From an uncultured Acidobacteriota bacterium (GTDB taxonomy: Bacteria > Acidobacteriota > Thermoanaerobaculia > Gp7-AA8): a DNA stretch of 52,905 nt. This document shows positions 1 to 52,905 of the stretch, piece after piece (within the stretch, counting starts at the first letter, position 1; the number at the start of each line of letters is the position of its first letter). The position numbers and the translations under genes are program-made. The notes beneath the pieces are model-generated. The model was not told the DNA's origin. It ran no database searches and saw only the letters and a program-made list of their open reading frames with translations. The DNA lies in NCBI GenBank assembly GCA_937870635.1, contig CALMZP010000030.1, positions 1 to 52,905 of the forward strand. Direction: 5' to 3'.

Positions 1-13
1 TGAATAATCCGGG

Positions 14-76
14 TTAACGGTTAACGGTTAACGGTTAACGGTTAACGGTTAACGGTTAACGGTTAACGGTTAACGG
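14..76. repeat. Tandem heptamer repeat TTAACGG, nine perfect copies
   Basis: Nine uninterrupted copies of the 7-bp unit TTAACGG run almost from the left end to just before the first gene. It is one of several 7-bp repeat families in the left part. The window may begin here because assembly stopped at the repeat. A telomeric role is not supported. Confidence 0.95.
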
Positions 77-107
77 CCAACGCTGCTAAGCTTTGCGCCG
101 GGTTCCC

Positions 108-2723
108 ATGTCCGACGACGAGCAATTCGACGCGCAGGAGCTGGCCATGCTCGTGAAGCGGCTCGACCGGCAGCGTCGAGCGCGCGTCGCAGCGGAAGCA
201 ATCTCGGACCACGCCACCGGGGCTCTCTACGATAAGCAGCAGCATCTCAAGCTGTTGCAGGCCGTGGCGGTGGCGGCCAACGAGTCGCCCGCGCTCGATG
301 ACGCGCTGCAATCCGCGGTCGATCAGTTGTGTACCCATCTGGGCTGGCCTGTGGGGCACGCCTACCTTGCCATCGGTACGACCTCGGTCCTCACCCTGAG
401 TGACATCTGGTTCGTCGGAGACCTGCAGCGCTACGAGCACTTCCGCCACGCCATCGAGACGACGCTCGTCGCGCCGGCCGGCGGTGTGTCCGGCAGCGCG
501 CTCGCGCGGCGCGCGCCCGTGGTCACCACCGAGCTGGAAGGCGTTCTGCCGCTGCCGCTCGCTTCGGCGGCGCGCGAAGCAGGCATTCAGTCGGCGGCGG
601 CATTTCCGGTGATCGGCGTGGATGGCCCGCTGGCGGTTCTCGAATTCTTCTCGCCGGACCCGATCGCGGAGGACACGGGCCTGATCGCGGTCATTCAGCG
701 GATCGGCGAGCTTCTCGGGAATGTCCACGCACGCACCCGCACACACGCGACTCTGACCACATCGGAAGAGCAGTACCGATTGCTGTTCGAAGGGAATCCG
801 CACCCGATGTGGATCGCGGACGCCGACACGGGCGAGCTCATCGCGGCGAATGCGGCGGCTTCCCGGCAGTATGGATACGACGCGAACGAACTCCTCGCGA
901 TGACCGTGAAGGATCTCGTCACCGGCGATACGGTCCCGCGAAGCGGGCCGGCTTCGATTGCCTGCAAGGATGGCTCGCTCCTTACGGCGGAGCTTTCCGG
1001 CTACGACATCCGGCTTCCCGGCCGCCGTGCGCGCATGGTCATGGCGGTGGACGCCGACGCCGGCCGGCGGGCCGAGGAAGCGCTGCGGGAGTCCGAGCGC
1101 CGGTTCCGCGAGATGCTCGACACGATCGAGCTCGTGGCCATGCTCCTCGACGTCGTCGGGAACGTGACCTATTGCAATCCGTACCTGCTCAGCATCAGCG
1201 GCTACAGCAAGGACGAAGTGATCGGCCGGAACTTCTTCGAGCTTTTCCTGCCGGAAGGCAGCCGTGGCGCCGCGGAGCGCGCATTCACGACCAACATCGG
1301 CCGCGGAGTCCTCGCTGCGCACTCCGAGTTCGAGATCATGACGCGTGGAGGCGTGCCGCGCACGATCCTCTGGAACTACACCATCCTCCGCAATCCCCAG
1401 GGAAGCATCCTCGGCGCGGCCGGCATCGGGACGGATGTCACCGAGCAGCGGATCGTCGAGAACCAGCTCGTCCACAATGCGTTTCACGACACGCTCACCG
1501 GCCTGCCGAACCGCGCGCTCTTCATGGACCGCGTGGGCCACGCGCTGGCGAGGAGGCGGCAGACCTTCGCCGTCCTTCTCCTCGACGTCGATCATTTCAA
1601 GAACGTGAACGACTCGCTCGGCCACGCGGCCGGGGACGAGCTGCTGATGCAGATCGGGGAGAGGTTGCAGAAGTCGGTGCGCGCGGCCGACACGGTTTCG
1701 CGGTTCGGCGGAGACGAGTTCACGGTCCTCGTCGAGAACGTAGTCGGTCCAACCGACGCCACCCGCGCCGCGGAGCGGATTCAGGCAGGCCTCGCCGCGC
1801 CGTTCCGCATCGGCGAGCACGAGATCTTCACGTCGGTGAGCATCGGGATCACGATCTGCGGAACCGAGTACGAGCGGCCCGAGCAGATTCTGCGCGACGC
1901 CGATACCGCGATGTACCGCGCCAAGGCGCAGGGAAGATCGCGCTCGGAGATCTTCGACGCCGACATGCGCGCGGAAGCGGTTGCTCGTCTGCAGCTGGAG
2001 AACGATCTCCGCCGCGCGCTCGACCGGAACGAGCTGCGGCTGTTTTTTCAGCCAATCGTCAGGCTCAAAACGCGCGAGATCGTCGGACTCGAAGCCCTCG
2101 TGCGCTGGCAGCATCCTTTGCGCGGACTGATTCCACCGGGCGAATTCATCGGGATGGCCGAGGAGACGGGGTTGATTGTTGGACTCGGACAATGGGTCAT
2201 CCGCGAGGCCTGCCGGACCGCATCGGTGTGGTCCCCCCGGTATGTCAGCGTCAACATTTCCAGCCGTCACTTCGCACAGAGCGATCTCTTCGAAGACGTC
2301 CAGCGGGCTCTGGCGACATGCTCGCTCTCGGCGAACTCGCTGCACATCGAGGTGACCGAGAGCGTGATCATGCAGCACCCCGAGGCCGCGCTCTCGGTGA
2401 TCAACCGCCTCAAGCAACTGGGCTGCCGGATCTCGCTCGACGATTTCGGGACGGGATATTCGTCGCTCTCGTACCTGCATCGGTTCCCGATCGACATGCT
2501 GAAGGTCGATGCGTCGTTCGTTCGCACCGCGCCGACGGAGCCGAAGAACGTCGAGATCATCCGTTCGATCATCGCTCTGGGACGAGGGCTGGAGATCGAG
2601 GTCATCGCCGAAGGCGTCGAGACCGAAGCCCAGGAAGAGCTGCTCCTCTCACTCGGATGCGAGTACGCGCAGGGATACCTGTTCGCGCGGCCGGCGCCGG
2701 TCGAGGAGTTGAAGGTCGAATAG
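108..2723 (+). CDS. GAF-PAS-PAS-GGDEF-EAL cyclic-di-GMP turnover protein
   Basis: This is a predicted soluble, dual-domain cyclic-di-GMP enzyme of about 871 residues. A GAF sensor covers about residues 45-205 and two PAS domains about 220-455. The cyclase domain has an intact GGDEF motif near residue 534, and an RxxD inhibitory site (RAAD) lies five residues before it, which suggests product inhibition. The phosphodiesterase domain has EALVRW near residue 662, then VSVNIS, HIEVTES, DDFGTG, LKVD and AEGVET, so the metal-binding and catalytic residues look present. Both activities are therefore possible; which one dominates cannot be told from sequence. I chose the ATG at 108 (MSDDEQ); a TTG at 93 would add five residues. 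No transmembrane segment is visible, so it probably senses a cytoplasmic signal. It converges on the histidine kinase gene, with a long hairpin between. Confidence 0.93.
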   Translation: MSDDEQFDAQELAMLVKRLDRQRRARVAAEAISDHATGALYDKQQHLKLLQAVAVAANESPALDDALQSAVDQLCTHLGWPVGHAYLAIGTTSVLTLSDIWFVGDLQRYEHFRHAIETTLVAPAGGVSGSALARRAPVVTTELEGVLPLPLASAAREAGIQSAAAFPVIGVDGPLAVLEFFSPDPIAEDTGLIAVIQRIGELLGNVHARTRTHATLTTSEEQYRLLFEGNPHPMWIADADTGELIAANAAASRQYGYDANELLAMTVKDLVTGDTVPRSGPASIACKDGSLLTAELSGYDIRLPGRRARMVMAVDADAGRRAEEALRESERRFREMLDTIELVAMLLDVVGNVTYCNPYLLSISGYSKDEVIGRNFFELFLPEGSRGAAERAFTTNIGRGVLAAHSEFEIMTRGGVPRTILWNYTILRNPQGSILGAAGIGTDVTEQRIVENQLVHNAFHDTLTGLPNRALFMDRVGHALARRRQTFAVLLLDVDHFKNVNDSLGHAAGDELLMQIGERLQKSVRAADTVSRFGGDEFTVLVENVVGPTDATRAAERIQAGLAAPFRIGEHEIFTSVSIGITICGTEYERPEQILRDADTAMYRAKAQGRSRSEIFDADMRAEAVARLQLENDLRRALDRNELRLFFQPIVRLKTREIVGLEALVRWQHPLRGLIPPGEFIGMAEETGLIVGLGQWVIREACRTASVWSPRYVSVNISSRHFAQSDLFEDVQRALATCSLSANSLHIEVTESVIMQHPEAALSVINRLKQLGCRISLDDFGTGYSSLSYLHRFPIDMLKVDASFVRTAPTEPKNVEIIRSIIALGRGLEIEVIAEGVETEAQEELLLSLGCEYAQGYLFARPAPVEELKVE

Positions 2724-2729
2724 ATCATT

Positions 2730-2811
2730 TTTTGGATTTTCGATTTTGGATTTTGGATTTTGGATTGTGAGTTGGGCAGAAAATCCAAAATCCAAAATCG
2801 AAAATCCAAAA
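2730..2811. repeat. Heptamer palindrome (ATTTTGG family), copy 1
   Basis: Two perfectly complementary 32-nt arms (2730-2761 and 2780-2811) flank an 18-nt loop. Each arm is made of ATTTTGG-type 7-bp units. A variant unit (CGATTTT) in the left arm is mirrored at the matching place in the right arm, so the arms are exact inverted copies. It lies between two convergent genes and could act as a two-way terminator. Confidence 0.93.
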
Positions 2812-2815
2812 TCCC

Positions 2816-5650
2816 TCAGCCCTTCTTCTTGAGCAGCTCCGCCAGCTTGGCTGGCTCCACCGGCTTGCGGACGAACGCGTCGAAGCCGGCCTTCGCGAGC
2901 TCTTCGTCGCGGACGCCGAGGGCGGTGATGGCCACGACGGGGACGTCGGGATGAAGCTCGCGGGCCGTCTGGAGGAGCCAGTAGCCGTCGCGGTCGGGCA
3001 TGGCCAGGTCGGTGAGGACGAGATCGAAGCGGCGATCGCGCAGACGTTCCGCCGCCTCGGAAGCCGACGGCGACTCCGTGACGCGGGCGCCGAAGTGCTC
3101 GAGCATCCTCGCGACGACGACGCGCGCACTCGCATCGTCATCGACGAGCAGCACTCGCTTTGCCGGCATGCGAACGGTCGACTCGCCAATCTCGGGATTG
3201 CGGGTCGCGTCGCCCAGGGGGAGGGTGATGGTGAACGTCGCTCCCTGTCCGACGCCGTCGCTGTAGGCGTGCACGGTGCCGCCATGCATCTCGGCGAGAT
3301 GCTTCACGATCGCCAGGCCGAGTCCCAGTCCGCCATGGGCGCGGTTGCTGGAGCTGTCGGCCTGCCAAAAGCGGTCGAAGACGCGCGGAAGAATTTCCGG
3401 AGCGATTCCGGCGCCCTCGTCGGTCACGGTGATGATGACCTCGCCGTCCGACTGCTCAGCGGACATGACGACCTCGCCACCTTCATTGCTGAACTTGATC
3501 GCGTTGGAAAGCAGATTCCATGTCATCTGCTGCAGCCGGTTCGGATCGGCGCGTGCGATGAGCGACTCCGGCGCGCTGACGGATACCTCGACGCGCTTCC
3601 CCTCCGCGGCGGGTCGCGAGGAGTCGGCGACGGTCCGCAGAATCGGAACGATATCGATGGTCTCGGGCCTGATCTGAAACTTGCCGGTGACGATCCTCGA
3701 CACGTCGAGAAGGTCGTCGATGATCGCCGCCTGCGACTTCGCACTTCGCTCGATCGTCTCGATCGCGGTCTGCATCGTATTCCGGTCGTAATTCGACAGG
3801 CGCAACAGATTCGACCAGCCGAGGATGGCTGTGAGCGGAGTGCGGAGCTCGTGAGAGAGTGTCGCGAGGAAGTCGTCCTTCGCGCGATTGGCCGCGACGG
3901 CCTGCTGATAGAGACGCGCGTTCTCGATCGCGTGGCCCGCGCGCAGCGCCAGCGCCTCCGCCAGTTCGACGTCACGCGCCGTGAAGCGGCGTGAGGCGGC
4001 GGAGTTCACAAGCGTCAGCACTCCGGCGACTTCGTCGCGGATGCGGATCGGCGTGGAGATGTACGAGCGCAGGTCGAGCTGGCGAAGCAGCGACAGGTGC
4101 TCGGGAGACCGCGCCGCGGCGTCGATGATCTCCGACGGAATGTCCGTCATGAACTCCGTGCGCCCCGTGCGGATGACGTTGGGGACGCCACGCTGACTGT
4201 TCATGTCCGTCGGGTACTTTTCCGCGATGCGGAAGGCAAGCTCCCGCTTCGTCGGATCGACGTGCTCGACAGCGAGGCGGCGCGGCGTTCCGTCCGGTTC
4301 GACCATGTCCACCGCGCACCAGTCGGCGAGCCGCGGGACGGCCAGGCGGGCGAGCGATCGCAGCGTCTCCTCATAATCCAGGCTGCGGACGAAGAGGTCG
4401 TTGGCCTCGGCGATGAACTCCGCGCGGACCTGATCGGAGGCGAGAAGTTGTTCCTGCTGCCGCTCGGCATCGACGTCATTCGTTGCGCCGATCCATTCGC
4501 GGACCGATGCGTCCGCGTTGAGGACAGGAGCCGCGCGGAAATGACACCAGCGGTAGGCGCCATCGGCCATGCGAACGCGCACCACGACGTCGAAGACCTT
4601 TCGCGAATCGACCGAGTCGCGCCACCGCGCGGCGGATACGCGCCGGTCGTCCTCGTGAATGTGGTCGAGCCAGCCGAACCCCTTCGCCTGTTTATGGGTC
4701 TGCCCGGTCGCCTCCGTCCATGAGGACGAGATCCACTCGAGACCTCCGTCGCGGTCGGCGATCCAGACCACCTGCGCCGAGGCCTGAACGAGGGCCTGCA
4801 AGCGCTCTTCGCTGAGCCGCAGCCGCTCCATGGCCGCCTTCTGTTCCGTGATGTCGCGCTGGACACCCCAGGCTCGAACGAGCAGGCCGTTTTCGATCGT
4901 CGCGGTGAGGCTGTTCACGAAGTACTTCCGGCGGCCGAAGCGATCGACTTCGACGGATTCTGCGTCGACGAGCCGCCAGCCCGAATTCACGAATGCACGG
5001 AGATAGTCCCAGTTGGCCGGTTCGGCGGGATCCAGCATCTGCGTCAGCCGAACGCCGAGGATGTCTTCGACCTTCTCGAAGCCGTACATGTGCGCGACGA
5101 CCTCGTTACATTCGGCGAGGTAGGCCCGATCGAACATGAGGCGTACCTGCTCGTCGACGGGCAGATCGACGGGAACGGGCTCGTCGAGTTCGAAACGCCA
5201 GATGCCTTCCGAGGTGTGCGCGATGAACGAGCGGTAACGCTCTTCTGCGCGGCGCATTTCGCGCTCGGCGTGAACCCGCGCCGTCACGTCGCGGGAGATT
5301 GTGGCTGCAGCGATGATCTCGCCGCCGGAGCGCACGGGAAATACGACGTACTCGGAGACGCGGGTGCCTGTCGGGCTTTTGTACTCCGCTTCGCGACGGA
5401 TGGTCTCGCCGGTCGTCAGTACCTTCCTGATGTCCGGCTCGACCTTCTCTATGGCGCCGGCATCCAGGCCGGCCTCCTGCCAGGTCCGCCCGATCAGTTC
5501 CTCAGCAGGCCGTCCGAGAGTGGCGAGCGCACCGCGGCTGATATACATGTAGCGGAGGTCGGGCCCGATGACGTAGATGTTGTCGTCGGATCCTTCCAGG
5601 ATCGCGCGGAAAATGAGCGATTCTTCCGGGGCCGGAGGCACGTCCCGCAA
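2816..5650 (-). CDS. Hybrid sensor histidine kinase, PASx3-GAF-HisKA-HATPase-REC
   Basis: This is a 944-residue cytoplasmic hybrid histidine kinase. Three PAS domains occupy roughly residues 8-400, followed by a GAF domain to about 585. The dimerisation domain carries SHELRTPL with the phosphorylated histidine near residue 600. The ATP-binding domain has N (NLLSNAIKFS), G1 (DEGAGI), F (RFWQ) and G2 (GLGLGLAI) boxes. A C-terminal receiver has an acidic pocket (VDDD), the phospho-acceptor in LTDLAMPD near residue 881, the AIT threonine and the RKP lysine. All key residues are present. There is no membrane segment and no DNA-binding output, so it probably phosphorelays to a partner elsewhere. 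The start is a TTG nine bases after the stop of the ketoacyl synthase gene, which implies co-transcription. A GTG three codons later is another possible start. Confidence 0.92.
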   Translation of the reverse strand: MRDVPPAPEESLIFRAILEGSDDNIYVIGPDLRYMYISRGALATLGRPAEELIGRTWQEAGLDAGAIEKVEPDIRKVLTTGETIRREAEYKSPTGTRVSEYVVFPVRSGGEIIAAATISRDVTARVHAEREMRRAEERYRSFIAHTSEGIWRFELDEPVPVDLPVDEQVRLMFDRAYLAECNEVVAHMYGFEKVEDILGVRLTQMLDPAEPANWDYLRAFVNSGWRLVDAESVEVDRFGRRKYFVNSLTATIENGLLVRAWGVQRDITEQKAAMERLRLSEERLQALVQASAQVVWIADRDGGLEWISSSWTEATGQTHKQAKGFGWLDHIHEDDRRVSAARWRDSVDSRKVFDVVVRVRMADGAYRWCHFRAAPVLNADASVREWIGATNDVDAERQQEQLLASDQVRAEFIAEANDLFVRSLDYEETLRSLARLAVPRLADWCAVDMVEPDGTPRRLAVEHVDPTKRELAFRIAEKYPTDMNSQRGVPNVIRTGRTEFMTDIPSEIIDAAARSPEHLSLLRQLDLRSYISTPIRIRDEVAGVLTLVNSAASRRFTARDVELAEALALRAGHAIENARLYQQAVAANRAKDDFLATLSHELRTPLTAILGWSNLLRLSNYDRNTMQTAIETIERSAKSQAAIIDDLLDVSRIVTGKFQIRPETIDIVPILRTVADSSRPAAEGKRVEVSVSAPESLIARADPNRLQQMTWNLLSNAIKFSNEGGEVVMSAEQSDGEVIITVTDEGAGIAPEILPRVFDRFWQADSSSNRAHGGLGLGLAIVKHLAEMHGGTVHAYSDGVGQGATFTITLPLGDATRNPEIGESTVRMPAKRVLLVDDDASARVVVARMLEHFGARVTESPSASEAAERLRDRRFDLVLTDLAMPDRDGYWLLQTARELHPDVPVVAITALGVRDEELAKAGFDAFVRKPVEPAKLAELLKKKG

Positions 5651-5659
5651 GTATAGGTC

Positions 5660-6739
5660 CTACATCCGGTAGGCCACGGCGTTGATGTGCATGCCGGCAC
5701 CGACCGAGGCGAACACGATCGTGTCGCCTGAGTTCAGGTCGTGCTGCGGAAGCTCCCCGCGGAGGATCAGATCGAGCAACGTCGGCAGCGTGGCCACGCT
5801 GCTGTTGCCGAGCCATGAGATCGTCATCGGCATCACATCCGGCGGTGGTGCCGAATAGCCGTACAGTTTGTAGAGCGCCTCGAGGATCGCCTCATCCATC
5901 TTGCCGTTGGCCTGGTGGATGAGAATCTTCTTCACATCCTTGAGATCGACCGCGGCGCGCTGCAGGCACTCGCGAATCGCGTGCGCGACGGTATTCAACG
6001 CGTACTTGTAGAGCTTCCGCCCCTCCATCTTGAGGAACAGCGCTTCGAGGAATGCTTCGCGGTTGAAGGAGTGTCCCATGTACAGCATCTTCGAATGCTC
6101 CAGCGTATCGGAGCGGACCGCGTGAGCGAGGATGCCCTGCCCGTTCGCCGTGCCGTTGCGGGCTTCGAAAATCGTTGCGCCGGCGCCATCGGCGTAGATG
6201 AGGCTGTCGCGGTCGTGCGGGTCGGAGACGCGCGAGAGAGTTTCAGCGCCGATGACCATCACGCGCTTCGCGTGGCCGGCGCAGATCATCGCATCCGCCT
6301 GAATCACTCCTTGAAGCCAGCCGGGGCAGCCGAAGATGAGGTCGAAAGCAGCCGCCCCCGGCTTCTGAATGCCGAGGCTGGCTTTGACCCGCGCCGCCAG
6401 CGCGGGCACGAGATCCGAGCGGGTCGAACCGGCCCGTACGTCCCCGAAATTGTGCGCGACGATGATGGCGTCGAGATCCTCGCCGCTGATCCCGGCCGAA
6501 TCGATCGCTTTGCGCGCCGCATCGGCCGCGATGTCCGAAGTGACGAGGTCGTCGGTGACGTAGCGGCGTTCGCGGATGCCGGTGATCGACTCGAACTGGC
6601 GGAGGATCTCCTCATTCGTCTTGTCGAATGGCTTCTGGTCGGGGCCGAGGAACTCATGCCCCAGAAAGGCGCTGTTGGGCACGACCCGCGACGGGATGTG
6701 GCTGCCGGTGCCGGTTATGACGGTTCGAAGGCCTGACAT
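5660..6739 (-). CDS. 3-oxoacyl-ACP synthase III family protein (FabH-like)
   Basis: This predicted condensing enzyme of 359 residues has the thiolase-fold triad of KAS III proteins: the cysteine in FGCPGW near residue 138, the histidine in IHQANG and the asparagine in SWLGNSS. It is longer than housekeeping FabH (about 320), mainly at the N-terminus and near HSFNREAF. That resembles the divergent FabH-like proteins used for specialised acyl products or unusual primers, so I leave the symbol blank. I chose the ATG at 6739 (MSGLRTV) over a TTG at 6775, because the upstream part is not FabH-like and crowds the divergent DUF3011 gene. The histidine kinase begins nine bases downstream, so this synthase is the first gene of a two-gene unit. 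Confidence 0.9.
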   Translation of the reverse strand: MSGLRTVITGTGSHIPSRVVPNSAFLGHEFLGPDQKPFDKTNEEILRQFESITGIRERRYVTDDLVTSDIAADAARKAIDSAGISGEDLDAIIVAHNFGDVRAGSTRSDLVPALAARVKASLGIQKPGAAAFDLIFGCPGWLQGVIQADAMICAGHAKRVMVIGAETLSRVSDPHDRDSLIYADGAGATIFEARNGTANGQGILAHAVRSDTLEHSKMLYMGHSFNREAFLEALFLKMEGRKLYKYALNTVAHAIRECLQRAAVDLKDVKKILIHQANGKMDEAILEALYKLYGYSAPPPDVMPMTISWLGNSSVATLPTLLDLILRGELPQHDLNSGDTIVFASVGAGMHINAVAYRM

Positions 6740-6799
6740 CGGATCCGATTGTATCTGCTGGCAAGTTACGAGCAAGACATACGGCCGGAGGTGAAAGGT

Positions 6800-7717
6800 A
6801 TGAGCAGAATATTTGTAGTGTTCGCCGTCCTGGCCTTCATGGCGCTCCCGGCCGTTGCTCAGTCGACGGTCATCTGCGAATCGAGCGATGGCGGTTATCG
6901 CGAATGCCGTCTGGAGGGGATCGGGGTGGCCACCCTGACCCGTCAGATGAGTGACCGCAACTGCATCGAAGGGCAGACCTGGGGCTACCGTGACGGAAAG
7001 ATCTGGGTCGACAAGGGATGCCGCGCTCAGTTCGCTTTGACGAACCGCGCCGTCTCGGCGCCCCTCGATTCACGTCTCGTCTGCGAGTCCGAGAACAACC
7101 GCCTCGTCCGTTGCCCGACGTCGACGGCGGCGGGAGTCCAGTTCATTCGCCGGATGAGCGATGCCAGCTGCGAGTTCGGCAAGGACTGGGGCTACGACCG
7201 CGATGGGATCTGGGTCTCGAACGGCTGCCGCGCTGAGTTCGCGGTATCGGGCAGATCCCTCGGCGTCAGCGCGCCGCCCGTGTTCCTCGCCGCTTACCCG
7301 ACGCAGACGTTCATCTGTGAATCGATCGACGGCCGCCGTAACCATTGCCGCGCCGACACGAACATGGGTGTGCTTCTGACTCGTCAGACCAGCGACTCGG
7401 CCTGCGAATACGGCGTGACCTGGGGCATCGATCAGAATGGAGTCTGGGTGACGCGCGGCTGCCGCGCCGAGTTCATGACCGGCGATTCGCGCGTCGCGCG
7501 CGGCGGGATGATCTCATCCGCGAATCCGGCGACGATCCTGTGCGAGTCGGAGAACGGTGAGCACAAGCATTGCCGCGCCGACACGCGCTACGGCATCAGC
7601 CTGTTGCGCCAGCTCAGCGACAAGCGCTGCGAGAAAGGTCGCACGTGGGGCGTCGACGACGCCGGCGTGTGGGTGACGAACGGCTGCCGCGCCGAATTCG
7701 TCCTCGACCGCAGGTGA
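6800..7717 (+). CDS. Secreted protein with four DUF3011 repeats
   Basis: This is an exported protein of 305 residues and unknown function. A signal peptide ends at about residue 20 (PAVA-QS). The rest is four tandem modules of about 60-70 residues, each with the pattern CES..., a second Cys, R..SD..C, W or TWG, IWV/VWV and GCRA(E/Q)F. There are four conserved cysteines per module, probably paired as disulfides outside the cytoplasm. This matches the DUF3011 family. The start is firm: GGAGGTG lies seven bases before the ATG at 6800. It is divergent from the ketoacyl synthase gene, with about 60 bp shared for both promoters. A strong hairpin follows the stop. Confidence 0.88.
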   Translation: MSRIFVVFAVLAFMALPAVAQSTVICESSDGGYRECRLEGIGVATLTRQMSDRNCIEGQTWGYRDGKIWVDKGCRAQFALTNRAVSAPLDSRLVCESENNRLVRCPTSTAAGVQFIRRMSDASCEFGKDWGYDRDGIWVSNGCRAEFAVSGRSLGVSAPPVFLAAYPTQTFICESIDGRRNHCRADTNMGVLLTRQTSDSACEYGVTWGIDQNGVWVTRGCRAEFMTGDSRVARGGMISSANPATILCESENGEHKHCRADTRYGISLLRQLSDKRCEKGRTWGVDDAGVWVTNGCRAEFVLDRR

Positions 7718-7723
7718 GTTTTT

Positions 7724-7757
7724 GTTTCTCCTCCGCGCCTCCGCGCGGAGGAGAAAC
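7724..7757 (+). terminator. Perfect 15-bp hairpin after the DUF3011 gene
   Basis: Arms 7724-7738 and 7743-7757 pair perfectly around a CTCC loop and are GC-rich in the centre. The downstream strand runs into the T-rich start of a heptamer palindrome. The hairpin starts seven bases after the stop codon and is likely an intrinsic terminator. Confidence 0.8.
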
Positions 7758-7831
7758 GATTTTGGATTTTGGATTTTGGATTAGATTCCAAAATCCAAAA
7801 TCCAAAATCCAAAATCCAAAATCCAAAATCG
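7757..7831. repeat. Heptamer palindrome (ATTTTGG family), copy 2
   Basis: A short left arm of ATTTTGG units and a longer right arm of CCAAAAT units are bounded by mirrored CGAT...ATCG ends. The right arm ends at 7831 and the hydrolase ATG is at 7832, so the repeat forms the whole 5' region of that gene. If translated, the arm gives a meaningless KIQNPKS-type peptide. Confidence 0.9.
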
Positions 7832-8866
7832 ATGGATCCACTCACTCACACACTCGTCGGGGCAAACCTTGCCTCGACGCGCTTCGGAGTCAAATCGCGG
7901 CTCGCGGGGGCGGCGCTCGTCATCGGCGCCAACCTTCCGGACGTCGATTCCATTCTCTACTTCACCGGCCACTCCGACCTCGCCCTGGGATTCCGGCGAG
8001 GGTGGACGCACGGCGTGCTCGCTCTTTTCCTCCTGCCCGTCATCCAGGCGGCTCTGCTCATGGGATGGGCGAAGCTGCGCAAGTACGCCGTCTCGCCGAA
8101 ATGGCTGCTGATCCTCTCATTCATCGCCATCCTCACGCATCCGTTTCTCGACTGGCTGAACAACTACGGGATGCGATGGCTGATGCCGTTTCGCGGTACG
8201 TGGTTCTACGGAGACTCCGTCTTCATCATGGATCCCTTGCTCTGGCTCATCCTCGGCGGCGGATGGCTGGTGGGGCGGAGACCATCGGTATTGCTCTTCT
8301 CCATATGGCTGTTTTTCACCGGGGCGATCGTCTGGGTCGTTCGACATCGCTCGCCGGGCGATCTGATCGTCGTCGGGGTCGCCGCCACTCTGATCCTCGC
8401 CGCTCTCCTCTGGCGCGGCAGACGATCGTTCGCAGCAGCGGCACTGATCGTGGCGTCGATCTACATCGGCGCGCGCCTGACGATTCACGCCGTGACCGCA
8501 ACGCGCGTGCGCTCCGAGATCGCGGGAACGCGGCGGCTCATGGTGTCGCCAAACGCTCTCGATCCGCTGCGATGGGACGTGGTCGCAGAGACGAACCGCG
8601 GTTACCGGTTCGGCCGGTTTCACTGGCTGCGCGGCGGTCTGAAGCTCGAGAGCGATGTGCTTCCCTTGCCTGCGGACACCCCGGAGTGGCGGGCCGCAAA
8701 GGCAGATCCTTCGATCCGTGGCTTCGTCACGTGGATGCGCTTTCCCTGGTACGAGATCGAGCGCACCCCGGCTGCGACGCGAGTGCTGGTGCACGACGCG
8801 CGCTACGCGGTGCGGCGGCGGGCGGGCGGCGGCTTCGGCGGGGTCGTGGTCGTCCTGCGACCATGA
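7832..8866 (+). CDS. Membrane-bound YdjM-type metal-dependent hydrolase
   Basis: This 344-residue membrane protein begins MDPLTHTLVGANLA and continues with GANLPDVDS and RRGWTHGVLA. Those are the His/Asp motifs of the YdjM family (PF04307), predicted inner-membrane metal-dependent hydrolases. Five or so hydrophobic segments are visible (about residues 25-45, 60-80, 90-108, 130-150, 155-175), followed by a soluble C-terminal domain. The family's substrate is not known. The ATG at 7832 follows the repeat arm directly, with no Shine-Dalgarno sequence. Either it is translated without one or the repeat displaced the original 5' region. Upstream in-frame codons only encode repeat and were rejected. 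Confidence 0.85.
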   Translation: MDPLTHTLVGANLASTRFGVKSRLAGAALVIGANLPDVDSILYFTGHSDLALGFRRGWTHGVLALFLLPVIQAALLMGWAKLRKYAVSPKWLLILSFIAILTHPFLDWLNNYGMRWLMPFRGTWFYGDSVFIMDPLLWLILGGGWLVGRRPSVLLFSIWLFFTGAIVWVVRHRSPGDLIVVGVAATLILAALLWRGRRSFAAAALIVASIYIGARLTIHAVTATRVRSEIAGTRRLMVSPNALDPLRWDVVAETNRGYRFGRFHWLRGGLKLESDVLPLPADTPEWRAAKADPSIRGFVTWMRFPWYEIERTPAATRVLVHDARYAVRRRAGGGFGGVVVVLRP

Positions 8867-8937
8867 ATTTTGGATTTTGGATTTTGGATTTTGGATTGAA
8901 AACCAGATTCGGAGTCTCAATCCAAAATCCAAAATTC
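8866..8937. repeat. Heptamer palindrome (ATTTTGG family), copy 3
   Basis: The left arm (8866-~8898) starts on the last base of the hydrolase stop codon. The right arm (~8920-8937) runs into the stop codon of the convergent LD-carboxypeptidase gene. The arms are unequal in length, with a loop of about 20 nt. It fills the entire gap between two convergent genes. Confidence 0.9.
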
Positions 8938-9967
8938 AACTCACCGCCGCTTCGTCGATCGTCAGCGTTCCCTCGTCCGCATCGAGCATGGCCTTCACAC
9001 CGATCGGCAGGGTCAGCTTGTTCTCGATGTGTCCGAAGGAAAGGCCGGAGATCGCCGGCACTCCCAGCGATCCGAAGCGGTCGCGGAGGATATCCTCGAG
9101 GCTGAAGCCCGAGGGACGCACCTGGCACTCAGTGCAGCGGCCGAACACGATGCCTGCCGCGCGCTCGAATTTTCCGCCCAGGGCGAGCTGGGTGAGCATG
9201 CGGTCGATGCGGTAGATCTCTTCGCGGATGTCCTCGAGAAAGAGGATGGCGCCGGTGGTGTCGACTTCGTACGGCGTCCCCATCGTGGCAGCCAGCAGCG
9301 TCAGGTTTCCGCCGACGAGGCGTCCCGTCCCTTTGCCAGGTGAGAGATGAATGATCCGGTTCGTCCGGTCGACCAGCTCGCTCGGGCGTTTTTCGGGCGG
9401 TTCGAGCAGTCCTGCCGCCTCGTTCGACATGACCACCTTGCGGAAGTTCTCCGCGCTGTATTCGTTGAAGGTCGATCCGGCGACCGGACCATGAAAGGTC
9501 ACCAGTCCGGTGCGCTGATAGACCGCGTTGAGGAGCGCGGTGATGTCGCTGAATCCGATGAGCGCTTTTGGATTGCGCGCGATGAGGTCGTAGTCGAGGA
9601 AGGGGAGCATGCGCGGCGTTCCCCATCCGCCGGTGTAACAGAAGATGCCGTCGATGTTCGTGTCGGCGAACATCGCGTTGACGTCGGCCGCACGATCGCG
9701 ATCGGTTCCGGCAAAGTAGCCGTGGCGGTCGTACGCGTGCCGCCCCATCTGCACCTTGAAGCCGAGGGCTTCCAACTGCTCGCGGCCCCAGGCGATGTCG
9801 TCGGCAGCCATCTCATTGGACGCCGGCAGGACGAGCCCGACGGTGTCGCCTTCGGAGAGGCGCTTCGGTTTGATGAGGCGCGGTGGTTTCGCGGTGAGGC
9901 CGCGAGCGGTGGAAGCGGCAACGACTGACAGTCCGAGGGTCAGGCCAAACGCCCGTCGATTCATCAT
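8936..9967 (-). CDS. S66-family LD-carboxypeptidase, Tat-exported
   Basis: This 343-residue serine peptidase of family S66 is predicted to remove the terminal D-alanine from muropeptide tetrapeptides during murein recycling. The nucleophile is the serine in IGFSDIT, and the Glu-His pair is in LFLEDIREE and SFGHIENK near the C-terminus. Length and order match the family. The N-terminus NRRAFGLTLG plus a hydrophobic stretch looks like a twin-arginine signal. That is unusual, because characterised LdcA works in the cytoplasm, so this one may act in the periplasm. The start is one of two adjacent ATGs at 9967/9964. It sits near a class A penicillin-binding protein gene, consistent with a cell-wall neighbourhood. 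Confidence 0.87.
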   Translation of the reverse strand: MMNRRAFGLTLGLSVVAASTARGLTAKPPRLIKPKRLSEGDTVGLVLPASNEMAADDIAWGREQLEALGFKVQMGRHAYDRHGYFAGTDRDRAADVNAMFADTNIDGIFCYTGGWGTPRMLPFLDYDLIARNPKALIGFSDITALLNAVYQRTGLVTFHGPVAGSTFNEYSAENFRKVVMSNEAAGLLEPPEKRPSELVDRTNRIIHLSPGKGTGRLVGGNLTLLAATMGTPYEVDTTGAILFLEDIREEIYRIDRMLTQLALGGKFERAAGIVFGRCTECQVRPSGFSLEDILRDRFGSLGVPAISGLSFGHIENKLTLPIGVKAMLDADEGTLTIDEAAVS

Positions 9968-9989
9968 GAGGGCGTATTGTGCCTGATTG

Positions 9990-10283
9990 TCAGCGGGTCA
10001 TCTTCCTCGCCACCTTGCGGACGACGCTCTTCGCTACTTTCTTCGCCTCTTTCTTCTTGCCACCTTTGAGCGCAGCGATGGCGGTTACCGCCGTGGCTGC
10101 CGTGGCGATGATCACGGTGGCGACGTTTTCCTTCTCTTCCTTGCTGAGTGCGTTCCACCGATTCAGCAGCCGCGTGATCGCGTTTTCCGCGGTGACCTCG
10201 GCCCCGGCGAGTTTCTTTCCGACCGTGTCGATCGCTTTGACGGTCGCGTTCTTGAGCAACGGCTCGAATGCCATGACGTTCAT
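9990..10283 (-). CDS. Small basic protein with one hydrophobic segment, unknown function
   Basis: This 97-residue protein matches no family I know. The N-terminal half is amphipathic (KAIDTVGKKLAGAEV, then NRWNALSKEEK). A hydrophobic stretch follows at about residues 55-72 (VATVIIATAATAVTAI), and then a strongly basic tail of Lys and Arg (GGKKKEAKKVAKSVVRKVARK). The tail could bind nucleic acid or phospholipid heads. It seems to be a real gene: GAGGTG stands a good distance before the ATG at 10283, and it fits between the LD-carboxypeptidase and the divergent penicillin-binding protein. It is 22 bases upstream of the carboxypeptidase on the same strand, so the two may be co-transcribed. Confidence 0.7.
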   Translation of the reverse strand: MNVMAFEPLLKNATVKAIDTVGKKLAGAEVTAENAITRLLNRWNALSKEEKENVATVIIATAATAVTAIAALKGGKKKEAKKVAKSVVRKVARKMTR

Positions 10284-10405
10284 TCATTTCACCTCGTCTC
10301 CAGGCTCTTGCGACAGCTGAGCCAGGTCGGGGTCGTCGCCGCTCTCGTTCTTCACCACGTACTCCACCTTCGCGCCCAGGCCCTCTTTTTGCTCCGTTCG
10401 CCTGC

Positions 10406-12697
10406 GTGCGCTCCCGTATTGGTGTTGCCGTTCTCATCGCCCTTCTTGCTTTCACGGCGCTCTCGGTCGTGGCAGTCGGCTGGTACGGCTTCCGGGCCTT
10501 CACCGAGCTCCGGCCGGGATCGTGGCGGACGCCGACCGAGATCGTCGATCGCAACGGCGAGACGTTCCTCGAGTTGTACGGTTCCGAGTGGCGGCGGACG
10601 GATCCGGTCCTGCTCGAAGACCTGCCGGATCACGTCGTCTACGCGTTTCTGGCGGCCGAGGACGTCCGGTTCCGCGGCCACTTCGGGATCGATCCGATCG
10701 GGATCGGCCGCGCCGCACTCTCCAACGTCAAGGCCGGAGGCATTGCCCAGGGCGGAAGCACCATCACGCAGCAGCTTGCGAAGATGCGGTTCCTTTCGAC
10801 CGAGCGGACCTTCACGCGCAAGGCGAAGGAAGCGGTGCTGGCCGTGATCATCGAGATGCGGCTGTCGAAAGACGACATCCTCGAGGCCTACCTCAACGAC
10901 GTCTACCTCGGCCACCGCAACGGCCGCGGCATCCTCGGCATCGACGAAGCCGCGCGCGCCTACTTCAACAAGACACCCGCGAAGCTGACGGTGGCCGAGG
11001 CAGCGCTGCTGGCGGGGATGGTCCGGGCGCCGAATGCGGAGGTCGCCACGAAGCGCCGCGACGGCGTGCTCGAGGTCATGCGCGACCGCGGTTGGCTGGA
11101 CGAAGACGAGTACGAACGCGCCAGGAAACAGAAGGTGCGACTGCGCAACGGTACTCTGCGTACGACCCCGCATCCGTATCTGGTCGCTGCCTTGCGGGCA
11201 GAAGTGGTGGAGGTGGCGGGCGCACGCAGATTGATGAGCGGCCCGATGAAGATCTACACCTCCATCGACTCGGAGATGCAGAGCGCCGCGGAGGCCGCGG
11301 TGCGCGGGGGCACGCAGCGCCTGCGCAGCCGCTACCGGTGGCTCCGGCGCAAAGAAGCACTGCAGGCGGCGATCCTCAGCGTCGAGCCGTCCACCGGCGG
11401 CATTCGCGCGCTGGTTGGCGGAAGCGACTTCCGGAAATCACAGTTCGATCGCACGCGGCGGATGCGGCGCCAGCCCGGATCGGCCTTCAAGCCGTTCACC
11501 TACGCCGCGGCCATCGCCGGCAAAAAGATCACGCCGGCCACGCTCGTCGAGGACAAGCCGGTCGAGATCCAGCTGGCGCGAAACGACGTCTGGCGTCCGC
11601 GGAACTACGACGAGCGGTTCCGCGGGACGGTGACTGTTCGCGAAGCATTCGAGAAATCGCTGAATACGCCGGCGGTGCGGATCGCCGGCGACGTCGGTGT
11701 CAATCGCGTACATGACGTGCTCGACGAAGCCGGCATCGAAGGGGATCTGTCGGACACGCCGGCGGTCGCACTCGGCGTAGACGACGTATCGATGCGCGAG
11801 ATCGTCAGCGCCTACAGCATCTTCCCGAACCTTGGCGCGCGAACCAGGCCGCACATCATCGAGAAGATCGAATCCACGAGCGGCCGCACGATCTACGAGT
11901 TCGACGAGCGGGCAAAGAAGTCAATCGATCCCGATGTGGCGTACGTGATCCACTCGATGATGCGCGGCGTCGTGCAGCGAGGCACCGCATCCGACCTCCA
12001 GCACCTCGGCCTCGGGCACATCGCCGGAAAGACCGGGACGACGAACGACTACCGCGATGCCTGGTTCGTCGGCTACGCGCCGGACCTTCTGACCGCGGCG
12101 TGGGTCGGGTTCGACGACGGCACGCCGCTTCGGATTTCATCCGGTGAAGCGGCGCTCCCGATCTGGGCGGCGTACATGGCGAAGGCACCGCACAAACGGG
12201 CCGACATCGCTCCGCCGGACGGCGTGAACCTCGTCGACATCGAGCCGTCGAGCGGACTGCTGTGGCGCTCGGGTTGCGGGCAGCCTTTCAAGGAAGCGTT
12301 CCTCGCCGGCACCGAGCCGGACGAGCAGTGCACGCCACGTCCGGAGCCGACGCCGCTCTGGATCGACTTCGAGGAGCCGCCGGTCATCACGCCCGAGCAG
12401 TCGCTCGAGTGGTCGGTGCCGGGACTCGGCGACGTGCAGATCGTGATCGATCCCGCATCGAAACTGCCGCCGGAGCGCGAAGAGGAGGAAGACGACGACC
12501 CCGACGTCCTCGATGAAGAAGAACGCAAAGACATCGACAAGCAGGTCGAGGAACAGCTCGAGGAAGCGCGCCGCCGCGTGGAAGAGCTGATGAGGGAGCG
12601 GGGCGCCGAACGCGTGCCCGTTCCCGTCCCGCCGCCCTTCGACGATGGCCCGGGAAAGGGAAAAGGGAAGGGCAAGGGGAAGGGGCGGCCGGATTAG
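10406..12697 (+). CDS. Class A penicillin-binding protein (PBP1A-type)
   Basis: This is a bifunctional peptidoglycan synthase of 763 residues anchored by an N-terminal transmembrane segment (about residues 5-27). The GT51 transglycosylase has AAEDVRFRGHFG, with the catalytic Glu, and GGSTITQQLAK. The transpeptidase has all three motifs: SAFK in GSAFKPF, SLN in KSLNTPA and KTGTT. A GTG at 10406 is the best start, although no Shine-Dalgarno is evident. The C-terminus is odd: about 75 residues of acidic sequence (EEEEDDD), a Glu/Arg helix, a proline-rich patch and a run of alternating Gly-Lys. Such a tail is probably disordered and may bind other wall or membrane factors. A strong palindrome follows the stop. 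Confidence 0.93.
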   Translation: MRSRIGVAVLIALLAFTALSVVAVGWYGFRAFTELRPGSWRTPTEIVDRNGETFLELYGSEWRRTDPVLLEDLPDHVVYAFLAAEDVRFRGHFGIDPIGIGRAALSNVKAGGIAQGGSTITQQLAKMRFLSTERTFTRKAKEAVLAVIIEMRLSKDDILEAYLNDVYLGHRNGRGILGIDEAARAYFNKTPAKLTVAEAALLAGMVRAPNAEVATKRRDGVLEVMRDRGWLDEDEYERARKQKVRLRNGTLRTTPHPYLVAALRAEVVEVAGARRLMSGPMKIYTSIDSEMQSAAEAAVRGGTQRLRSRYRWLRRKEALQAAILSVEPSTGGIRALVGGSDFRKSQFDRTRRMRRQPGSAFKPFTYAAAIAGKKITPATLVEDKPVEIQLARNDVWRPRNYDERFRGTVTVREAFEKSLNTPAVRIAGDVGVNRVHDVLDEAGIEGDLSDTPAVALGVDDVSMREIVSAYSIFPNLGARTRPHIIEKIESTSGRTIYEFDERAKKSIDPDVAYVIHSMMRGVVQRGTASDLQHLGLGHIAGKTGTTNDYRDAWFVGYAPDLLTAAWVGFDDGTPLRISSGEAALPIWAAYMAKAPHKRADIAPPDGVNLVDIEPSSGLLWRSGCGQPFKEAFLAGTEPDEQCTPRPEPTPLWIDFEEPPVITPEQSLEWSVPGLGDVQIVIDPASKLPPEREEEEDDDPDVLDEEERKDIDKQVEEQLEEARRRVEELMRERGAERVPVPVPPPFDDGPGKGKGKGKGKGRPD

Positions 12698-12704
12698 AAG
12701 AAGC

Positions 12705-12751
12705 GGGAATGTTGAATGTTCAACATTCAACATTGAACATTCAACATTCCC
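12705..12751 (+). terminator. Perfect 19-bp hairpin built from 7-bp units
   Basis: Arms 12705-12723 and 12733-12751 pair perfectly around a 9-nt loop. The sequence is made of 7-bp units (GTTGAAT / ATTCAAC), the same unit length as the ATTTTGG palindromes but a different sequence. It begins eight bases after the penicillin-binding protein stop and probably ends transcription. Confidence 0.85.
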
Positions 12752-12810
12752 ATGACCTGGAGCAACCGGCGTCGGTGTGATTCGACCTTCGACATTCCGG
12801 CCGGAATTCC

Positions 12811-12838
12811 CAAGGTTCAAGGTCCAGGGTCCAAGGTC
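12811..12838. repeat. Four heptamers of CAAGGTY type
   Basis: The units CAAGGTT, CAAGGTC, CAGGGTC and CAAGGTC stand in tandem in the gap before the RarD gene. This is a further 7-bp family in the left part. Confidence 0.8.
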
Positions 12839-12873
12839 CCTTATGATCCGCGGCATCGTGGTGTACGGCAGCC

Positions 12874-13743
12874 TTGACGGCCTCTGAGACAAGGTCGGGC
12901 CTCGCTTTCGGGGTCGGCGCCTATGTTTTCTGGGGCGTCGTCGCCATCTACTTCCGATTCGTCCGTTCGGTTGCGCCGCTGGAGATTCTCGCGCACCGGA
13001 TCGTCTGGTCGGTCGTAGTGCTCGTGCTCATCGTGGCGATCTCGCGGCGATGGGCGCTTCTGCGTGGCGCGATCCGCGTGCCGCGCAGCGTCGGGCTCCT
13101 CTTCATCTCCTCGATCCTCATCGCGGTCAACTGGCTGGTGTTCATCTACGCCGTCACGACGGATCATCTCGTCGACGCCAGCCTTGGCTACTTTCTCAAC
13201 CCGCTCGTGAACGTGCTGCTCGGATTTCTGGTGCTGCACGAGAAGCTGCGCCGGATCGAGTGGGTGAGCGTCGGTATCGCCGCGGTCGGCGTGACGTGGT
13301 TGATTGCCGGTGCCGGCGTGTTCCCCTGGATCTCACTCGTTCTGGCCATTACGTTCGCGCTTTACGGACTGACGAGAAAAGTCGCGGGCGTGACGTCGAT
13401 CGAAGCACTCACGATCGAGACGGCCATCCTTCTGCCGATCGCCGGTGCCTACCTCGCTCACCGTGCAGCTGACGGGACTCTGGCGTTCACGAATCACTCG
13501 ACGGGGCTCGATCTGCTGCTCATCGCGGCCGGGCCGCTGACAGCGATTCCGCTGCTGCTCTTTGCGTCCGCCGTCCGGCGGCTGCGCCTCGCGACCGTCG
13601 GTCTGCTGCAGTACATCTCGCCGACGATCCAGTTCGTCCTGGCGGTGGCGATCTTTCATGAGCCCTTCGGCAAGGAGCGCCTCATCGCATTCGCCATCAT
13701 CTGGACGGCAATCGCGATCTACGCGTCCGCGCAAAGGAGATAG
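12874..13743 (+). CDS. rarD: RarD-like EamA-family permease
   Basis: This is a 289-residue integral membrane protein with about ten hydrophobic helices and the two-repeat DMT/EamA layout. It contains GVGAYVFWGVVAIYFR at the start, ILAHRIVWS, ANW-like VNWLVFIYAV, and GYFLNPLVNVLLG. These are hallmarks of RarD, the chloramphenicol-sensitive protein family. It probably exports small metabolites, but the substrate is unknown. The start is a TTG at 12874 with a poor ribosome site; family length (about 295) supports this region. The following 146 bases, up to the sulfatase stop, show nothing I can name. Confidence 0.87.
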   Translation: MTASETRSGLAFGVGAYVFWGVVAIYFRFVRSVAPLEILAHRIVWSVVVLVLIVAISRRWALLRGAIRVPRSVGLLFISSILIAVNWLVFIYAVTTDHLVDASLGYFLNPLVNVLLGFLVLHEKLRRIEWVSVGIAAVGVTWLIAGAGVFPWISLVLAITFALYGLTRKVAGVTSIEALTIETAILLPIAGAYLAHRAADGTLAFTNHSTGLDLLLIAAGPLTAIPLLLFASAVRRLRLATVGLLQYISPTIQFVLAVAIFHEPFGKERLIAFAIIWTAIAIYASAQRR

Positions 13744-13889
13744 GCACTGGAGTACGGCAGCTTGCCACCGACCTGACCGCGCGCGTCGCCCTTTACGCCG
13801 CGTTCCTGCGGAAGGACGGCGCCGTGTCAAAACGAAAGATGAAGCGATGTGACATCGCTGACAGTGATCACGTTCCTTCATCCTTCTGA

Positions 13890-15341
13890 TCACCGTGCTC
13901 CCGGCGTGCACGGTCCCACCGCCGGCACCGCTCCCGGTGGATCGACTGCTCCCAGCTCGCGCCGAAGTGCTTCCATCCTCGACTTGAGCTCCCTCACCAT
14001 GCGTGGATTGGACGAGGCCAGGTTCTTTGTCTCGTCGGGATCCTTCTGCAGGTCGTACAGTTCGTACTCGACCGGTTTCTCCCAGAACTCGATGAGCTTC
14101 CACTTCTCCGTGCGCAGTCCGCGGTGCTTCCGCGCGCAATGGTCGTAATCGGGATATTCGTGGAACTCGTAATAGAAGGCGTCGCGCCACTCCACCAGCT
14201 TCCGCTCCAGAAGAGGGAGGAAGCTCGTCCCCTGCATCCACGGCGGAACGGGGATGCCGGCGATCTCGAGCAACGTGGGAGCGACATCGACGTTGGTGAC
14301 GAGGGAGGAGTCGACCGTGCCCGGCTGCACACGTCCGGGCCATCGGACGAGCATCGGCACGCGAATGGCCGGGTCGTACATCAGGCGCTTGTCGTAAAGG
14401 CCGTATTCGCCGAGGAAGAAGCCGTTGTCGGAGCCGAAGAGGATGAGGGTGTTGGAGGCCAGCTCCAGTTTGTCGAGCGCAGCGAGAGCGCGGCCGACGT
14501 TCTCGTCGACGCTCAGGAGCGTGCGGTAGTAGTTCTTCACGAGCGCCTGATAGTTGAAGTCCTTGTCCGTGCTCTTGAAGTCGGGCATCGAAGCGATGGC
14601 CATCCGCGCGCGGCGCAGCGCATCCGTATCGAGGCGATCTTCGTAGGTGCGGGGAAGCGGGATGTCGATGCCGGCGAAGGCGTTCTCGAATCGCTTTGCC
14701 GGCACCCAGTTGCGATGGGGCGACTTGAAGTTCATCAGAAGGAGAAAGGGGCGGTCCTTCGGGCGCTTGTCCAGGAATTCGAGAGTCTGGTCGCCGACGA
14801 TGTCGTCAGAGTGGCCGCGCATGCGGAGCGGAACGCCGTTCGCATTCATCGGCGGGTCGAGGTACGGCCCGCCGCCGCCGGGAAAGATCGCCCACTGATC
14901 GAAGCCCGCCGGGAGTGAACGGAGATGCCACTTGCCGATGAGGCCCGTGTACCACCCCGCGTCGTGAAGAAGGCTGACGAACGTTTCCTGATCCTCGCGA
15001 AGGCCGCCCTGATTGCGGAAGGGATCGCCAAAGCCGTTGGTGGTGACGCCGTTCATGTGCGAGTAGAGGCCGGTGAGGTAGACGGCCCGGCTCGGCGCGC
15101 AGAGCGAGTTGGTCACGAAGAAATCGTCGAATCGCGCGCCTTCCGCGCCGATGCGGTCGATGCCCGGTGTCTTCAGGATGGGATTGCCGTAGATCGACAG
15201 CGCGTCCTTCCGCTGGTCGTCCGTCATGATGAAGAGGATGTTCGGCGCGTTCCGCGGAATCGGGCGCTGCGCGAACAGCCGCGGCGCCGCCAGCGAAGCG
15301 GCCGCCAGGGACTTGATGGCGGTCCGGCGAGTGATTTTCAT
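13890..15341 (-). CDS. Tat-exported sulfatase (type I, formylglycine motif)
   Basis: This 483-residue secreted sulfatase belongs to the alkaline-phosphatase superfamily. The N-terminus has a twin-arginine signal (TRRTAIKSLAAASLAA) and cleavage near LFA-Q. Metal ligands are in IMTDDQ near residue 39 and in LFGSDNG. The nucleophile motif CAPSR, at Cys81, would be converted to formylglycine by a sulfatase-modifying enzyme not seen here. The C-terminal LRTEKWKLI and ELYDLQKDP are typical of carbohydrate or glycan sulfatases. The true start is the ATG at 15341; residues before it would be repeat-encoded. It is divergent from a GH43-like glycosidase, so the pair may desulfate and cut the same sulfated polysaccharide (inference). 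Confidence 0.91.
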   Translation of the reverse strand: MKITRRTAIKSLAAASLAAPRLFAQRPIPRNAPNILFIMTDDQRKDALSIYGNPILKTPGIDRIGAEGARFDDFFVTNSLCAPSRAVYLTGLYSHMNGVTTNGFGDPFRNQGGLREDQETFVSLLHDAGWYTGLIGKWHLRSLPAGFDQWAIFPGGGGPYLDPPMNANGVPLRMRGHSDDIVGDQTLEFLDKRPKDRPFLLLMNFKSPHRNWVPAKRFENAFAGIDIPLPRTYEDRLDTDALRRARMAIASMPDFKSTDKDFNYQALVKNYYRTLLSVDENVGRALAALDKLELASNTLILFGSDNGFFLGEYGLYDKRLMYDPAIRVPMLVRWPGRVQPGTVDSSLVTNVDVAPTLLEIAGIPVPPWMQGTSFLPLLERKLVEWRDAFYYEFHEYPDYDHCARKHRGLRTEKWKLIEFWEKPVEYELYDLQKDPDETKNLASSNPRMVRELKSRMEALRRELGAVDPPGAVPAVGPCTPGAR

Positions 15342-15417
15342 TTTGGATTTTGGATTTTGGATTTTGGATTGAGGAAGAGCAAGAAAAATCCAAAATCCAA
15401 AATCCAAAATCTAAAAT
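15340..15417. repeat. Heptamer palindrome (ATTTTGG family), copy 4
   Basis: The left arm (15340-15370) begins inside the sulfatase ATG, and the right arm (~15384-15417) ends seven bases before the glycosidase ATG. It therefore makes up almost the whole divergent promoter region. Both genes must either be expressed through the repeat or have lost their original promoters. Confidence 0.9.
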
Positions 15418-15423
15418 GGCAGG

Positions 15424-17154
15424 ATGCTCGCTGCCGCCATGCTCCTCGCAGCCACTTCCGGCATCACGACGTACTGCAATCCCATCGACCTCGACTATCA
15501 GTACAACTTCGAGCAGCTGAACCAGAACATCTCGTACCGGTCAGGTGCCGATCCGGTCGTTGTCCTGCACGAGGGCGAGTACTACCTTTTCGCGACGATC
15601 GCCGGTGGCTGGTGGCACTCCCCGGATCTCATTCGCTGGAAAAGGATCGTTCCCGAGCGGTGGCCCGTCGAAGACATCGTGGCGCCCGCGGCGATGTCCG
15701 ACGGCGAGACGGTCTATCTCTTCCAGTCGAACTTCACTCACCGCCCGATCTTCTCGACGGACGATCCGAAGAGCGGCCGCCTCGACTTCTTCAACCGATG
15801 GATGCCGGTCATGCCGGGAGCGGAGGGGCCGTGGGATCCCGATCTCTTCCGTGATCCCGATACGGGACGGTGGTTCATGTACTTCGGATCGTCGAATCTC
15901 TATCCGCTCTATGTCATCGAGCTCGATCCGGAGAAACGCCTCGCGTACAAAGGCCGCGCGAGGGATCTCATCCGCCTTCATCCCGGGAAACATGGGTGGG
16001 AGCGATTCGGCCAGGATCATCGCGATGCGCGGACGCCGTTCATCGAAGGCGCGACGATGAACAAGCACAAGGGGAAGTACTACCTGCAGTACGGAGCGCC
16101 GGGGACGGAATACAACGTCTACGCGAACGGCACCTACATCGCCGACGATCCCCTCGGCCCCTTCACCTACGCGCCCAACAACCCCGTTTCGTACAAGCCG
16201 GGCGGATTCATGAACGGCGCGGGACACGGCAACACGTTCCAGGACAAGCACGGAAATTTCTGGAACACGGGCACACCCTGGATCGGCGTGAACTGGAACT
16301 TCGAGCGCCGCATGGCGATGTTCCCCGCCGGATTCGACGGCGACGGACTCCTCTATGCAAATACGCGATTCGGCGACTTTCCGCAGCGGATTCCGACAGG
16401 GAAGTGGACGGACCGCAATGAACTGTTCGCCGGCTGGATGCTGCTGTCGTACCGCGGGAAAGTGAGCGTGTCGTCATCGCATCCTGACTATCCGGCCTGG
16501 AATCTGACGGACGAGGATCCGCGCGGCTTCTGGGTGGCCGCGTCGAACGAGCCTGGCCAGTCGGCCACGATCGATCTCGGCCGCGAATACGACGTGAAGG
16601 CGCTGCAGGTCAATTACGCCGATTACAAATCGGGGATCTTCACGAACGACGAGAAGGTCTACACGCAATTCCGCATTCACGCGTCACGCGACGGAAAGGC
16701 TTGGGAGACCGTCGTGGACCTGACAAGCGAGAAGCGCGATCGTCCCAACGCCTACATCGAGCTGCCGAAGCCGGTCCGCGCGAGGCACATCCGTTACGAA
16801 CACGTGTACGTTGCCGCGCGGAACCTGGCCATCAGCGACATCCGCGTCTTCGGCAACGGCGATGGATCGGCTCCGCGCACGCCGGCGCGGCTCTCGGCCA
16901 GACGCGATTCCGATCCTCGAAACGCGTTCGTCGAGTGGCAGAAGGTTCCCGGCGCGGTCGGCTACAACATCCTCTGGGGCATCGCTCCCGACAAGCTCTA
17001 TCAGACCTATCAGGTGTGGGCGGAGAAGGGCGAGAAGCTCGAGATCCGGGCGATGACGGTGGGGCAGGATTACTGGGTGGCGATCGAGAGCTTCGACGAG
17101 AACGGCGTGTCGAAAGTGAGCGCGCCGGTTGCGGTCACGCGCCCGGGCAGTTGA
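15424..17154 (+). CDS. GH43-like glycosidase with discoidin and FN3 domains
   Basis: This is a predicted secreted glycoside hydrolase of 576 residues. A short hydrophobic leader (LAAAMLLAATSG) precedes a five-bladed propeller domain to about residue 335. Candidate catalytic acids are Asp43 in SGADPVV, the Asp in GPWDPDLF near 138 and the Glu in FIEGATM near 208, which follow the Asp-Asp-Glu pattern of GH43/GH62-type enzymes. Residues of about 345-480 resemble an F5/8 type C (discoidin) sugar-binding domain (QSATIDLGREYDVKALQVNY). The last ~90 residues look like a fibronectin type III domain. The substrate is probably a plant or algal pentose polymer. The signal peptide lacks a basic N-region, so the start could be slightly wrong. 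The 3' end overlaps the convergent sigma-like gene by 20 bases. Confidence 0.83.
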   Translation: MLAAAMLLAATSGITTYCNPIDLDYQYNFEQLNQNISYRSGADPVVVLHEGEYYLFATIAGGWWHSPDLIRWKRIVPERWPVEDIVAPAAMSDGETVYLFQSNFTHRPIFSTDDPKSGRLDFFNRWMPVMPGAEGPWDPDLFRDPDTGRWFMYFGSSNLYPLYVIELDPEKRLAYKGRARDLIRLHPGKHGWERFGQDHRDARTPFIEGATMNKHKGKYYLQYGAPGTEYNVYANGTYIADDPLGPFTYAPNNPVSYKPGGFMNGAGHGNTFQDKHGNFWNTGTPWIGVNWNFERRMAMFPAGFDGDGLLYANTRFGDFPQRIPTGKWTDRNELFAGWMLLSYRGKVSVSSSHPDYPAWNLTDEDPRGFWVAASNEPGQSATIDLGREYDVKALQVNYADYKSGIFTNDEKVYTQFRIHASRDGKAWETVVDLTSEKRDRPNAYIELPKPVRARHIRYEHVYVAARNLAISDIRVFGNGDGSAPRTPARLSARRDSDPRNAFVEWQKVPGAVGYNILWGIAPDKLYQTYQVWAEKGEKLEIRAMTVGQDYWVAIESFDENGVSKVSAPVAVTRPGS

Positions 17155-17554
17155 AGAGCAGGATGATCAGCGCCACGATGATCGCCGCCATGAGCGAGGT
17201 GAAGACGCGCTTCTGCGCACGGCGCGTGGTGATCTCCTGCCACTCGTCGTGGACGCCTTCGCGCAAGGCTTCGTGATCGATTGATCCGGGCGTCTCGTTT
17301 CGGGGCACGGTCTGGCTGATGTTCTTCAGCCACGTGATGACCGGCGCCTGTCCGCGCCACGTTTCCAGCGTCTGCACGGCATCGGCGAACGTCCGGCGGA
17401 CGACGTCGTCGGCGATCGCCTCGTTGCCGCCGGCGCGCGTCAGCGCATACGCATGGAGCGGCTCGAAGTTGGTGTCATAGAACTCCGAGAAGGCCTCCTC
17501 GTCGCCGCGGATGACGCGCGACATGAGGATCCGATCCGATTGCTCGACTTCCAT
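17135..17554 (-). CDS. Sigma-70 region 2 domain with C-terminal membrane anchor, no region 4
   Basis: This 139-residue protein starts with an ECF-type sigma region 2: MSRVIRGDEEAFSEFYD, then AIADDVVRRTFADA and ITWLKNIS, over about residues 10-85. In the usual ECF pattern, ADDVV(Q)xTF and WL..IA contact the RNA polymerase clamp and the -10 element. After about residue 90 there is no helix-turn-helix region 4. A short charged linker leads instead to a single hydrophobic helix (about 116-134, LMAAIIVALIILLF) ending NCPGA. This predicts a sigma-2 domain held on the inner face of the membrane. Its role is unknown; it could be a decoy, an adaptor or a membrane-held regulator. A truncated sigma gene fused by chance to hydrophobic sequence cannot be excluded. 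The start ATG is at 17554, without a clear ribosome site. Confidence 0.72.
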   Translation of the reverse strand: MEVEQSDRILMSRVIRGDEEAFSEFYDTNFEPLHAYALTRAGGNEAIADDVVRRTFADAVQTLETWRGQAPVITWLKNISQTVPRNETPGSIDHEALREGVHDEWQEITTRRAQKRVFTSLMAAIIVALIILLFNCPGA

Positions 17555-17595
17555 GGGCCGATATCTTATGCGGGGAGAGTGGAGCTGAAAACGGT

Positions 17596-17695
17596 GTCAT
17601 CCCGAGCGTAGCGAGGGACCTGGGTGTGATGGGGGCGGGAAGATCATGCTTCGTGCCGCCCGGCCTCCCAGGTCCCTCGCTACGCTCGGGGTGAC
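17596..17695. repeat. Long inverted repeat of the cgagcgtagcgagg type
   Basis: Arms 17596-17624 and 17667-17695 pair at 28 of 29 positions around a 42-nt spacer. The arm core (GAGCGTAGCGAGGGACCT) is a type of intergenic repeat seen in many bacteria. It lies between the lipoprotein gene and the sigma-like gene on the same strand and may end the lipoprotein transcript. Confidence 0.88.
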
Positions 17696-17716
17696 AGTTG
17701 TTGCGACGGTAGCCTC

Positions 17717-17965
17717 CTACGGCGTGGTGGTCGTGGTCGCCGTCGTGCCCGTCGTCACGGTCGTGGCCGTCGTATCCGTCGTCGTGTACGCAGTCGCCGT
17801 TCCGTCGGTCACCGCTTCGGCCTGACGCTCGGCGGCATCCTCACTCATCGTCCCGGACGCTTCACCTGCATCTTCGATGCGTTCTTCCTGCGCATTCTCC
17901 GCGGGGCTGTCGCAGCCGACGAGCAGGAACGAAAGAGCCAGGGCAACAATCAGTCATTTCTTCAT
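17717..17965 (-). pseudogene. Thr-rich lipoprotein with TGA at codon 4
   Basis: On the minus strand an ideal AGGAGG stands eight bases before the ATG at 17965. The reading frame is Met-Lys-Lys-stop, then LIVALALSFLLVGC, a textbook lipoprotein signal with lipobox LVGC and lipidated Cys at codon 18. About 64 residues follow. The first part is acidic (AENAQEERIEDAGEAS) and the second is almost all Thr/Ala/Gly, ending at a TAG at 17717. Total length is 82 codons, all in frame apart from the TGA. A TGG (Trp) mutated to TGA would fit the signal peptide well. A sequencing error or initiation at the next codon (CTG) is also possible. The gene is divergent from the kinase operon, and its product would be a small surface lipoprotein of unknown role. 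Confidence 0.75.
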
Positions 17966-18039
17966 TCGCGAATCCTCCTTTTTCCGGGCCAGTGCAATCG
18001 ATGAGCCCGTGCTGTACGATCATCCTTGTCCAACACACC

Positions 18040-19062
18040 ATGAAAGCCCTCCGCGGTTGCTTTGCCTGGCTCGCTCTCTACGCGCTCGTGTCGCTCGCTC
18101 TGGCTCTGGTCGTCGAGCGCCGGATCGGGGAGCGCGGGCCCGCGCTTGCCGCGGGGCTGGTCGCGGGCGCGATTGCGTCCGTGGCGTTCTCGCATCTCTT
18201 CGGGTTCGCGCGTTCGCTGCGCGAGCTGATGCTGATCCGCAAAGCGCAGGGAGGAGGGGAGCCGGAGGATGGCAAGCTCTTCGCCGCCATCGGACCGATC
18301 ACACCCGATCAGGCCGAAGGGGTACTGCCAGGGACGATTCGATGCGGGACACAGTCGCTGAGGGTCCTCGTCGAACCGGATGTGAAGATCGTCCACAACG
18401 TCGCAAAGGCGGGCGCCGAGGTCTGCGCGATCGGCCGCTATTCGATGGACAGGCGAGCGCTCATCGTCGACCGGAATCTCGAGACTGCAAAGGGTCTGTT
18501 CGCCCGGCGGCTGAACACCATCGGAACCGCGCTCATGAACATGACGGTCATGACGGCGATCGTGGCCACCGCCTTCACCGCCTTCTTTGCGGCGGTTCCA
18601 CTCGATTTCGCGGAGGACCGAATCGCGGACCTTCATCCTTCGTGGCTGGAGATCGGCGCAGAAGACTGGGTGGAAACGAATGTGAGGACGCCGCTGGTCG
18701 CCGCGGGCATGCCGGTGTTCGTGCAGGCGGAGCCGGGCGCGTCGCTCCAGCCCGGCGAAGCGCGCGGTCGCATCCGCAGTGGCGGGAACGAAGCGAACGT
18801 GACCCGCGCCACCGCGGAACGGGCCGGGGAAGAGATAGCGATCCGTTTCTACGACGGCGATCGTCAGGCAGGCGTGATGGTGATCGCGCCGGACGGCGCG
18901 CTCACGGCGCTGAGTCTTTTCATCGAGGATATCGATCCGGAGACAGTGAAGCAGGCCAGGGTCGTCTTGCGGAAATTCGAGGGCGGTCAGGTAGCGGGAC
19001 GGGTGAGCCTCGTGAAGCAGGGCGTCCCCGTCTGTCGGGTGGTTTTTCGCGTGACGACATGA
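18040..19062 (+). CDS. Membrane protein of unknown function, first gene of kinase operon
   Basis: This 340-residue protein has hydrophobic helices at about residues 5-25, 32-52 and 163-185, with soluble stretches between and after them. I recognise no family. The middle part (about 75-160) is a compact domain with GPITPDQAEGVLPGTIRCG and VCAIGRYS. The C-terminal part is a soluble beta-rich region with a VSLVKQGVPVCR tail. I chose the ATG at 18040 (MKALRGC) because the helix begins right after it. Its stop overlaps the start of the first protein kinase gene (ATGA), so the two are translationally coupled. This suggests it is the membrane partner, sensor or target of that kinase (inference). Confidence 0.75.
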   Translation: MKALRGCFAWLALYALVSLALALVVERRIGERGPALAAGLVAGAIASVAFSHLFGFARSLRELMLIRKAQGGGEPEDGKLFAAIGPITPDQAEGVLPGTIRCGTQSLRVLVEPDVKIVHNVAKAGAEVCAIGRYSMDRRALIVDRNLETAKGLFARRLNTIGTALMNMTVMTAIVATAFTAFFAAVPLDFAEDRIADLHPSWLEIGAEDWVETNVRTPLVAAGMPVFVQAEPGASLQPGEARGRIRSGGNEANVTRATAERAGEEIAIRFYDGDRQAGVMVIAPDGALTALSLFIEDIDPETVKQARVVLRKFEGGQVAGRVSLVKQGVPVCRVVFRVTT

Positions 19063-21746
19063 CGGTCAGCGAGGGAACCCGGCTCGGTCCGTACGAGATC
19101 GTCGCGCCGCTCGGTGCGGGCGGCATGGGGGAAGTGTGGCGGGCGAAGGATACGCGTCTCGATCGCGAGGTGGCGGTCAAGATCCTGCCGGCTGGCTTCT
19201 CGGCGGATCCGCAGCTGCGCGCCCGGTTCGACCGCGAAGCCAAGACGATTTCACAGCTGAATCATCCCAATGTCTGCAGCCTCTTCGATGTCGGCCATTC
19301 GGAAGGGGTCGACTTTCTGGTCATGGAGCTTCTCGACGGCGAGTCGCTCGCCGATCGACTGGCGAAGGGCCCGCTTCCGATCGACCTCGTTCTCCGTTAC
19401 GGAATCGAAATCTCCAGCGCCCTCGGAGCCGCCCACCGTCAGGGGATCGTCCATCGCGATCTCAAGCCTGGCAACGTGATGCTCACCCGATCGGGCGCGA
19501 AACTGCTCGACTTCGGCCTCGCCAAATCCGGACCGCTCCTCGTTTCGACACCGGGGATGAGCCGCGTCGCGGACAGTCCGACCGAGCACAGACCGCTCAC
19601 CGAGCAGGGAACTCTCATCGGGACCTTTCAGTACATGGCTCCCGAACAGCTCGAGGGCCAGGAAGCCGACACGCGGACCGACATCTTCGCGTTCGGAGCC
19701 GTGCTTTACGAGATGGCGACCGGGCGAAGGGCGTTTCACGGAAAGAACAAGACCTCGCTCATCGCCTCGATCGTGTCTGGAACCCCGGTGCCTGTCAGCG
19801 AGATCGTGCCGCTGGCTCCTCCTGCGCTCAACCACATCATTCGCAAGTGTCTCGAGAAGGATCCCGACGATCGCTGGCAGAGCATTCACGATGTAGCCGA
19901 CCAGCTGCGCTGGATCGCCGAAGCGGGATCGCGGGCCGGCGAGCCCGCCGCGGTGCTCGCGAAGCGCAAGGTCAGACTTCGGATGGCCTGGCTGCTTCAC
20001 GCCGCCACGGCGATCCTCGCCGTCGCCGCGACCCTCGGCGTGCTGCGGGCGACCAGCGAGCGGCCTCGGATCATCCGGTCGTCGATCATTGCGCCGGAGG
20101 GAACGCGGTTCGACAACCCTTCCGGGCCGTTGGCCCTCTCGCCGGACGGACGCCGGGCGGCGTTTGTCGCGACCCCGGAGGGAGGGAAACCGATGTTATG
20201 GGTGCGGTCCCTCGATGCGTTGACGGCGCAACCGCTCGCCGGGACCGAGGGAGCGACGTTCCCGTTCTGGTCGCCGGACAGCCGGTTCATCGGGTTCTTC
20301 GGTGCGGGGAAGCTGCGCCGGATCGACGCCAATGGCGGTCCGCCGCAGACGATTGCGGACGCCGCCGGTGGCGGCGGCGGTCGCGGCGGAGCGTGGAACC
20401 GGAAGGGGATCATCGTATTCACACCCGGGACCGGCGATGCGCTGTATCGCGTACCGGCCGCGGGCGGCACTCCGGTCGCGGTGACGGAACTCGACACGAA
20501 GCAGGGAGAGACGTCGCATCGCTTCCCGGAGTTTCTCTCCGACGGCGACCGCTTTCTCTACTTCGTCGAAGCGCGCGCGGTTCCCGGCACGTTCGCGAAC
20601 GACTACGCGATCAAGGTGGGCTCGATCAGCTCGAAGCCCGGCGCGCAGGTCCTCCGTTCCCATTCTCCGGTGCTTCATACGAACGGACAGCTCCTGTTCG
20701 TTCGCGACAGGACCCTTCTCGCGCAACCGTTCGATGAAGATGATCTCGCGATGCGCGGAGAGGCCGTTCCGGTCGCTGAGAACGTGGTTGGATCGACTCG
20801 GTATGTAGCGATGTTCAGCGTGTCCGACAACGGCCTCCTCGCCGTTCAGACCGGCAGAGGCGGCGAAATCTCGACTCTCGTCTGGATGGATCGCGACGGC
20901 CGCGATCTGGAAATGGTGGGAAAGCCCGCGGACTATCGCCAGATCGGGTTGTCGCGCGACGGCAGGCGTGTGGCCGCGACCGTCGTCGATCCGAAATCGA
21001 ATTCTTCGGACATCTGGGTACTCGACATGGATCGGGGAACCGCAACCCGGCTCACCTTCGATCCGCAGGATGACTTCGCACCGGTATGGTCCGTGGACGA
21101 TCGGCGCGTCTACTTCACGGGAGCTCGGCAGGGGCGGGGCGACGTTTTCTGGAAATCGAGCTCCGGCACCGGCGCGGAGGAGCTTCTCGTCGGCGACGCC
21201 GAATGGACGATGCTGACCAGCTTCTCCGCGGATGGAAAACTGGCCGCGATGATGACGAACAACATCGGCCGGAAGACCGCTTGGGACATCTGGCTTCGTG
21301 ACTCTGCCACCGGCAAGGGGCGGGTCATCCTCGAGACGCCCTTTTCCGAAAATTCGGCACAGCTGTCCCGCGACGGACGATGGCTGGCTTACCACTCCGA
21401 CGAATCGGGACGGAGTGAGGTTTTCGTCATCTCGCTCGAGGATGATGGCGGGAAGTGGCAGATCTCGACCGATGGCGGCAGCCGCCCGCTCTGGAGCCGC
21501 GGCGACCGCGAGATCGTCTTTCTGGGCAGCGATGGGAAGCTGATGGTCGTAGACGTGACGCATTCGCCGCGGTTCACCGCGGGCGTGCCTCGAGTGCTGG
21601 TCGATCCGCGACTTCGTTCTTTACCGGGAATGCTCTGGGCCATCTCCAGCGACGGTCAGCGCATCCTGGTCAACCGCGACATCGAGGATCGCACTGCCTC
21701 GCCGTACTCACTCGTTCAGAACTGGACTGAAGGTCTCGCAAACTGA
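19059..21746 (+). CDS. Transmembrane Ser/Thr protein kinase with C-terminal beta-propeller
   Basis: This is an 895-residue PknB-type kinase. The kinase domain (about 11-285) has the glycine loop GAGGMGEVW, Lys41 in VAVKIL, HRDLKPGN from residue 132, DFG at 151, and APEQ in QYMAPEQL. It looks active. One transmembrane helix follows at about 309-329. The remaining ~560 residues outside the membrane are a beta-propeller of WD40-like/TolB repeats (LSPDGRRAAF, WSPDSRFIGF, LSRDGRRVAA, WSVDDRRVYF, LSRDGRWLAY). This kinase-TM-propeller layout is common in Acidobacteriota and related soil phyla. The propeller probably senses a ligand or a protein. It overlaps its neighbours on both sides (ATGA and TGATG), forming a coupled three-gene operon. 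Confidence 0.93.
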   Translation: MTVSEGTRLGPYEIVAPLGAGGMGEVWRAKDTRLDREVAVKILPAGFSADPQLRARFDREAKTISQLNHPNVCSLFDVGHSEGVDFLVMELLDGESLADRLAKGPLPIDLVLRYGIEISSALGAAHRQGIVHRDLKPGNVMLTRSGAKLLDFGLAKSGPLLVSTPGMSRVADSPTEHRPLTEQGTLIGTFQYMAPEQLEGQEADTRTDIFAFGAVLYEMATGRRAFHGKNKTSLIASIVSGTPVPVSEIVPLAPPALNHIIRKCLEKDPDDRWQSIHDVADQLRWIAEAGSRAGEPAAVLAKRKVRLRMAWLLHAATAILAVAATLGVLRATSERPRIIRSSIIAPEGTRFDNPSGPLALSPDGRRAAFVATPEGGKPMLWVRSLDALTAQPLAGTEGATFPFWSPDSRFIGFFGAGKLRRIDANGGPPQTIADAAGGGGGRGGAWNRKGIIVFTPGTGDALYRVPAAGGTPVAVTELDTKQGETSHRFPEFLSDGDRFLYFVEARAVPGTFANDYAIKVGSISSKPGAQVLRSHSPVLHTNGQLLFVRDRTLLAQPFDEDDLAMRGEAVPVAENVVGSTRYVAMFSVSDNGLLAVQTGRGGEISTLVWMDRDGRDLEMVGKPADYRQIGLSRDGRRVAATVVDPKSNSSDIWVLDMDRGTATRLTFDPQDDFAPVWSVDDRRVYFTGARQGRGDVFWKSSSGTGAEELLVGDAEWTMLTSFSADGKLAAMMTNNIGRKTAWDIWLRDSATGKGRVILETPFSENSAQLSRDGRWLAYHSDESGRSEVFVISLEDDGGKWQISTDGGSRPLWSRGDREIVFLGSDGKLMVVDVTHSPRFTAGVPRVLVDPRLRSLPGMLWAISSDGQRILVNRDIEDRTASPYSLVQNWTEGLAN

Positions 21747-23686
21747 TGTTCGACGCCGGTGCCCGTTTCGCAATCAACCGCAAACTCGGATCAGGGTCGT
21801 TCGGTGTCGTTTACGACGCCATCGATCATTACCGCAACCGTCCCGTGGCTCTCAAGGTCCTCGAGCGCGCCGCGCCGGAGACGGTCACGCGCTTCAAGCG
21901 TGAGTTTCGATACCTGGCCGAGTTGCGCCACCCGAACCTCGCCAGCATGTACGAGATGCTCGTGCTCAACGAGAAGTGGGTTCTCTCGATGGAGCTCGTG
22001 AGGGGATCCGAGCTTCTCGAGTATCTCGCGTTCACGGAGTTGCAGAACTCCTTTCACGCGGACGTTGGAGCGCGGGCGACCTCGCCCGCGTCTTCCAGCC
22101 CCGCCGCACTCAGTCCGGCGTACGTCGAGAACGTGCGCGAGACGTTCCGTCAGCTGGCAGTCGCGGTGGCTGTCCTGCACGCGCGCGACATCGTGCATCG
22201 GGACATCAAGCCGTCCAACATCATGATCACGGCCGAGGGGCGGGTGGTCCTTCTCGACTTCGGCCTGATCGTCGAAGTCGAGCTCGATGAGACGATCGAC
22301 CGCCGCAAAGTCGTCGGTACGCCGGGGTACATGAGTCCGGAGCAGATGATGGCCGAGATGCCGACCACGTCCAGCGACTGGTACAGCGTCGGCGTCCTTC
22401 TCTATCAGGCTCTCACCGGCCAGATGCCGCACATGGCGCAGAACGCCATGGAGATGATGGAGAAGATGATGAAGGAGGACGTCGTTCCGGCGTCCGAGAT
22501 CGTCGGCGGCGTTCCGAAGGATCTCTCCGATCTCGCTTCGAACCTCCTCAATCGCAAGCCCGATGCGCGCGCCGGAGACATCGAGATTCTACAGATGCTC
22601 GGCGTCACCGCCTTCGACCCGATTCGCGGAGTGCGCATGCGCGACCGCAACGTCGACCTCCTCGGGCGCACCGACGAAATGCGCACCCTCTTCCATGACG
22701 TCACCACGCTGGAAACCGGCAGCCCGCGCCTCGTCCTCGTTCCCGGCGCGCCCGGCGTCGGAAAGACGGCGCTCATCGACAGTCTCCTCAACCGCGTCCG
22801 CGCCGAGACCGACTCACTGATCCTCGGCGGCCGCTGTCACGCGTGGGAATCGGTGCCTTTCAACGCGGTCGACGCGCTCGTCGATTCACTCGCGCGGGTC
22901 ATCCGGCGTGAACGCCCCGAGGCTGTCGACGATGTGATGGGCCGCGCCGTGGCCGTCACCCGGCTTTTCCCTGCGCTCGTATACGACGCCGCGTTCGCTC
23001 CGGGAGAGGAGACGATCGTCGTGCCCGTGTCCGGCGATAAGCTGACGCGCCGTGCGGCGGGGGAGCTGGCTTCGATTCTGTTCGCGACGGCCGCAGGCCG
23101 TCCTGTCGTGATGATGCTCGACGATGCCCAGTGGGGCGACTATCAGAGCGCGCTCTTCCTGCAACGGATCTTCGCCGCCGCGTCATCGCAGCGCCTGGTG
23201 CTCATTGCCGCGTACCGGGAGGAAGACTGGAAGACGAGCCTGCTGCTGCAGACCCTGGCGAATGGCAACCCGGCGCCGCTGATGCGCCGCGTCGAGGAAC
23301 TGTCGCTGCCGGCGACGATGAAACTGGTCGAACGGCTGCTGCCGGGGATTGCACGCGATGAAGCGGAGAAGATCGCCGCGGAATCGGGTGGAAACGCCGA
23401 ATTGGCGGCGATGATCGCGGCGGCCCCCGGACACACGCTCGCGGACGCCATTCGCGTGCGGCTGGAGAGGTTGTCCGCTCCGGCGCGCAGGATCATTGCC
23501 CTGCTCCTTTCATCGACCGGGCCGATTCCGGAGATGGAGATCGAGGAGCGCCTCGAGCTGATCGAGACCGACGAGCCGCTGCGCACGCTGAGCCGCGAGC
23601 GCCTCATCCGGGTGCGCAGGACGGGCGACCTGCACGAGGTCGATCTGTATCATCCGCGGATGCGGGATGGCCTGCGCGGAAGGTGA
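21746..23686 (+). CDS. Ser/Thr protein kinase fused to a STAND-type ATPase, probably truncated
   Basis: This 646-residue protein has a kinase domain (about 1-290) with GSGSFGVVYD, VALKVL, HRDIKPSN and DFG (LLDFGLI), then an ATPase module. The P-loop is GAPGVGKTAL from residue 334 and Walker B is VVMMLDDAQWGD near 454. Such kinase-ATPase regulators (PknK-like) usually run for several hundred more residues, often with TPR-type repeats. This one stops just after DLYHPRMRDGLR, where relatives continue with the helical sensor part. The stop is four bases before a heptamer palindrome, so the repeat may mark where the 3' end was lost. A 25-bp GC-rich repeat is read in frame within the kinase domain, at about residues 107-115. 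It is coupled to the previous kinase by a TGATG overlap. Confidence 0.88.
   Translation: MFDAGARFAINRKLGSGSFGVVYDAIDHYRNRPVALKVLERAAPETVTRFKREFRYLAELRHPNLASMYEMLVLNEKWVLSMELVRGSELLEYLAFTELQNSFHADVGARATSPASSSPAALSPAYVENVRETFRQLAVAVAVLHARDIVHRDIKPSNIMITAEGRVVLLDFGLIVEVELDETIDRRKVVGTPGYMSPEQMMAEMPTTSSDWYSVGVLLYQALTGQMPHMAQNAMEMMEKMMKEDVVPASEIVGGVPKDLSDLASNLLNRKPDARAGDIEILQMLGVTAFDPIRGVRMRDRNVDLLGRTDEMRTLFHDVTTLETGSPRLVLVPGAPGVGKTALIDSLLNRVRAETDSLILGGRCHAWESVPFNAVDALVDSLARVIRRERPEAVDDVMGRAVAVTRLFPALVYDAAFAPGEETIVVPVSGDKLTRRAAGELASILFATAAGRPVVMMLDDAQWGDYQSALFLQRIFAAASSQRLVLIAAYREEDWKTSLLLQTLANGNPAPLMRRVEELSLPATMKLVERLLPGIARDEAEKIAAESGGNAELAAMIAAAPGHTLADAIRVRLERLSAPARRIIALLLSSTGPIPEMEIEERLELIETDEPLRTLSRERLIRVRRTGDLHEVDLYHPRMRDGLRGR
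22066..22090. repeat. Intragenic 25-bp GC repeat, single arm, inside kinase gene
   Basis: These 25 bases, ending in GGGCGACCTCGCCCGCG, are identical to the left arm of the inverted repeat inside the ABC-F gene (25777-25801). Here they are read as GARATSPA, between the N-lobe and the catalytic loop of the kinase, in a Ser/Ala-rich insertion that other kinases lack. Confidence 0.9.
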
Positions 23687-23690
23687 GAGC

Positions 23691-23760
23691 ATTTTGGATT
23701 TTGGATTTTGGATTTTGGATTGCTTTTCAACCCAAAATCTAAAATCCAAAATCCAAAATT
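23691..23760. repeat. Heptamer palindrome (ATTTTGG family), copy 5
   Basis: The left arm is 23691-23721 and the right arm ~23732-23760, with a loop of about 10 nt. It starts four bases after the kinase stop and ends right before the GAGGAG ribosome site of the OsmC gene. Confidence 0.9.
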
Positions 23761-23772
23761 GAGGAGACTCCC

Positions 23773-24201
23773 ATGCCCTCACAACCAGTGACCATCCGTT
23801 CCGGCGCCTCTTTTCGAAATGAAGTGCAGGCCGGCCCGCACACATGGGTCCTCGACGAGCCCGCCTCCGCCGGTGGCGGCGGGGAAGGCCCCACACCTTA
23901 CGACATGCTGGCCGCTGCTCTCGGCGGCTGTACCTCCATGACTCTCCACTTCTACGCCAGGCGGGAGAAGATCCCGCTCGAGGGCGTGGAAGTCGTCGTG
24001 CGGCACGACCGCGAGCACGCCGCCGACTGCGCCGACTGCCTCACGACGAGCGGATACATCCACCGATTCCGCGTCGAGATCAGGCTCGACGGCTATCTGA
24101 CCGAGGACGACCGGCAGAAACTGCTGGGCATCGCCCGGCGTTGTCCCGTCGCCAAGGCGCTCACCTCGGAGATCAAGATCGATGAAGTACTGATGACGTG
24201 A
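23773..24201 (+). CDS. OsmC-family peroxiredoxin-like protein
   Basis: This 142-residue protein of the OsmC/Ohr superfamily is a thiol-dependent peroxidase fold that reduces organic hydroperoxides. The two redox cysteines are in LGGCTSMT near residue 54 and RRCPVAKAL near residue 119. The Asp-Cys-Ala-Asp-Cys stretch (DCADC) at about residues 79-83 adds two unusual cysteines and recalls the YhfA-like OsmC subgroup rather than Ohr. The start is firm: GAGGAG lies six bases before the ATG at 23773. It is flanked on both sides by heptamer palindromes, so it is likely a single transcription unit. Confidence 0.9.
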   Translation: MPSQPVTIRSGASFRNEVQAGPHTWVLDEPASAGGGGEGPTPYDMLAAALGGCTSMTLHFYARREKIPLEGVEVVVRHDREHAADCADCLTTSGYIHRFRVEIRLDGYLTEDDRQKLLGIARRCPVAKALTSEIKIDEVLMT

Positions 24202-24212
24202 TATACGGCCCC

Positions 24213-24300
24213 TTTGGATTTTAGATTTTGGATTTTGGATTTTGGATTTTCAGCCAAACAAAAATCCAAAATCCAAAATCCAAAATCTAAAATCTAAAAT
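24213..24300. repeat. Heptamer palindrome (ATTTTGG family), copy 6
   Basis: The left arm (~24213-24250) includes one variant unit (TAGATTTT) that is mirrored in the right arm (~24260-24300) as AAAATCTA, again showing exact inverted copying. It lies between the OsmC gene and the ABC-F gene, whose GTG start follows six bases later. Confidence 0.9.
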
Positions 24301-24306
24301 ATTGCC

Positions 24307-26088
24307 GTGCCTCCTGTTCTCATCACAGCCGAAAAGCTGACGAAGCAGTTCACTTCACGCCCTCTCTTCTCCGGCCTCGACTTCGCCATCTCTGAAGGCG
24401 ACCACATCGGCCTCGTCGGTCCGAACGGGTCGGGGAAATCAACGCTTCTCAAAATCCTGGCGGGGATCGAGCAACCCGACTCCGGAACGCGCTCGGTCCG
24501 GAAGCGGCTGCGCGTGGGCTACGTGCCCCAGGATCCTGTCTTCACCCCCGGCAAGTCAGTCGAGGAGGTCCTCGAAGACGCCCTCGGGCATCACGACCCC
24601 CGGCCCATCTCCATCACCCTGGGCAAGACTGGGTTCACCGATCGCACGCTGGCCACGGAGACGCTGTCCGGCGGATGGCGGAAGCGCCTGGCCATCGCGT
24701 GCGAGCTGGTGAAGGAGCCTGACGTGCTGCTCCTCGACGAGCCGACGAACCATCTCGACGTCGAAGGAATCCTCTGGCTGGAGACGATGCTCAAGAGTGA
24801 GCCGGAGGCGTTCGTGGTCGTGAGTCATGACCGTTATTTCCTGGAGAACATTGCCCGGCGGATGATCGAGCTCAATCGCGTCTATCCGGAAGGTCTCTTT
24901 CAGAGTGACGGGACGTACAGCGAGTTCCTGGAGAAGCGCGACGAGCTTCTGCGAAACGAAGCGGCGTATCAGGAGACGCTCGCCAATCTCGTGAGGAAAG
25001 AGATCGACTGGCTGCGGCGCGGTCCGAAAGCGCGTACGACGAAAGCAAAGGCGCGCATCCAGTCGGCGGGGAAGCTGATCGACGAGCTCGATGAGAGCCG
25101 CGACCGCGCGCGCGTCTCCACCGCAAAGATCGACTTCAACGCCAGCGAGCGCAAAACGAAGCGGCTCCTGGCCGGGAAGAACCTGCGCAAGCGCGACCTC
25201 TTCTCGGGCCTCGACCTCCTCCTTACCCCCGGCGCCCGCCTCGGCGTCCTCGGTCCGAACGGGTCGGGAAAGACCACGCTGCTGCGCGTGATCATCGGCG
25301 AGATCGAGCCGGACGAAGGGACGATCGAGAAAGCGGACCGGCTGCGCGTGGTGTATTTCGAGCAGAACCGCGAGAGTCTCGATCCGACGCTCACGCTCAA
25401 GCGCGCGCTCGCGCCCGAAGGTGACAGCGTCCTCTATCAGGATCGCTCCATTCACGTGGCGTCATGGGCCAAACGATTTCTGTTTCGCCCCGAGCAGCTC
25501 GAGACCTCGGTATCGAAGCTATCGGGAGGGGAGAAGGCGAGGATCGTGATGGCGCGGCTGATGCTGCAGCCGGCGGATCTTCTCGTCCTCGACGAGCCGA
25601 CGAACGATCTCGACATCCCCACGCTCGACGTGCTCGAGGAGTCGCTGCTCGAATTTCCGGGCGCGCTGGTCCTCGTCACCCACGACCGCTATCTGCTCGA
25701 CCGGGTGAGCACCCAGATCCTGGCACTCGACGGCCGTGGCGGCGCGGAGTACTTTTCGGACTACGGTCAGTGGGAGTGGAGCGCGGGCGACCTCGCCCGC
25801 GCCCGCGAACAAAATCCCGCCCGCGAAGAGAAGAAACCCGCGGGCGAGGTCGCCCGCGCTCCAAAAAGATCGCGCCTCGGATACATGGAACAGCGCGAGC
25901 TCGCAGCCATCGAAGAGAACGTCCAGGCGGCGGAGGAACGTCTCGATGCCGCGCGGGTGGCCGCCGAGGATCCGAAAATCGCGTCCGACGCGGCCGCGCT
26001 GCAGGAACGTTTCGCGGAGCTCGCGGCGGCACAGGACGCGGTCGATCGCCTCTATGCGCGATGGGCGGAACTCGATTCGAAGAGTTGA
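24307..26088 (+). CDS. ABC-F family ATPase (Uup-like)
   Basis: This is a soluble duplicated ATPase of 593 residues, of the ABC-F class that acts on ribosomes or nucleic acid rather than in transport. Domain 1 has GPNGSGKSTLL, LSGGWRKRL and LLLDEPTNHLD. Domain 2 has GPNGSGKTTLL, LSGGEKARIV and LVLDEPTNDLD. The interdomain linker holds the charged helical arm (KEIDWLRRGPKARTTK). The C-terminal ~70 residues form a coiled coil as in Uup. A GC-rich inverted repeat is read in frame at about residues 491-519, between domain 2 and the coiled coil. The start is a GTG at 24307 right after a heptamer palindrome; no good ribosome site is visible. Confidence 0.92.
   Translation: MPPVLITAEKLTKQFTSRPLFSGLDFAISEGDHIGLVGPNGSGKSTLLKILAGIEQPDSGTRSVRKRLRVGYVPQDPVFTPGKSVEEVLEDALGHHDPRPISITLGKTGFTDRTLATETLSGGWRKRLAIACELVKEPDVLLLDEPTNHLDVEGILWLETMLKSEPEAFVVVSHDRYFLENIARRMIELNRVYPEGLFQSDGTYSEFLEKRDELLRNEAAYQETLANLVRKEIDWLRRGPKARTTKAKARIQSAGKLIDELDESRDRARVSTAKIDFNASERKTKRLLAGKNLRKRDLFSGLDLLLTPGARLGVLGPNGSGKTTLLRVIIGEIEPDEGTIEKADRLRVVYFEQNRESLDPTLTLKRALAPEGDSVLYQDRSIHVASWAKRFLFRPEQLETSVSKLSGGEKARIVMARLMLQPADLLVLDEPTNDLDIPTLDVLEESLLEFPGALVLVTHDRYLLDRVSTQILALDGRGGAEYFSDYGQWEWSAGDLARAREQNPAREEKKPAGEVARAPKRSRLGYMEQRELAAIEENVQAAEERLDAARVAAEDPKIASDAAALQERFAELAAAQDAVDRLYARWAELDSKS
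25777..25863. repeat. Intragenic GC-rich inverted repeat inside ABC-F gene
   Basis: Perfect 25-bp arms (25777-25801 and 25839-25863) flank a 37-nt spacer, and all of it is translated. The left arm reads WSAGDLAR and the right arm PAGEVARAPK. It sits in a tolerant linker before the C-terminal coiled coil. The arm is identical to the copy in the kinase gene at 22066, but there it is read in a different frame. Confidence 0.93.
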
Positions 26089-26142
26089 TACGGAACCGCC
26101 TCGCCTATACTGAGCGCACCAAACGATTGGAAAGGGGTCCGC

Positions 26143-28440
26143 ATGCGCAAGCTGCTCGGTGCTCTGTTTCTTCTTCTCGTCGCCGCTCCGCTGTCTGCAC
26201 AGACGATACGTGGTCGTGTCACGCTGCAGAACGACGGTTCGCCATTGCCTGGAGTCACGGTATCCGCCGAAGGTTTCGGCGTGTCAGCGGTGACAGACTC
26301 GGATGGCAACTACGAGTTGCCGGTGCCCGGAGCATCATCCAGGGGCGCGGTTCGTGTGACCGCCATGCTGCAGGGTTTCCAGCCTCGAACTTCCACCGTA
26401 GACGTCAGCGGAGGCGACGCGACCCAGAACTTTGCGTTGCGCGTTTCGTTCGGCCAGGAGATCACGGTTGGGTCCCGCGCCATCGGTGCCGAGTCGGAGA
26501 AAGCGGTTCCCGTCGACGTGATCACCGAGGAACAGATCGAGCAGACTCCTTCAACGGAGACGAATCAGATCATCCAGAAGATGGCCGCTTCGTTCAATTT
26601 CCCGCGGCCGACGATCACGGATGGCACCGATACGGTGCGCCCGGCAACGCTCCGCGGCCTTGGCCCGGATCAGTTGCTGGTGATGGTGAATGGGAAGCGC
26701 CGCCACGCCAGCGCGCTCGTGAACGCGAACAACTCCGTCGGCCGCGGATCCAGCGGCGTCGATCTCAACGCCATCCCCGCGTCGGCCATCGAGAACATCG
26801 AGATTCTTCGCGAAGGCGCCGCCGCGCAGTACGGGTCGGACGCAATCGCAGGGGTCATCAACCTCGTCATGAAGTCTGATGCCGAGCCGCTGAAGGTCTC
26901 CGCCAAGGCCGGCATGACGACGCACGGCGACGGCGAAGTCCTCGATACCAGTGTCAGCGGCGGATGGAAACTCGGGCGCGGGGCGATCTTCGCCACGACC
27001 GAGTTCCGCACGCGTTACGAGACGAATCGTGCCGGCGACGATCCTCGCCCCCAGATCGTCCCCGGCGACGCCGGCAACAACGCCGTCGAGCAGCCGAATC
27101 ATCACTGGGGTGATTCGTACATGCGGGACTGGATGGTGTTCGCGAACCTGAACCTCCCGTTGACCGAGGACGGCAAGCAGATCCTCTACGCGTTCGGCGG
27201 CTACAGCAATCGTCACGGGTCTCACGGCGGGTTCTACCGCCGCGCGCTCGATGCCCGCAACCATCCTCAGATTTATCCGCTCGGATTCCTTCCCCTCATC
27301 GAGCCGCGCGTCGTCGACGATTCGCTGACCGCCGGACTCAGGGGACAGATGGCCACGTGGTTCTATGACTTCAGCGCCGGCTATGGCCACAACAGCTTCG
27401 ACTTCTACGTGACCAACTCGCTGAACGCCTCGCTCGGCCCGACCATCCCGCCCAACCAGACCAAATTCTATGCGGGCACTCTCGCCGACAATCTCTTCAC
27501 GACCAACTTCGACCTGTCGAAGCAGTTCCAGCTGGGACTGGCCGGGCCGCTGAACGTAGCGGTCGGCGCGGAATACCGGCAGGACGGCTTCGAGATCGGA
27601 GCAGGGGAGCCCAACTCCTACATCGACGGAGGCCGCCCCGATCAGTTCGGCGGCCGGGCTGCGCCGGGAGCGCAGGTGTTCCCCGGCTTCCGTCCGTCGA
27701 ACGAGGTCGACGAATCGCGCGACAGCAAGGCGGTCTATGTCGACATCGAAGGCGATGTTCTGCAGACGCTCCGTCTCGGGATCGCCGGGCGCTACGAAAA
27801 CTTCAGCGACTTCGGCAGCACGACCAACGGCAAGGTGACGGCGCGCTTCTCGCCGATGAAATCGCTGATTTTCCGAGGTTCGGCCAGCACCGGCTTCCGC
27901 GCTCCGTCGCTCAGCCAGTCGTACTTTTCAGCGGTGAGCACGAACTTCCTGCGCGATCCGGCGACCGGCGAGCTCGCTCCATTCGAGGTCGGCACTTACC
28001 CGGTCAACAGCCCCATCGCGCGTGCTCTCGGCGCGCAGCCGCTCGAGCCCGAGACCTCGACCAATCTCAGCGGAGGTATCGTCTTCCAGCCTCTTGCGAA
28101 TCTCGAGATCACGGCGGATGTCTTCCGCATCGACATCGAGGACCGCATCGTCTTCTCCGGCAACTTTACGGGGCCCAAGGTTCTCCCGCTCATTCAGCAG
28201 TTCGGAGTCACAGGCGCGCGCTTCTTCACGAACGCGATCGACACCGAGACCAACGGCTACGACATCGTCGTCAACTACCAGCGCGGGCTCGGGCAGTTCG
28301 GACGTCTCGATCTTTCGGCCGCGTACTCGCACAACGAGACGGACATCGTCGGCGACGTCGCCACGCCGCCGATCGTTGCGCTGTCGGGAGCCGGCGGCGT
28401 GTTGTGGTCGCGAAACCGGACGACGACGTATCTTCCGGGT
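26143..28440 (+). CDS. TonB-dependent receptor, C-terminus missing at chimeric junction
   Basis: This outer-membrane receptor is cut after about 766 residues. A signal peptide (MRKLLGALFLLLVAAPLSA-Q) is followed by a carboxypeptidase-regulatory-like domain (about 20-105, TIRGRVTLQNDGSPLPGVTV). A TonB-box/plug domain covers about 125-245 and contains LRGLGPDQLLVMVNGKR and REGAAAQYGSDAIAGVINL. Beta-barrel strands then run to SAYSHNETDIVGD. Receptors of this type end in a conserved C-terminal barrel with a terminal aromatic residue. Here the frame instead runs into the antisense of a dehydrogenase gene, so roughly 100 residues are missing. The substrate is unknown; siderophores, cobalamin and glycans are all possible. 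The start ATG at 26143 has a weak AAAGGGG ribosome site. Confidence 0.88.
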
Positions 28441-28450
28441 CCTGCCCGGG
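28432..28450. other. Probable chimeric junction between two genomes
   Basis: The + strand receptor homology ends at about 28,440 and the - strand E1-alpha homology ends at 28,450. No frame on either strand continues either protein. The bases between are GC-rich and nearly self-complementary (CCGGGTCCTGCCCGG). Both genes lose their 3' ends at one point, which normal gene order cannot explain. Confidence 0.85.
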
Positions 28451-28632
28451 CAGATGCCGACGGCGACGGCTTCCTCGCCGGCGTAGAGGTGGACGAAGCC
28501 GGGGACGAGGCCGGCGGCGAAGTTCTTGCCGGCGAGATCCTCGAAGGTGCGGATCTGCACCATGCGCTCGTACATGTCCAGGAGGGCCGCGCGGTCGAGG
28601 TCGAGGGCGGGGGCCGCATCCGCTACTGCCAT
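28450..28632 (-). CDS. Thiamine-diphosphate-dependent dehydrogenase E1 alpha, N-terminal fragment
   Basis: The first 61 residues match the N-terminus of 2-oxoacid (pyruvate or acetoin) dehydrogenase E1 alpha subunits: LLDMYERMVQIRTFED, then LVPGFVHLYAGEEAVAVGIC. The family continues with a DDD..STHRGHGH region, which is absent because the sequence changes at the junction. The gene would normally be about 320-350 residues. The start ATG at 28632 has a good AAAGGAGA ribosome site. In an intact genome it is usually followed by E1 beta and E2 genes, which should lie beyond the lost end. It diverges from the deacetylase-like gene across a 265-bp region. Confidence 0.85.
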
Positions 28633-28738
28633 GATCGATCTCCTTTGCGAGGCCGTCGCCACGGACGGCGCGGGCACTGGTTCGTGCTAAAGCTTTCGGA
28701 CTTATACGGCAAGCGGGGCGGGGGGGCAAGCGCGGGGC

Positions 28739-28766
28739 GGGTGACGGGTGTCGGGTGTCAGGTGTC
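28739..28766. repeat. Four heptamers of GGGTGTC type
   Basis: The units GGGTGAC, GGGTGTC, GGGTGTC and AGGTGTC stand in tandem in the divergent region between the E1-alpha fragment and the deacetylase-like gene. So 7-bp repeats also occur right of the junction, although with a different sequence. Confidence 0.8.
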
Positions 28767-28897
28767 GGGGTTCTCGAGGATTGGGACTTCTGGCGGCTGG
28801 CGCGGGGATTGAGTGTGGCGGGTTGGGTCGTAGATGAGAGGGAGGGATTGGCGGGGGACGCCGCGGCGTCTTTGTTGAATCGGGCGGCAGGGGGCGG

Positions 28898-29617
28898 ATG
28901 GGAACGGTCAATCGACGGCGTTTCTTGGCGGGGGCATTGGCGGGCGGGGCGGCAATCGCTGGGGCGTGCGGCGGCGGGCTGCGGCGTGCGTCGGCGCAGG
29001 GCGCATTCGACGTCATGGCTGGCGTGCCGGGGTGCGGCCAGGTGGCGTTGGTGGTGAATGCAGGATCCGGGTACGAGCCGGCGGTGGGGATGCTCGATAC
29101 GTTGGGGACGTATGGTGTGCCGGCGAGCTTTTTTGTGATGGGGTGGTTGGCGGAGCAGAGCCCGTGGCTGGTGCAGTCGATTGCGAGTTGGGGGCATGTG
29201 GTGGGGAGTCATGGGTATTTGCCGCCGGAGCTGACGAGCCGGTCGGATGAGGATGTGGCGTGGGACCTGGGCGCGGCGGCGGGGGCGCTGTCGGCGGCGC
29301 TGGGGTATGCGCCGAGTCCATGGTTTACGCCGTTTGCGGGGGCGAGTGATGAGCGGGTGCGGTCGATTGCCAGCTCGCTGGGGTTGGTGACGGTGGGGTG
29401 GAGCGTGGGGTCGGGCGATTGGGATCCGGGGGCGAGCGCGGATTCGATTTATGGGAATGTGGTTAGTGGGGCGCATGATGGGGCGATTATCGATCTGCAC
29501 CTGGATTCGGCGCGGAGTGTAGATGGGACGGCGGTGGCGCTGCCGTGGGTTATTGAGGATTTGCGGGCGAAAGGGTATCGGTTTGTGAGCGTGCCGACGA
29601 TTGCGGGGGGGTGTTAG
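28898..29617 (+). CDS. Polysaccharide deacetylase-like protein, catalytic motifs degenerate
   Basis: This 239-residue exported protein has a twin-arginine signal (NRRRFLAGALAGGAA) and a NodB fold: SFFVMGWLAEQSPWLVQSI, then GHVVGSHGYL, then VTVGWSVGSGDWDPG and IIDLHLD. In active family members, motif 1 is TFDDG and motif 2 is H(S/T)xxH. Here motif 1 reads VNAGSG, lacking both aspartates, and motif 2 keeps only one His (SHGYLPPEL). Motif 3 lacks its Arg. Motif 4 (DWDPG) and motif 5 (LH) remain. It is therefore probably not a deacetylase and may be a binding or structural relative. The start ATG is at 28898 after a purine-rich GGGGGCGG. Confidence 0.8.
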   Translation: MGTVNRRRFLAGALAGGAAIAGACGGGLRRASAQGAFDVMAGVPGCGQVALVVNAGSGYEPAVGMLDTLGTYGVPASFFVMGWLAEQSPWLVQSIASWGHVVGSHGYLPPELTSRSDEDVAWDLGAAAGALSAALGYAPSPWFTPFAGASDERVRSIASSLGLVTVGWSVGSGDWDPGASADSIYGNVVSGAHDGAIIDLHLDSARSVDGTAVALPWVIEDLRAKGYRFVSVPTIAGGC

Positions 29618-29651
29618 GAATCGCCTGTTCCTCGCCTCAAGCCGGAGAGCA

Positions 29652-29712
29652 ACCCTCACCCCAACCGCCGCCCAGAGGGCGCCCGGCCCTGTGCGCAGGG
29701 AGAGGGGCTTTT
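29652..29712. repeat. 61-bp terminator-like repeat, copy A
   Basis: It starts ACCCTCACCCC and ends with GGGAGAGGGGCTTTT. It differs from copy B (34779-34839) at one of 61 positions. It lies between the convergent deacetylase-like and permease genes, and its T-run suggests termination. Confidence 0.92.
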
Positions 29713-29729
29713 CCATCATGCGGCAGACC

Positions 29730-30602
29730 CTACTTCACCGCCCCCAGGGTCAGGCCGCGGACGATGTAGCGGCCGACGAGGAGGGCGATGATGAGGGGGG
29801 GGAGCATGACGACGAGGCCCTGGGCGGCGATGTCCCAGTAGCGGGGGCCGCGGAGGGTGACGTTGCCGGCGAGCTGGACGGGGAGGGTTTTGGCCTGGTC
29901 GATGGTGAGGGTGAGGCCGAAGAGGAACTCGTTCCAGGCGAAGACGAAGGCGAAGAGGAAGGCGACGACGAGGCCGGGGACGGCGAGGGGGAGGGCGACG
30001 CGGAAGAAGGCGCCGTAGCGGGAGGTTCCGTCGACCATGGAGGCTTCTTCGATCTCGATGGGAAGGTCCTGGAAGTAGTCGCGCAGGAGCCAGATGACGA
30101 GGGGGAGGTTCATGGCGGTGTAGACGGCGATGAGGACGGGGACGCTGTCGAGGAGGCCGACGCGGCCGAAGAGGAGGAAATAGGGGACGACGAGGGCGAT
30201 GGGGGGCATCATGCGCTGGGAGATGAACCAGAAGGCGATGTCGTTGTTGCGCCAGCGGCGGTAGCGGAAGCGGCTGAGGGCGTAGGCGGCCATGGCGCCG
30301 AGGACGACGGCGAAGAGGGCGGAGAAGAAGGCGGCGCTGAAGCTGTTGCGGAAGAGGCGCGCGACGTCGCCCATGCCGCTGACGCCGTAGCCTTCGCCCT
30401 CGCCGAAGATGTCGCGGAAGGGTTGCAGCGTGGGTTCGAACTGCACCCAGGGGATGAAGGTGGGGTTGGGGGCGCTGACGGCGGATTGGGTTTTGACCGA
30501 GGTGATGATGGTCCAGTAGAGGGGGAAGAGGGTGAAAAAGGCCCAGGCGATGAGGACGATGTAGGAGAGGATCTTCGTGCCGCGGCCGATGGAGAGGGAC
30601 AT
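29730..30602 (-). CDS. Carbohydrate ABC transporter permease (MalG type)
   Basis: This 290-residue inner-membrane permease of the CUT1 family has six hydrophobic helices. The cytoplasmic coupling loop is EEASMVDGTSRYGAFFRV...PLAVPG, the EAA motif that contacts the ATPase. MalG-type features include SQRMMPPIALVVPYFLLF and a C-terminal arm (GLTLGAVK). I chose the ATG at 30602 (MSLSIGRG); the longer frame upstream only overlaps the MalF-type gene. The upstream gene's stop is one base away (TGACATG), so the two permeases are coupled and probably form a heterodimer. Confidence 0.92.
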   Translation of the reverse strand: MSLSIGRGTKILSYIVLIAWAFFTLFPLYWTIITSVKTQSAVSAPNPTFIPWVQFEPTLQPFRDIFGEGEGYGVSGMGDVARLFRNSFSAAFFSALFAVVLGAMAAYALSRFRYRRWRNNDIAFWFISQRMMPPIALVVPYFLLFGRVGLLDSVPVLIAVYTAMNLPLVIWLLRDYFQDLPIEIEEASMVDGTSRYGAFFRVALPLAVPGLVVAFLFAFVFAWNEFLFGLTLTIDQAKTLPVQLAGNVTLRGPRYWDIAAQGLVVMLPPLIIALLVGRYIVRGLTLGAVK

Positions 30603-30603
30603 G

Positions 30604-31527
30604 TCAGGCCTCCTCGAGGCGGCGGAAGGCGCGTAGGAACAGCAGGAAGATGATGGACATGATAATGACAATGGCCCAGGAGACGGTGGCGGTGAAGCCC
30701 ATGTTGAAGGGGCGGAAGCCGGCGACGTAGGCGTAGAAGGTGAGTAATTCGGTGGCGGTGCCAGGGCCGCCGCCAGTGAGGATGTAGATGGTGTCGAAGA
30801 CCTTGAAGGCGTCGATGGCGCGCAAGAGGACGATGGCGACGAGATAGGGTTTCACCAAGGGCAGGGTGATGTCCCAGAGGAGGTTCCAGCGGGAGGCGCC
30901 GTCGACGGTGGCCGCTTCGTAGAGCTCGACGGGGAGCGACTCGAGGGCGGCGAGGGAGGCGAGGAGAATGAAGGGGGTCCATTGCCAGAGGTCGACGATG
31001 ACGAGGGAGAGGAGGGCCGAGTTCTGGCCGGCGAGCCAGGCGATGCGGTCGAGGCCGAGGGTTTCCAGGAAATAGTTGATCGGTCCCCGGTTGAAATCGA
31101 AGAGCATCTTCCAGGTGAAGGAGACGGCGATGGGGGGGAGGAGCATGGGGAAGGCGAAGGCGACGCGCATCCAACTGCGGCCGCGGGTGACGTTGAGGAG
31201 GGCGAGGGCGACGGCGAAGCCGAGGATCAGCTCCAGGCCGGCGGCGAGAGCGACGTAGGAGAGGGTTTTCCAGAAGGAGCCCCAGAATCGGCTATCGGCG
31301 AGGAGGCGCTGGATGTTGTCGAGGCCGACCCAGGTGACGTTCTTCTGGCCGGCGTTCCAGGCGCCGAAGACGAGGCGCAAAGAAAAGAGGAGGGGGAAGA
31401 GGCCGAGGATGAGGAGGTAGAGCATCGCCGGCAGGAGGAAGATGTATTTGGCGTAGCCGTCCATGCCGCGCCGCGAGGCGGTCGCTCGCGGCGCGGGGGT
31501 GGCCAGGGCTGGCTGGGCGGTGGACAT
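30604..31527 (-). CDS. Carbohydrate ABC transporter permease (MalF type)
   Basis: This 307-residue permease has six membrane helices, beginning YIFLLPAMLYLLILGLFPLL. The EAA loop reads LYEAATVDGASRWNLLWDI...PLVKPY, and a GGGPGTATELLTFYAY segment follows that is typical of CUT1 sugar transporters. It lies between the binding-protein gene (upstream, separated by 105 bases with an inverted repeat) and the MalG-type gene. No ATPase gene is present nearby, so the transporter probably borrows a shared MsmX-like ATPase. Confidence 0.92.
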   Translation of the reverse strand: MSTAQPALATPAPRATASRRGMDGYAKYIFLLPAMLYLLILGLFPLLFSLRLVFGAWNAGQKNVTWVGLDNIQRLLADSRFWGSFWKTLSYVALAAGLELILGFAVALALLNVTRGRSWMRVAFAFPMLLPPIAVSFTWKMLFDFNRGPINYFLETLGLDRIAWLAGQNSALLSLVIVDLWQWTPFILLASLAALESLPVELYEAATVDGASRWNLLWDITLPLVKPYLVAIVLLRAIDAFKVFDTIYILTGGGPGTATELLTFYAYVAGFRPFNMGFTATVSWAIVIIMSIIFLLFLRAFRRLEEA

Positions 31528-31542
31528 GGGTGACGCCTATAC

Positions 31543-31633
31543 GGAGACGGCGAGTCGGCGAGACGGCAAGACGGCAAGAGGTCGAGATCAGAGTTGCTTG
31601 CCGGCTCGCCGTCTCACCGTCTTGCCGTCTCGC
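31543..31633. repeat. Imperfect inverted repeat with AGACGGCA units
   Basis: The left arm (31543-31578) contains tandem AGACGGCA octamers and the right arm (31597-~31633) their complement. The inner 21 bases pair at about 19 positions. It lies between the binding-protein stop and the first permease gene and may lower permease expression relative to the binding protein. Confidence 0.75.
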
Positions 31634-33240
31634 TAAGAGGCCATGCCCAGGTGGGCGCGGTAGGCGGCGATCTGGGCGTCGCGTCCGAGCTCATCGGTGA
31701 TGCCGTTGAAGGCCGTGGTGCATTCGTCCATGGCCTGCTGCGGGGTCAGCTCGCCGGCGATGGCTTGATTCGTGTAGAGCTCGAGGGTCTCCTGGTAGCG
31801 GGCGGCGCCGGGGAGGCGCGGGTCGAAGACGGCGTTGGGGTGGTCGGTGGCGGCGAGGATGGTTTCGATGTAGGCCCGGGCTTCGGCCTCGTCCCAGCCG
31901 GCGCTGATCCACGGCTCGAGGTTGGTGGCGTGGGAGTTGCGCCACGGCTGGTAGCCGGAGTCGGGGGAGGCGACGTCGAAGGAGGAGATGCCGGGGCTGG
32001 CGTGCCACTTGATCCACTCCCAGGCCGCTTCGGGATTGGGCGTCTGATTCGTGATGTAGTAGGACCAGCCGTTGTAGGCGTGGGTCGGGGTCTGGTGGAT
32101 CTCGCCGTCGGGCATGGTGACCCAGGTGCTGGTCTGCCAGTCGAAGTACTCGGTGACGCCGGGGGTGAGGGCGAAGCCGATCTTGTTCTTGACGACGGAG
32201 CGCTCGGCGACGGAGGCGGGGCCGGTGTCGCCCCAGTCGAGGGACATGAGGGTGGTGCCGTTGATAATGTCCTCGATGACGGTGGCGCGGTCGGCGTCGA
32301 GGCCGGGCTTCATGGCGCCCTGGATGACGTCGACGAACTCGGTGAGGCCGCGGACGTAACCCTCGGTGGCGATGAGGGGATTCATGTCGGGGTCGAAGAT
32401 GTAGATGCCGGGGGTGCCGTCGGGCGCGACGTCGGTGGGGACGACGGAGTAGGGGGCGGTCCAGGGGTAGGAGTACCAGTAGGACTGCGCGCCGCGCAGG
32501 ACGCACGTGATGAAGCCGTAGCCGGTCCCGGCGTCGCTCCACTCGGCGCCACCGCCGTTGGGGGCGAAGAACTTGGCGACCTCGACGAACTCGGTGAGGG
32601 TCTGGGGCGGGTTGGGGAGGTCGTTGCCGGTGGCGGCGTTGTAGGCCTCCTGCCACTGCGGGTCGTCGAGGATGTCCTTGCGGTAGAACATCGTCTGGTT
32701 GTCGTTGTCGACGATGAAGGTGTAGGTCGTGCCGGCCCAGGAGTTCTTGCGCTTGATGCCGTCGGGGATGTCGTCCCAGGCGAGCAGCTCGTTCTCGATG
32801 TCGGCGTCGATGAAGGGCTGCAAGGGGACGACGTACTCGAGGTTGACGAAGTCGGGCATCCAGGTGTTGGCCAGAAGGAGGATGTCGAAGTCACCGCTGC
32901 CGGTCTGGGCGACCTGCTGGGCGCGGGCGAAAAGGTCGGCGTTGGGGGCCTCGATGGCCTCGACGGTCGCCCCAGTCAGCTCCTGGAACTCGGGGGCATG
33001 GAATTTGATCGGGCCGGAGATGAAGGGGCCGGTCTGGGTGAAGACGCGCAGGGTGACGCCTTCGAGGTTGGGGGCGTCCTGGGCGCGGGCGATGCGCGAC
33101 GAGCCGAGGGGAGCCCCGGCGGCCAGGAGGGCGCCGGCTCCGGCGGCGCCTTTGAGGAGGGTGCGGCGGCTGGCCTTGAGCCGTTCCCTCGCCAATTCGC
33201 GTCGTTCGATGTACTGCCAAAAGGTCTTGTCGCTCGCCAT
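31633..33240 (-). CDS. Extracellular solute-binding protein, sugar ABC transporter, Tat signal
   Basis: This 535-residue substrate-binding protein is of the family-1 (maltose-type) class. The N-terminus has ASRRTLLKGAAGAGALLAAG, a twin-arginine signal, ending near IARAQ-D. The mature part starts VTLRVFTQTGPFI and contains the usual hinge segments (FDILLLANTWMPDFV, WEWIKWHASP). It is larger than most relatives (about 420-450), which suits a bulky sugar or oligosaccharide. The start is firm: AAGGAGGA lies seven bases before the ATG at 33240. The order of binding protein, MalF and MalG defines one operon reading leftwards. Binding proteins are usually made in excess, and the inverted repeat after this gene fits that. 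Confidence 0.92.
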   Translation of the reverse strand: MASDKTFWQYIERRELARERLKASRRTLLKGAAGAGALLAAGAPLGSSRIARAQDAPNLEGVTLRVFTQTGPFISGPIKFHAPEFQELTGATVEAIEAPNADLFARAQQVAQTGSGDFDILLLANTWMPDFVNLEYVVPLQPFIDADIENELLAWDDIPDGIKRKNSWAGTTYTFIVDNDNQTMFYRKDILDDPQWQEAYNAATGNDLPNPPQTLTEFVEVAKFFAPNGGGAEWSDAGTGYGFITCVLRGAQSYWYSYPWTAPYSVVPTDVAPDGTPGIYIFDPDMNPLIATEGYVRGLTEFVDVIQGAMKPGLDADRATVIEDIINGTTLMSLDWGDTGPASVAERSVVKNKIGFALTPGVTEYFDWQTSTWVTMPDGEIHQTPTHAYNGWSYYITNQTPNPEAAWEWIKWHASPGISSFDVASPDSGYQPWRNSHATNLEPWISAGWDEAEARAYIETILAATDHPNAVFDPRLPGAARYQETLELYTNQAIAGELTPQQAMDECTTAFNGITDELGRDAQIAAYRAHLGMAS

Positions 33241-33467
33241 CGAGAGTCCTCCTTGTGGGGCAGGGCGCGACGTGGCGCCATGCCGGTCATCACCCTTCGT
33301 TGGGGTTTGGGGTACTTCATCACGAGCCCGGCGTGGTGTCAACAGCCTTTTGCGGCAATTCGGTCGCGAAGGAGACGGCGCGCGGCCCTATAATCGCCGG
33401 GCACGGCAGTGTCTCGTGGCGGTTCACGGGCGATCCGGTTAACGAATCGAGCGTTGGGGGAGTGCGC

Positions 33468-33923
33468 GTGGCGGACCCATATGCCGAGTTATTGGAGGTC
33501 ATCGTCCGCGACTACGTCATTACCGACGCGCAGAAGGATGTCGACCTGAACGCGTCGGCCGACGAGGACGCGGCGGTGATCGAGGCGGAGAAGCGCCGCA
33601 TCGTCGAGGACGCGTCGGCGCGGGCGCGGGAACTGCTGCCGTCGTTTCGGCAAGGGCTGCTTCTGGCGTTCGAGGCGCAGGGGATCGGGAAACCGGAGAT
33701 CCGGCTCGACGACCGGGATGCGGAAGAGAACGCGATCGCGGACGCGCTGATCATGTACTTGGTGCGGTTCGACCTGGCCGAGTCGCGCAGCGAGGAGACG
33801 GAGCCGGGGCACTACGACTATTTCATTTCGGTAAGTTGGGATCCGTTGTATCAGGTCGCCGACGGCGCCGGCGTCGATCTGCCCGCGGCCCTGGCGCGGG
33901 ATGCGTCGATTCCGGGCGGCTGA
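33468..33923 (+). CDS. Hypothetical protein upstream of RNase III
   Basis: This protein of about 151 residues is of unknown function. It is acidic, mostly helical in the first half (ADEDAAVIEAEKRRIVEDASARARELL) with beta-type sequence at the end (HYDYFISVSWDPLYQV). There is no signal peptide or membrane segment. The start is a GTG at 33468 or 33462 after GGGGGAG; earlier in-frame codons overlap the divergent binding-protein region. Its stop overlaps the RNase III start (TGATG), so the two are translationally coupled. Confidence 0.7.
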   Translation: MADPYAELLEVIVRDYVITDAQKDVDLNASADEDAAVIEAEKRRIVEDASARARELLPSFRQGLLLAFEAQGIGKPEIRLDDRDAEENAIADALIMYLVRFDLAESRSEETEPGHYDYFISVSWDPLYQVADGAGVDLPAALARDASIPGG

Positions 33924-34747
33924 TGGCGGCTCCAAAACGTCGGCGGCCCGAGCGGCCGATTGACGACCCCACCGTAAAGACCGGGCCAAAGCTGCCGCGG
34001 CCGACGGGCGACGACAACGCGGCGCGGCTGGCGCGGGCGCTGCGGTTTCGCTTTCGGGACATTGGCCTGCTGCGGACGGCGCTGACGCACCGCTCGATCT
34101 TGCACGAGGTCGTGAGCGCGGGACTGGGGGGCGAGAGCACGGCGACGCTGACGAACGAGCGGCTGGAATTTCTCGGGGACGCGGTGCTGGGCGCGGTGGC
34201 CGCGGAGTACCTCTACAACCTCGATCCGCTGGCCGACGAGGGGCACCTGACGCGGCGGCGGGTGGCGCTGGTGCGGGCCGAGACGCTGGTGCGCTGGGCG
34301 CGGGAGATCGACCTGGGGTCGTATCTCTACCTGGGGCTGGGGGAGCGGCCGGGACCGGGGGCGCGGGACCGCATGCTGGCGGGGGCCTTCGAGGCGGTGG
34401 TCGGGGCGGTGGCGCTCGATCGCGGGTTTGGCGCGGCCCGGAAGTTTCTCATGCGGCTGCTGGAGCAGGATGCGCCGGACATTCTGGCGCAGGCGGAGGG
34501 GCTGGCCAATCCGAAGGGGCGATTGCAGGAGTTATTGCAGGACCGGTATCGGCGGGCTCCCGATTACGTCACGGTGTCGACCGAGGGGCCGGATCACGCG
34601 CGGACGTTCGTGGTGGAGGCGCGGTTCGGGGATCGGGTGCTGGGGCGGGGGTCTGGGGCGTCGAAGCGGGAGGCGGAGCAGGCGGCGGCGGCGGCGGCGC
34701 TGACGACGCTGGATGCGGAGGAGGAGGAAGCGGCGATTGAGCCGTGA
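33923..34747 (+). CDS. rnc: Ribonuclease III
   Basis: This 274-residue double-strand-specific endonuclease processes rRNA and other structured RNAs. The catalytic domain has LRTALTHRS and the signature NERLEFLGDAVLG with the metal-binding acids; the second acidic site is in AFEAVVGA. A double-stranded RNA-binding domain at about residues 195-265 starts NPKGRLQELLQ and ends GSGASKREAEQAAA. A basic N-terminal extension (about 35 residues, PKRRRPERP) and an acidic tail are lineage features. The start ATG at 33923 overlaps the stop of the previous gene. A 61-bp terminator-like repeat follows 31 bases after the stop. Confidence 0.94.
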   Translation: MAAPKRRRPERPIDDPTVKTGPKLPRPTGDDNAARLARALRFRFRDIGLLRTALTHRSILHEVVSAGLGGESTATLTNERLEFLGDAVLGAVAAEYLYNLDPLADEGHLTRRRVALVRAETLVRWAREIDLGSYLYLGLGERPGPGARDRMLAGAFEAVVGAVALDRGFGAARKFLMRLLEQDAPDILAQAEGLANPKGRLQELLQDRYRRAPDYVTVSTEGPDHARTFVVEARFGDRVLGRGSGASKREAEQAAAAAALTTLDAEEEEAAIEP

Positions 34748-34778
34748 GTGCGGCCCTCACCCCCCAATCGCTCGAACG

Positions 34779-34839
34779 ACCCTCACCCCAACCGCCGCCC
34801 GGAGGGCGCCCGGCCCTGTGCGCAGGGAGAGGGGCTTTT
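34779..34839. repeat. 61-bp terminator-like repeat, copy B
   Basis: It differs from copy A (29652-29712) at one of 61 positions. It lies between the RNase III gene and the PRPP synthetase gene and ends in a T-run, so it probably terminates the RNase III transcript. Confidence 0.92.
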
Positions 34840-34942
34840 TGCGCGACGATTGGCCGATCCACGGTAGGATTGCCGACACGCGGCGCGCAGGTGATTAGCG
34901 GCGTAATGGCAGCGAGCCCGGGGTGGGCCGAGGGGGAGGGAC

Positions 34943-35917
34943 GTGGCGGGGCATTACGATCAGCTGTCCGTCTTCACCGGCAATTCGAACCCGGCGCTGG
35001 CGCAGGAGATTTGCGATTACGTGGGGATCCCGCTGGGGCGGGCCGAGGTGTTCAAGTTTTCGAATGACAACACGTTTGTGCGGATTCAGGAGAGTGTGCG
35101 GGAGAACGACGTGTTCGTGGTGCAGTCGTTTTCGAACCCGATCAACGACGCGATCATGGAGATGCTGATCATGATCGACACGATGAAGCGGGCGTCGGCG
35201 GGGCGGGTGACGGCGGTGATCCCGTATTTCGGGTATGGGCGGACGGACAAGAAGGATCAGCCGCGGGTGCCGATCACGGCGCGGCTGGTGGCGAAGTTGG
35301 TGGGGGTGTCGGGGGCGGATCGGGCGTTGTTGCTCGATCTGCACGCGGGGCAGATTCAGGGCTTCTTTGATGTTCCGGTGGACGAAATGAGTGCTATGTC
35401 GCTGACGGCGTCGTATTTCGCGCATAAGCGGTTGACCGCGCCGGTAGTGGTGTCGCCGGACCTGGGGAACACGAAGCGGGCGCGCAACTTCGCCGAGATT
35501 GTGGATGCGCCGCTGGCGATCATCGAGAAGCGGCGGGTGGGCAACGACGACCGGTCGCAGGTGCTGAATCTGATCGGGTCGGTGGCGGGGATGCAGGCGA
35601 TCATCGTGGACGACGAGATCGATACGGCGGGGTCGATCACGCAGGCGGCGCAGGTGGTGCTGGAGGCGGGGGCGAAGGAGGTGTACGCCTCGGCGATTCA
35701 TCCGGTGCTTTCGGGGCCGGCGGTGGAGCGGTTGCAGGCGAGCCCGATTCGGGAGGTGGTGGTGACGAATAGCATCGCGGTCCCCGAAGAGAAGCGGATT
35801 GAGAAATTGACGGTGCTTTCAGTGGCGGCGCTGCTGGGGGAGACGATTCAGCGGATTCATACGGGGGCGAGTGTGTCGGCGACGTATCGGACGCAGGAGT
35901 CGATGGTGGCGATGTAG
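34943..35917 (+). CDS. prs: Ribose-phosphate pyrophosphokinase (PRPP synthetase)
   Basis: This 324-residue enzyme converts ribose 5-phosphate and ATP to PRPP, the precursor of nucleotides, His, Trp and NAD. It shows the class I motifs: the ATP loop region FSNDNTFVRIQESVREND, the metal site DLHAGQIQGFFD, the flexible loop with VSPDLGNTKRARNFAE, and the PRPP-binding loop VDDEIDTAGSI. Length matches the family (about 315). The start is a GTG at 34943 after GGGGGAGGG, with no better ATG upstream. Confidence 0.95.
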   Translation: MAGHYDQLSVFTGNSNPALAQEICDYVGIPLGRAEVFKFSNDNTFVRIQESVRENDVFVVQSFSNPINDAIMEMLIMIDTMKRASAGRVTAVIPYFGYGRTDKKDQPRVPITARLVAKLVGVSGADRALLLDLHAGQIQGFFDVPVDEMSAMSLTASYFAHKRLTAPVVVSPDLGNTKRARNFAEIVDAPLAIIEKRRVGNDDRSQVLNLIGSVAGMQAIIVDDEIDTAGSITQAAQVVLEAGAKEVYASAIHPVLSGPAVERLQASPIREVVVTNSIAVPEEKRIEKLTVLSVAALLGETIQRIHTGASVSATYRTQESMVAM

Positions 35918-36013
35918 GTCTGAAAGTCCTCGAATTTTCGAGACTCGCGTAGGGCAGGAGAACAGCACTAGACAAACGAATCGGACATAGGCGATGATCC
36001 ACGTGGGGTTTTC

Positions 36014-37171
36014 TTGTCAATTGCTCGCGTGCGAGACTCGGCAACGGAGCCGAAATTGGCGAAGCGTCAGGCTGCAAACTCGGGGTTCTGCCCACATTGC
36101 GGCACGGCGATCACGCCGAACGCCCGATTCTGTCACGCGTGCGGGAGAGAGCTGCCCGCAAACATTTTGGCCACCAGTCCGTCCCGAAAGCGCGGGTTCC
36201 CTTGGAAGCTCGCCGCCGTAGGCCTGATCCTTCTTGTACTCTACAGCCTTGGGCGATCGAGCGGTAATCCTCCACGCACGCAGCAAGCTGCCTTGACGGC
36301 CAGGACTGCAACGGCACGCGTTCCCACGAGCACTCCAGACGCCACCAGCCGAGCGCGAGCGGCCGCCGAGCTGACTCAAGAGGCCGAACGGTCTCGGATT
36401 GAGGCGGCAACGACGACTGCTGTTGCCCTTGTGGAAGCGACGTCGTCGTCGCGGACGGCCGTTGCAGAATCCACCGCAGCGGCGTTCGAGGCCTCAACGG
36501 CGACCGTGAAAGCTCGGGTTGCCGCGACGGCAGCCCAGCAGACGCGCGTTGTGGAGAGTACCCGTACCGCTCGCGAGGAGACGGAACGAGCGTCGACCTC
36601 AACGGCTGTGGCCATTGCCGGCGCGACCGCGACAGCCCATGAAGCTACGTCTGTGTCCCTCACGGCCACTGCCATGCCGACGCCGACTCCTACTGCGACG
36701 CCCCAGCCAACCTCGACGCCATCCCCTACCCCTACGCCACTCCCAACGCCTACTCCGACTCCCGTTCCAATTGGCTCCGCTGCTGAGGCTCCGGCTGCTC
36801 TCGGTACGACTCTCACCACAAACGACGGGCTGGCCGTGACAGTTGAAAGCGCCTATTTCGACTATGGCTTTGCCAATGCTATTCCCCGAGGTGGCTATAA
36901 GGTGCTCATCGCGCAAGTTTCGCTGCGAAACGATAGCGACGGCGACCAGCGCTATGACGCGGCGAATTTCAGCGGCATCGATGCGGTCACCGACGTCACG
37001 TACGATCCCGTGACCCTGGACGATGTTGGCGTCTTGCTTCGCGACGGGACGCTGCAACCGGGAGAATTCGTGTCTGGGACAATTCTCATCGAGGTTCAGG
37101 AGACGGCGACCAACGTAATCATCAAGTACGACCCGAACATGTTCACGACCGACGATCTTTACTGGTCGTGA
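36014..37171 (+). CDS. Zinc-ribbon / single-TM / Thr-Ala linker / DUF4352-like protein
   Basis: This protein of about 385 residues has four parts. A zinc ribbon has CPHCG and CHACG pairs (about residues 26-43). A membrane helix lies at about 64-79 (WKLAAVGLILLVLY). Then come about 120 residues of Thr/Ala/Ser with regularly spaced Arg/Glu, probably a long helical stalk, and a Pro-Thr stretch made of TPTPTP repeats. The last ~115 residues are a beta-sandwich like DUF4352 (LAVTVESAYFDYG, VLIAQVSLRNDSDGDQRY). The zinc ribbon should be cytoplasmic and the rest outside. Function is unknown. Codon use is more mixed and less G-rich than in its neighbours, which hints at a different history. The start is uncertain; TTG at 36014 gives the full ribbon. 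Confidence 0.78.
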   Translation: MSIARVRDSATEPKLAKRQAANSGFCPHCGTAITPNARFCHACGRELPANILATSPSRKRGFPWKLAAVGLILLVLYSLGRSSGNPPRTQQAALTARTATARVPTSTPDATSRARAAAELTQEAERSRIEAATTTAVALVEATSSSRTAVAESTAAAFEASTATVKARVAATAAQQTRVVESTRTAREETERASTSTAVAIAGATATAHEATSVSLTATAMPTPTPTATPQPTSTPSPTPTPLPTPTPTPVPIGSAAEAPAALGTTLTTNDGLAVTVESAYFDYGFANAIPRGGYKVLIAQVSLRNDSDGDQRYDAANFSGIDAVTDVTYDPVTLDDVGVLLRDGTLQPGEFVSGTILIEVQETATNVIIKYDPNMFTTDDLYWS

Positions 37172-37222
37172 GGCTAGATTGCCGTACGCTGCCTTGAACG
37201 CTGCTCCTCTCAAGTATTTCCG

Positions 37223-37357
37223 TAGAAGACGCTCGACGGCGTCTCGCGTTTTTGCATCGCTCACTTACGCCGCAAAATCGATCCCGTCCGTGTAGCGGCG
37301 GATCGCGCGACAGGACTCGGGGGCCTCATGCAACCGCTGGCGCGTCTTGGGCGTCAT
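37223..37357 (-). pseudogene. HepT (HEPN toxin) remnant with in-frame stop
   Basis: An ATG at 37357, overlapping the end of the nucleotidyltransferase gene, opens MTPKTRQRL...CRAIRRYTDGIDFAA. It matches the N-terminus of HepT/DUF86 toxins, which read about R..L.DI.ea...I..yt.g.df. A TAA follows after 30 codons. In the same frame the next residues, VSDAKTRDAVERLL, line up without gaps with the family's FLADEKTQDAVIRNL, the stop replacing the Phe or next residue. Homology fades after that. The RxxxxxH (RNase) site of HEPN toxins, which lies further downstream, is gone, so the toxin must be dead. Confidence 0.75.
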
Positions 37358-37655
37358 GGATGGGTTGGCGGGTGGCGTCGATGAGTTCGCGGTAGCGTGG
37401 ATTACGGATCGAGCCATCGGTGAGCACGTCGACGGAGCGGCCGAAAAGGGCTTCGAGCGCATCGGCGAAGTCGAGGTAGCGGCCGAGGAAGTTGGGTTCG
37501 TGAGTGTCGGCGAACGCGGCGACGAAGTCGAGGTCGCTGGTTGCCGGGTTGAATTCGCCGGTGGCGGCGGAGCCGATGAGGTCGAGGCGGCGCACGCCGA
37601 ATCTCCGGCAGAGGGCGGCGATGTCGTCAAGGTGGTCTGTCACGAGGTCGATCAT
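37326..37655 (-). CDS. MntA-type minimal nucleotidyltransferase (antitoxin)
   Basis: This 109-residue protein has the polymerase-beta nucleotidyltransferase fold. The core motif is LIGSAATGEF...TSDLDFV, the GS-x-D-x-D pattern that binds Mg and ATP, and a third acid lies in SVDVLTD. The conserved Arg of the usual GSxARG motif is replaced by Thr. In MntA-HepT modules this protein AMPylates the HepT toxin to silence it. The overlapping HepT remnant downstream shows that this is such a module with a dead toxin. I chose the ATG at 37655 (MIDLVTDHLDD); the longer frame upstream is intergenic repeat. Confidence 0.82.
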   Translation of the reverse strand: MIDLVTDHLDDIAALCRRFGVRRLDLIGSAATGEFNPATSDLDFVAAFADTHEPNFLGRYLDFADALEALFGRSVDVLTDGSIRNPRYRELIDATRQPIHDAQDAPAVA

Positions 37656-37780
37656 GGGCGGCGTCTCTCGACGTGTCTCGGCGTGCGTTCGGTAACCTCT
37701 GCTGCTTCTCCCGCAGTCCAGTTTAGGACAACGCGCCGACGAAGACTCCTCAGCGTTGAGGGCACGTTGTGTGGGTGGCG

Positions 37781-37811
37781 CCGAGATTCCTCGCTTCGCT
37801 CGGAATGACAC
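37781..37811. repeat. Intergenic repeat CCGAGATTCCTCGCTTCGCTCGG type, copy 1
   Basis: The core CCTCGCTTCGCTCGG is followed by AATGACAC. This is one of at least six related copies right of the junction (40646, 42466, 46206, 49195, 52830). It lies between the HAD gene and the MntA gene. Confidence 0.85.
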
Positions 37812-37826
37812 CATTGACGCGCCGCG

Positions 37827-38525
37827 CTACGGCACCCGTGGTCCGGCGGCGCCGAGGAGTTGGGTGAGGCCCCAGAGGTCGCGCCAGATGTGGCCCGGCT
37901 CGGCTCCGGGCGGGGTGGGTTCGATGTGGCGGTTGACCCAGGCGGAGCGCATGCCGGCGGCGTTGGCGGGGCCGATGTCGTATTTGAAGCCGAAGGCGAC
38001 GTGGAGGACGTTTTCGGGGGGGACGGCGAGCTCGGCGAGGAGGCGGTCGAAGTTGTTTGAAGAGGGTTTGTAGGAGCCGCAGTCTTCGGCGGTGACGACG
38101 ACATCGAAGGGGATGTCGAGGTGCTTGAGGGAGTGGGCGATGATGTCGCGGTCGGTGTTGGAGAGGATGGCGAGTTTGAGGCCGGCTTCGCGGGCCTGCA
38201 ATAGGGCGGGGCGGGTGTCGGGGAAGGGTTGCCAGGAGCGCATGGCGCGGATGAGGGCTTCGCCGTCGTCGTCGCGGTAGGGGAGGCCGCGTTCCTTCGC
38301 CCAGGCGGCGAGGCTGGCGGCGAGGACATCCTTGTAGGGGCGGTAGGGGCCCTGGATGATGTCGAACTGGATGGTTTCCCAGCGACGGCGGAGGGCTTCG
38401 CCGTTCTCGGGCGGCTCGGGGCTAAAGCGGAGGGCGTAGTCGTAGAGAAAGTTGGCGAGGCCGCCTTCCCAGTCGATGAGGGTGCCGTAGCAATCGAAGG
38501 AGGCGTAAATCGGCTGGGCGCTCAT
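37827..38525 (-). CDS. HAD-superfamily hydrolase, haloacid dehalogenase type II-like
   Basis: This 232-residue hydrolase is of the HAD superfamily. Motif I is FDCYGTLIDW, with Asp as nucleophile and the CYGTL form of type II 2-haloacid dehalogenases. Motif II is ILSNTD, the motif-III lysine is in SYKPS, and the last acidic motif is GFKYDIGPA. The cap domain lies between motifs I and II, as in subclass I. It may hydrolyse 2-haloacids or act on a phosphorylated metabolite; which one is not clear from sequence. Its ATG at 38525 overlaps the aminotransferase stop by one base, so the two genes are coupled. Confidence 0.88.
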   Translation of the reverse strand: MSAQPIYASFDCYGTLIDWEGGLANFLYDYALRFSPEPPENGEALRRRWETIQFDIIQGPYRPYKDVLAASLAAWAKERGLPYRDDDGEALIRAMRSWQPFPDTRPALLQAREAGLKLAILSNTDRDIIAHSLKHLDIPFDVVVTAEDCGSYKPSSNNFDRLLAELAVPPENVLHVAFGFKYDIGPANAAGMRSAWVNRHIEPTPPGAEPGHIWRDLWGLTQLLGAAGPRVP

Positions 38526-39697
38526 TACGCGGGGACCGTTTGGCGGGCGGCGGCTTCGATGCGTTCCAGGGCGCGGGCGAGGTTTTCTTCGGAGTTGGCG
38601 TAGGAGAGGCGGAGGTAGCCCTCGCCGTGCTCGCCGAAGGAGGTTCCGGAGAGGGCGGCGACGCCGAACTCGTCGAGGAGACGATCGGCGAAGGGTTTGC
38701 TGGCCATGCCGGTTTCGGCGATGTTGGGGAAGACATAGAAGGCGCCGTCGGGTCTGAGGCAGGAGATGCCGGGGATGGCGTTGAGGCCGTCGACCATGAG
38801 GTCGCGGCGGCGGCGGAAGGCGGCGACCATGTCGCGCACGGCGTCCTGAGGACCGGTGAGGGCTTCGAGGCCGGCGCGCTGGACGAGGGAGGCGGTGCAG
38901 GAGACGCTGTTGACCATGAGGCGGCTGACGTGCTCGGCCAGCTCCTCGGGCATGACGCCGTAGCCGAGGCGCCAGCCGGTCATGGCGTAGGTCTTGGAGA
39001 AGCCGTCGAGGATGGCGGTGCGCTCCTTCATGCCGGGGAATGTGGAGATGGAGTGGTGCTCGCCGTCGTAGATGATTTCGCTATAGATCTCGTCGGCGAG
39101 GACGAAGAGGTCGTGTTGGCCGGCGAGTTTGGCGATCGCTTCGAGATCATCGTAGGTGAGGACGCCGCCAGTGGGGTTGGCGGGGCTGTTGATGATGAGG
39201 AACTTCGTGCGGAGGGTGATGAGGGAGGCGAGTTCCTCGACGTCGAGGCGGAAGTCGTTCTCCTCGCGGATGGGGAGGGGGATGGCGCGGGCGCCGACGA
39301 AGTCGATCATGCTGCGGTAGATGGGGAACCCGGGGTCGGGGTAGATGGCATCGTCGCCTTCTTCGAGCAGGGCGAGGATGAGGAAGAACATGATCGGCTT
39401 GCCGCCGGGGGTGACGACGACGTTGGCGGGGCCGTAGGACGTGCCGCGGGAGCGGTTGAGGTAGCCGGCGATGGCTTGGCGGAGGTCGGGTTGGCCGGAG
39501 GCGGGGCCGTAGTGGGTCCAGCCGTCGCGGATGGCGGTGATGCCGGCGTCGCAGACGTTGCCGGGGGTGTCGAAATCGGGCTCGCCGATCTCGAGGTGGA
39601 TGACGTCGCGGCCTTGCGCCTCGAGGGCGCGGGCGCGGACGAGGACTTCGAACGCGGTTTCGGTGCCGAGCCGCTGCATGCGGGTGGCGAGTTTCAT
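38525..39697 (-). CDS. PLP-dependent class I/II aminotransferase (aspartate/aromatic type)
   Basis: This 390-residue fold-type I aminotransferase has IEIGEPDFDTP-like LEIGEPDFDTPG, the cofactor site TPGGKPIMF, NSPANPTGG, and the PLP-lysine motif DGFSKTYAMTGWRLGY. The C-terminus SYANSEENLARALERI is typical of the aspartate/LL-DAP group. It probably swaps amino groups between an amino acid and 2-oxoglutarate; the exact substrate is not clear. I chose the ATG at 39697 (MKLATRM) with GGAAGG before it; the upstream frame is repeat. It is transcribed with the HAD gene. Confidence 0.9.
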   Translation of the reverse strand: MKLATRMQRLGTETAFEVLVRARALEAQGRDVIHLEIGEPDFDTPGNVCDAGITAIRDGWTHYGPASGQPDLRQAIAGYLNRSRGTSYGPANVVVTPGGKPIMFFLILALLEEGDDAIYPDPGFPIYRSMIDFVGARAIPLPIREENDFRLDVEELASLITLRTKFLIINSPANPTGGVLTYDDLEAIAKLAGQHDLFVLADEIYSEIIYDGEHHSISTFPGMKERTAILDGFSKTYAMTGWRLGYGVMPEELAEHVSRLMVNSVSCTASLVQRAGLEALTGPQDAVRDMVAAFRRRRDLMVDGLNAIPGISCLRPDGAFYVFPNIAETGMASKPFADRLLDEFGVAALSGTSFGEHGEGYLRLSYANSEENLARALERIEAAARQTVPA

Positions 39698-39790
39698 GGC
39701 GCTGCCTTCCGAACTGTCTACACGGTTGTGTTTGGGGGAAGGATAGCGGACGGGCGAAAGGTAGGGGCCATGTTCGTGTTGGCGCGCGCT

Positions 39791-39840
39791 TCCCTCACCC
39801 CCAAACCCTCTCTCCCGTGGGACAAGGGAGAGGGGGGCTC
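39791..39840. repeat. Terminator-like repeat of the CCCTCACCCC family
   Basis: It begins CCCTCACCCCCAAACCC and carries an imperfect hairpin (CCCTCTCTCCC / GGGAGAGGGGG) ending near a CTCTT run. It lies in the divergent region between the aminotransferase and DUF4177-type genes and is related to the 61-bp repeats A and B. Confidence 0.78.
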
Positions 39841-39944
39841 TTGCTGAGTGGCGATCAAGATCGATAAGGTGTTCAGCCGGATTCCGTATGATTTGGGCGC
39901 GGTTTAGCAGGGGAGTCGAATCGCGCACGTGACGGGAGAGAAAT

Positions 39945-40184
39945 ATGGGGTACGTCGCTTGGGCCTATCTGATCCTGCCTGAGTCAGAACGCGATCGGCT
40001 GGAGGCGTTGGGGAGCGAGGGGTGGGAGCTGGTTGGGGTCGGTGGGGATGCGGATGAGGGGGTGTTGTACCTGAAGCGGCGGGCGCTCGATTTTCGGGAG
40101 CGGGTGACGATGGAGCAGCGGCGGCGGTACTACGAGTCGCTTGGGATCGAGGCGCGGGGGGATGAGGGGCGGGGTGGGGAATGA
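39945..40184 (+). CDS. Small DUF4177-like protein
   Basis: This 79-residue protein starts MGYVAWAYLIL and contains SEGWELVGVGGD, the GWELV core of the DUF4177 family of small beta-alpha proteins. The second half is charged and helical. Function is unknown. GGGAGAG lies a good distance before the ATG at 39945. Its stop overlaps the RbsD start (ATGA), which suggests a functional link with sugar metabolism (inference). Confidence 0.75.
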   Translation: MGYVAWAYLILPESERDRLEALGSEGWELVGVGGDADEGVLYLKRRALDFRERVTMEQRRRYYESLGIEARGDEGRGGE

Positions 40185-40567
40185 AGCGGGGCGGGATTCT
40201 GCATCCGGCGCTGGGTCATTTGCTGGCGAGCATGGGGCATACCGACTATTTCACGATCTGCGATCGCGGTTTTCCCGTGCCGGAGGGGCCGGAGCGGATC
40301 GACTTGGCGCTGGTCGATGACATGCCGACGGTGCTGGATGTGTTGCGGGCGGTGCATGGGGAATGGTCGATCGATCGGGTGCTGATCACGGACGAGATGG
40401 CGGAGGTGAGCCCGGGGCGGGTGGGGGAGCTGCGGAAGTTGCTGGGGGATGTGCCGTTAAAGCGGGTGAGTCATCTGGAGCTGAAGCGGTTGGCGCGGGG
40501 GGCGCGGGGGACGGTGCGGACGGGGGATACGGTGGCGTATGCGAATGTGATCGTGGTGTCGGGTTAG
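40181..40567 (+). CDS. rbsD: RbsD/FucU-family sugar mutarotase (D-ribose pyranase)
   Basis: This 128-residue protein interconverts pyranose and furanose forms of ribose, or the anomers of a related sugar. It starts MKRGGILHPALGHLLASMGHTD, with the family's active-site His near residue 20, then FTICDRGFPVP with the conserved Asp, and ends ANVIVVSG with the conserved Asn-Val. Length (about 130-140) fits. It overlaps the DUF4177-like gene by four bases. A neighbouring altronate dehydratase supports a role in sugar and sugar-acid use, though a ribose kinase or ABC system is not adjacent. Confidence 0.9.
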   Translation: MKRGGILHPALGHLLASMGHTDYFTICDRGFPVPEGPERIDLALVDDMPTVLDVLRAVHGEWSIDRVLITDEMAEVSPGRVGELRKLLGDVPLKRVSHLELKRLARGARGTVRTGDTVAYANVIVVSG

Positions 40568-40645
40568 GAAGTAGCATCCGGGTCGAGTCATTCGGAGCGC
40601 AGTGGGTGAAGCTTCTTGGCGTCTGCGTACGCATGTGGTGTTGAG

Positions 40646-40676
40646 CCGAGATGCTTCACTTCGTTCAGCGTGACAC
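40646..40676. repeat. Intergenic repeat of the CCGAGAT...CGTTCAG type, copy 2
   Basis: It is a diverged copy (CCGAGATGCTTCACTTCGTT) of the repeat at 37781, again followed by TGACACG. It lies between rbsD and the dehydratase gene. Confidence 0.78.
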
Positions 40677-40781
40677 GCGGATGACGCGGGCGTGCTGTCG
40701 CGCGCGGGGGTTGTAGTGCAAACTTCGGTGTACTTGGGCGGTTGAGCGAGTTTGGCGACGTTGGGCGCCTGGAGGACGATC

Positions 40782-42389
40782 ATGGCGACGATGCAACCAG
40801 CGCGGGCGCAAGGGCAGAGTGTGACGTTGTTGGGGAAGGCGCCGACGGAACCGGTCGATCTGGCGGACGTGGCGGTGCTGCTGAACCCGGACGACGCGGT
40901 CGCCATCGCCAAGCAGCCGCTATTGCCGCGAACCATTTTGAAGACGGCTGGCGGCGAAGTGCGGGTGGCGCAGATGATCCCGCCGGGGCACAAGGTGGCG
41001 CTGCGGGCGGTCCCCGAGGGGGGCGAAGTGCGGCGGTACGGGCAGATCATCGGGTTTGCGACCAAAGACATTGCGCCTGGGGATCACGTGCATAGTCACA
41101 ATTTGTCGGTGGGGGAAGGGTTGGAGCTCGATTACGCGCCGGCGACGGAGTACCGGCCGGTGGAGTACGTGCCGGAGGGGGAGCGGCGGACGTTCATGGG
41201 GTACCGGCGCAAGGATGGGCGCGTCGGGACGCGGAACTTTGTGGCGCTGCTGGCGTCGGTAAACTGCTCGTCGTCGGCGACGCGGCAGGTGGCGGAGTAC
41301 TTTCGCGATCCGGAGGTGATGAAGGCGTACCCGAACGTCGACGGGGTGATCCCGCTGGCGACGAAGGGGGGGTGCGGGTCGCACTACGGGTCGTCGGACC
41401 TGGGGGTGCTGCAGCGGACGATGGCGGGAATCGTCGATCACCCGAATGTGGGGGGGTACGTGATCCTGAGCCTGGGCTGCGAGGTGAACCAGCCGACGGA
41501 CATGATCGAGTCGACGGGGCTGGGCAATGGGCATCAGCCGACGGTGCTGACGATCCAGCAGGACGGCGGGTTCGCCAAGACGGTGCAGGCCGGGATCGAA
41601 GCGGTGAAGCGGATTTTGCCGACGGTCAACGACGTGCGGCGCGAGGAGATCCCGGCGTCCGAGCTGGTGGTGGCGCTGCAATGCGGCGGCTCCGATGGGT
41701 GGTCGGGGGTGACGGCGAATCCGGGGCTGGGCCGGGCGGCGGACGAGATCGTGCGCCAGGGCGGGACGGTGGTGCTGGGGGAGACGACGGAGGTCTATGG
41801 CGGGGAGCATCTGCTGACGCGGCGGGCGAAGAGCGAGCAGGTGGCGCAGGATCTCATTGACCGCATCCACTGGTGGGAGCGGTACACGGCGCTGTTCGGG
41901 GCCTCGATCGACAACAACCCGGCGCCGGGCAACAAGCTGGGTGGGCTGACGACGATCTTCGAGAAGTCGCTGGGGGCGATCGCGAAGGCGGGGAGCTCGC
42001 CACTGAATCAGGTGGCCGGCTATGGGGAGCGCATCACCGAGCGCGGGTTCGTCCATATGGACACGCCAGGGTACGACCCGGTGTCGGTGACGGGGCAAGT
42101 GGCGGGAGGGTGCAACGTCGTGGTGTTCACGACGGGGCGGGGGTCGGCGTTCGGGTTCAAGCCGGCGCCGTCGATCAAGATTGCGACGAACTCGACGTTG
42201 TACGCCAACCAGGAGCCGGACATGGATATCAACGCCGGCAAGGTGCTGGACGGGGTGAGCCTGGACGAGCTGGGGCAGGAGATTTTCGAGAAGATTCTGG
42301 CGGTGGCGTCCGGCGAGCGGAGCAAGAGCGAGCTGGCGGGGGTGGGGGAAGAGGAGTACAACCCGTGGATTATTGGGGCGATGTTGTAG
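40782..42389 (+). CDS. Altronate/galactarate dehydratase family protein (UxaA type)
   Basis: This 535-residue enzyme dehydrates sugar acids (altronate to 2-keto-3-deoxygluconate, or a related hexarate). An N-terminal SAF domain (about residues 15-110, with HVHSHNLSV) is joined to the large UxaA domain. The large domain starts GYRRKDGRVGTRN and includes NCSSSA, GGCGS, LGCEVNQ and QCGGSDG, cysteines that bind the iron cofactor of this family. Single-chain SAF-UxaA proteins are usual for this class. I chose the ATG at 40782 because GGAGG lies six bases before it; an upstream ATG at 40752 has no such site. It is likely the key enzyme of this cluster; hexuronate pathway partners are not seen. Confidence 0.91.
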   Translation: MATMQPARAQGQSVTLLGKAPTEPVDLADVAVLLNPDDAVAIAKQPLLPRTILKTAGGEVRVAQMIPPGHKVALRAVPEGGEVRRYGQIIGFATKDIAPGDHVHSHNLSVGEGLELDYAPATEYRPVEYVPEGERRTFMGYRRKDGRVGTRNFVALLASVNCSSSATRQVAEYFRDPEVMKAYPNVDGVIPLATKGGCGSHYGSSDLGVLQRTMAGIVDHPNVGGYVILSLGCEVNQPTDMIESTGLGNGHQPTVLTIQQDGGFAKTVQAGIEAVKRILPTVNDVRREEIPASELVVALQCGGSDGWSGVTANPGLGRAADEIVRQGGTVVLGETTEVYGGEHLLTRRAKSEQVAQDLIDRIHWWERYTALFGASIDNNPAPGNKLGGLTTIFEKSLGAIAKAGSSPLNQVAGYGERITERGFVHMDTPGYDPVSVTGQVAGGCNVVVFTTGRGSAFGFKPAPSIKIATNSTLYANQEPDMDINAGKVLDGVSLDELGQEIFEKILAVASGERSKSELAGVGEEEYNPWIIGAML

Positions 42390-42465
42390 GGAAGGGCGGC
42401 GCGCATCGTGTCATGTCGGGCGTTGGCGAGGATTTTCGGCTGCACGGGGCGCCGTGTTCCGGACG

Positions 42466-42493
42466 CCGAGATTCCTCCTTCGTCGGAATGACC
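42466..42493. repeat. Intergenic repeat CCGAGATTCCTCCTTCGTCGG type, copy 3
   Basis: The core ATTCCTCCTTCGTCGGAATGAC matches the menD-internal copy at 49195 over more than 20 bases. It lies just upstream of the LUD-domain gene. Confidence 0.85.
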
Positions 42494-42533
42494 CGAAACG
42501 TGTGTGCCATTTTCGTATCTTGCCGAAATCGTG

Positions 42534-43100
42534 ATGGTTGACGAGGCCGTTGTCGGGGTGAGGCTCGCTGAGTTTCGCCTGAGGGCGGAGCCGCTTGGGG
42601 TGGCGGTCTCGAGGGTCGGCGGGACGGCGATGGCCGTTGCGACGCTAGTGGAATGGCTGGCGGGGGTGGGGGGGGGCGCGGTCATCGTGGCGGAAGAGTT
42701 GGCGAAGCGGGCGCCGGAGCTCGTTGCCGGGCTCGGGGGCGCTGGGGTGAGCGTGCGAGGGGCGGCGCCGCCACGGGAGACGCGGGATGCGCCGGCGGGG
42801 ATCAGTCTGGCGCAACTGGCGGTGGCGGAGACAGGGTCGATGCTGCTGTCGGAGCCATCGCTCGCAGACCGGTCGGTGGGGATGCTGGTCTTGGCGCAGG
42901 TGATTGTCTGTCCGACGGCGGCGCTGGTGGCGACGCTGGATGAGGCGGTTCCGCTGTTGCGGGAGATAGCGCTGGGTCCTGGAGGATCCTTTGCAACCTT
43001 CGTAACGGGGCCGAGCCGGACGGCGGATATCGAGCGGGTGTTGACGGTCGGGGTGCAGGGGCCGGGGGTGGTGATGACGCTCTTTGTGGACGAGCTATGA
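42534..43100 (+). CDS. LUD-domain protein (LutC/YkgG family)
   Basis: This protein of about 188 residues carries the LUD domain of lactate-utilisation proteins. Diagnostic segments are GISLAQLAVAETGSMLL, CPTAALVATLDEAVPLL and the family's TGPSRTADIERVLTVGVQGPG near the C-terminus. LutC normally works with LutA and LutB (Fe-S proteins) in lactate oxidation, but those are absent here. The start is the ATG at 42534 (or GTG at 42531), without a clear ribosome site. Its stop overlaps the next gene (ATGA), so it is coupled to a class III aminotransferase, an unusual partner. Confidence 0.87.
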   Translation: MVDEAVVGVRLAEFRLRAEPLGVAVSRVGGTAMAVATLVEWLAGVGGGAVIVAEELAKRAPELVAGLGGAGVSVRGAAPPRETRDAPAGISLAQLAVAETGSMLLSEPSLADRSVGMLVLAQVIVCPTAALVATLDEAVPLLREIALGPGGSFATFVTGPSRTADIERVLTVGVQGPGVVMTLFVDEL

Positions 43101-44467
43101 GCGTGCGGGTCGAGCCGGACGACACGCGGGTCATTCATCGCGATTTGAATCGGGCGTATCCGACGTTGGTGCGGGGTGAGGGCGTCTACCTCTTCGACAG
43201 TGAGGGGAAGCGGTACATCGACGCAAGCGGCGGGTCGGCGGCGGTGACGGCGATCGGGCACGGCGTGCCGGAGGTCGTCAGTGTGCTGGCGGAGCAGGCG
43301 GGGCGGCTGGCGTATGCGCCGACGCATGCGTTCACGACGGATGCGGTCGAGGAGTGCGCGCGGCTGATCATCGAGGAGTTCGCGCCGGAGGGGTTCGGCA
43401 AGGTCTGGTTCGTCTCAGGCGGGTCGGAGGCGACGGAGAATGCGGTGAAGATGGCGCTCCAGTACCACCGGGAGCGGGGAGACGGGTCGCGGCATCTGGT
43501 GATCGGACGGCGGCAGTCGTTTCATGGGGCGACGATCGCGGCGCTGGGGTTCGGGGGGAACGCGGGGCGGCGGAGGCCGTTTGCGGCGATCCTGCCGCCG
43601 GCCGAGCATATTGCGCCGTGTCATCCGTATCGGTGCCGGGCGAATGGGGCGTGCCCGCCGTGCGATTTATCGTGCGCGGACGATCTGGAGCTCACGATTC
43701 GACAGGTCGGGGCGGAGAATGTGGCGGCGTTTATCGCCGAGCCGGTGGTGGGGGCGACGCTGGGGGCCGCGCCGGCGAGCGAGGGGTATTTTCAGCGCAT
43801 TCGAGAGATTTGCGACCGGTATGGGGTGCTGTTCATCGCGGACGAGGTGATGACGGGGTTCGGGCGGACGGGAAAGGCGTGGGGACTCGATCATTGGGGG
43901 GTGATTCCGGATCTCATCACCTGTGCGAAGGGGATCAGCGGCGGGTATGCGCCGCTGGGGGCGGTGCTGGCCAAGCCGGAGTTTGTGGGGGAGATTCGGT
44001 CGCGGAGCGGGTCGTTCGTGATCGGGCATACGGCGTCGGGGAATCCGCTGTCGTGCGCGGTGGGGGCGGCGGTGCTGCGCTACATCCGCGACCACGGGTT
44101 GATCGAGAACGCGGAGGCGGTGGGGGGCTATTTCAAGGCGCGGCTGCTGGAGCTGGCGGAGCGGCACGCGATGATCGGGGATGTGCGGGGGATGGGACTG
44201 CTCCTGGGGGTTGAGCTGGTGCGGGATCGGGAGAGCAAGGAGCCGTTTCCGCCCGCGTGGGGTGTCGGAAAGCGGGTGGGGGCGGCGACGTTGGAGCGGG
44301 GGCTGGTGTCGTATCCGGGGGCGGGGACGGCCGATGGCGCAGCTGGCGATCATCTATTGTATGCGCCGCCGTTGGTGATAACGCGCGAGCAGGTGGATGA
44401 GGTGGTTGGGATTCTGGACGAGAGTTTGGGGGCGGTTGAGATGGATCTCGCCGGGGTCGCCGGATAG
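43097..44467 (+). CDS. Class III PLP-dependent aminotransferase
   Basis: This 456-residue aminotransferase is of the ornithine/GABA/beta-alanine class. It has LFDSEGKRYIDASGG, VSGGSEATENAVKMAL at the phosphate site, RRQSFHGAT, and EPVVGATLGA, then IADEVMTGFGRTGK and the PLP lysine in CAKGISGGYAPLGAV. The CxxC-rich insert (CHPYRCRANGACPPCDLSC) between the two halves is shared with some omega-aminotransferases. It is coupled to the LUD protein gene. Substrates may be amines or omega-amino acids; none can be named from sequence. The next ~195 bases (44468-44663) hold no gene I can support. Confidence 0.9.
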   Translation: MSVRVEPDDTRVIHRDLNRAYPTLVRGEGVYLFDSEGKRYIDASGGSAAVTAIGHGVPEVVSVLAEQAGRLAYAPTHAFTTDAVEECARLIIEEFAPEGFGKVWFVSGGSEATENAVKMALQYHRERGDGSRHLVIGRRQSFHGATIAALGFGGNAGRRRPFAAILPPAEHIAPCHPYRCRANGACPPCDLSCADDLELTIRQVGAENVAAFIAEPVVGATLGAAPASEGYFQRIREICDRYGVLFIADEVMTGFGRTGKAWGLDHWGVIPDLITCAKGISGGYAPLGAVLAKPEFVGEIRSRSGSFVIGHTASGNPLSCAVGAAVLRYIRDHGLIENAEAVGGYFKARLLELAERHAMIGDVRGMGLLLGVELVRDRESKEPFPPAWGVGKRVGAATLERGLVSYPGAGTADGAAGDHLLYAPPLVITREQVDEVVGILDESLGAVEMDLAGVAG

Positions 44468-44663
44468 TTCGGATCTTGGAGCGGCGTGCCGGAATGACAC
44501 GCCGTCCGCATCGCGCCGTAATGCGACCACGACGGAGCGGCGGTGCGTGGGCATTCTCCCTGCGCCAGGCCTCAGCCGCCTGCGATCAGCAACGTGCTGG
44601 CGCGCGGAGGGGAGCGCGGCGTCGTGCGGATCGGCAGAGATCCCGCGGCAGACTCCTGTCCTG

Positions 44664-46157
44664 TCAGGTCCCTCGCCTTGCGGGCGCGATGTGCTCGGAC
44701 AGCACGCGACGAAGGAGCTTGCCCGATGGCGTGCGCGGCAGCTCGGTTGCGAGCACGAAGCGATCCGGGATTTTGAAACTGGATAGCTCTGTGGCGCAAT
44801 GGCGGCGGAGCTCGGGGTCGGCGTGCGTGGGGTCGCCGCGCCAGACGACGACGGCGATGGGGCGGGCGCCCCAGGTTTCGTGGGGGATCCCGACGACGCC
44901 GGCGTCAGCGACGAGGGGGTGGGAGCGGAGAACGCGCTCGATTTCGGCGGGGTAGACGTTTTCGCCGCCGGAGATGATGAGGTCGTGGCGGCGGTCGACG
45001 ACGACGAGGTAGCCGTCGTCGTCGAGGTAGCCGATATCGCCGGTGGCGAACCAAGCGTCGGGGTCGCGAGCTTCCGAATCGCCGAGGTAGCCGCGGAAGT
45101 TGGTGGGACCGCGGATCTCGATCTCCCCGATCGCGCCGGGGGGCGCTTCGCCGTGCTCTGTGACGATGCGGATATCGGTCAGGGGCAGCGGGCGTCCTGA
45201 CGAGCCGAGATGGGCCTGGACCTGCTCCGGGAGGAGGGTGGCGACCTGCGATGTCGCTTCGGTGAGGCCGTAGGTGGGGGCGACGGGGATACCGAGGCGG
45301 AGGCAGGTTTCGAGGAGTTGGGGCGGGGCGGCGCTGCCGCCGAGGAGGATGCAGCGGAGATGTGGGGGCCAGGGCCGGTCGTTTCGTAGGGCGAGCATGC
45401 GGTCGAGCATGGCGGGGACGAGGGAGACGAGCGCAGCGCCGGCGTCGATCGCGTGCAGGGCGCGTTGGGGGTCGAAGCGGTCGTGGAGGATGACGGGCGT
45501 TGCGCCGATGATGCTGCGGAAGAGGATGGCGAGGCCGCCGACGTGGAATAGGGGCATCGTCAATAGCCAGACGTCGTGCGAGCGGTGGCCGAGATGGAGG
45601 ACGGAGGAGATGGCGCTGAACCAAAGGTTGCCGTAGGTGAGGATGGCGCCTTTGGGGCGGCCGCTGGTGCCGGAGGTGTAGAAGACGGCGGCTTCGGCGG
45701 TGAGATTGACCCTCACCCCTAACCCCTCTCCCTGCGCACAGGGAGAGGGCAGCGTTTTTTCGGGGCGGTTCTCGATGGACGAGATGGGAATGACGGCGAG
45801 ATTTCGTGACGATTGCGCGACCGCAGCGGCGTCGTGCGTTTCGTCGGCGAGGAGGAGGGTAATGTCCGCGTCGGCGATCTGAAAGGCGAGCTCCGCGGGG
45901 GAGAGGCGCGGGTTGAGGGGGACAACGGGGATGCCGAGGCGAACGGCGGCGAGGACGGCGAGGACGAAGCCGGGGCGGTTGGCGGAGAGGATGCCGATTC
46001 GGCCCGGCGGGTCCGGCAAGGCGCTGGTCAGCGTCTCGGCGGCCGCGTTCACGTGACGGTACAGCTCGGCGAAGGTCCACCGTTCCTCGCCGAATGTTAG
46101 GGCGAGCTTGTCGGGGTGGTTGCGGCTGGTGGTTTCGAGCCAGCTGGGGAGGTTCAT
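44664..46157 (-). CDS. menE: o-Succinylbenzoate-CoA ligase (AMP-forming)
   Basis: This 497-residue enzyme activates o-succinylbenzoate with ATP and CoA in menaquinone synthesis. It is an acyl-adenylating enzyme with the P-loop YTSGTSGRPKGA, the YGLTEATSQ motif, GDIGYLDDDGYL, the hinge RRHDLIISGGENVYPAE, and the catalytic lysine in PSGKLLRR. Its assignment as MenE rests mainly on the menFDHB genes upstream. An unusual in-frame insert at about residues 134-149 (LPSPCAQGEGLG) is encoded by a repeat of the CCCTCACCCC family. I chose the ATG at 46157 (MNLPSWLE); the upstream frame is repeat sequence. Confidence 0.88.
   Translation of the reverse strand: MNLPSWLETTSRNHPDKLALTFGEERWTFAELYRHVNAAAETLTSALPDPPGRIGILSANRPGFVLAVLAAVRLGIPVVPLNPRLSPAELAFQIADADITLLLADETHDAAAVAQSSRNLAVIPISSIENRPEKTLPSPCAQGEGLGVRVNLTAEAAVFYTSGTSGRPKGAILTYGNLWFSAISSVLHLGHRSHDVWLLTMPLFHVGGLAILFRSIIGATPVILHDRFDPQRALHAIDAGAALVSLVPAMLDRMLALRNDRPWPPHLRCILLGGSAAPPQLLETCLRLGIPVAPTYGLTEATSQVATLLPEQVQAHLGSSGRPLPLTDIRIVTEHGEAPPGAIGEIEIRGPTNFRGYLGDSEARDPDAWFATGDIGYLDDDGYLVVVDRRHDLIISGGENVYPAEIERVLRSHPLVADAGVVGIPHETWGARPIAVVVWRGDPTHADPELRRHCATELSSFKIPDRFVLATELPRTPSGKLLRRVLSEHIAPARRGT
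45710..45756. repeat. Intragenic CCCTCACCCC-family repeat inside menE
   Basis: It contains an 11-bp perfect hairpin (45724-45734 with 45739-45749, loop CGCA) and is kin to the intergenic repeats A and B. It is translated as part of MenE, before the P-loop, apparently in a tolerant surface loop. Confidence 0.9.
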
Positions 46158-46205
46158 GTTGTTGGTCCCGGCGTACTGGCAAGGGGCGAATGTTGTGCTC
46201 TGGAG

Positions 46206-46237
46206 CCGAGATGCCTCGCTTCGCTCAGCATGACACG
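46206..46237. repeat. Intergenic repeat CCGAGATGCCTCGCTTCGCTCAG type, copy 4
   Basis: It lies in the 121-base gap between menB and menE, otherwise one of the few gaps in the menaquinone operon. It could attenuate menE expression or separate menE onto its own promoter. Confidence 0.82.
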
Positions 46238-46278
46238 GGGGGTGGGGCGCGATTTCGACGATTCTGGGCATGGGGCGG

Positions 46279-47100
46279 TCATGGGAAGCGGGGGTATTTG
46301 GAGAAGTCGGGTTGGCGTTTTTCGAGGAAGGCGGTTTTGCCTTCGCTGCCTTCTTCGGTCATGTAGAAGAGGCGGGTGGCGTCGCCGGCGAGCTGCTGAA
46401 TGCCGGCGAGGCCGTCGGTGTCGGCGTTGAAGGCGGCCTTGAGGAAGCGCAGGGCGGTGGGGCTGAGGGCGAGGATCTCGCGGGCCCACTGCACGGCCTC
46501 GTCCTGGAGGCGGTCGACGGGGACGACGGTGTTGACGAGGCCCATGGCGAGGGCCTGCCGGGCGTCGTACTGGCGGCAGAGAAACCAGATCTCCTTGGCT
46601 TTTTTCTGGCCGACGGTGCGGGCGAGGAGCCCGGCGCCGTAGCCGGCGTCGAAGCTGCCGACGCGGGGGCCGGTCTGGCCGAAGTGGGCGTTGTCGGCGG
46701 CGATGGTGAGGTCGCAGACGAGGTGAAGGACGTGGCCGCCGCCGATGGCGTAGCCGGCGACGGCGGCGATGACCGGTTTGGGGATGTAGCGGATGAGGTG
46801 CTGCAGGTCGAGGACGTTGAGGCGCGGGACCTTGTCCTCGCCGACGTAGCCGGCTTCGCCGCGGACTTTCTGGTCGCCGCCGGAGCAGAAGGCGGCGTCG
46901 CCGGCGCCGGTGAGGATGACGACGCCGACGTCGAGGTCTTCGCGGGCGTCGACGAAGGCGTCGATCATCTCGGTGACGGTCTGAGGGCGAAAGGCGTTGC
47001 GGACGTGGGTGCGGTCGATGGTGACGCGGGCGATGCCGTCGGGGGTTTTTTCGTAGCGGATGTCTTCGTAGGTTCCGACCTGTTGCCATTCGGCGTTCAA
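46279..47100 (-). CDS. menB: 1,4-Dihydroxy-2-naphthoyl-CoA synthase
   Basis: This 273-residue crotonase-family enzyme closes the naphthoquinone ring of menaquinone. Signatures include [45 protein letters not shown] and the MenB-specific [12 protein letters not shown], then GLVNTVVP. Length is right. Translation starts at a TTG (47100), because AGGAGGT stands six bases before it and no ATG fits; the long upstream frame overlaps menH. It follows menH by 17 bases. Confidence 0.95.
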
Positions 47101-47117
47101 CGGGCTACCTCCTGTGG

Positions 47118-47963
47118 TCAAGAAAAGGCGCTTCGTTCTTGGGTGGCATGGAAGCCGCGGACGGCTTCGCTGAAGCAATCCGGGGACTCGAGATGGACGG
47201 CATGGCCCGCGTGCGGGATCAGGCAGAGCGTCGCATGCGGGATGCTTTGCTGCATGCGGGCCGCGAGTTGGGCGAACTTGGCATCGAGGGCGCCGGCGAT
47301 GAGGAGCGTGGGCGCCTGGACGTCTCCGAGGCGATGCCAGAGCGAGGGTTGGGCGCCCTGGCCCATGCCGCGCAGGCTGTTGGCGAGGCCGGTAGGGGAG
47401 TTGGCGAGGCGGCGATCGCGCTGGGCGGCGAGGGTCTTGGGGAGGAGAGATCGCTGGCTGTCCCACATGGGCAGGGCTTCCCACTCGGCGACGAATGCCC
47501 CGGTGCCGCGCTCCTCGATGCGGGTGGCGAGGGCGTTGTCGGAGGCGCGGCGAAGCGCGCGTTCGTTCTCGTCCTGGATGCCGGCGGTGGCGCTTTCGAG
47601 GATGAGGGCGGAGACGCGCCGCGGGTGCGCGATGGCGACGCCTAGGGCGAGACGGCCGCCGAGGGAGTAGCCGAGGCAGGCGCCGCGGTCGATGCCGAGC
47701 CTGTCCAGCACGGCGGCGAGGTCGTTGACCGCGAGGTCGAACCGGTAGCGGGCGGGGTCCGCGGGGGCCGACGATGCGCCGTGGCCGATCAGGTCGATGG
47801 CGTGAAGATCGTAGTCGCCGGCCAGTCGGTCGATGATGGGTTGCCACGACTCGGCGCGGCCGGTGAAGCCGTGGAGCAGGATCAGCGGGTCGCCGGGGCC
47901 CTGGCGCAGTACGCGGAACTCGAGGCCGTTGACCTGGTGGATTCGGATCGTCTCAGGCGCCAA
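47118..47963 (-). CDS. menH: 2-Succinyl-6-hydroxy-2,4-cyclohexadiene-1-carboxylate synthase
   Basis: This 281-residue alpha/beta hydrolase removes pyruvate from the MenD product. It has the oxyanion motif LLHGFTG, the nucleophile elbow [11 protein letters not shown] and the catalytic His in AGHAVHLE near the C-terminus. Position between menD and menB supports MenH. The start is a TTG at 47963 that overlaps the last 11 bases of menD, so it is translationally coupled. Confidence 0.9.
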
Positions 47964-49842
47964 CGGGGTCGGCCTTTCGCAGCGCCTCGGTCACGGTTGC
48001 CCAGACTTCGCGGTGCTGCGCCACGTTTCGTGTCCGATCGGTGACGACTTCGACGATGGAAAGGCCGGGCTCGGCCAAGGCGCGCGTGACTTCGCGGCGG
48101 AAGGCGCAGCGGGTGAGAGGGCGGGCGTGGGAGGCGGCGAAGAGGTGGGCGGCGGCAGCGACGTCGAGGCCGGTGGGCGTGCCGAAGAGGGTCTCGAAGG
48201 TTGCTGTGTCGATCTGGCTCGCCTGGGGGAGGAAGGAAAAGATGCCGCCGCCGTCGTTGTTGACGACGACGATGACCGCCGAGAGATCGAAGAGGCGGGC
48301 GGCGATGAGGCCGCCGAGGTCGTGCAGGAAAGAGAGGTCGCCGACGAGGAGGGCGACGGGGGCGTTGGCGACGGCGGCGGCGCCGAGAGCCGTGGAGGTC
48401 ATGCCGTCGATGCCGTTGGCGCCGCGGTTGCCGAGGAGGCGGAGGGGGCGGGCATCGCCGCGGACGAAGGCGTCGATGTCGCGGACGGGCATGCTGTTGC
48501 CGGCGACGAGGGTCGTGCCGTTCGGGAGGAGGGCGGCGAGGTCGGCCGCGATGCCGCCTTCGGAGAGATTGTCGTGGTCTGCAAGCGCCTGCTCGATGGC
48601 GTCGCGCGTGAGGCAATCGACGGATCGCCAGGTTTCGAGCCATCCGGTCTCTCCGAATCTGGCGTATGGCGGGATCGCGTCGGCAATGGCAAGGAAGGTT
48701 TGCGCTTCGTCCGCTTGGACGTAGTGGGTGGCGAGGTGGGAGGGGTCGCGGGGCGAGCCGGCGTCGATGGCAACATGGGCTTTGCCGGGGTGAGCGGTGA
48801 GGAACTGCTGGAGGGGTTTGGACGTGGGTGGGGCGCCGACGCGGATAACGAGCTCGGGGGCGAGGCGAGCGGCGGTGGCGGGGTCGCGGAGGAAGGGGTC
48901 GTAGGCGTCAATGATGGGGGTGTGGTCGTGGGGGCCGAAGCGGAGACCGCTGAGGGGGTCGGCCAGGATCGGGTAGCCGCTGGCTTCGGCCAGGCTGGTT
49001 GCCGCCGTTGGCAGGCCCGGAGATTCGCCGGGGCCGCAGACGATGATGCCTTTCGGCTCGGCGCTGATGAGGGAGGCGATCTCGGTCAATACCCTTTGGC
49101 TGGGTATTGCGAGTCCTGGCTCATGCCGCAGGTGCTTGGATCGACCATCGGTTGCGGGAGTCTCGTTCGTGCTTGGGCCAGGTATTGCCGGGCGCCGAGA
49201 TTCCTCCTTCGTCGGAATGACACGGGCAGTGGTTGCCGGTCTGGGGCGTCCGGCGGCGAACAAGGGCACGAGTCGCAGCGGGGGCTCGAGATCGGCGGGG
49301 AGGAGGGGTTCGCGGAACGGCAGGTTGAGGTGGACGGGGCCGGCTGGGGCGGAGCGGGCGGTTTGGGCGGCGCGGGCGGCGGCGGCGCGAGTGGCGCGGA
49401 GGAGGGTTTCGTCGGCGGTGGGGACGGGGAGGTCGGCGAACCACTTGGCGTGGCTGCCGTAGAGGCGGATCTGGTCGATGGTCTGGGCGGCGCCCCAGTC
49501 GCGCAGCTCGGGGGGACGGTCGGCAGTGAGGACGACGAGGGGGACGCGGCTGAGGGAGGCCTCGGCGACGGCGGGGAGGAAGTTGGCGGCGGCGGTGCCG
49601 GAGGTGGAGAGGAGGGCGACCGGTTCGGCGCGCTGGCGGGCCATGCCGAGGGCGAAGAAGGCCGCCGAGCGCTCGTCGATGTGGACCCAGATGCGGATGT
49701 CGGGGTGGGCAGCGAGGGCGACGGCGACAGGGGTGGAGCGGGAGCCGGGGCAGAGGACGGCGTGGTGGATGCCTTGCTGGGCGAGGGCATCGACCAGGGC
49801 GCAGGCGGCAGCGAGGTTGGCGCGGCCGGTGTCGGCGGTCAT
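47953..49842 (-). CDS. menD: 2-Succinyl-5-enolpyruvyl-6-hydroxy-3-cyclohexene-1-carboxylate synthase
   Basis: This 629-residue thiamine-diphosphate enzyme joins isochorismate and a succinic semialdehyde unit from 2-oxoglutarate. It has CPGSRSTPV, the cofactor-activating Glu in HIDERSAAFFALG, the TSGTAAANFLPAV segment and the diphosphate/metal site GDLSFLHDLGGL...VNNDGGGIFSFLPQ. It is longer than usual (about 560), partly because of an insert at about 200-245, including VIPTKEESRRPAIPG, which is a translated intergenic repeat. The start ATG at 49842 overlaps the menF stop (ATGA). Confidence 0.94.
   Translation of the reverse strand: MTADTGRANLAAACALVDALAQQGIHHAVLCPGSRSTPVAVALAAHPDIRIWVHIDERSAAFFALGMARQRAEPVALLSTSGTAAANFLPAVAEASLSRVPLVVLTADRPPELRDWGAAQTIDQIRLYGSHAKWFADLPVPTADETLLRATRAAAARAAQTARSAPAGPVHLNLPFREPLLPADLEPPLRLVPLFAAGRPRPATTARVIPTKEESRRPAIPGPSTNETPATDGRSKHLRHEPGLAIPSQRVLTEIASLISAEPKGIIVCGPGESPGLPTAATSLAEASGYPILADPLSGLRFGPHDHTPIIDAYDPFLRDPATAARLAPELVIRVGAPPTSKPLQQFLTAHPGKAHVAIDAGSPRDPSHLATHYVQADEAQTFLAIADAIPPYARFGETGWLETWRSVDCLTRDAIEQALADHDNLSEGGIAADLAALLPNGTTLVAGNSMPVRDIDAFVRGDARPLRLLGNRGANGIDGMTSTALGAAAVANAPVALLVGDLSFLHDLGGLIAARLFDLSAVIVVVNNDGGGIFSFLPQASQIDTATFETLFGTPTGLDVAAAAHLFAASHARPLTRCAFRREVTRALAEPGLSIVEVVTDRTRNVAQHREVWATVTEALRKADPVGA
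49195..49223. repeat. Intragenic repeat inside menD, copy 5
   Basis: This is the same repeat as at 42466 (ATTCCTCCTTCGTCGG core). It is read antisense to the repeat as VIPTKEESRR within MenD, between its N-terminal and central domains. The reading frame is intact on both sides. Confidence 0.9.
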
Positions 49843-51248
49843 GCCGCTCCCAGGGCGGCAAGCATGGGGCGGAGCTTGAGGCAGGTCTCGTCCCACTCGG
49901 CGGCGGGAACGGATTCGGCGACGATGCCGCAGCCGGCGAAGAGGGAGGCGGCGCGGCCGGTGAGGAGCGCGGAGCGGATGGCGACGGCGAACTCGCCCTC
50001 GCCATGGAGGTCGGTCCAACCGAAGGGGGCGGCGTACCAGCCGCGGTCGAACGCTTCCAGCTCGCGGATGGCGGTCAGGGCGCGATCGCGAGGATAGCCT
50101 CCGACGGCGGGGGTCGGGTGGAGGCGCTCAACGAGATCGAGGACGTGGCCCGCGCGCGGCATCCAGGCAGAGACCGGGGTTTCGAGGTGCTGAACGGAGC
50201 GGGCCTGGACGACGCGGGGGGAGTCGGGGGCCGGGGCGACGAGTTCGCAGATGTCCTGGAGGGCATCGATGGTGGACCGGACGACGATGTCGTGCTCTTC
50301 GCGGTCCTTGGCGCTGGCGAGGAGCTGTGCGGAGAGGGCGTTCGTCTCGGCGTCGTCGCGGCCGATGGCAATGGAGCCGGCGAGGCAGGTGACGTCGACC
50401 CGAAAGTCGCGGAGGCGGACGAGGCGCTCGGGGGTCGAGCCGATGAACCAGGATGCGCCGGATTGGAGGGCGAAGCGGGTGGCGGCGGGGTCGACTTCGC
50501 GGAGGCGGGCGAGGGTTGCCGCGGGGGAGGGGGCGTGGTCGAAGAGAAGCCGTTCTTCGCGGGCAAGGACGACCTTGTCGAGGTGGTCCTGGCAGATGAG
50601 GGCGACGGCGGCGGCGACGGACGATTCCCAGACGGGGCGCTCCGGGACGGACGATCGGCCGATCAGGGCCGGCGCGTGCGGCTGGGCCAAGGGCGATTGC
50701 GCCCAGCGTCGAGCCTGCTCCATTGTGGAGCAGAGGGCGGCGTTGACGTCTGCTGGCGACGTGTCGGGATCCACTGGGGCGGTGGCGCGTAGGAACGCGG
50801 AACCGTTGGCGGTCTGCACGAGGACGCTGGGGATGACCAGCAGGGCGTCGGGGAGTTCCTGCCAGGTGGGGGATTCTTCGTAGCTTGGCGAAAAGGCGAA
50901 GCCGCCGATGAGGGGGAACGCGACGTCGTCATCCCGGACAATGTGGTCGTTCAGGTCGGCGATGGCGGAGGAGACACTGCCGAAGCGCGAGGAGCCGTTG
51001 GCGGCGATCGTGTGGGCGATGCCGGCGCCGGCGAAGGCGATGCCGAAGGCGGTCTGGTCCCAGAGGACGCCGTGGCCGAGCGCCTGGGATGCGGCGTGGA
51101 GGAAGGCGAGCGGGTCGGGGATCGCCGGGAGCGCTTCGATGCGGGATACGAGGGTTTGGCGGCTGAGTTGGCGCGCAAGTTGAAGGGCGGTCTCGACATC
51201 GCCAAACGCGGCGACGGTTGGACGCTCCAGTTCGAGGGTCGGGGTCAA
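49839..51248 (-). CDS. menF: Isochorismate synthase
   Basis: This 469-residue chorismate-binding enzyme makes isochorismate, the first step of menaquinone synthesis. The catalytic half has KVVLAREERLLF, FIGSTPERLVRL, TCLAGSIAIG, the KDREEHDIVV metal/substrate motif, HLETPVSAW and RLHPTPAVGGYPRDRAL. The N-terminal half is the variable scaffold domain. The start is a TTG at 51248 with AGGAGA before it, overlapping the TetR stop (TTGA). Most genes of this operon avoid ATG, which may set translation rates. Confidence 0.93.
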   Translation of the reverse strand: MTPTLELERPTVAAFGDVETALQLARQLSRQTLVSRIEALPAIPDPLAFLHAASQALGHGVLWDQTAFGIAFAGAGIAHTIAANGSSRFGSVSSAIADLNDHIVRDDDVAFPLIGGFAFSPSYEESPTWQELPDALLVIPSVLVQTANGSAFLRATAPVDPDTSPADVNAALCSTMEQARRWAQSPLAQPHAPALIGRSSVPERPVWESSVAAAVALICQDHLDKVVLAREERLLFDHAPSPAATLARLREVDPAATRFALQSGASWFIGSTPERLVRLRDFRVDVTCLAGSIAIGRDDAETNALSAQLLASAKDREEHDIVVRSTIDALQDICELVAPAPDSPRVVQARSVQHLETPVSAWMPRAGHVLDLVERLHPTPAVGGYPRDRALTAIRELEAFDRGWYAAPFGWTDLHGEGEFAVAIRSALLTGRAASLFAGCGIVAESVPAAEWDETCLKLRPMLAALGAA

Positions 51249-51856
51249 CGTACTTTCTCCTGAGACGCTCCGGTGACTCCGAAGAGGAGGAGCCGTCTCA
51301 ATGCCGGATATGCGTCTTCGAGGCGGCGTGGCTCGCCGGTCATCAGCCAGCGCAGGACGACGTGGTTGACGGCGCCGTACCAGGCCTGGGCGGCGAGGCG
51401 GGTGTCCTGGGGCGGAATGAGGCCCTGGGCGACGGCGTCGTCGAGGCAGCGGGCGATGAGGGCGGCGAAGGCGGCGTGCAACTCGTCGAGCTTGACGGCG
51501 AACTCCTTGCCGGCGCCGACGGCGTCGATGAGCAGGAGGCGGGCGAGGAGGCGGTGGCCGCCAAAGGCGTGCAACACTTCGCGCAAGGCGGCATCGCCGC
51601 GAGCCAAGGGGTCGGTTTCGGCGGCCATGGCGGTTTCGACGTCGGTCAGGAGAGCGGCGCTGGCTTCGCCGAGGAGAGCCAGGAAGAGGGCTTGCTTGCT
51701 GGGGAAATGGAAGTAGAGGCCGCCTTTGGAGGTGTCGGAGGCGCGGGCAATCTGATCGATGGCGGCGTCGCTGTAGCCGTGGCTGGTGAAGACCTCCAGC
51801 GCGGCATCGAGCAGGCGCTGCCGCCGCGTTTTGCTTCGTTCCTGAACCGCTGTCAC
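51245..51856 (-). CDS. TetR-family regulator, first gene of the menaquinone operon
   Basis: This is a 203-residue regulator. The N-terminal helix-turn-helix reads RQRLLDAALEVFTSHGYSDAAIDQIARASDTSKGGLYFHFPSKQALF, the TetR signature. The rest is a helical ligand-binding and dimerisation domain. It starts with GTG at 51856 and its stop overlaps menF. A perfect palindrome 24 bases upstream is the likely operator, so it probably represses its own operon and perhaps the divergent hydrolase. The inducer is unknown; a quinone, an acyl-CoA or a drug is possible. Confidence 0.93.
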   Translation of the reverse strand: MTAVQERSKTRRQRLLDAALEVFTSHGYSDAAIDQIARASDTSKGGLYFHFPSKQALFLALLGEASAALLTDVETAMAAETDPLARGDAALREVLHAFGGHRLLARLLLIDAVGAGKEFAVKLDELHAAFAALIARCLDDAVAQGLIPPQDTRLAAQAWYGAVNHVVLRWLMTGEPRRLEDAYPALRRLLLFGVTGASQEKVR

Positions 51857-51879
51857 CGCCGATGCCTGTCGTCAAACAA

Positions 51880-51893
51880 ACCGACTAGTCGGT
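51880..51893. promoter_or_regulatory. Candidate TetR operator, 14-bp perfect palindrome
   Basis: ACCGACTAGTCGGT is perfectly self-complementary, and half-sites of this ACCGAC form are common for TetR regulators. It stands 24 bases before the TetR GTG and 49 before the hydrolase ATG, well placed to control both directions. Confidence 0.78.
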
Positions 51894-51941
51894 CGGATAG
51901 TGTACTCGATTGTCCAGCCCAATGAGGGAGTCAGGCTACGC

Positions 51942-52754
51942 ATGACGAGCGAGGAACAGCGCCGGGACGGAGGCCATCGACCGGCGGTCGTGATGGTTCA
52001 CGGGGATTTTGGGGATGGGTTCGAGGCGTGGGGGCCGTGCTGCGCGGAGATCGGGCTGCGGTATCGGACGATCGCGATCGATCGGCCGGGGCTGGGGATG
52101 GCGCTGGCTCAGGATGCGCGATTCACGGTGGTTGGGGAGGCGGCGGATCTGCTGCGGATCGTGGCGGAGATGGGGCTGGCGTCGTTTCATCTGGCCGGGC
52201 ATTCGTACGGCGGGCTGATCGCGCTGGAGATGGCGGCGCAGCATCCCGAGTGGATCAGGAGTCTGCATCTGATCGAGCCGCCCTTGCTGGCGCTGCTGCC
52301 GGAGCGGGAGGATGTCCAGGAGATGGCGAGGCGGGTGAAGGCGATTCAAGCCGAGCATGGGACGGCGGGGGATGAGGCGACGACGGAGGCCTTTTTCGCG
52401 ATGATCGGGGCCGGGCACGTCGTGGAGCGGTTGCGGGGGACGGAGGAGTGGGATCGGCTGTGCCAGCACGCGGCGCGGTTCAGGCGCAACGAGGCGGCCG
52501 GAGATGTTTCGCCAGCGGTGCTGGATCGGATTTCGGCCGCGATTCCGGTTGGGGTGTATTCGGGGGGGCGGAGTCATCCGGCGTTGCGGGCGATCGCGCA
52601 GGAGGTGGCGGGGCGGCTGCATGGGGCACAGTTTACGGATGTGGCGACGGCGGGGCATGCGGTGCAGATGGCGGGGAAGGCGTTTGTGGAGCCGATGCTG
52701 GAGTTGGTCGGGGAGGCGGATGAGAGGTGGGTGGGGCGTGGGTTGGGGCGGTAA
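51942..52754 (+). CDS. Alpha/beta hydrolase
   Basis: This predicted serine hydrolase of about 270 residues has the oxyanion segment MVHGDFGDGFEAW, the nucleophile elbow AGHSYGGLIALEMA and the catalytic His in TAGHAVQMAGK. The acid residue is not certain. It may hydrolyse an ester or lactone or detoxify a compound sensed by the neighbouring TetR protein (inference). The start is the ATG at 51942 or a GTG at 51900, where a longer N-terminus (YSIVQPNEGVRLR) would be plausible. It diverges from the TetR-men operon, with the palindrome between. Confidence 0.85.
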   Translation: MTSEEQRRDGGHRPAVVMVHGDFGDGFEAWGPCCAEIGLRYRTIAIDRPGLGMALAQDARFTVVGEAADLLRIVAEMGLASFHLAGHSYGGLIALEMAAQHPEWIRSLHLIEPPLLALLPEREDVQEMARRVKAIQAEHGTAGDEATTEAFFAMIGAGHVVERLRGTEEWDRLCQHAARFRRNEAAGDVSPAVLDRISAAIPVGVYSGGRSHPALRAIAQEVAGRLHGAQFTDVATAGHAVQMAGKAFVEPMLELVGEADERWVGRGLGR

Positions 52755-52829
52755 CCCGAGCACTTCCGTCCCGCGCATCAGTCGCGTCATTCCAATCGTC
52801 GTGTTACCGGGCGGCTCCGTGGCCTGGGG

Positions 52830-52860
52830 CCGAGATTTCTCGCTGCGCTCGAAATGACAC
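52830..52860. repeat. Intergenic repeat CCGAGATTTCTCGCTGCGCTCG type, copy 6
   Basis: It is another copy of the family at 37781, followed by AAATGACACGG. Downstream, the last ~30 bases (ATGCAGGCATCGCCCC) look like a second repeat type cut off by the window end. Confidence 0.82.
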
Positions 52861-52905
52861 GGTTATGGCACCGCGGGCCACGGGTGATGCAGGCATCGCC
52901 CCTAC

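Follow-up and report, generated by a model that had tools for sequence, protein, structure and literature searches.

An open reading frame that joins ECF sigma region 2 to an anti-sigma-derived membrane helix in an acidobacterial genome: probably the remnant of a collapsed sigma/FecR operon

Organization of the locus

The window, that is, the whole stretch of 52,905 nucleotides (52.9 kb) that was analysed, contained on its minus strand an open reading frame (ORF) that began with an ATG at 17554, ended at 17135 and comprised 139 codons in the ORF listing. A stop was present in the plus strand across the same interval. Residues 4-80 (17315..17545, minus strand) corresponded to region 2 of an ECF sigma factor, in which regions 2.1-2.3 were kept and region 2.4 was truncated after TWL (residue 76). 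At the joint, approximately residues 77-90 (17285..17326), the match to the sigma HMM stopped (17315) and the match to an HMM of FecR-like partners started (17284 to 17305) in the same frame. Residues 91-132 (17159..17284) resembled the juxtamembrane segment and membrane helix of a FecR-like anti-sigma factor, and the helix itself, residues 117-135 (17150..17206), was preceded by the basic sequence RRAQKR and followed by few residues. The GC3 was 0.88 in both halves of the ORF, as compared with 0.78-0.84 in the neighbouring genes and 0.74-0.81 in the other measurable ECF genes of the genome. On the strength of the ORF call, the sigma and partner matches, the common GC3 and the single frame, the whole ORF (17135..17554) was annotated as a chimera of sigma region 2 and an anti-sigma membrane anchor.

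An inverted repeat (17595..17696) with 48-nt arms and a 6-nt loop began 41 bp upstream of the start codon of the chimera. The 28-base core of this palindrome had 35 exact copies in the genome and its reversed control had 0; the element is dispersed and MITE/REP-like, with several copies at contig ends. No match to a sigma-70-type promoter, a pattern from which acidobacterial promoters may differ, was found upstream of the chimera, and no clear ribosome-binding site was found before it.

On the other side, a gene with GH43 and F5/8 type C domains (15424-17154) was convergent with the chimera and overlapped it by 20 bp. None of the family's 17 other genomes gave a match to it at E 1e-20, so an empty site could not be shown by means of this gene. 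The neighbourhood shared with the intact operons of relatives was limited to the chimera itself and one distant match elsewhere in the window. Two adjoining serine/threonine kinase genes occupied 17877-23686 on the strand opposite the chimera; PD40 repeats were encoded in one of them and an AAA_16 domain in the other.

The sigma-derived part

The initial annotation had described a 139-residue ORF with an ECF-like region 2, no region 4 and a single C-terminal membrane helix, and all three features were borne out. The ORF was matched by NCBIfam ECF models (E 2e-11), by ECF sigma factors in the PDB (E 1.5e-5) and by Pfam Sigma70_r2, the last at E 9e-4 and under the curated cut-off. The HMM of its sigma group gave 68.5 bits at 17530-17315, covering HMM positions 2-73 of 203. 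An AlphaFold model of the ORF, with 16 relatives in the alignment, had a mean pLDDT of 83.8 and helices at residues 2-15, 19-40, 45-65, 72-80 and 94-134, the last of which was helical in both models. The best structural matches in the PDB were ECF region 2 domains, with sigmaE (1or7, 4lup) first, at 1.9 Å rmsd over 75-81 columns, with a Foldseek E of only about 0.03.

The region was nonetheless incomplete and altered. Region 2.4, the -10 recognition helix, was cut short; sequence similarity stopped at residue 76-80 and the fourth helix of the model spanned only 72-80. Two residues that were invariant across 30 relatives in the alignment had been replaced, R35 by Ala and Q53 by Arg. The latter lies in the core-binding region, and in region 2.2 of the chimera RR takes the place of Gln and a small residue. 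Altogether, 11 of the 28 highly conserved positions of region 2 were changed, as compared with 0-8 in the relatives. In the region 2 tree, the branch of the chimera (1.1) was the longest of its clade, the median end branch over the tree being 0.39, although nearby forks were weakly supported. The conserved core residues were kept or conservatively replaced. Core positions were less changed than polar ones, a contrast that reached p 0.015 with the joint included and p 0.14 when only the sequence before the joint was counted.

Region 4, which recognizes the -35 element, left no remnant that the sigma HMM could detect in six frames of the 52.9-kb window. A frameshifted region 4 downstream was excluded, as there was no significant sigma HMM match beyond region 2 in any of the six frames. 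Judged from its sequence, the chimera is unlikely to have sigma-factor activity because it lacks region 4 and most of region 2.4, has other residues in place of R35 and Q53 and differs at 11 of 28 conserved positions. The initial annotation had also proposed that the protein might hold RNA polymerase near the membrane, a role that is disfavoured by the replacement of the core-binding Gln of region 2.2, present in 30 of 30 relatives, with Arg.

The altered region 2.2, with RR in place of Gln and a small residue, and the two protein kinase genes upstream on the other strand would fit an atypical sigma factor that is switched by these kinases in the manner of EcfP. EcfP is a complete ECF sigma factor, whereas the chimera has no region 4. 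Moreover, the sigma group to which the chimera belongs is FecR-linked, T55 is common among the relatives and is no gained phosphosite, and neither kinase gene adjoins the chimera or shares its strand. Although the altered region 2.2 of EcfP is made active through phosphorylation (PMC8999054), such a switch is scarcely credible for the chimera.

Origin of the C-terminal part

The partner profile was an HMM of 86 positions built from the FecR-like partners of the region 2 relatives. Residues 91-132 scored 24.6 bits against it, a modest margin in that another class of ECF-associated membrane partners reached 22.5 bits on the same HMM, so the assignment to FecR rather than to some other ECF anti-sigma factor leans partly on the group to which region 2 belongs. 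None of 5000 shuffles, each of which preserved the composition of the pre-helix part and that of the helix part, reached this score, the best being 15.7 bits, and the pre-helix part alone gave 18.4 bits against a shuffle maximum of 13.4. In a ranking of 195 natural membrane-helix fragments, taken from the window and the retrieved loci, the C-terminal piece came immediately after the true FecR partners. Across all six frames of the window, the best match to the full FecR-partner HMM was again the C-terminus of the chimera, in the frame of the sigma part (E 1e-4). The string VHDEWQE was common to the chimera and one of the partners (L029). The piece thus had both the juxtamembrane segment and the single membrane helix of the FecR type. 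The mean hydropathy of the helix over 19 residues was 2.61, above that of every partner (1.61-2.59).

Two other origins were considered for the C-terminus. A diverged sigma end was rejected at -0.9 bits on the sigma HMM. Derivation from the other class of ECF-linked membrane partners in the family was less likely, the profile of that class giving 5.3 bits as compared with 24.6 for the FecR partners. Six loci carried this second class of single-helix membrane proteins (PxPERG, VWxRLRWKL, ERR, then the helix), which are probably anti-sigma factors themselves.

The FecR-derived part was also incomplete. The match began at position 34 of the 86 in the partner HMM, and the N-terminal cytoplasmic sigma-binding motif (LLRLAG-type) was absent from the chimera. 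The full FecR-partner HMM detected no trace of a periplasmic FecR domain in six frames of the 52.9-kb window. Moreover, the window genome had no intact ECF-coupled FecR pair; it contained only two FecR matches, both with signal-peptide-like N-termini, in other contexts and neither coupled to an ECF gene.

These results bear on the suggestion that the chimera is a decoy that titrates the anti-sigma factor of the system from which it came. A region 2 at the membrane would be placed near such an anti-sigma factor. However, neither FecR match of the genome is ECF-coupled, the C-terminus is itself a piece of an anti-sigma factor, and the chimera is without region 4, the main site at which FecR binds sigma (PMC9249621). 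A decoy for the partner, which had been among the initial proposals, is therefore disfavoured and highly improbable.

Relatives and the search for the same layout

The search covered 18 genomes of the family, 149 of the class and 396 of the phylum, with the window genome the sole one of its genus in the set. No other gene with the layout of region 2 followed by a helix was found among these genomes or in GTDB 220 scans, and a single-protein query scan of genome contigs gave no match. Strong region 2 matches nearly all stopped near residue 80, and the few longer ones sat in full-length ECF frames. The window aside, the only frame shorter than 189 aa among the strong matches was that of locus L003 (163 aa). 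If the helix were a conserved family feature, homologues should carry it; none did in any collection searched.

Instead, 29 of the 30 best region 2 relatives in the class set were full-length ECF sigma factors with a nearby gene for a FecR-type membrane partner, the thirtieth being the broken locus L003. In the partners, a short cytoplasmic segment (LLRLAGPRPxVP, then VxxxW, then RRRR) was accompanied by a single membrane helix and by an extracytoplasmic part that resembled FecR. Wider searches later yielded a set of 40 loci, in which a FecR partner was present at all members of the sigma group that had enough flanking sequence. Within the family, three genomes had intact sigma/FecR pairs.

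L003, which is the same locus as L085 (JADGNY010000211.1; positions 1477-2100 of L003; Thermoanaerobaculia, same family), was a second collapsed sigma/FecR operon. Its sigma part stops at TWL and is followed, out of frame, by the periplasmic FecR domain; the anti-sigma helix is lost. The locus is on a 6-kb contig, where an assembly error is possible.

In eight Poribacteria loci, a single frame of approximately 270-1000 aa encoded an ECF sigma factor with both region 2 and region 4, together with a stretch resembling a membrane helix that lay some 210 residues beyond the beginning of region 2; these are probably natural membrane fusions.

An assembly artefact was also considered for the chimera, in which a metagenome assembler would have mis-joined two pieces of an operon that was repeated or had low coverage. 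The assembly is fragmented, with 171 contigs, and the analysis covered a single copy of the locus. However, the joint is in frame, with continuous GC3 across it, both parts have diverged from every relative, and the joint lies inside a 52.9-kb contig in a genome that has no intact copy of the operon to mis-join. A mis-assembly is accordingly very unlikely.

Remnant or maintained gene

We consider that the chimera is probably the remnant of an internal deletion in an operon that encoded an ECF sigma factor and its FecR anti-sigma factor, degenerate and with little or no function. Several observations led us to favour this deletion, 1) the intact relatives are sigma and FecR pairs and the C-terminus matches the FecR partner, 2) the genome has no intact ECF-coupled FecR pair, 3) the operon in L003/L085, of the same type, also collapsed after TWL, and 4) the longest region 2 branch and the 11 of 28 changed positions point to a degenerate remnant. 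Of the three options in the initial annotation, a decayed gene fits best, while those of holding RNA polymerase and of an anti-sigma decoy have been weakened.

We infer that the deletion ran from a point after codon 76-80 of the sigma gene to a point immediately ahead of the juxtamembrane segment in the FecR gene, and that all sequence beyond the FecR helix was also lost. The sigma factor would in this way have lost region 4 together with most of region 2.4, and the anti-sigma factor its N-terminal motif and its entire periplasmic FecR domain. The product, if translated, would be tail-anchored, its N-terminus facing the cytoplasm. Variants of IutY that have about 50 or fewer periplasmic residues become direct substrates of the site-2 protease RseP (PMC5411451), and on this analogy RseP would be expected to cut the product directly and free a soluble region 2 fragment. 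The freed fragment should not drive transcription, since it would have no reader of the -35 element, a truncated reader of the -10 element and an altered core-binding surface. The frame may still be open because the remnant is recent or weakly constrained.

The open frame was examined by neutral simulations with substitutions only. At 0.1 substitutions per site, no stop appeared with a probability of 0.39 and the mean GC3 was 0.84. With so large a stop-free probability under neutral decay, the intact frame decides little, and a maintained gene and a recent remnant could not be told apart by the simulations. A dead gene of recent origin is compatible with the data; against it stand the open frame, the GC3 and the hydrophobic helix, and the chimera is most likely a remnant.

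The same three properties, an intact frame, a GC3 of 0.88 in both halves and a strong helix, are compatible with a maintained gene product. Such a product could be a neofunctionalised, tail-anchored region 2 protein on the former anti-sigma helix that acts as a decoy, or as a protease-released fragment that competes with sigma factors or binds a new partner. The predicted region 2 fold is confident, and the core residues appear to be kept while polar contact residues change, which would suit this proposal. However, the contrast between core and polar positions was not significant before the joint (p 0.14), the gene is found in one genome only, Q53, present in 30 of 30 relatives, is replaced by Arg and R35 is lost, and the dispersed repeat rather than a sigma-70-type promoter match or a clear ribosome-binding site precedes the start codon. 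A maintained protein of this kind seems unlikely to us. That the collapsed operon now serves as one maintained gene, its tail-anchored region 2 having given up the promotion of transcription for a new role, for example as a fragment that competes with other sigma factors, or binds their regulators, once released at the membrane by the site-2 protease, is a proposal to which we would give rather little weight. If maintained, the chimera would amount to a protein that carries a sigma domain at the membrane without being a sigma factor.

Comparison with known systems

The closest systems are the ECF/FecR pairs of the Acidobacteriota (L002/L084, L004, L005, L029/L091 and others), whose region 2 is 35-44% identical to that of the chimera and whose partners have a similar juxtamembrane segment and helix. 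These pairs are encoded by two genes and include both a region 4 and, in the periplasm, a FecR domain of approximately 217-274 residues, while the chimera is a single ORF that lacks both.

In the split sigma factor SigO/RsoA of Bacillus subtilis, RsoA is region 2-like and, as in the chimera, has no region 4 of its own. However, RsoA has no membrane helix, and a separate protein supplies region 4, a counterpart of which was not identified for the chimera.

IutY of Pseudomonas putida, an ECF243 fusion (PMC5411451, PMC8999054, PMC9249621), resembles the chimera in that an ECF part, one membrane helix and anti-sigma-derived sequence are combined in a single polypeptide. IutY works as a switch and contains region 2, region 4 and an anti-sigma domain in the periplasm, whereas the chimera retains region 2 alone and lacks a periplasmic domain. 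A further trait of the IutY-like class is that Prc and RseP set the cytoplasmic part free. Similarly, ECF48, ECF52 and ECF53 of Actinobacteria (PMC8999054) combine sigma with one or more C-terminal membrane helices, but these are presented as complete sigma factors that carry zinc-finger anti-sigma domains, and the chimera has neither region 4 nor an anti-sigma domain. Both IutY and the ECF48/ECF52/ECF53 fusions are treated as working sigma factors (PMC8999054). The initial statement that no described family with this layout was known held in part; neither a helix-anchored form with region 2 alone nor relevant work on region 2-only sigma factors was found in the part of the literature that was searched, but membrane fusions of sigma and anti-sigma factors have been described (IutY, ECF48/52/53; PMC8999054). 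Fusions of the IutY type show that a two-gene switch can merge into one membrane protein.

The collapsed operon L003/L085 resembles the chimera in that a deletion reaching into the FecR gene has cut the sigma gene off at TWL. It differs in its out-of-frame join and in having retained the periplasmic FecR domain but lost the anti-sigma helix. Together, the two loci suggest that the operon has repeatedly collapsed and been lost in one acidobacterial family, and that one deletion step can yield a plausible membrane-tethered sigma fragment. The reading of region 2 and a helix as a new family does not stand, the chimera being probably a degenerate deletion product of a single genome. The main lesson is one of caution, that an ORF with region 2 and a membrane helix can be a deletion chimera and not a new family.
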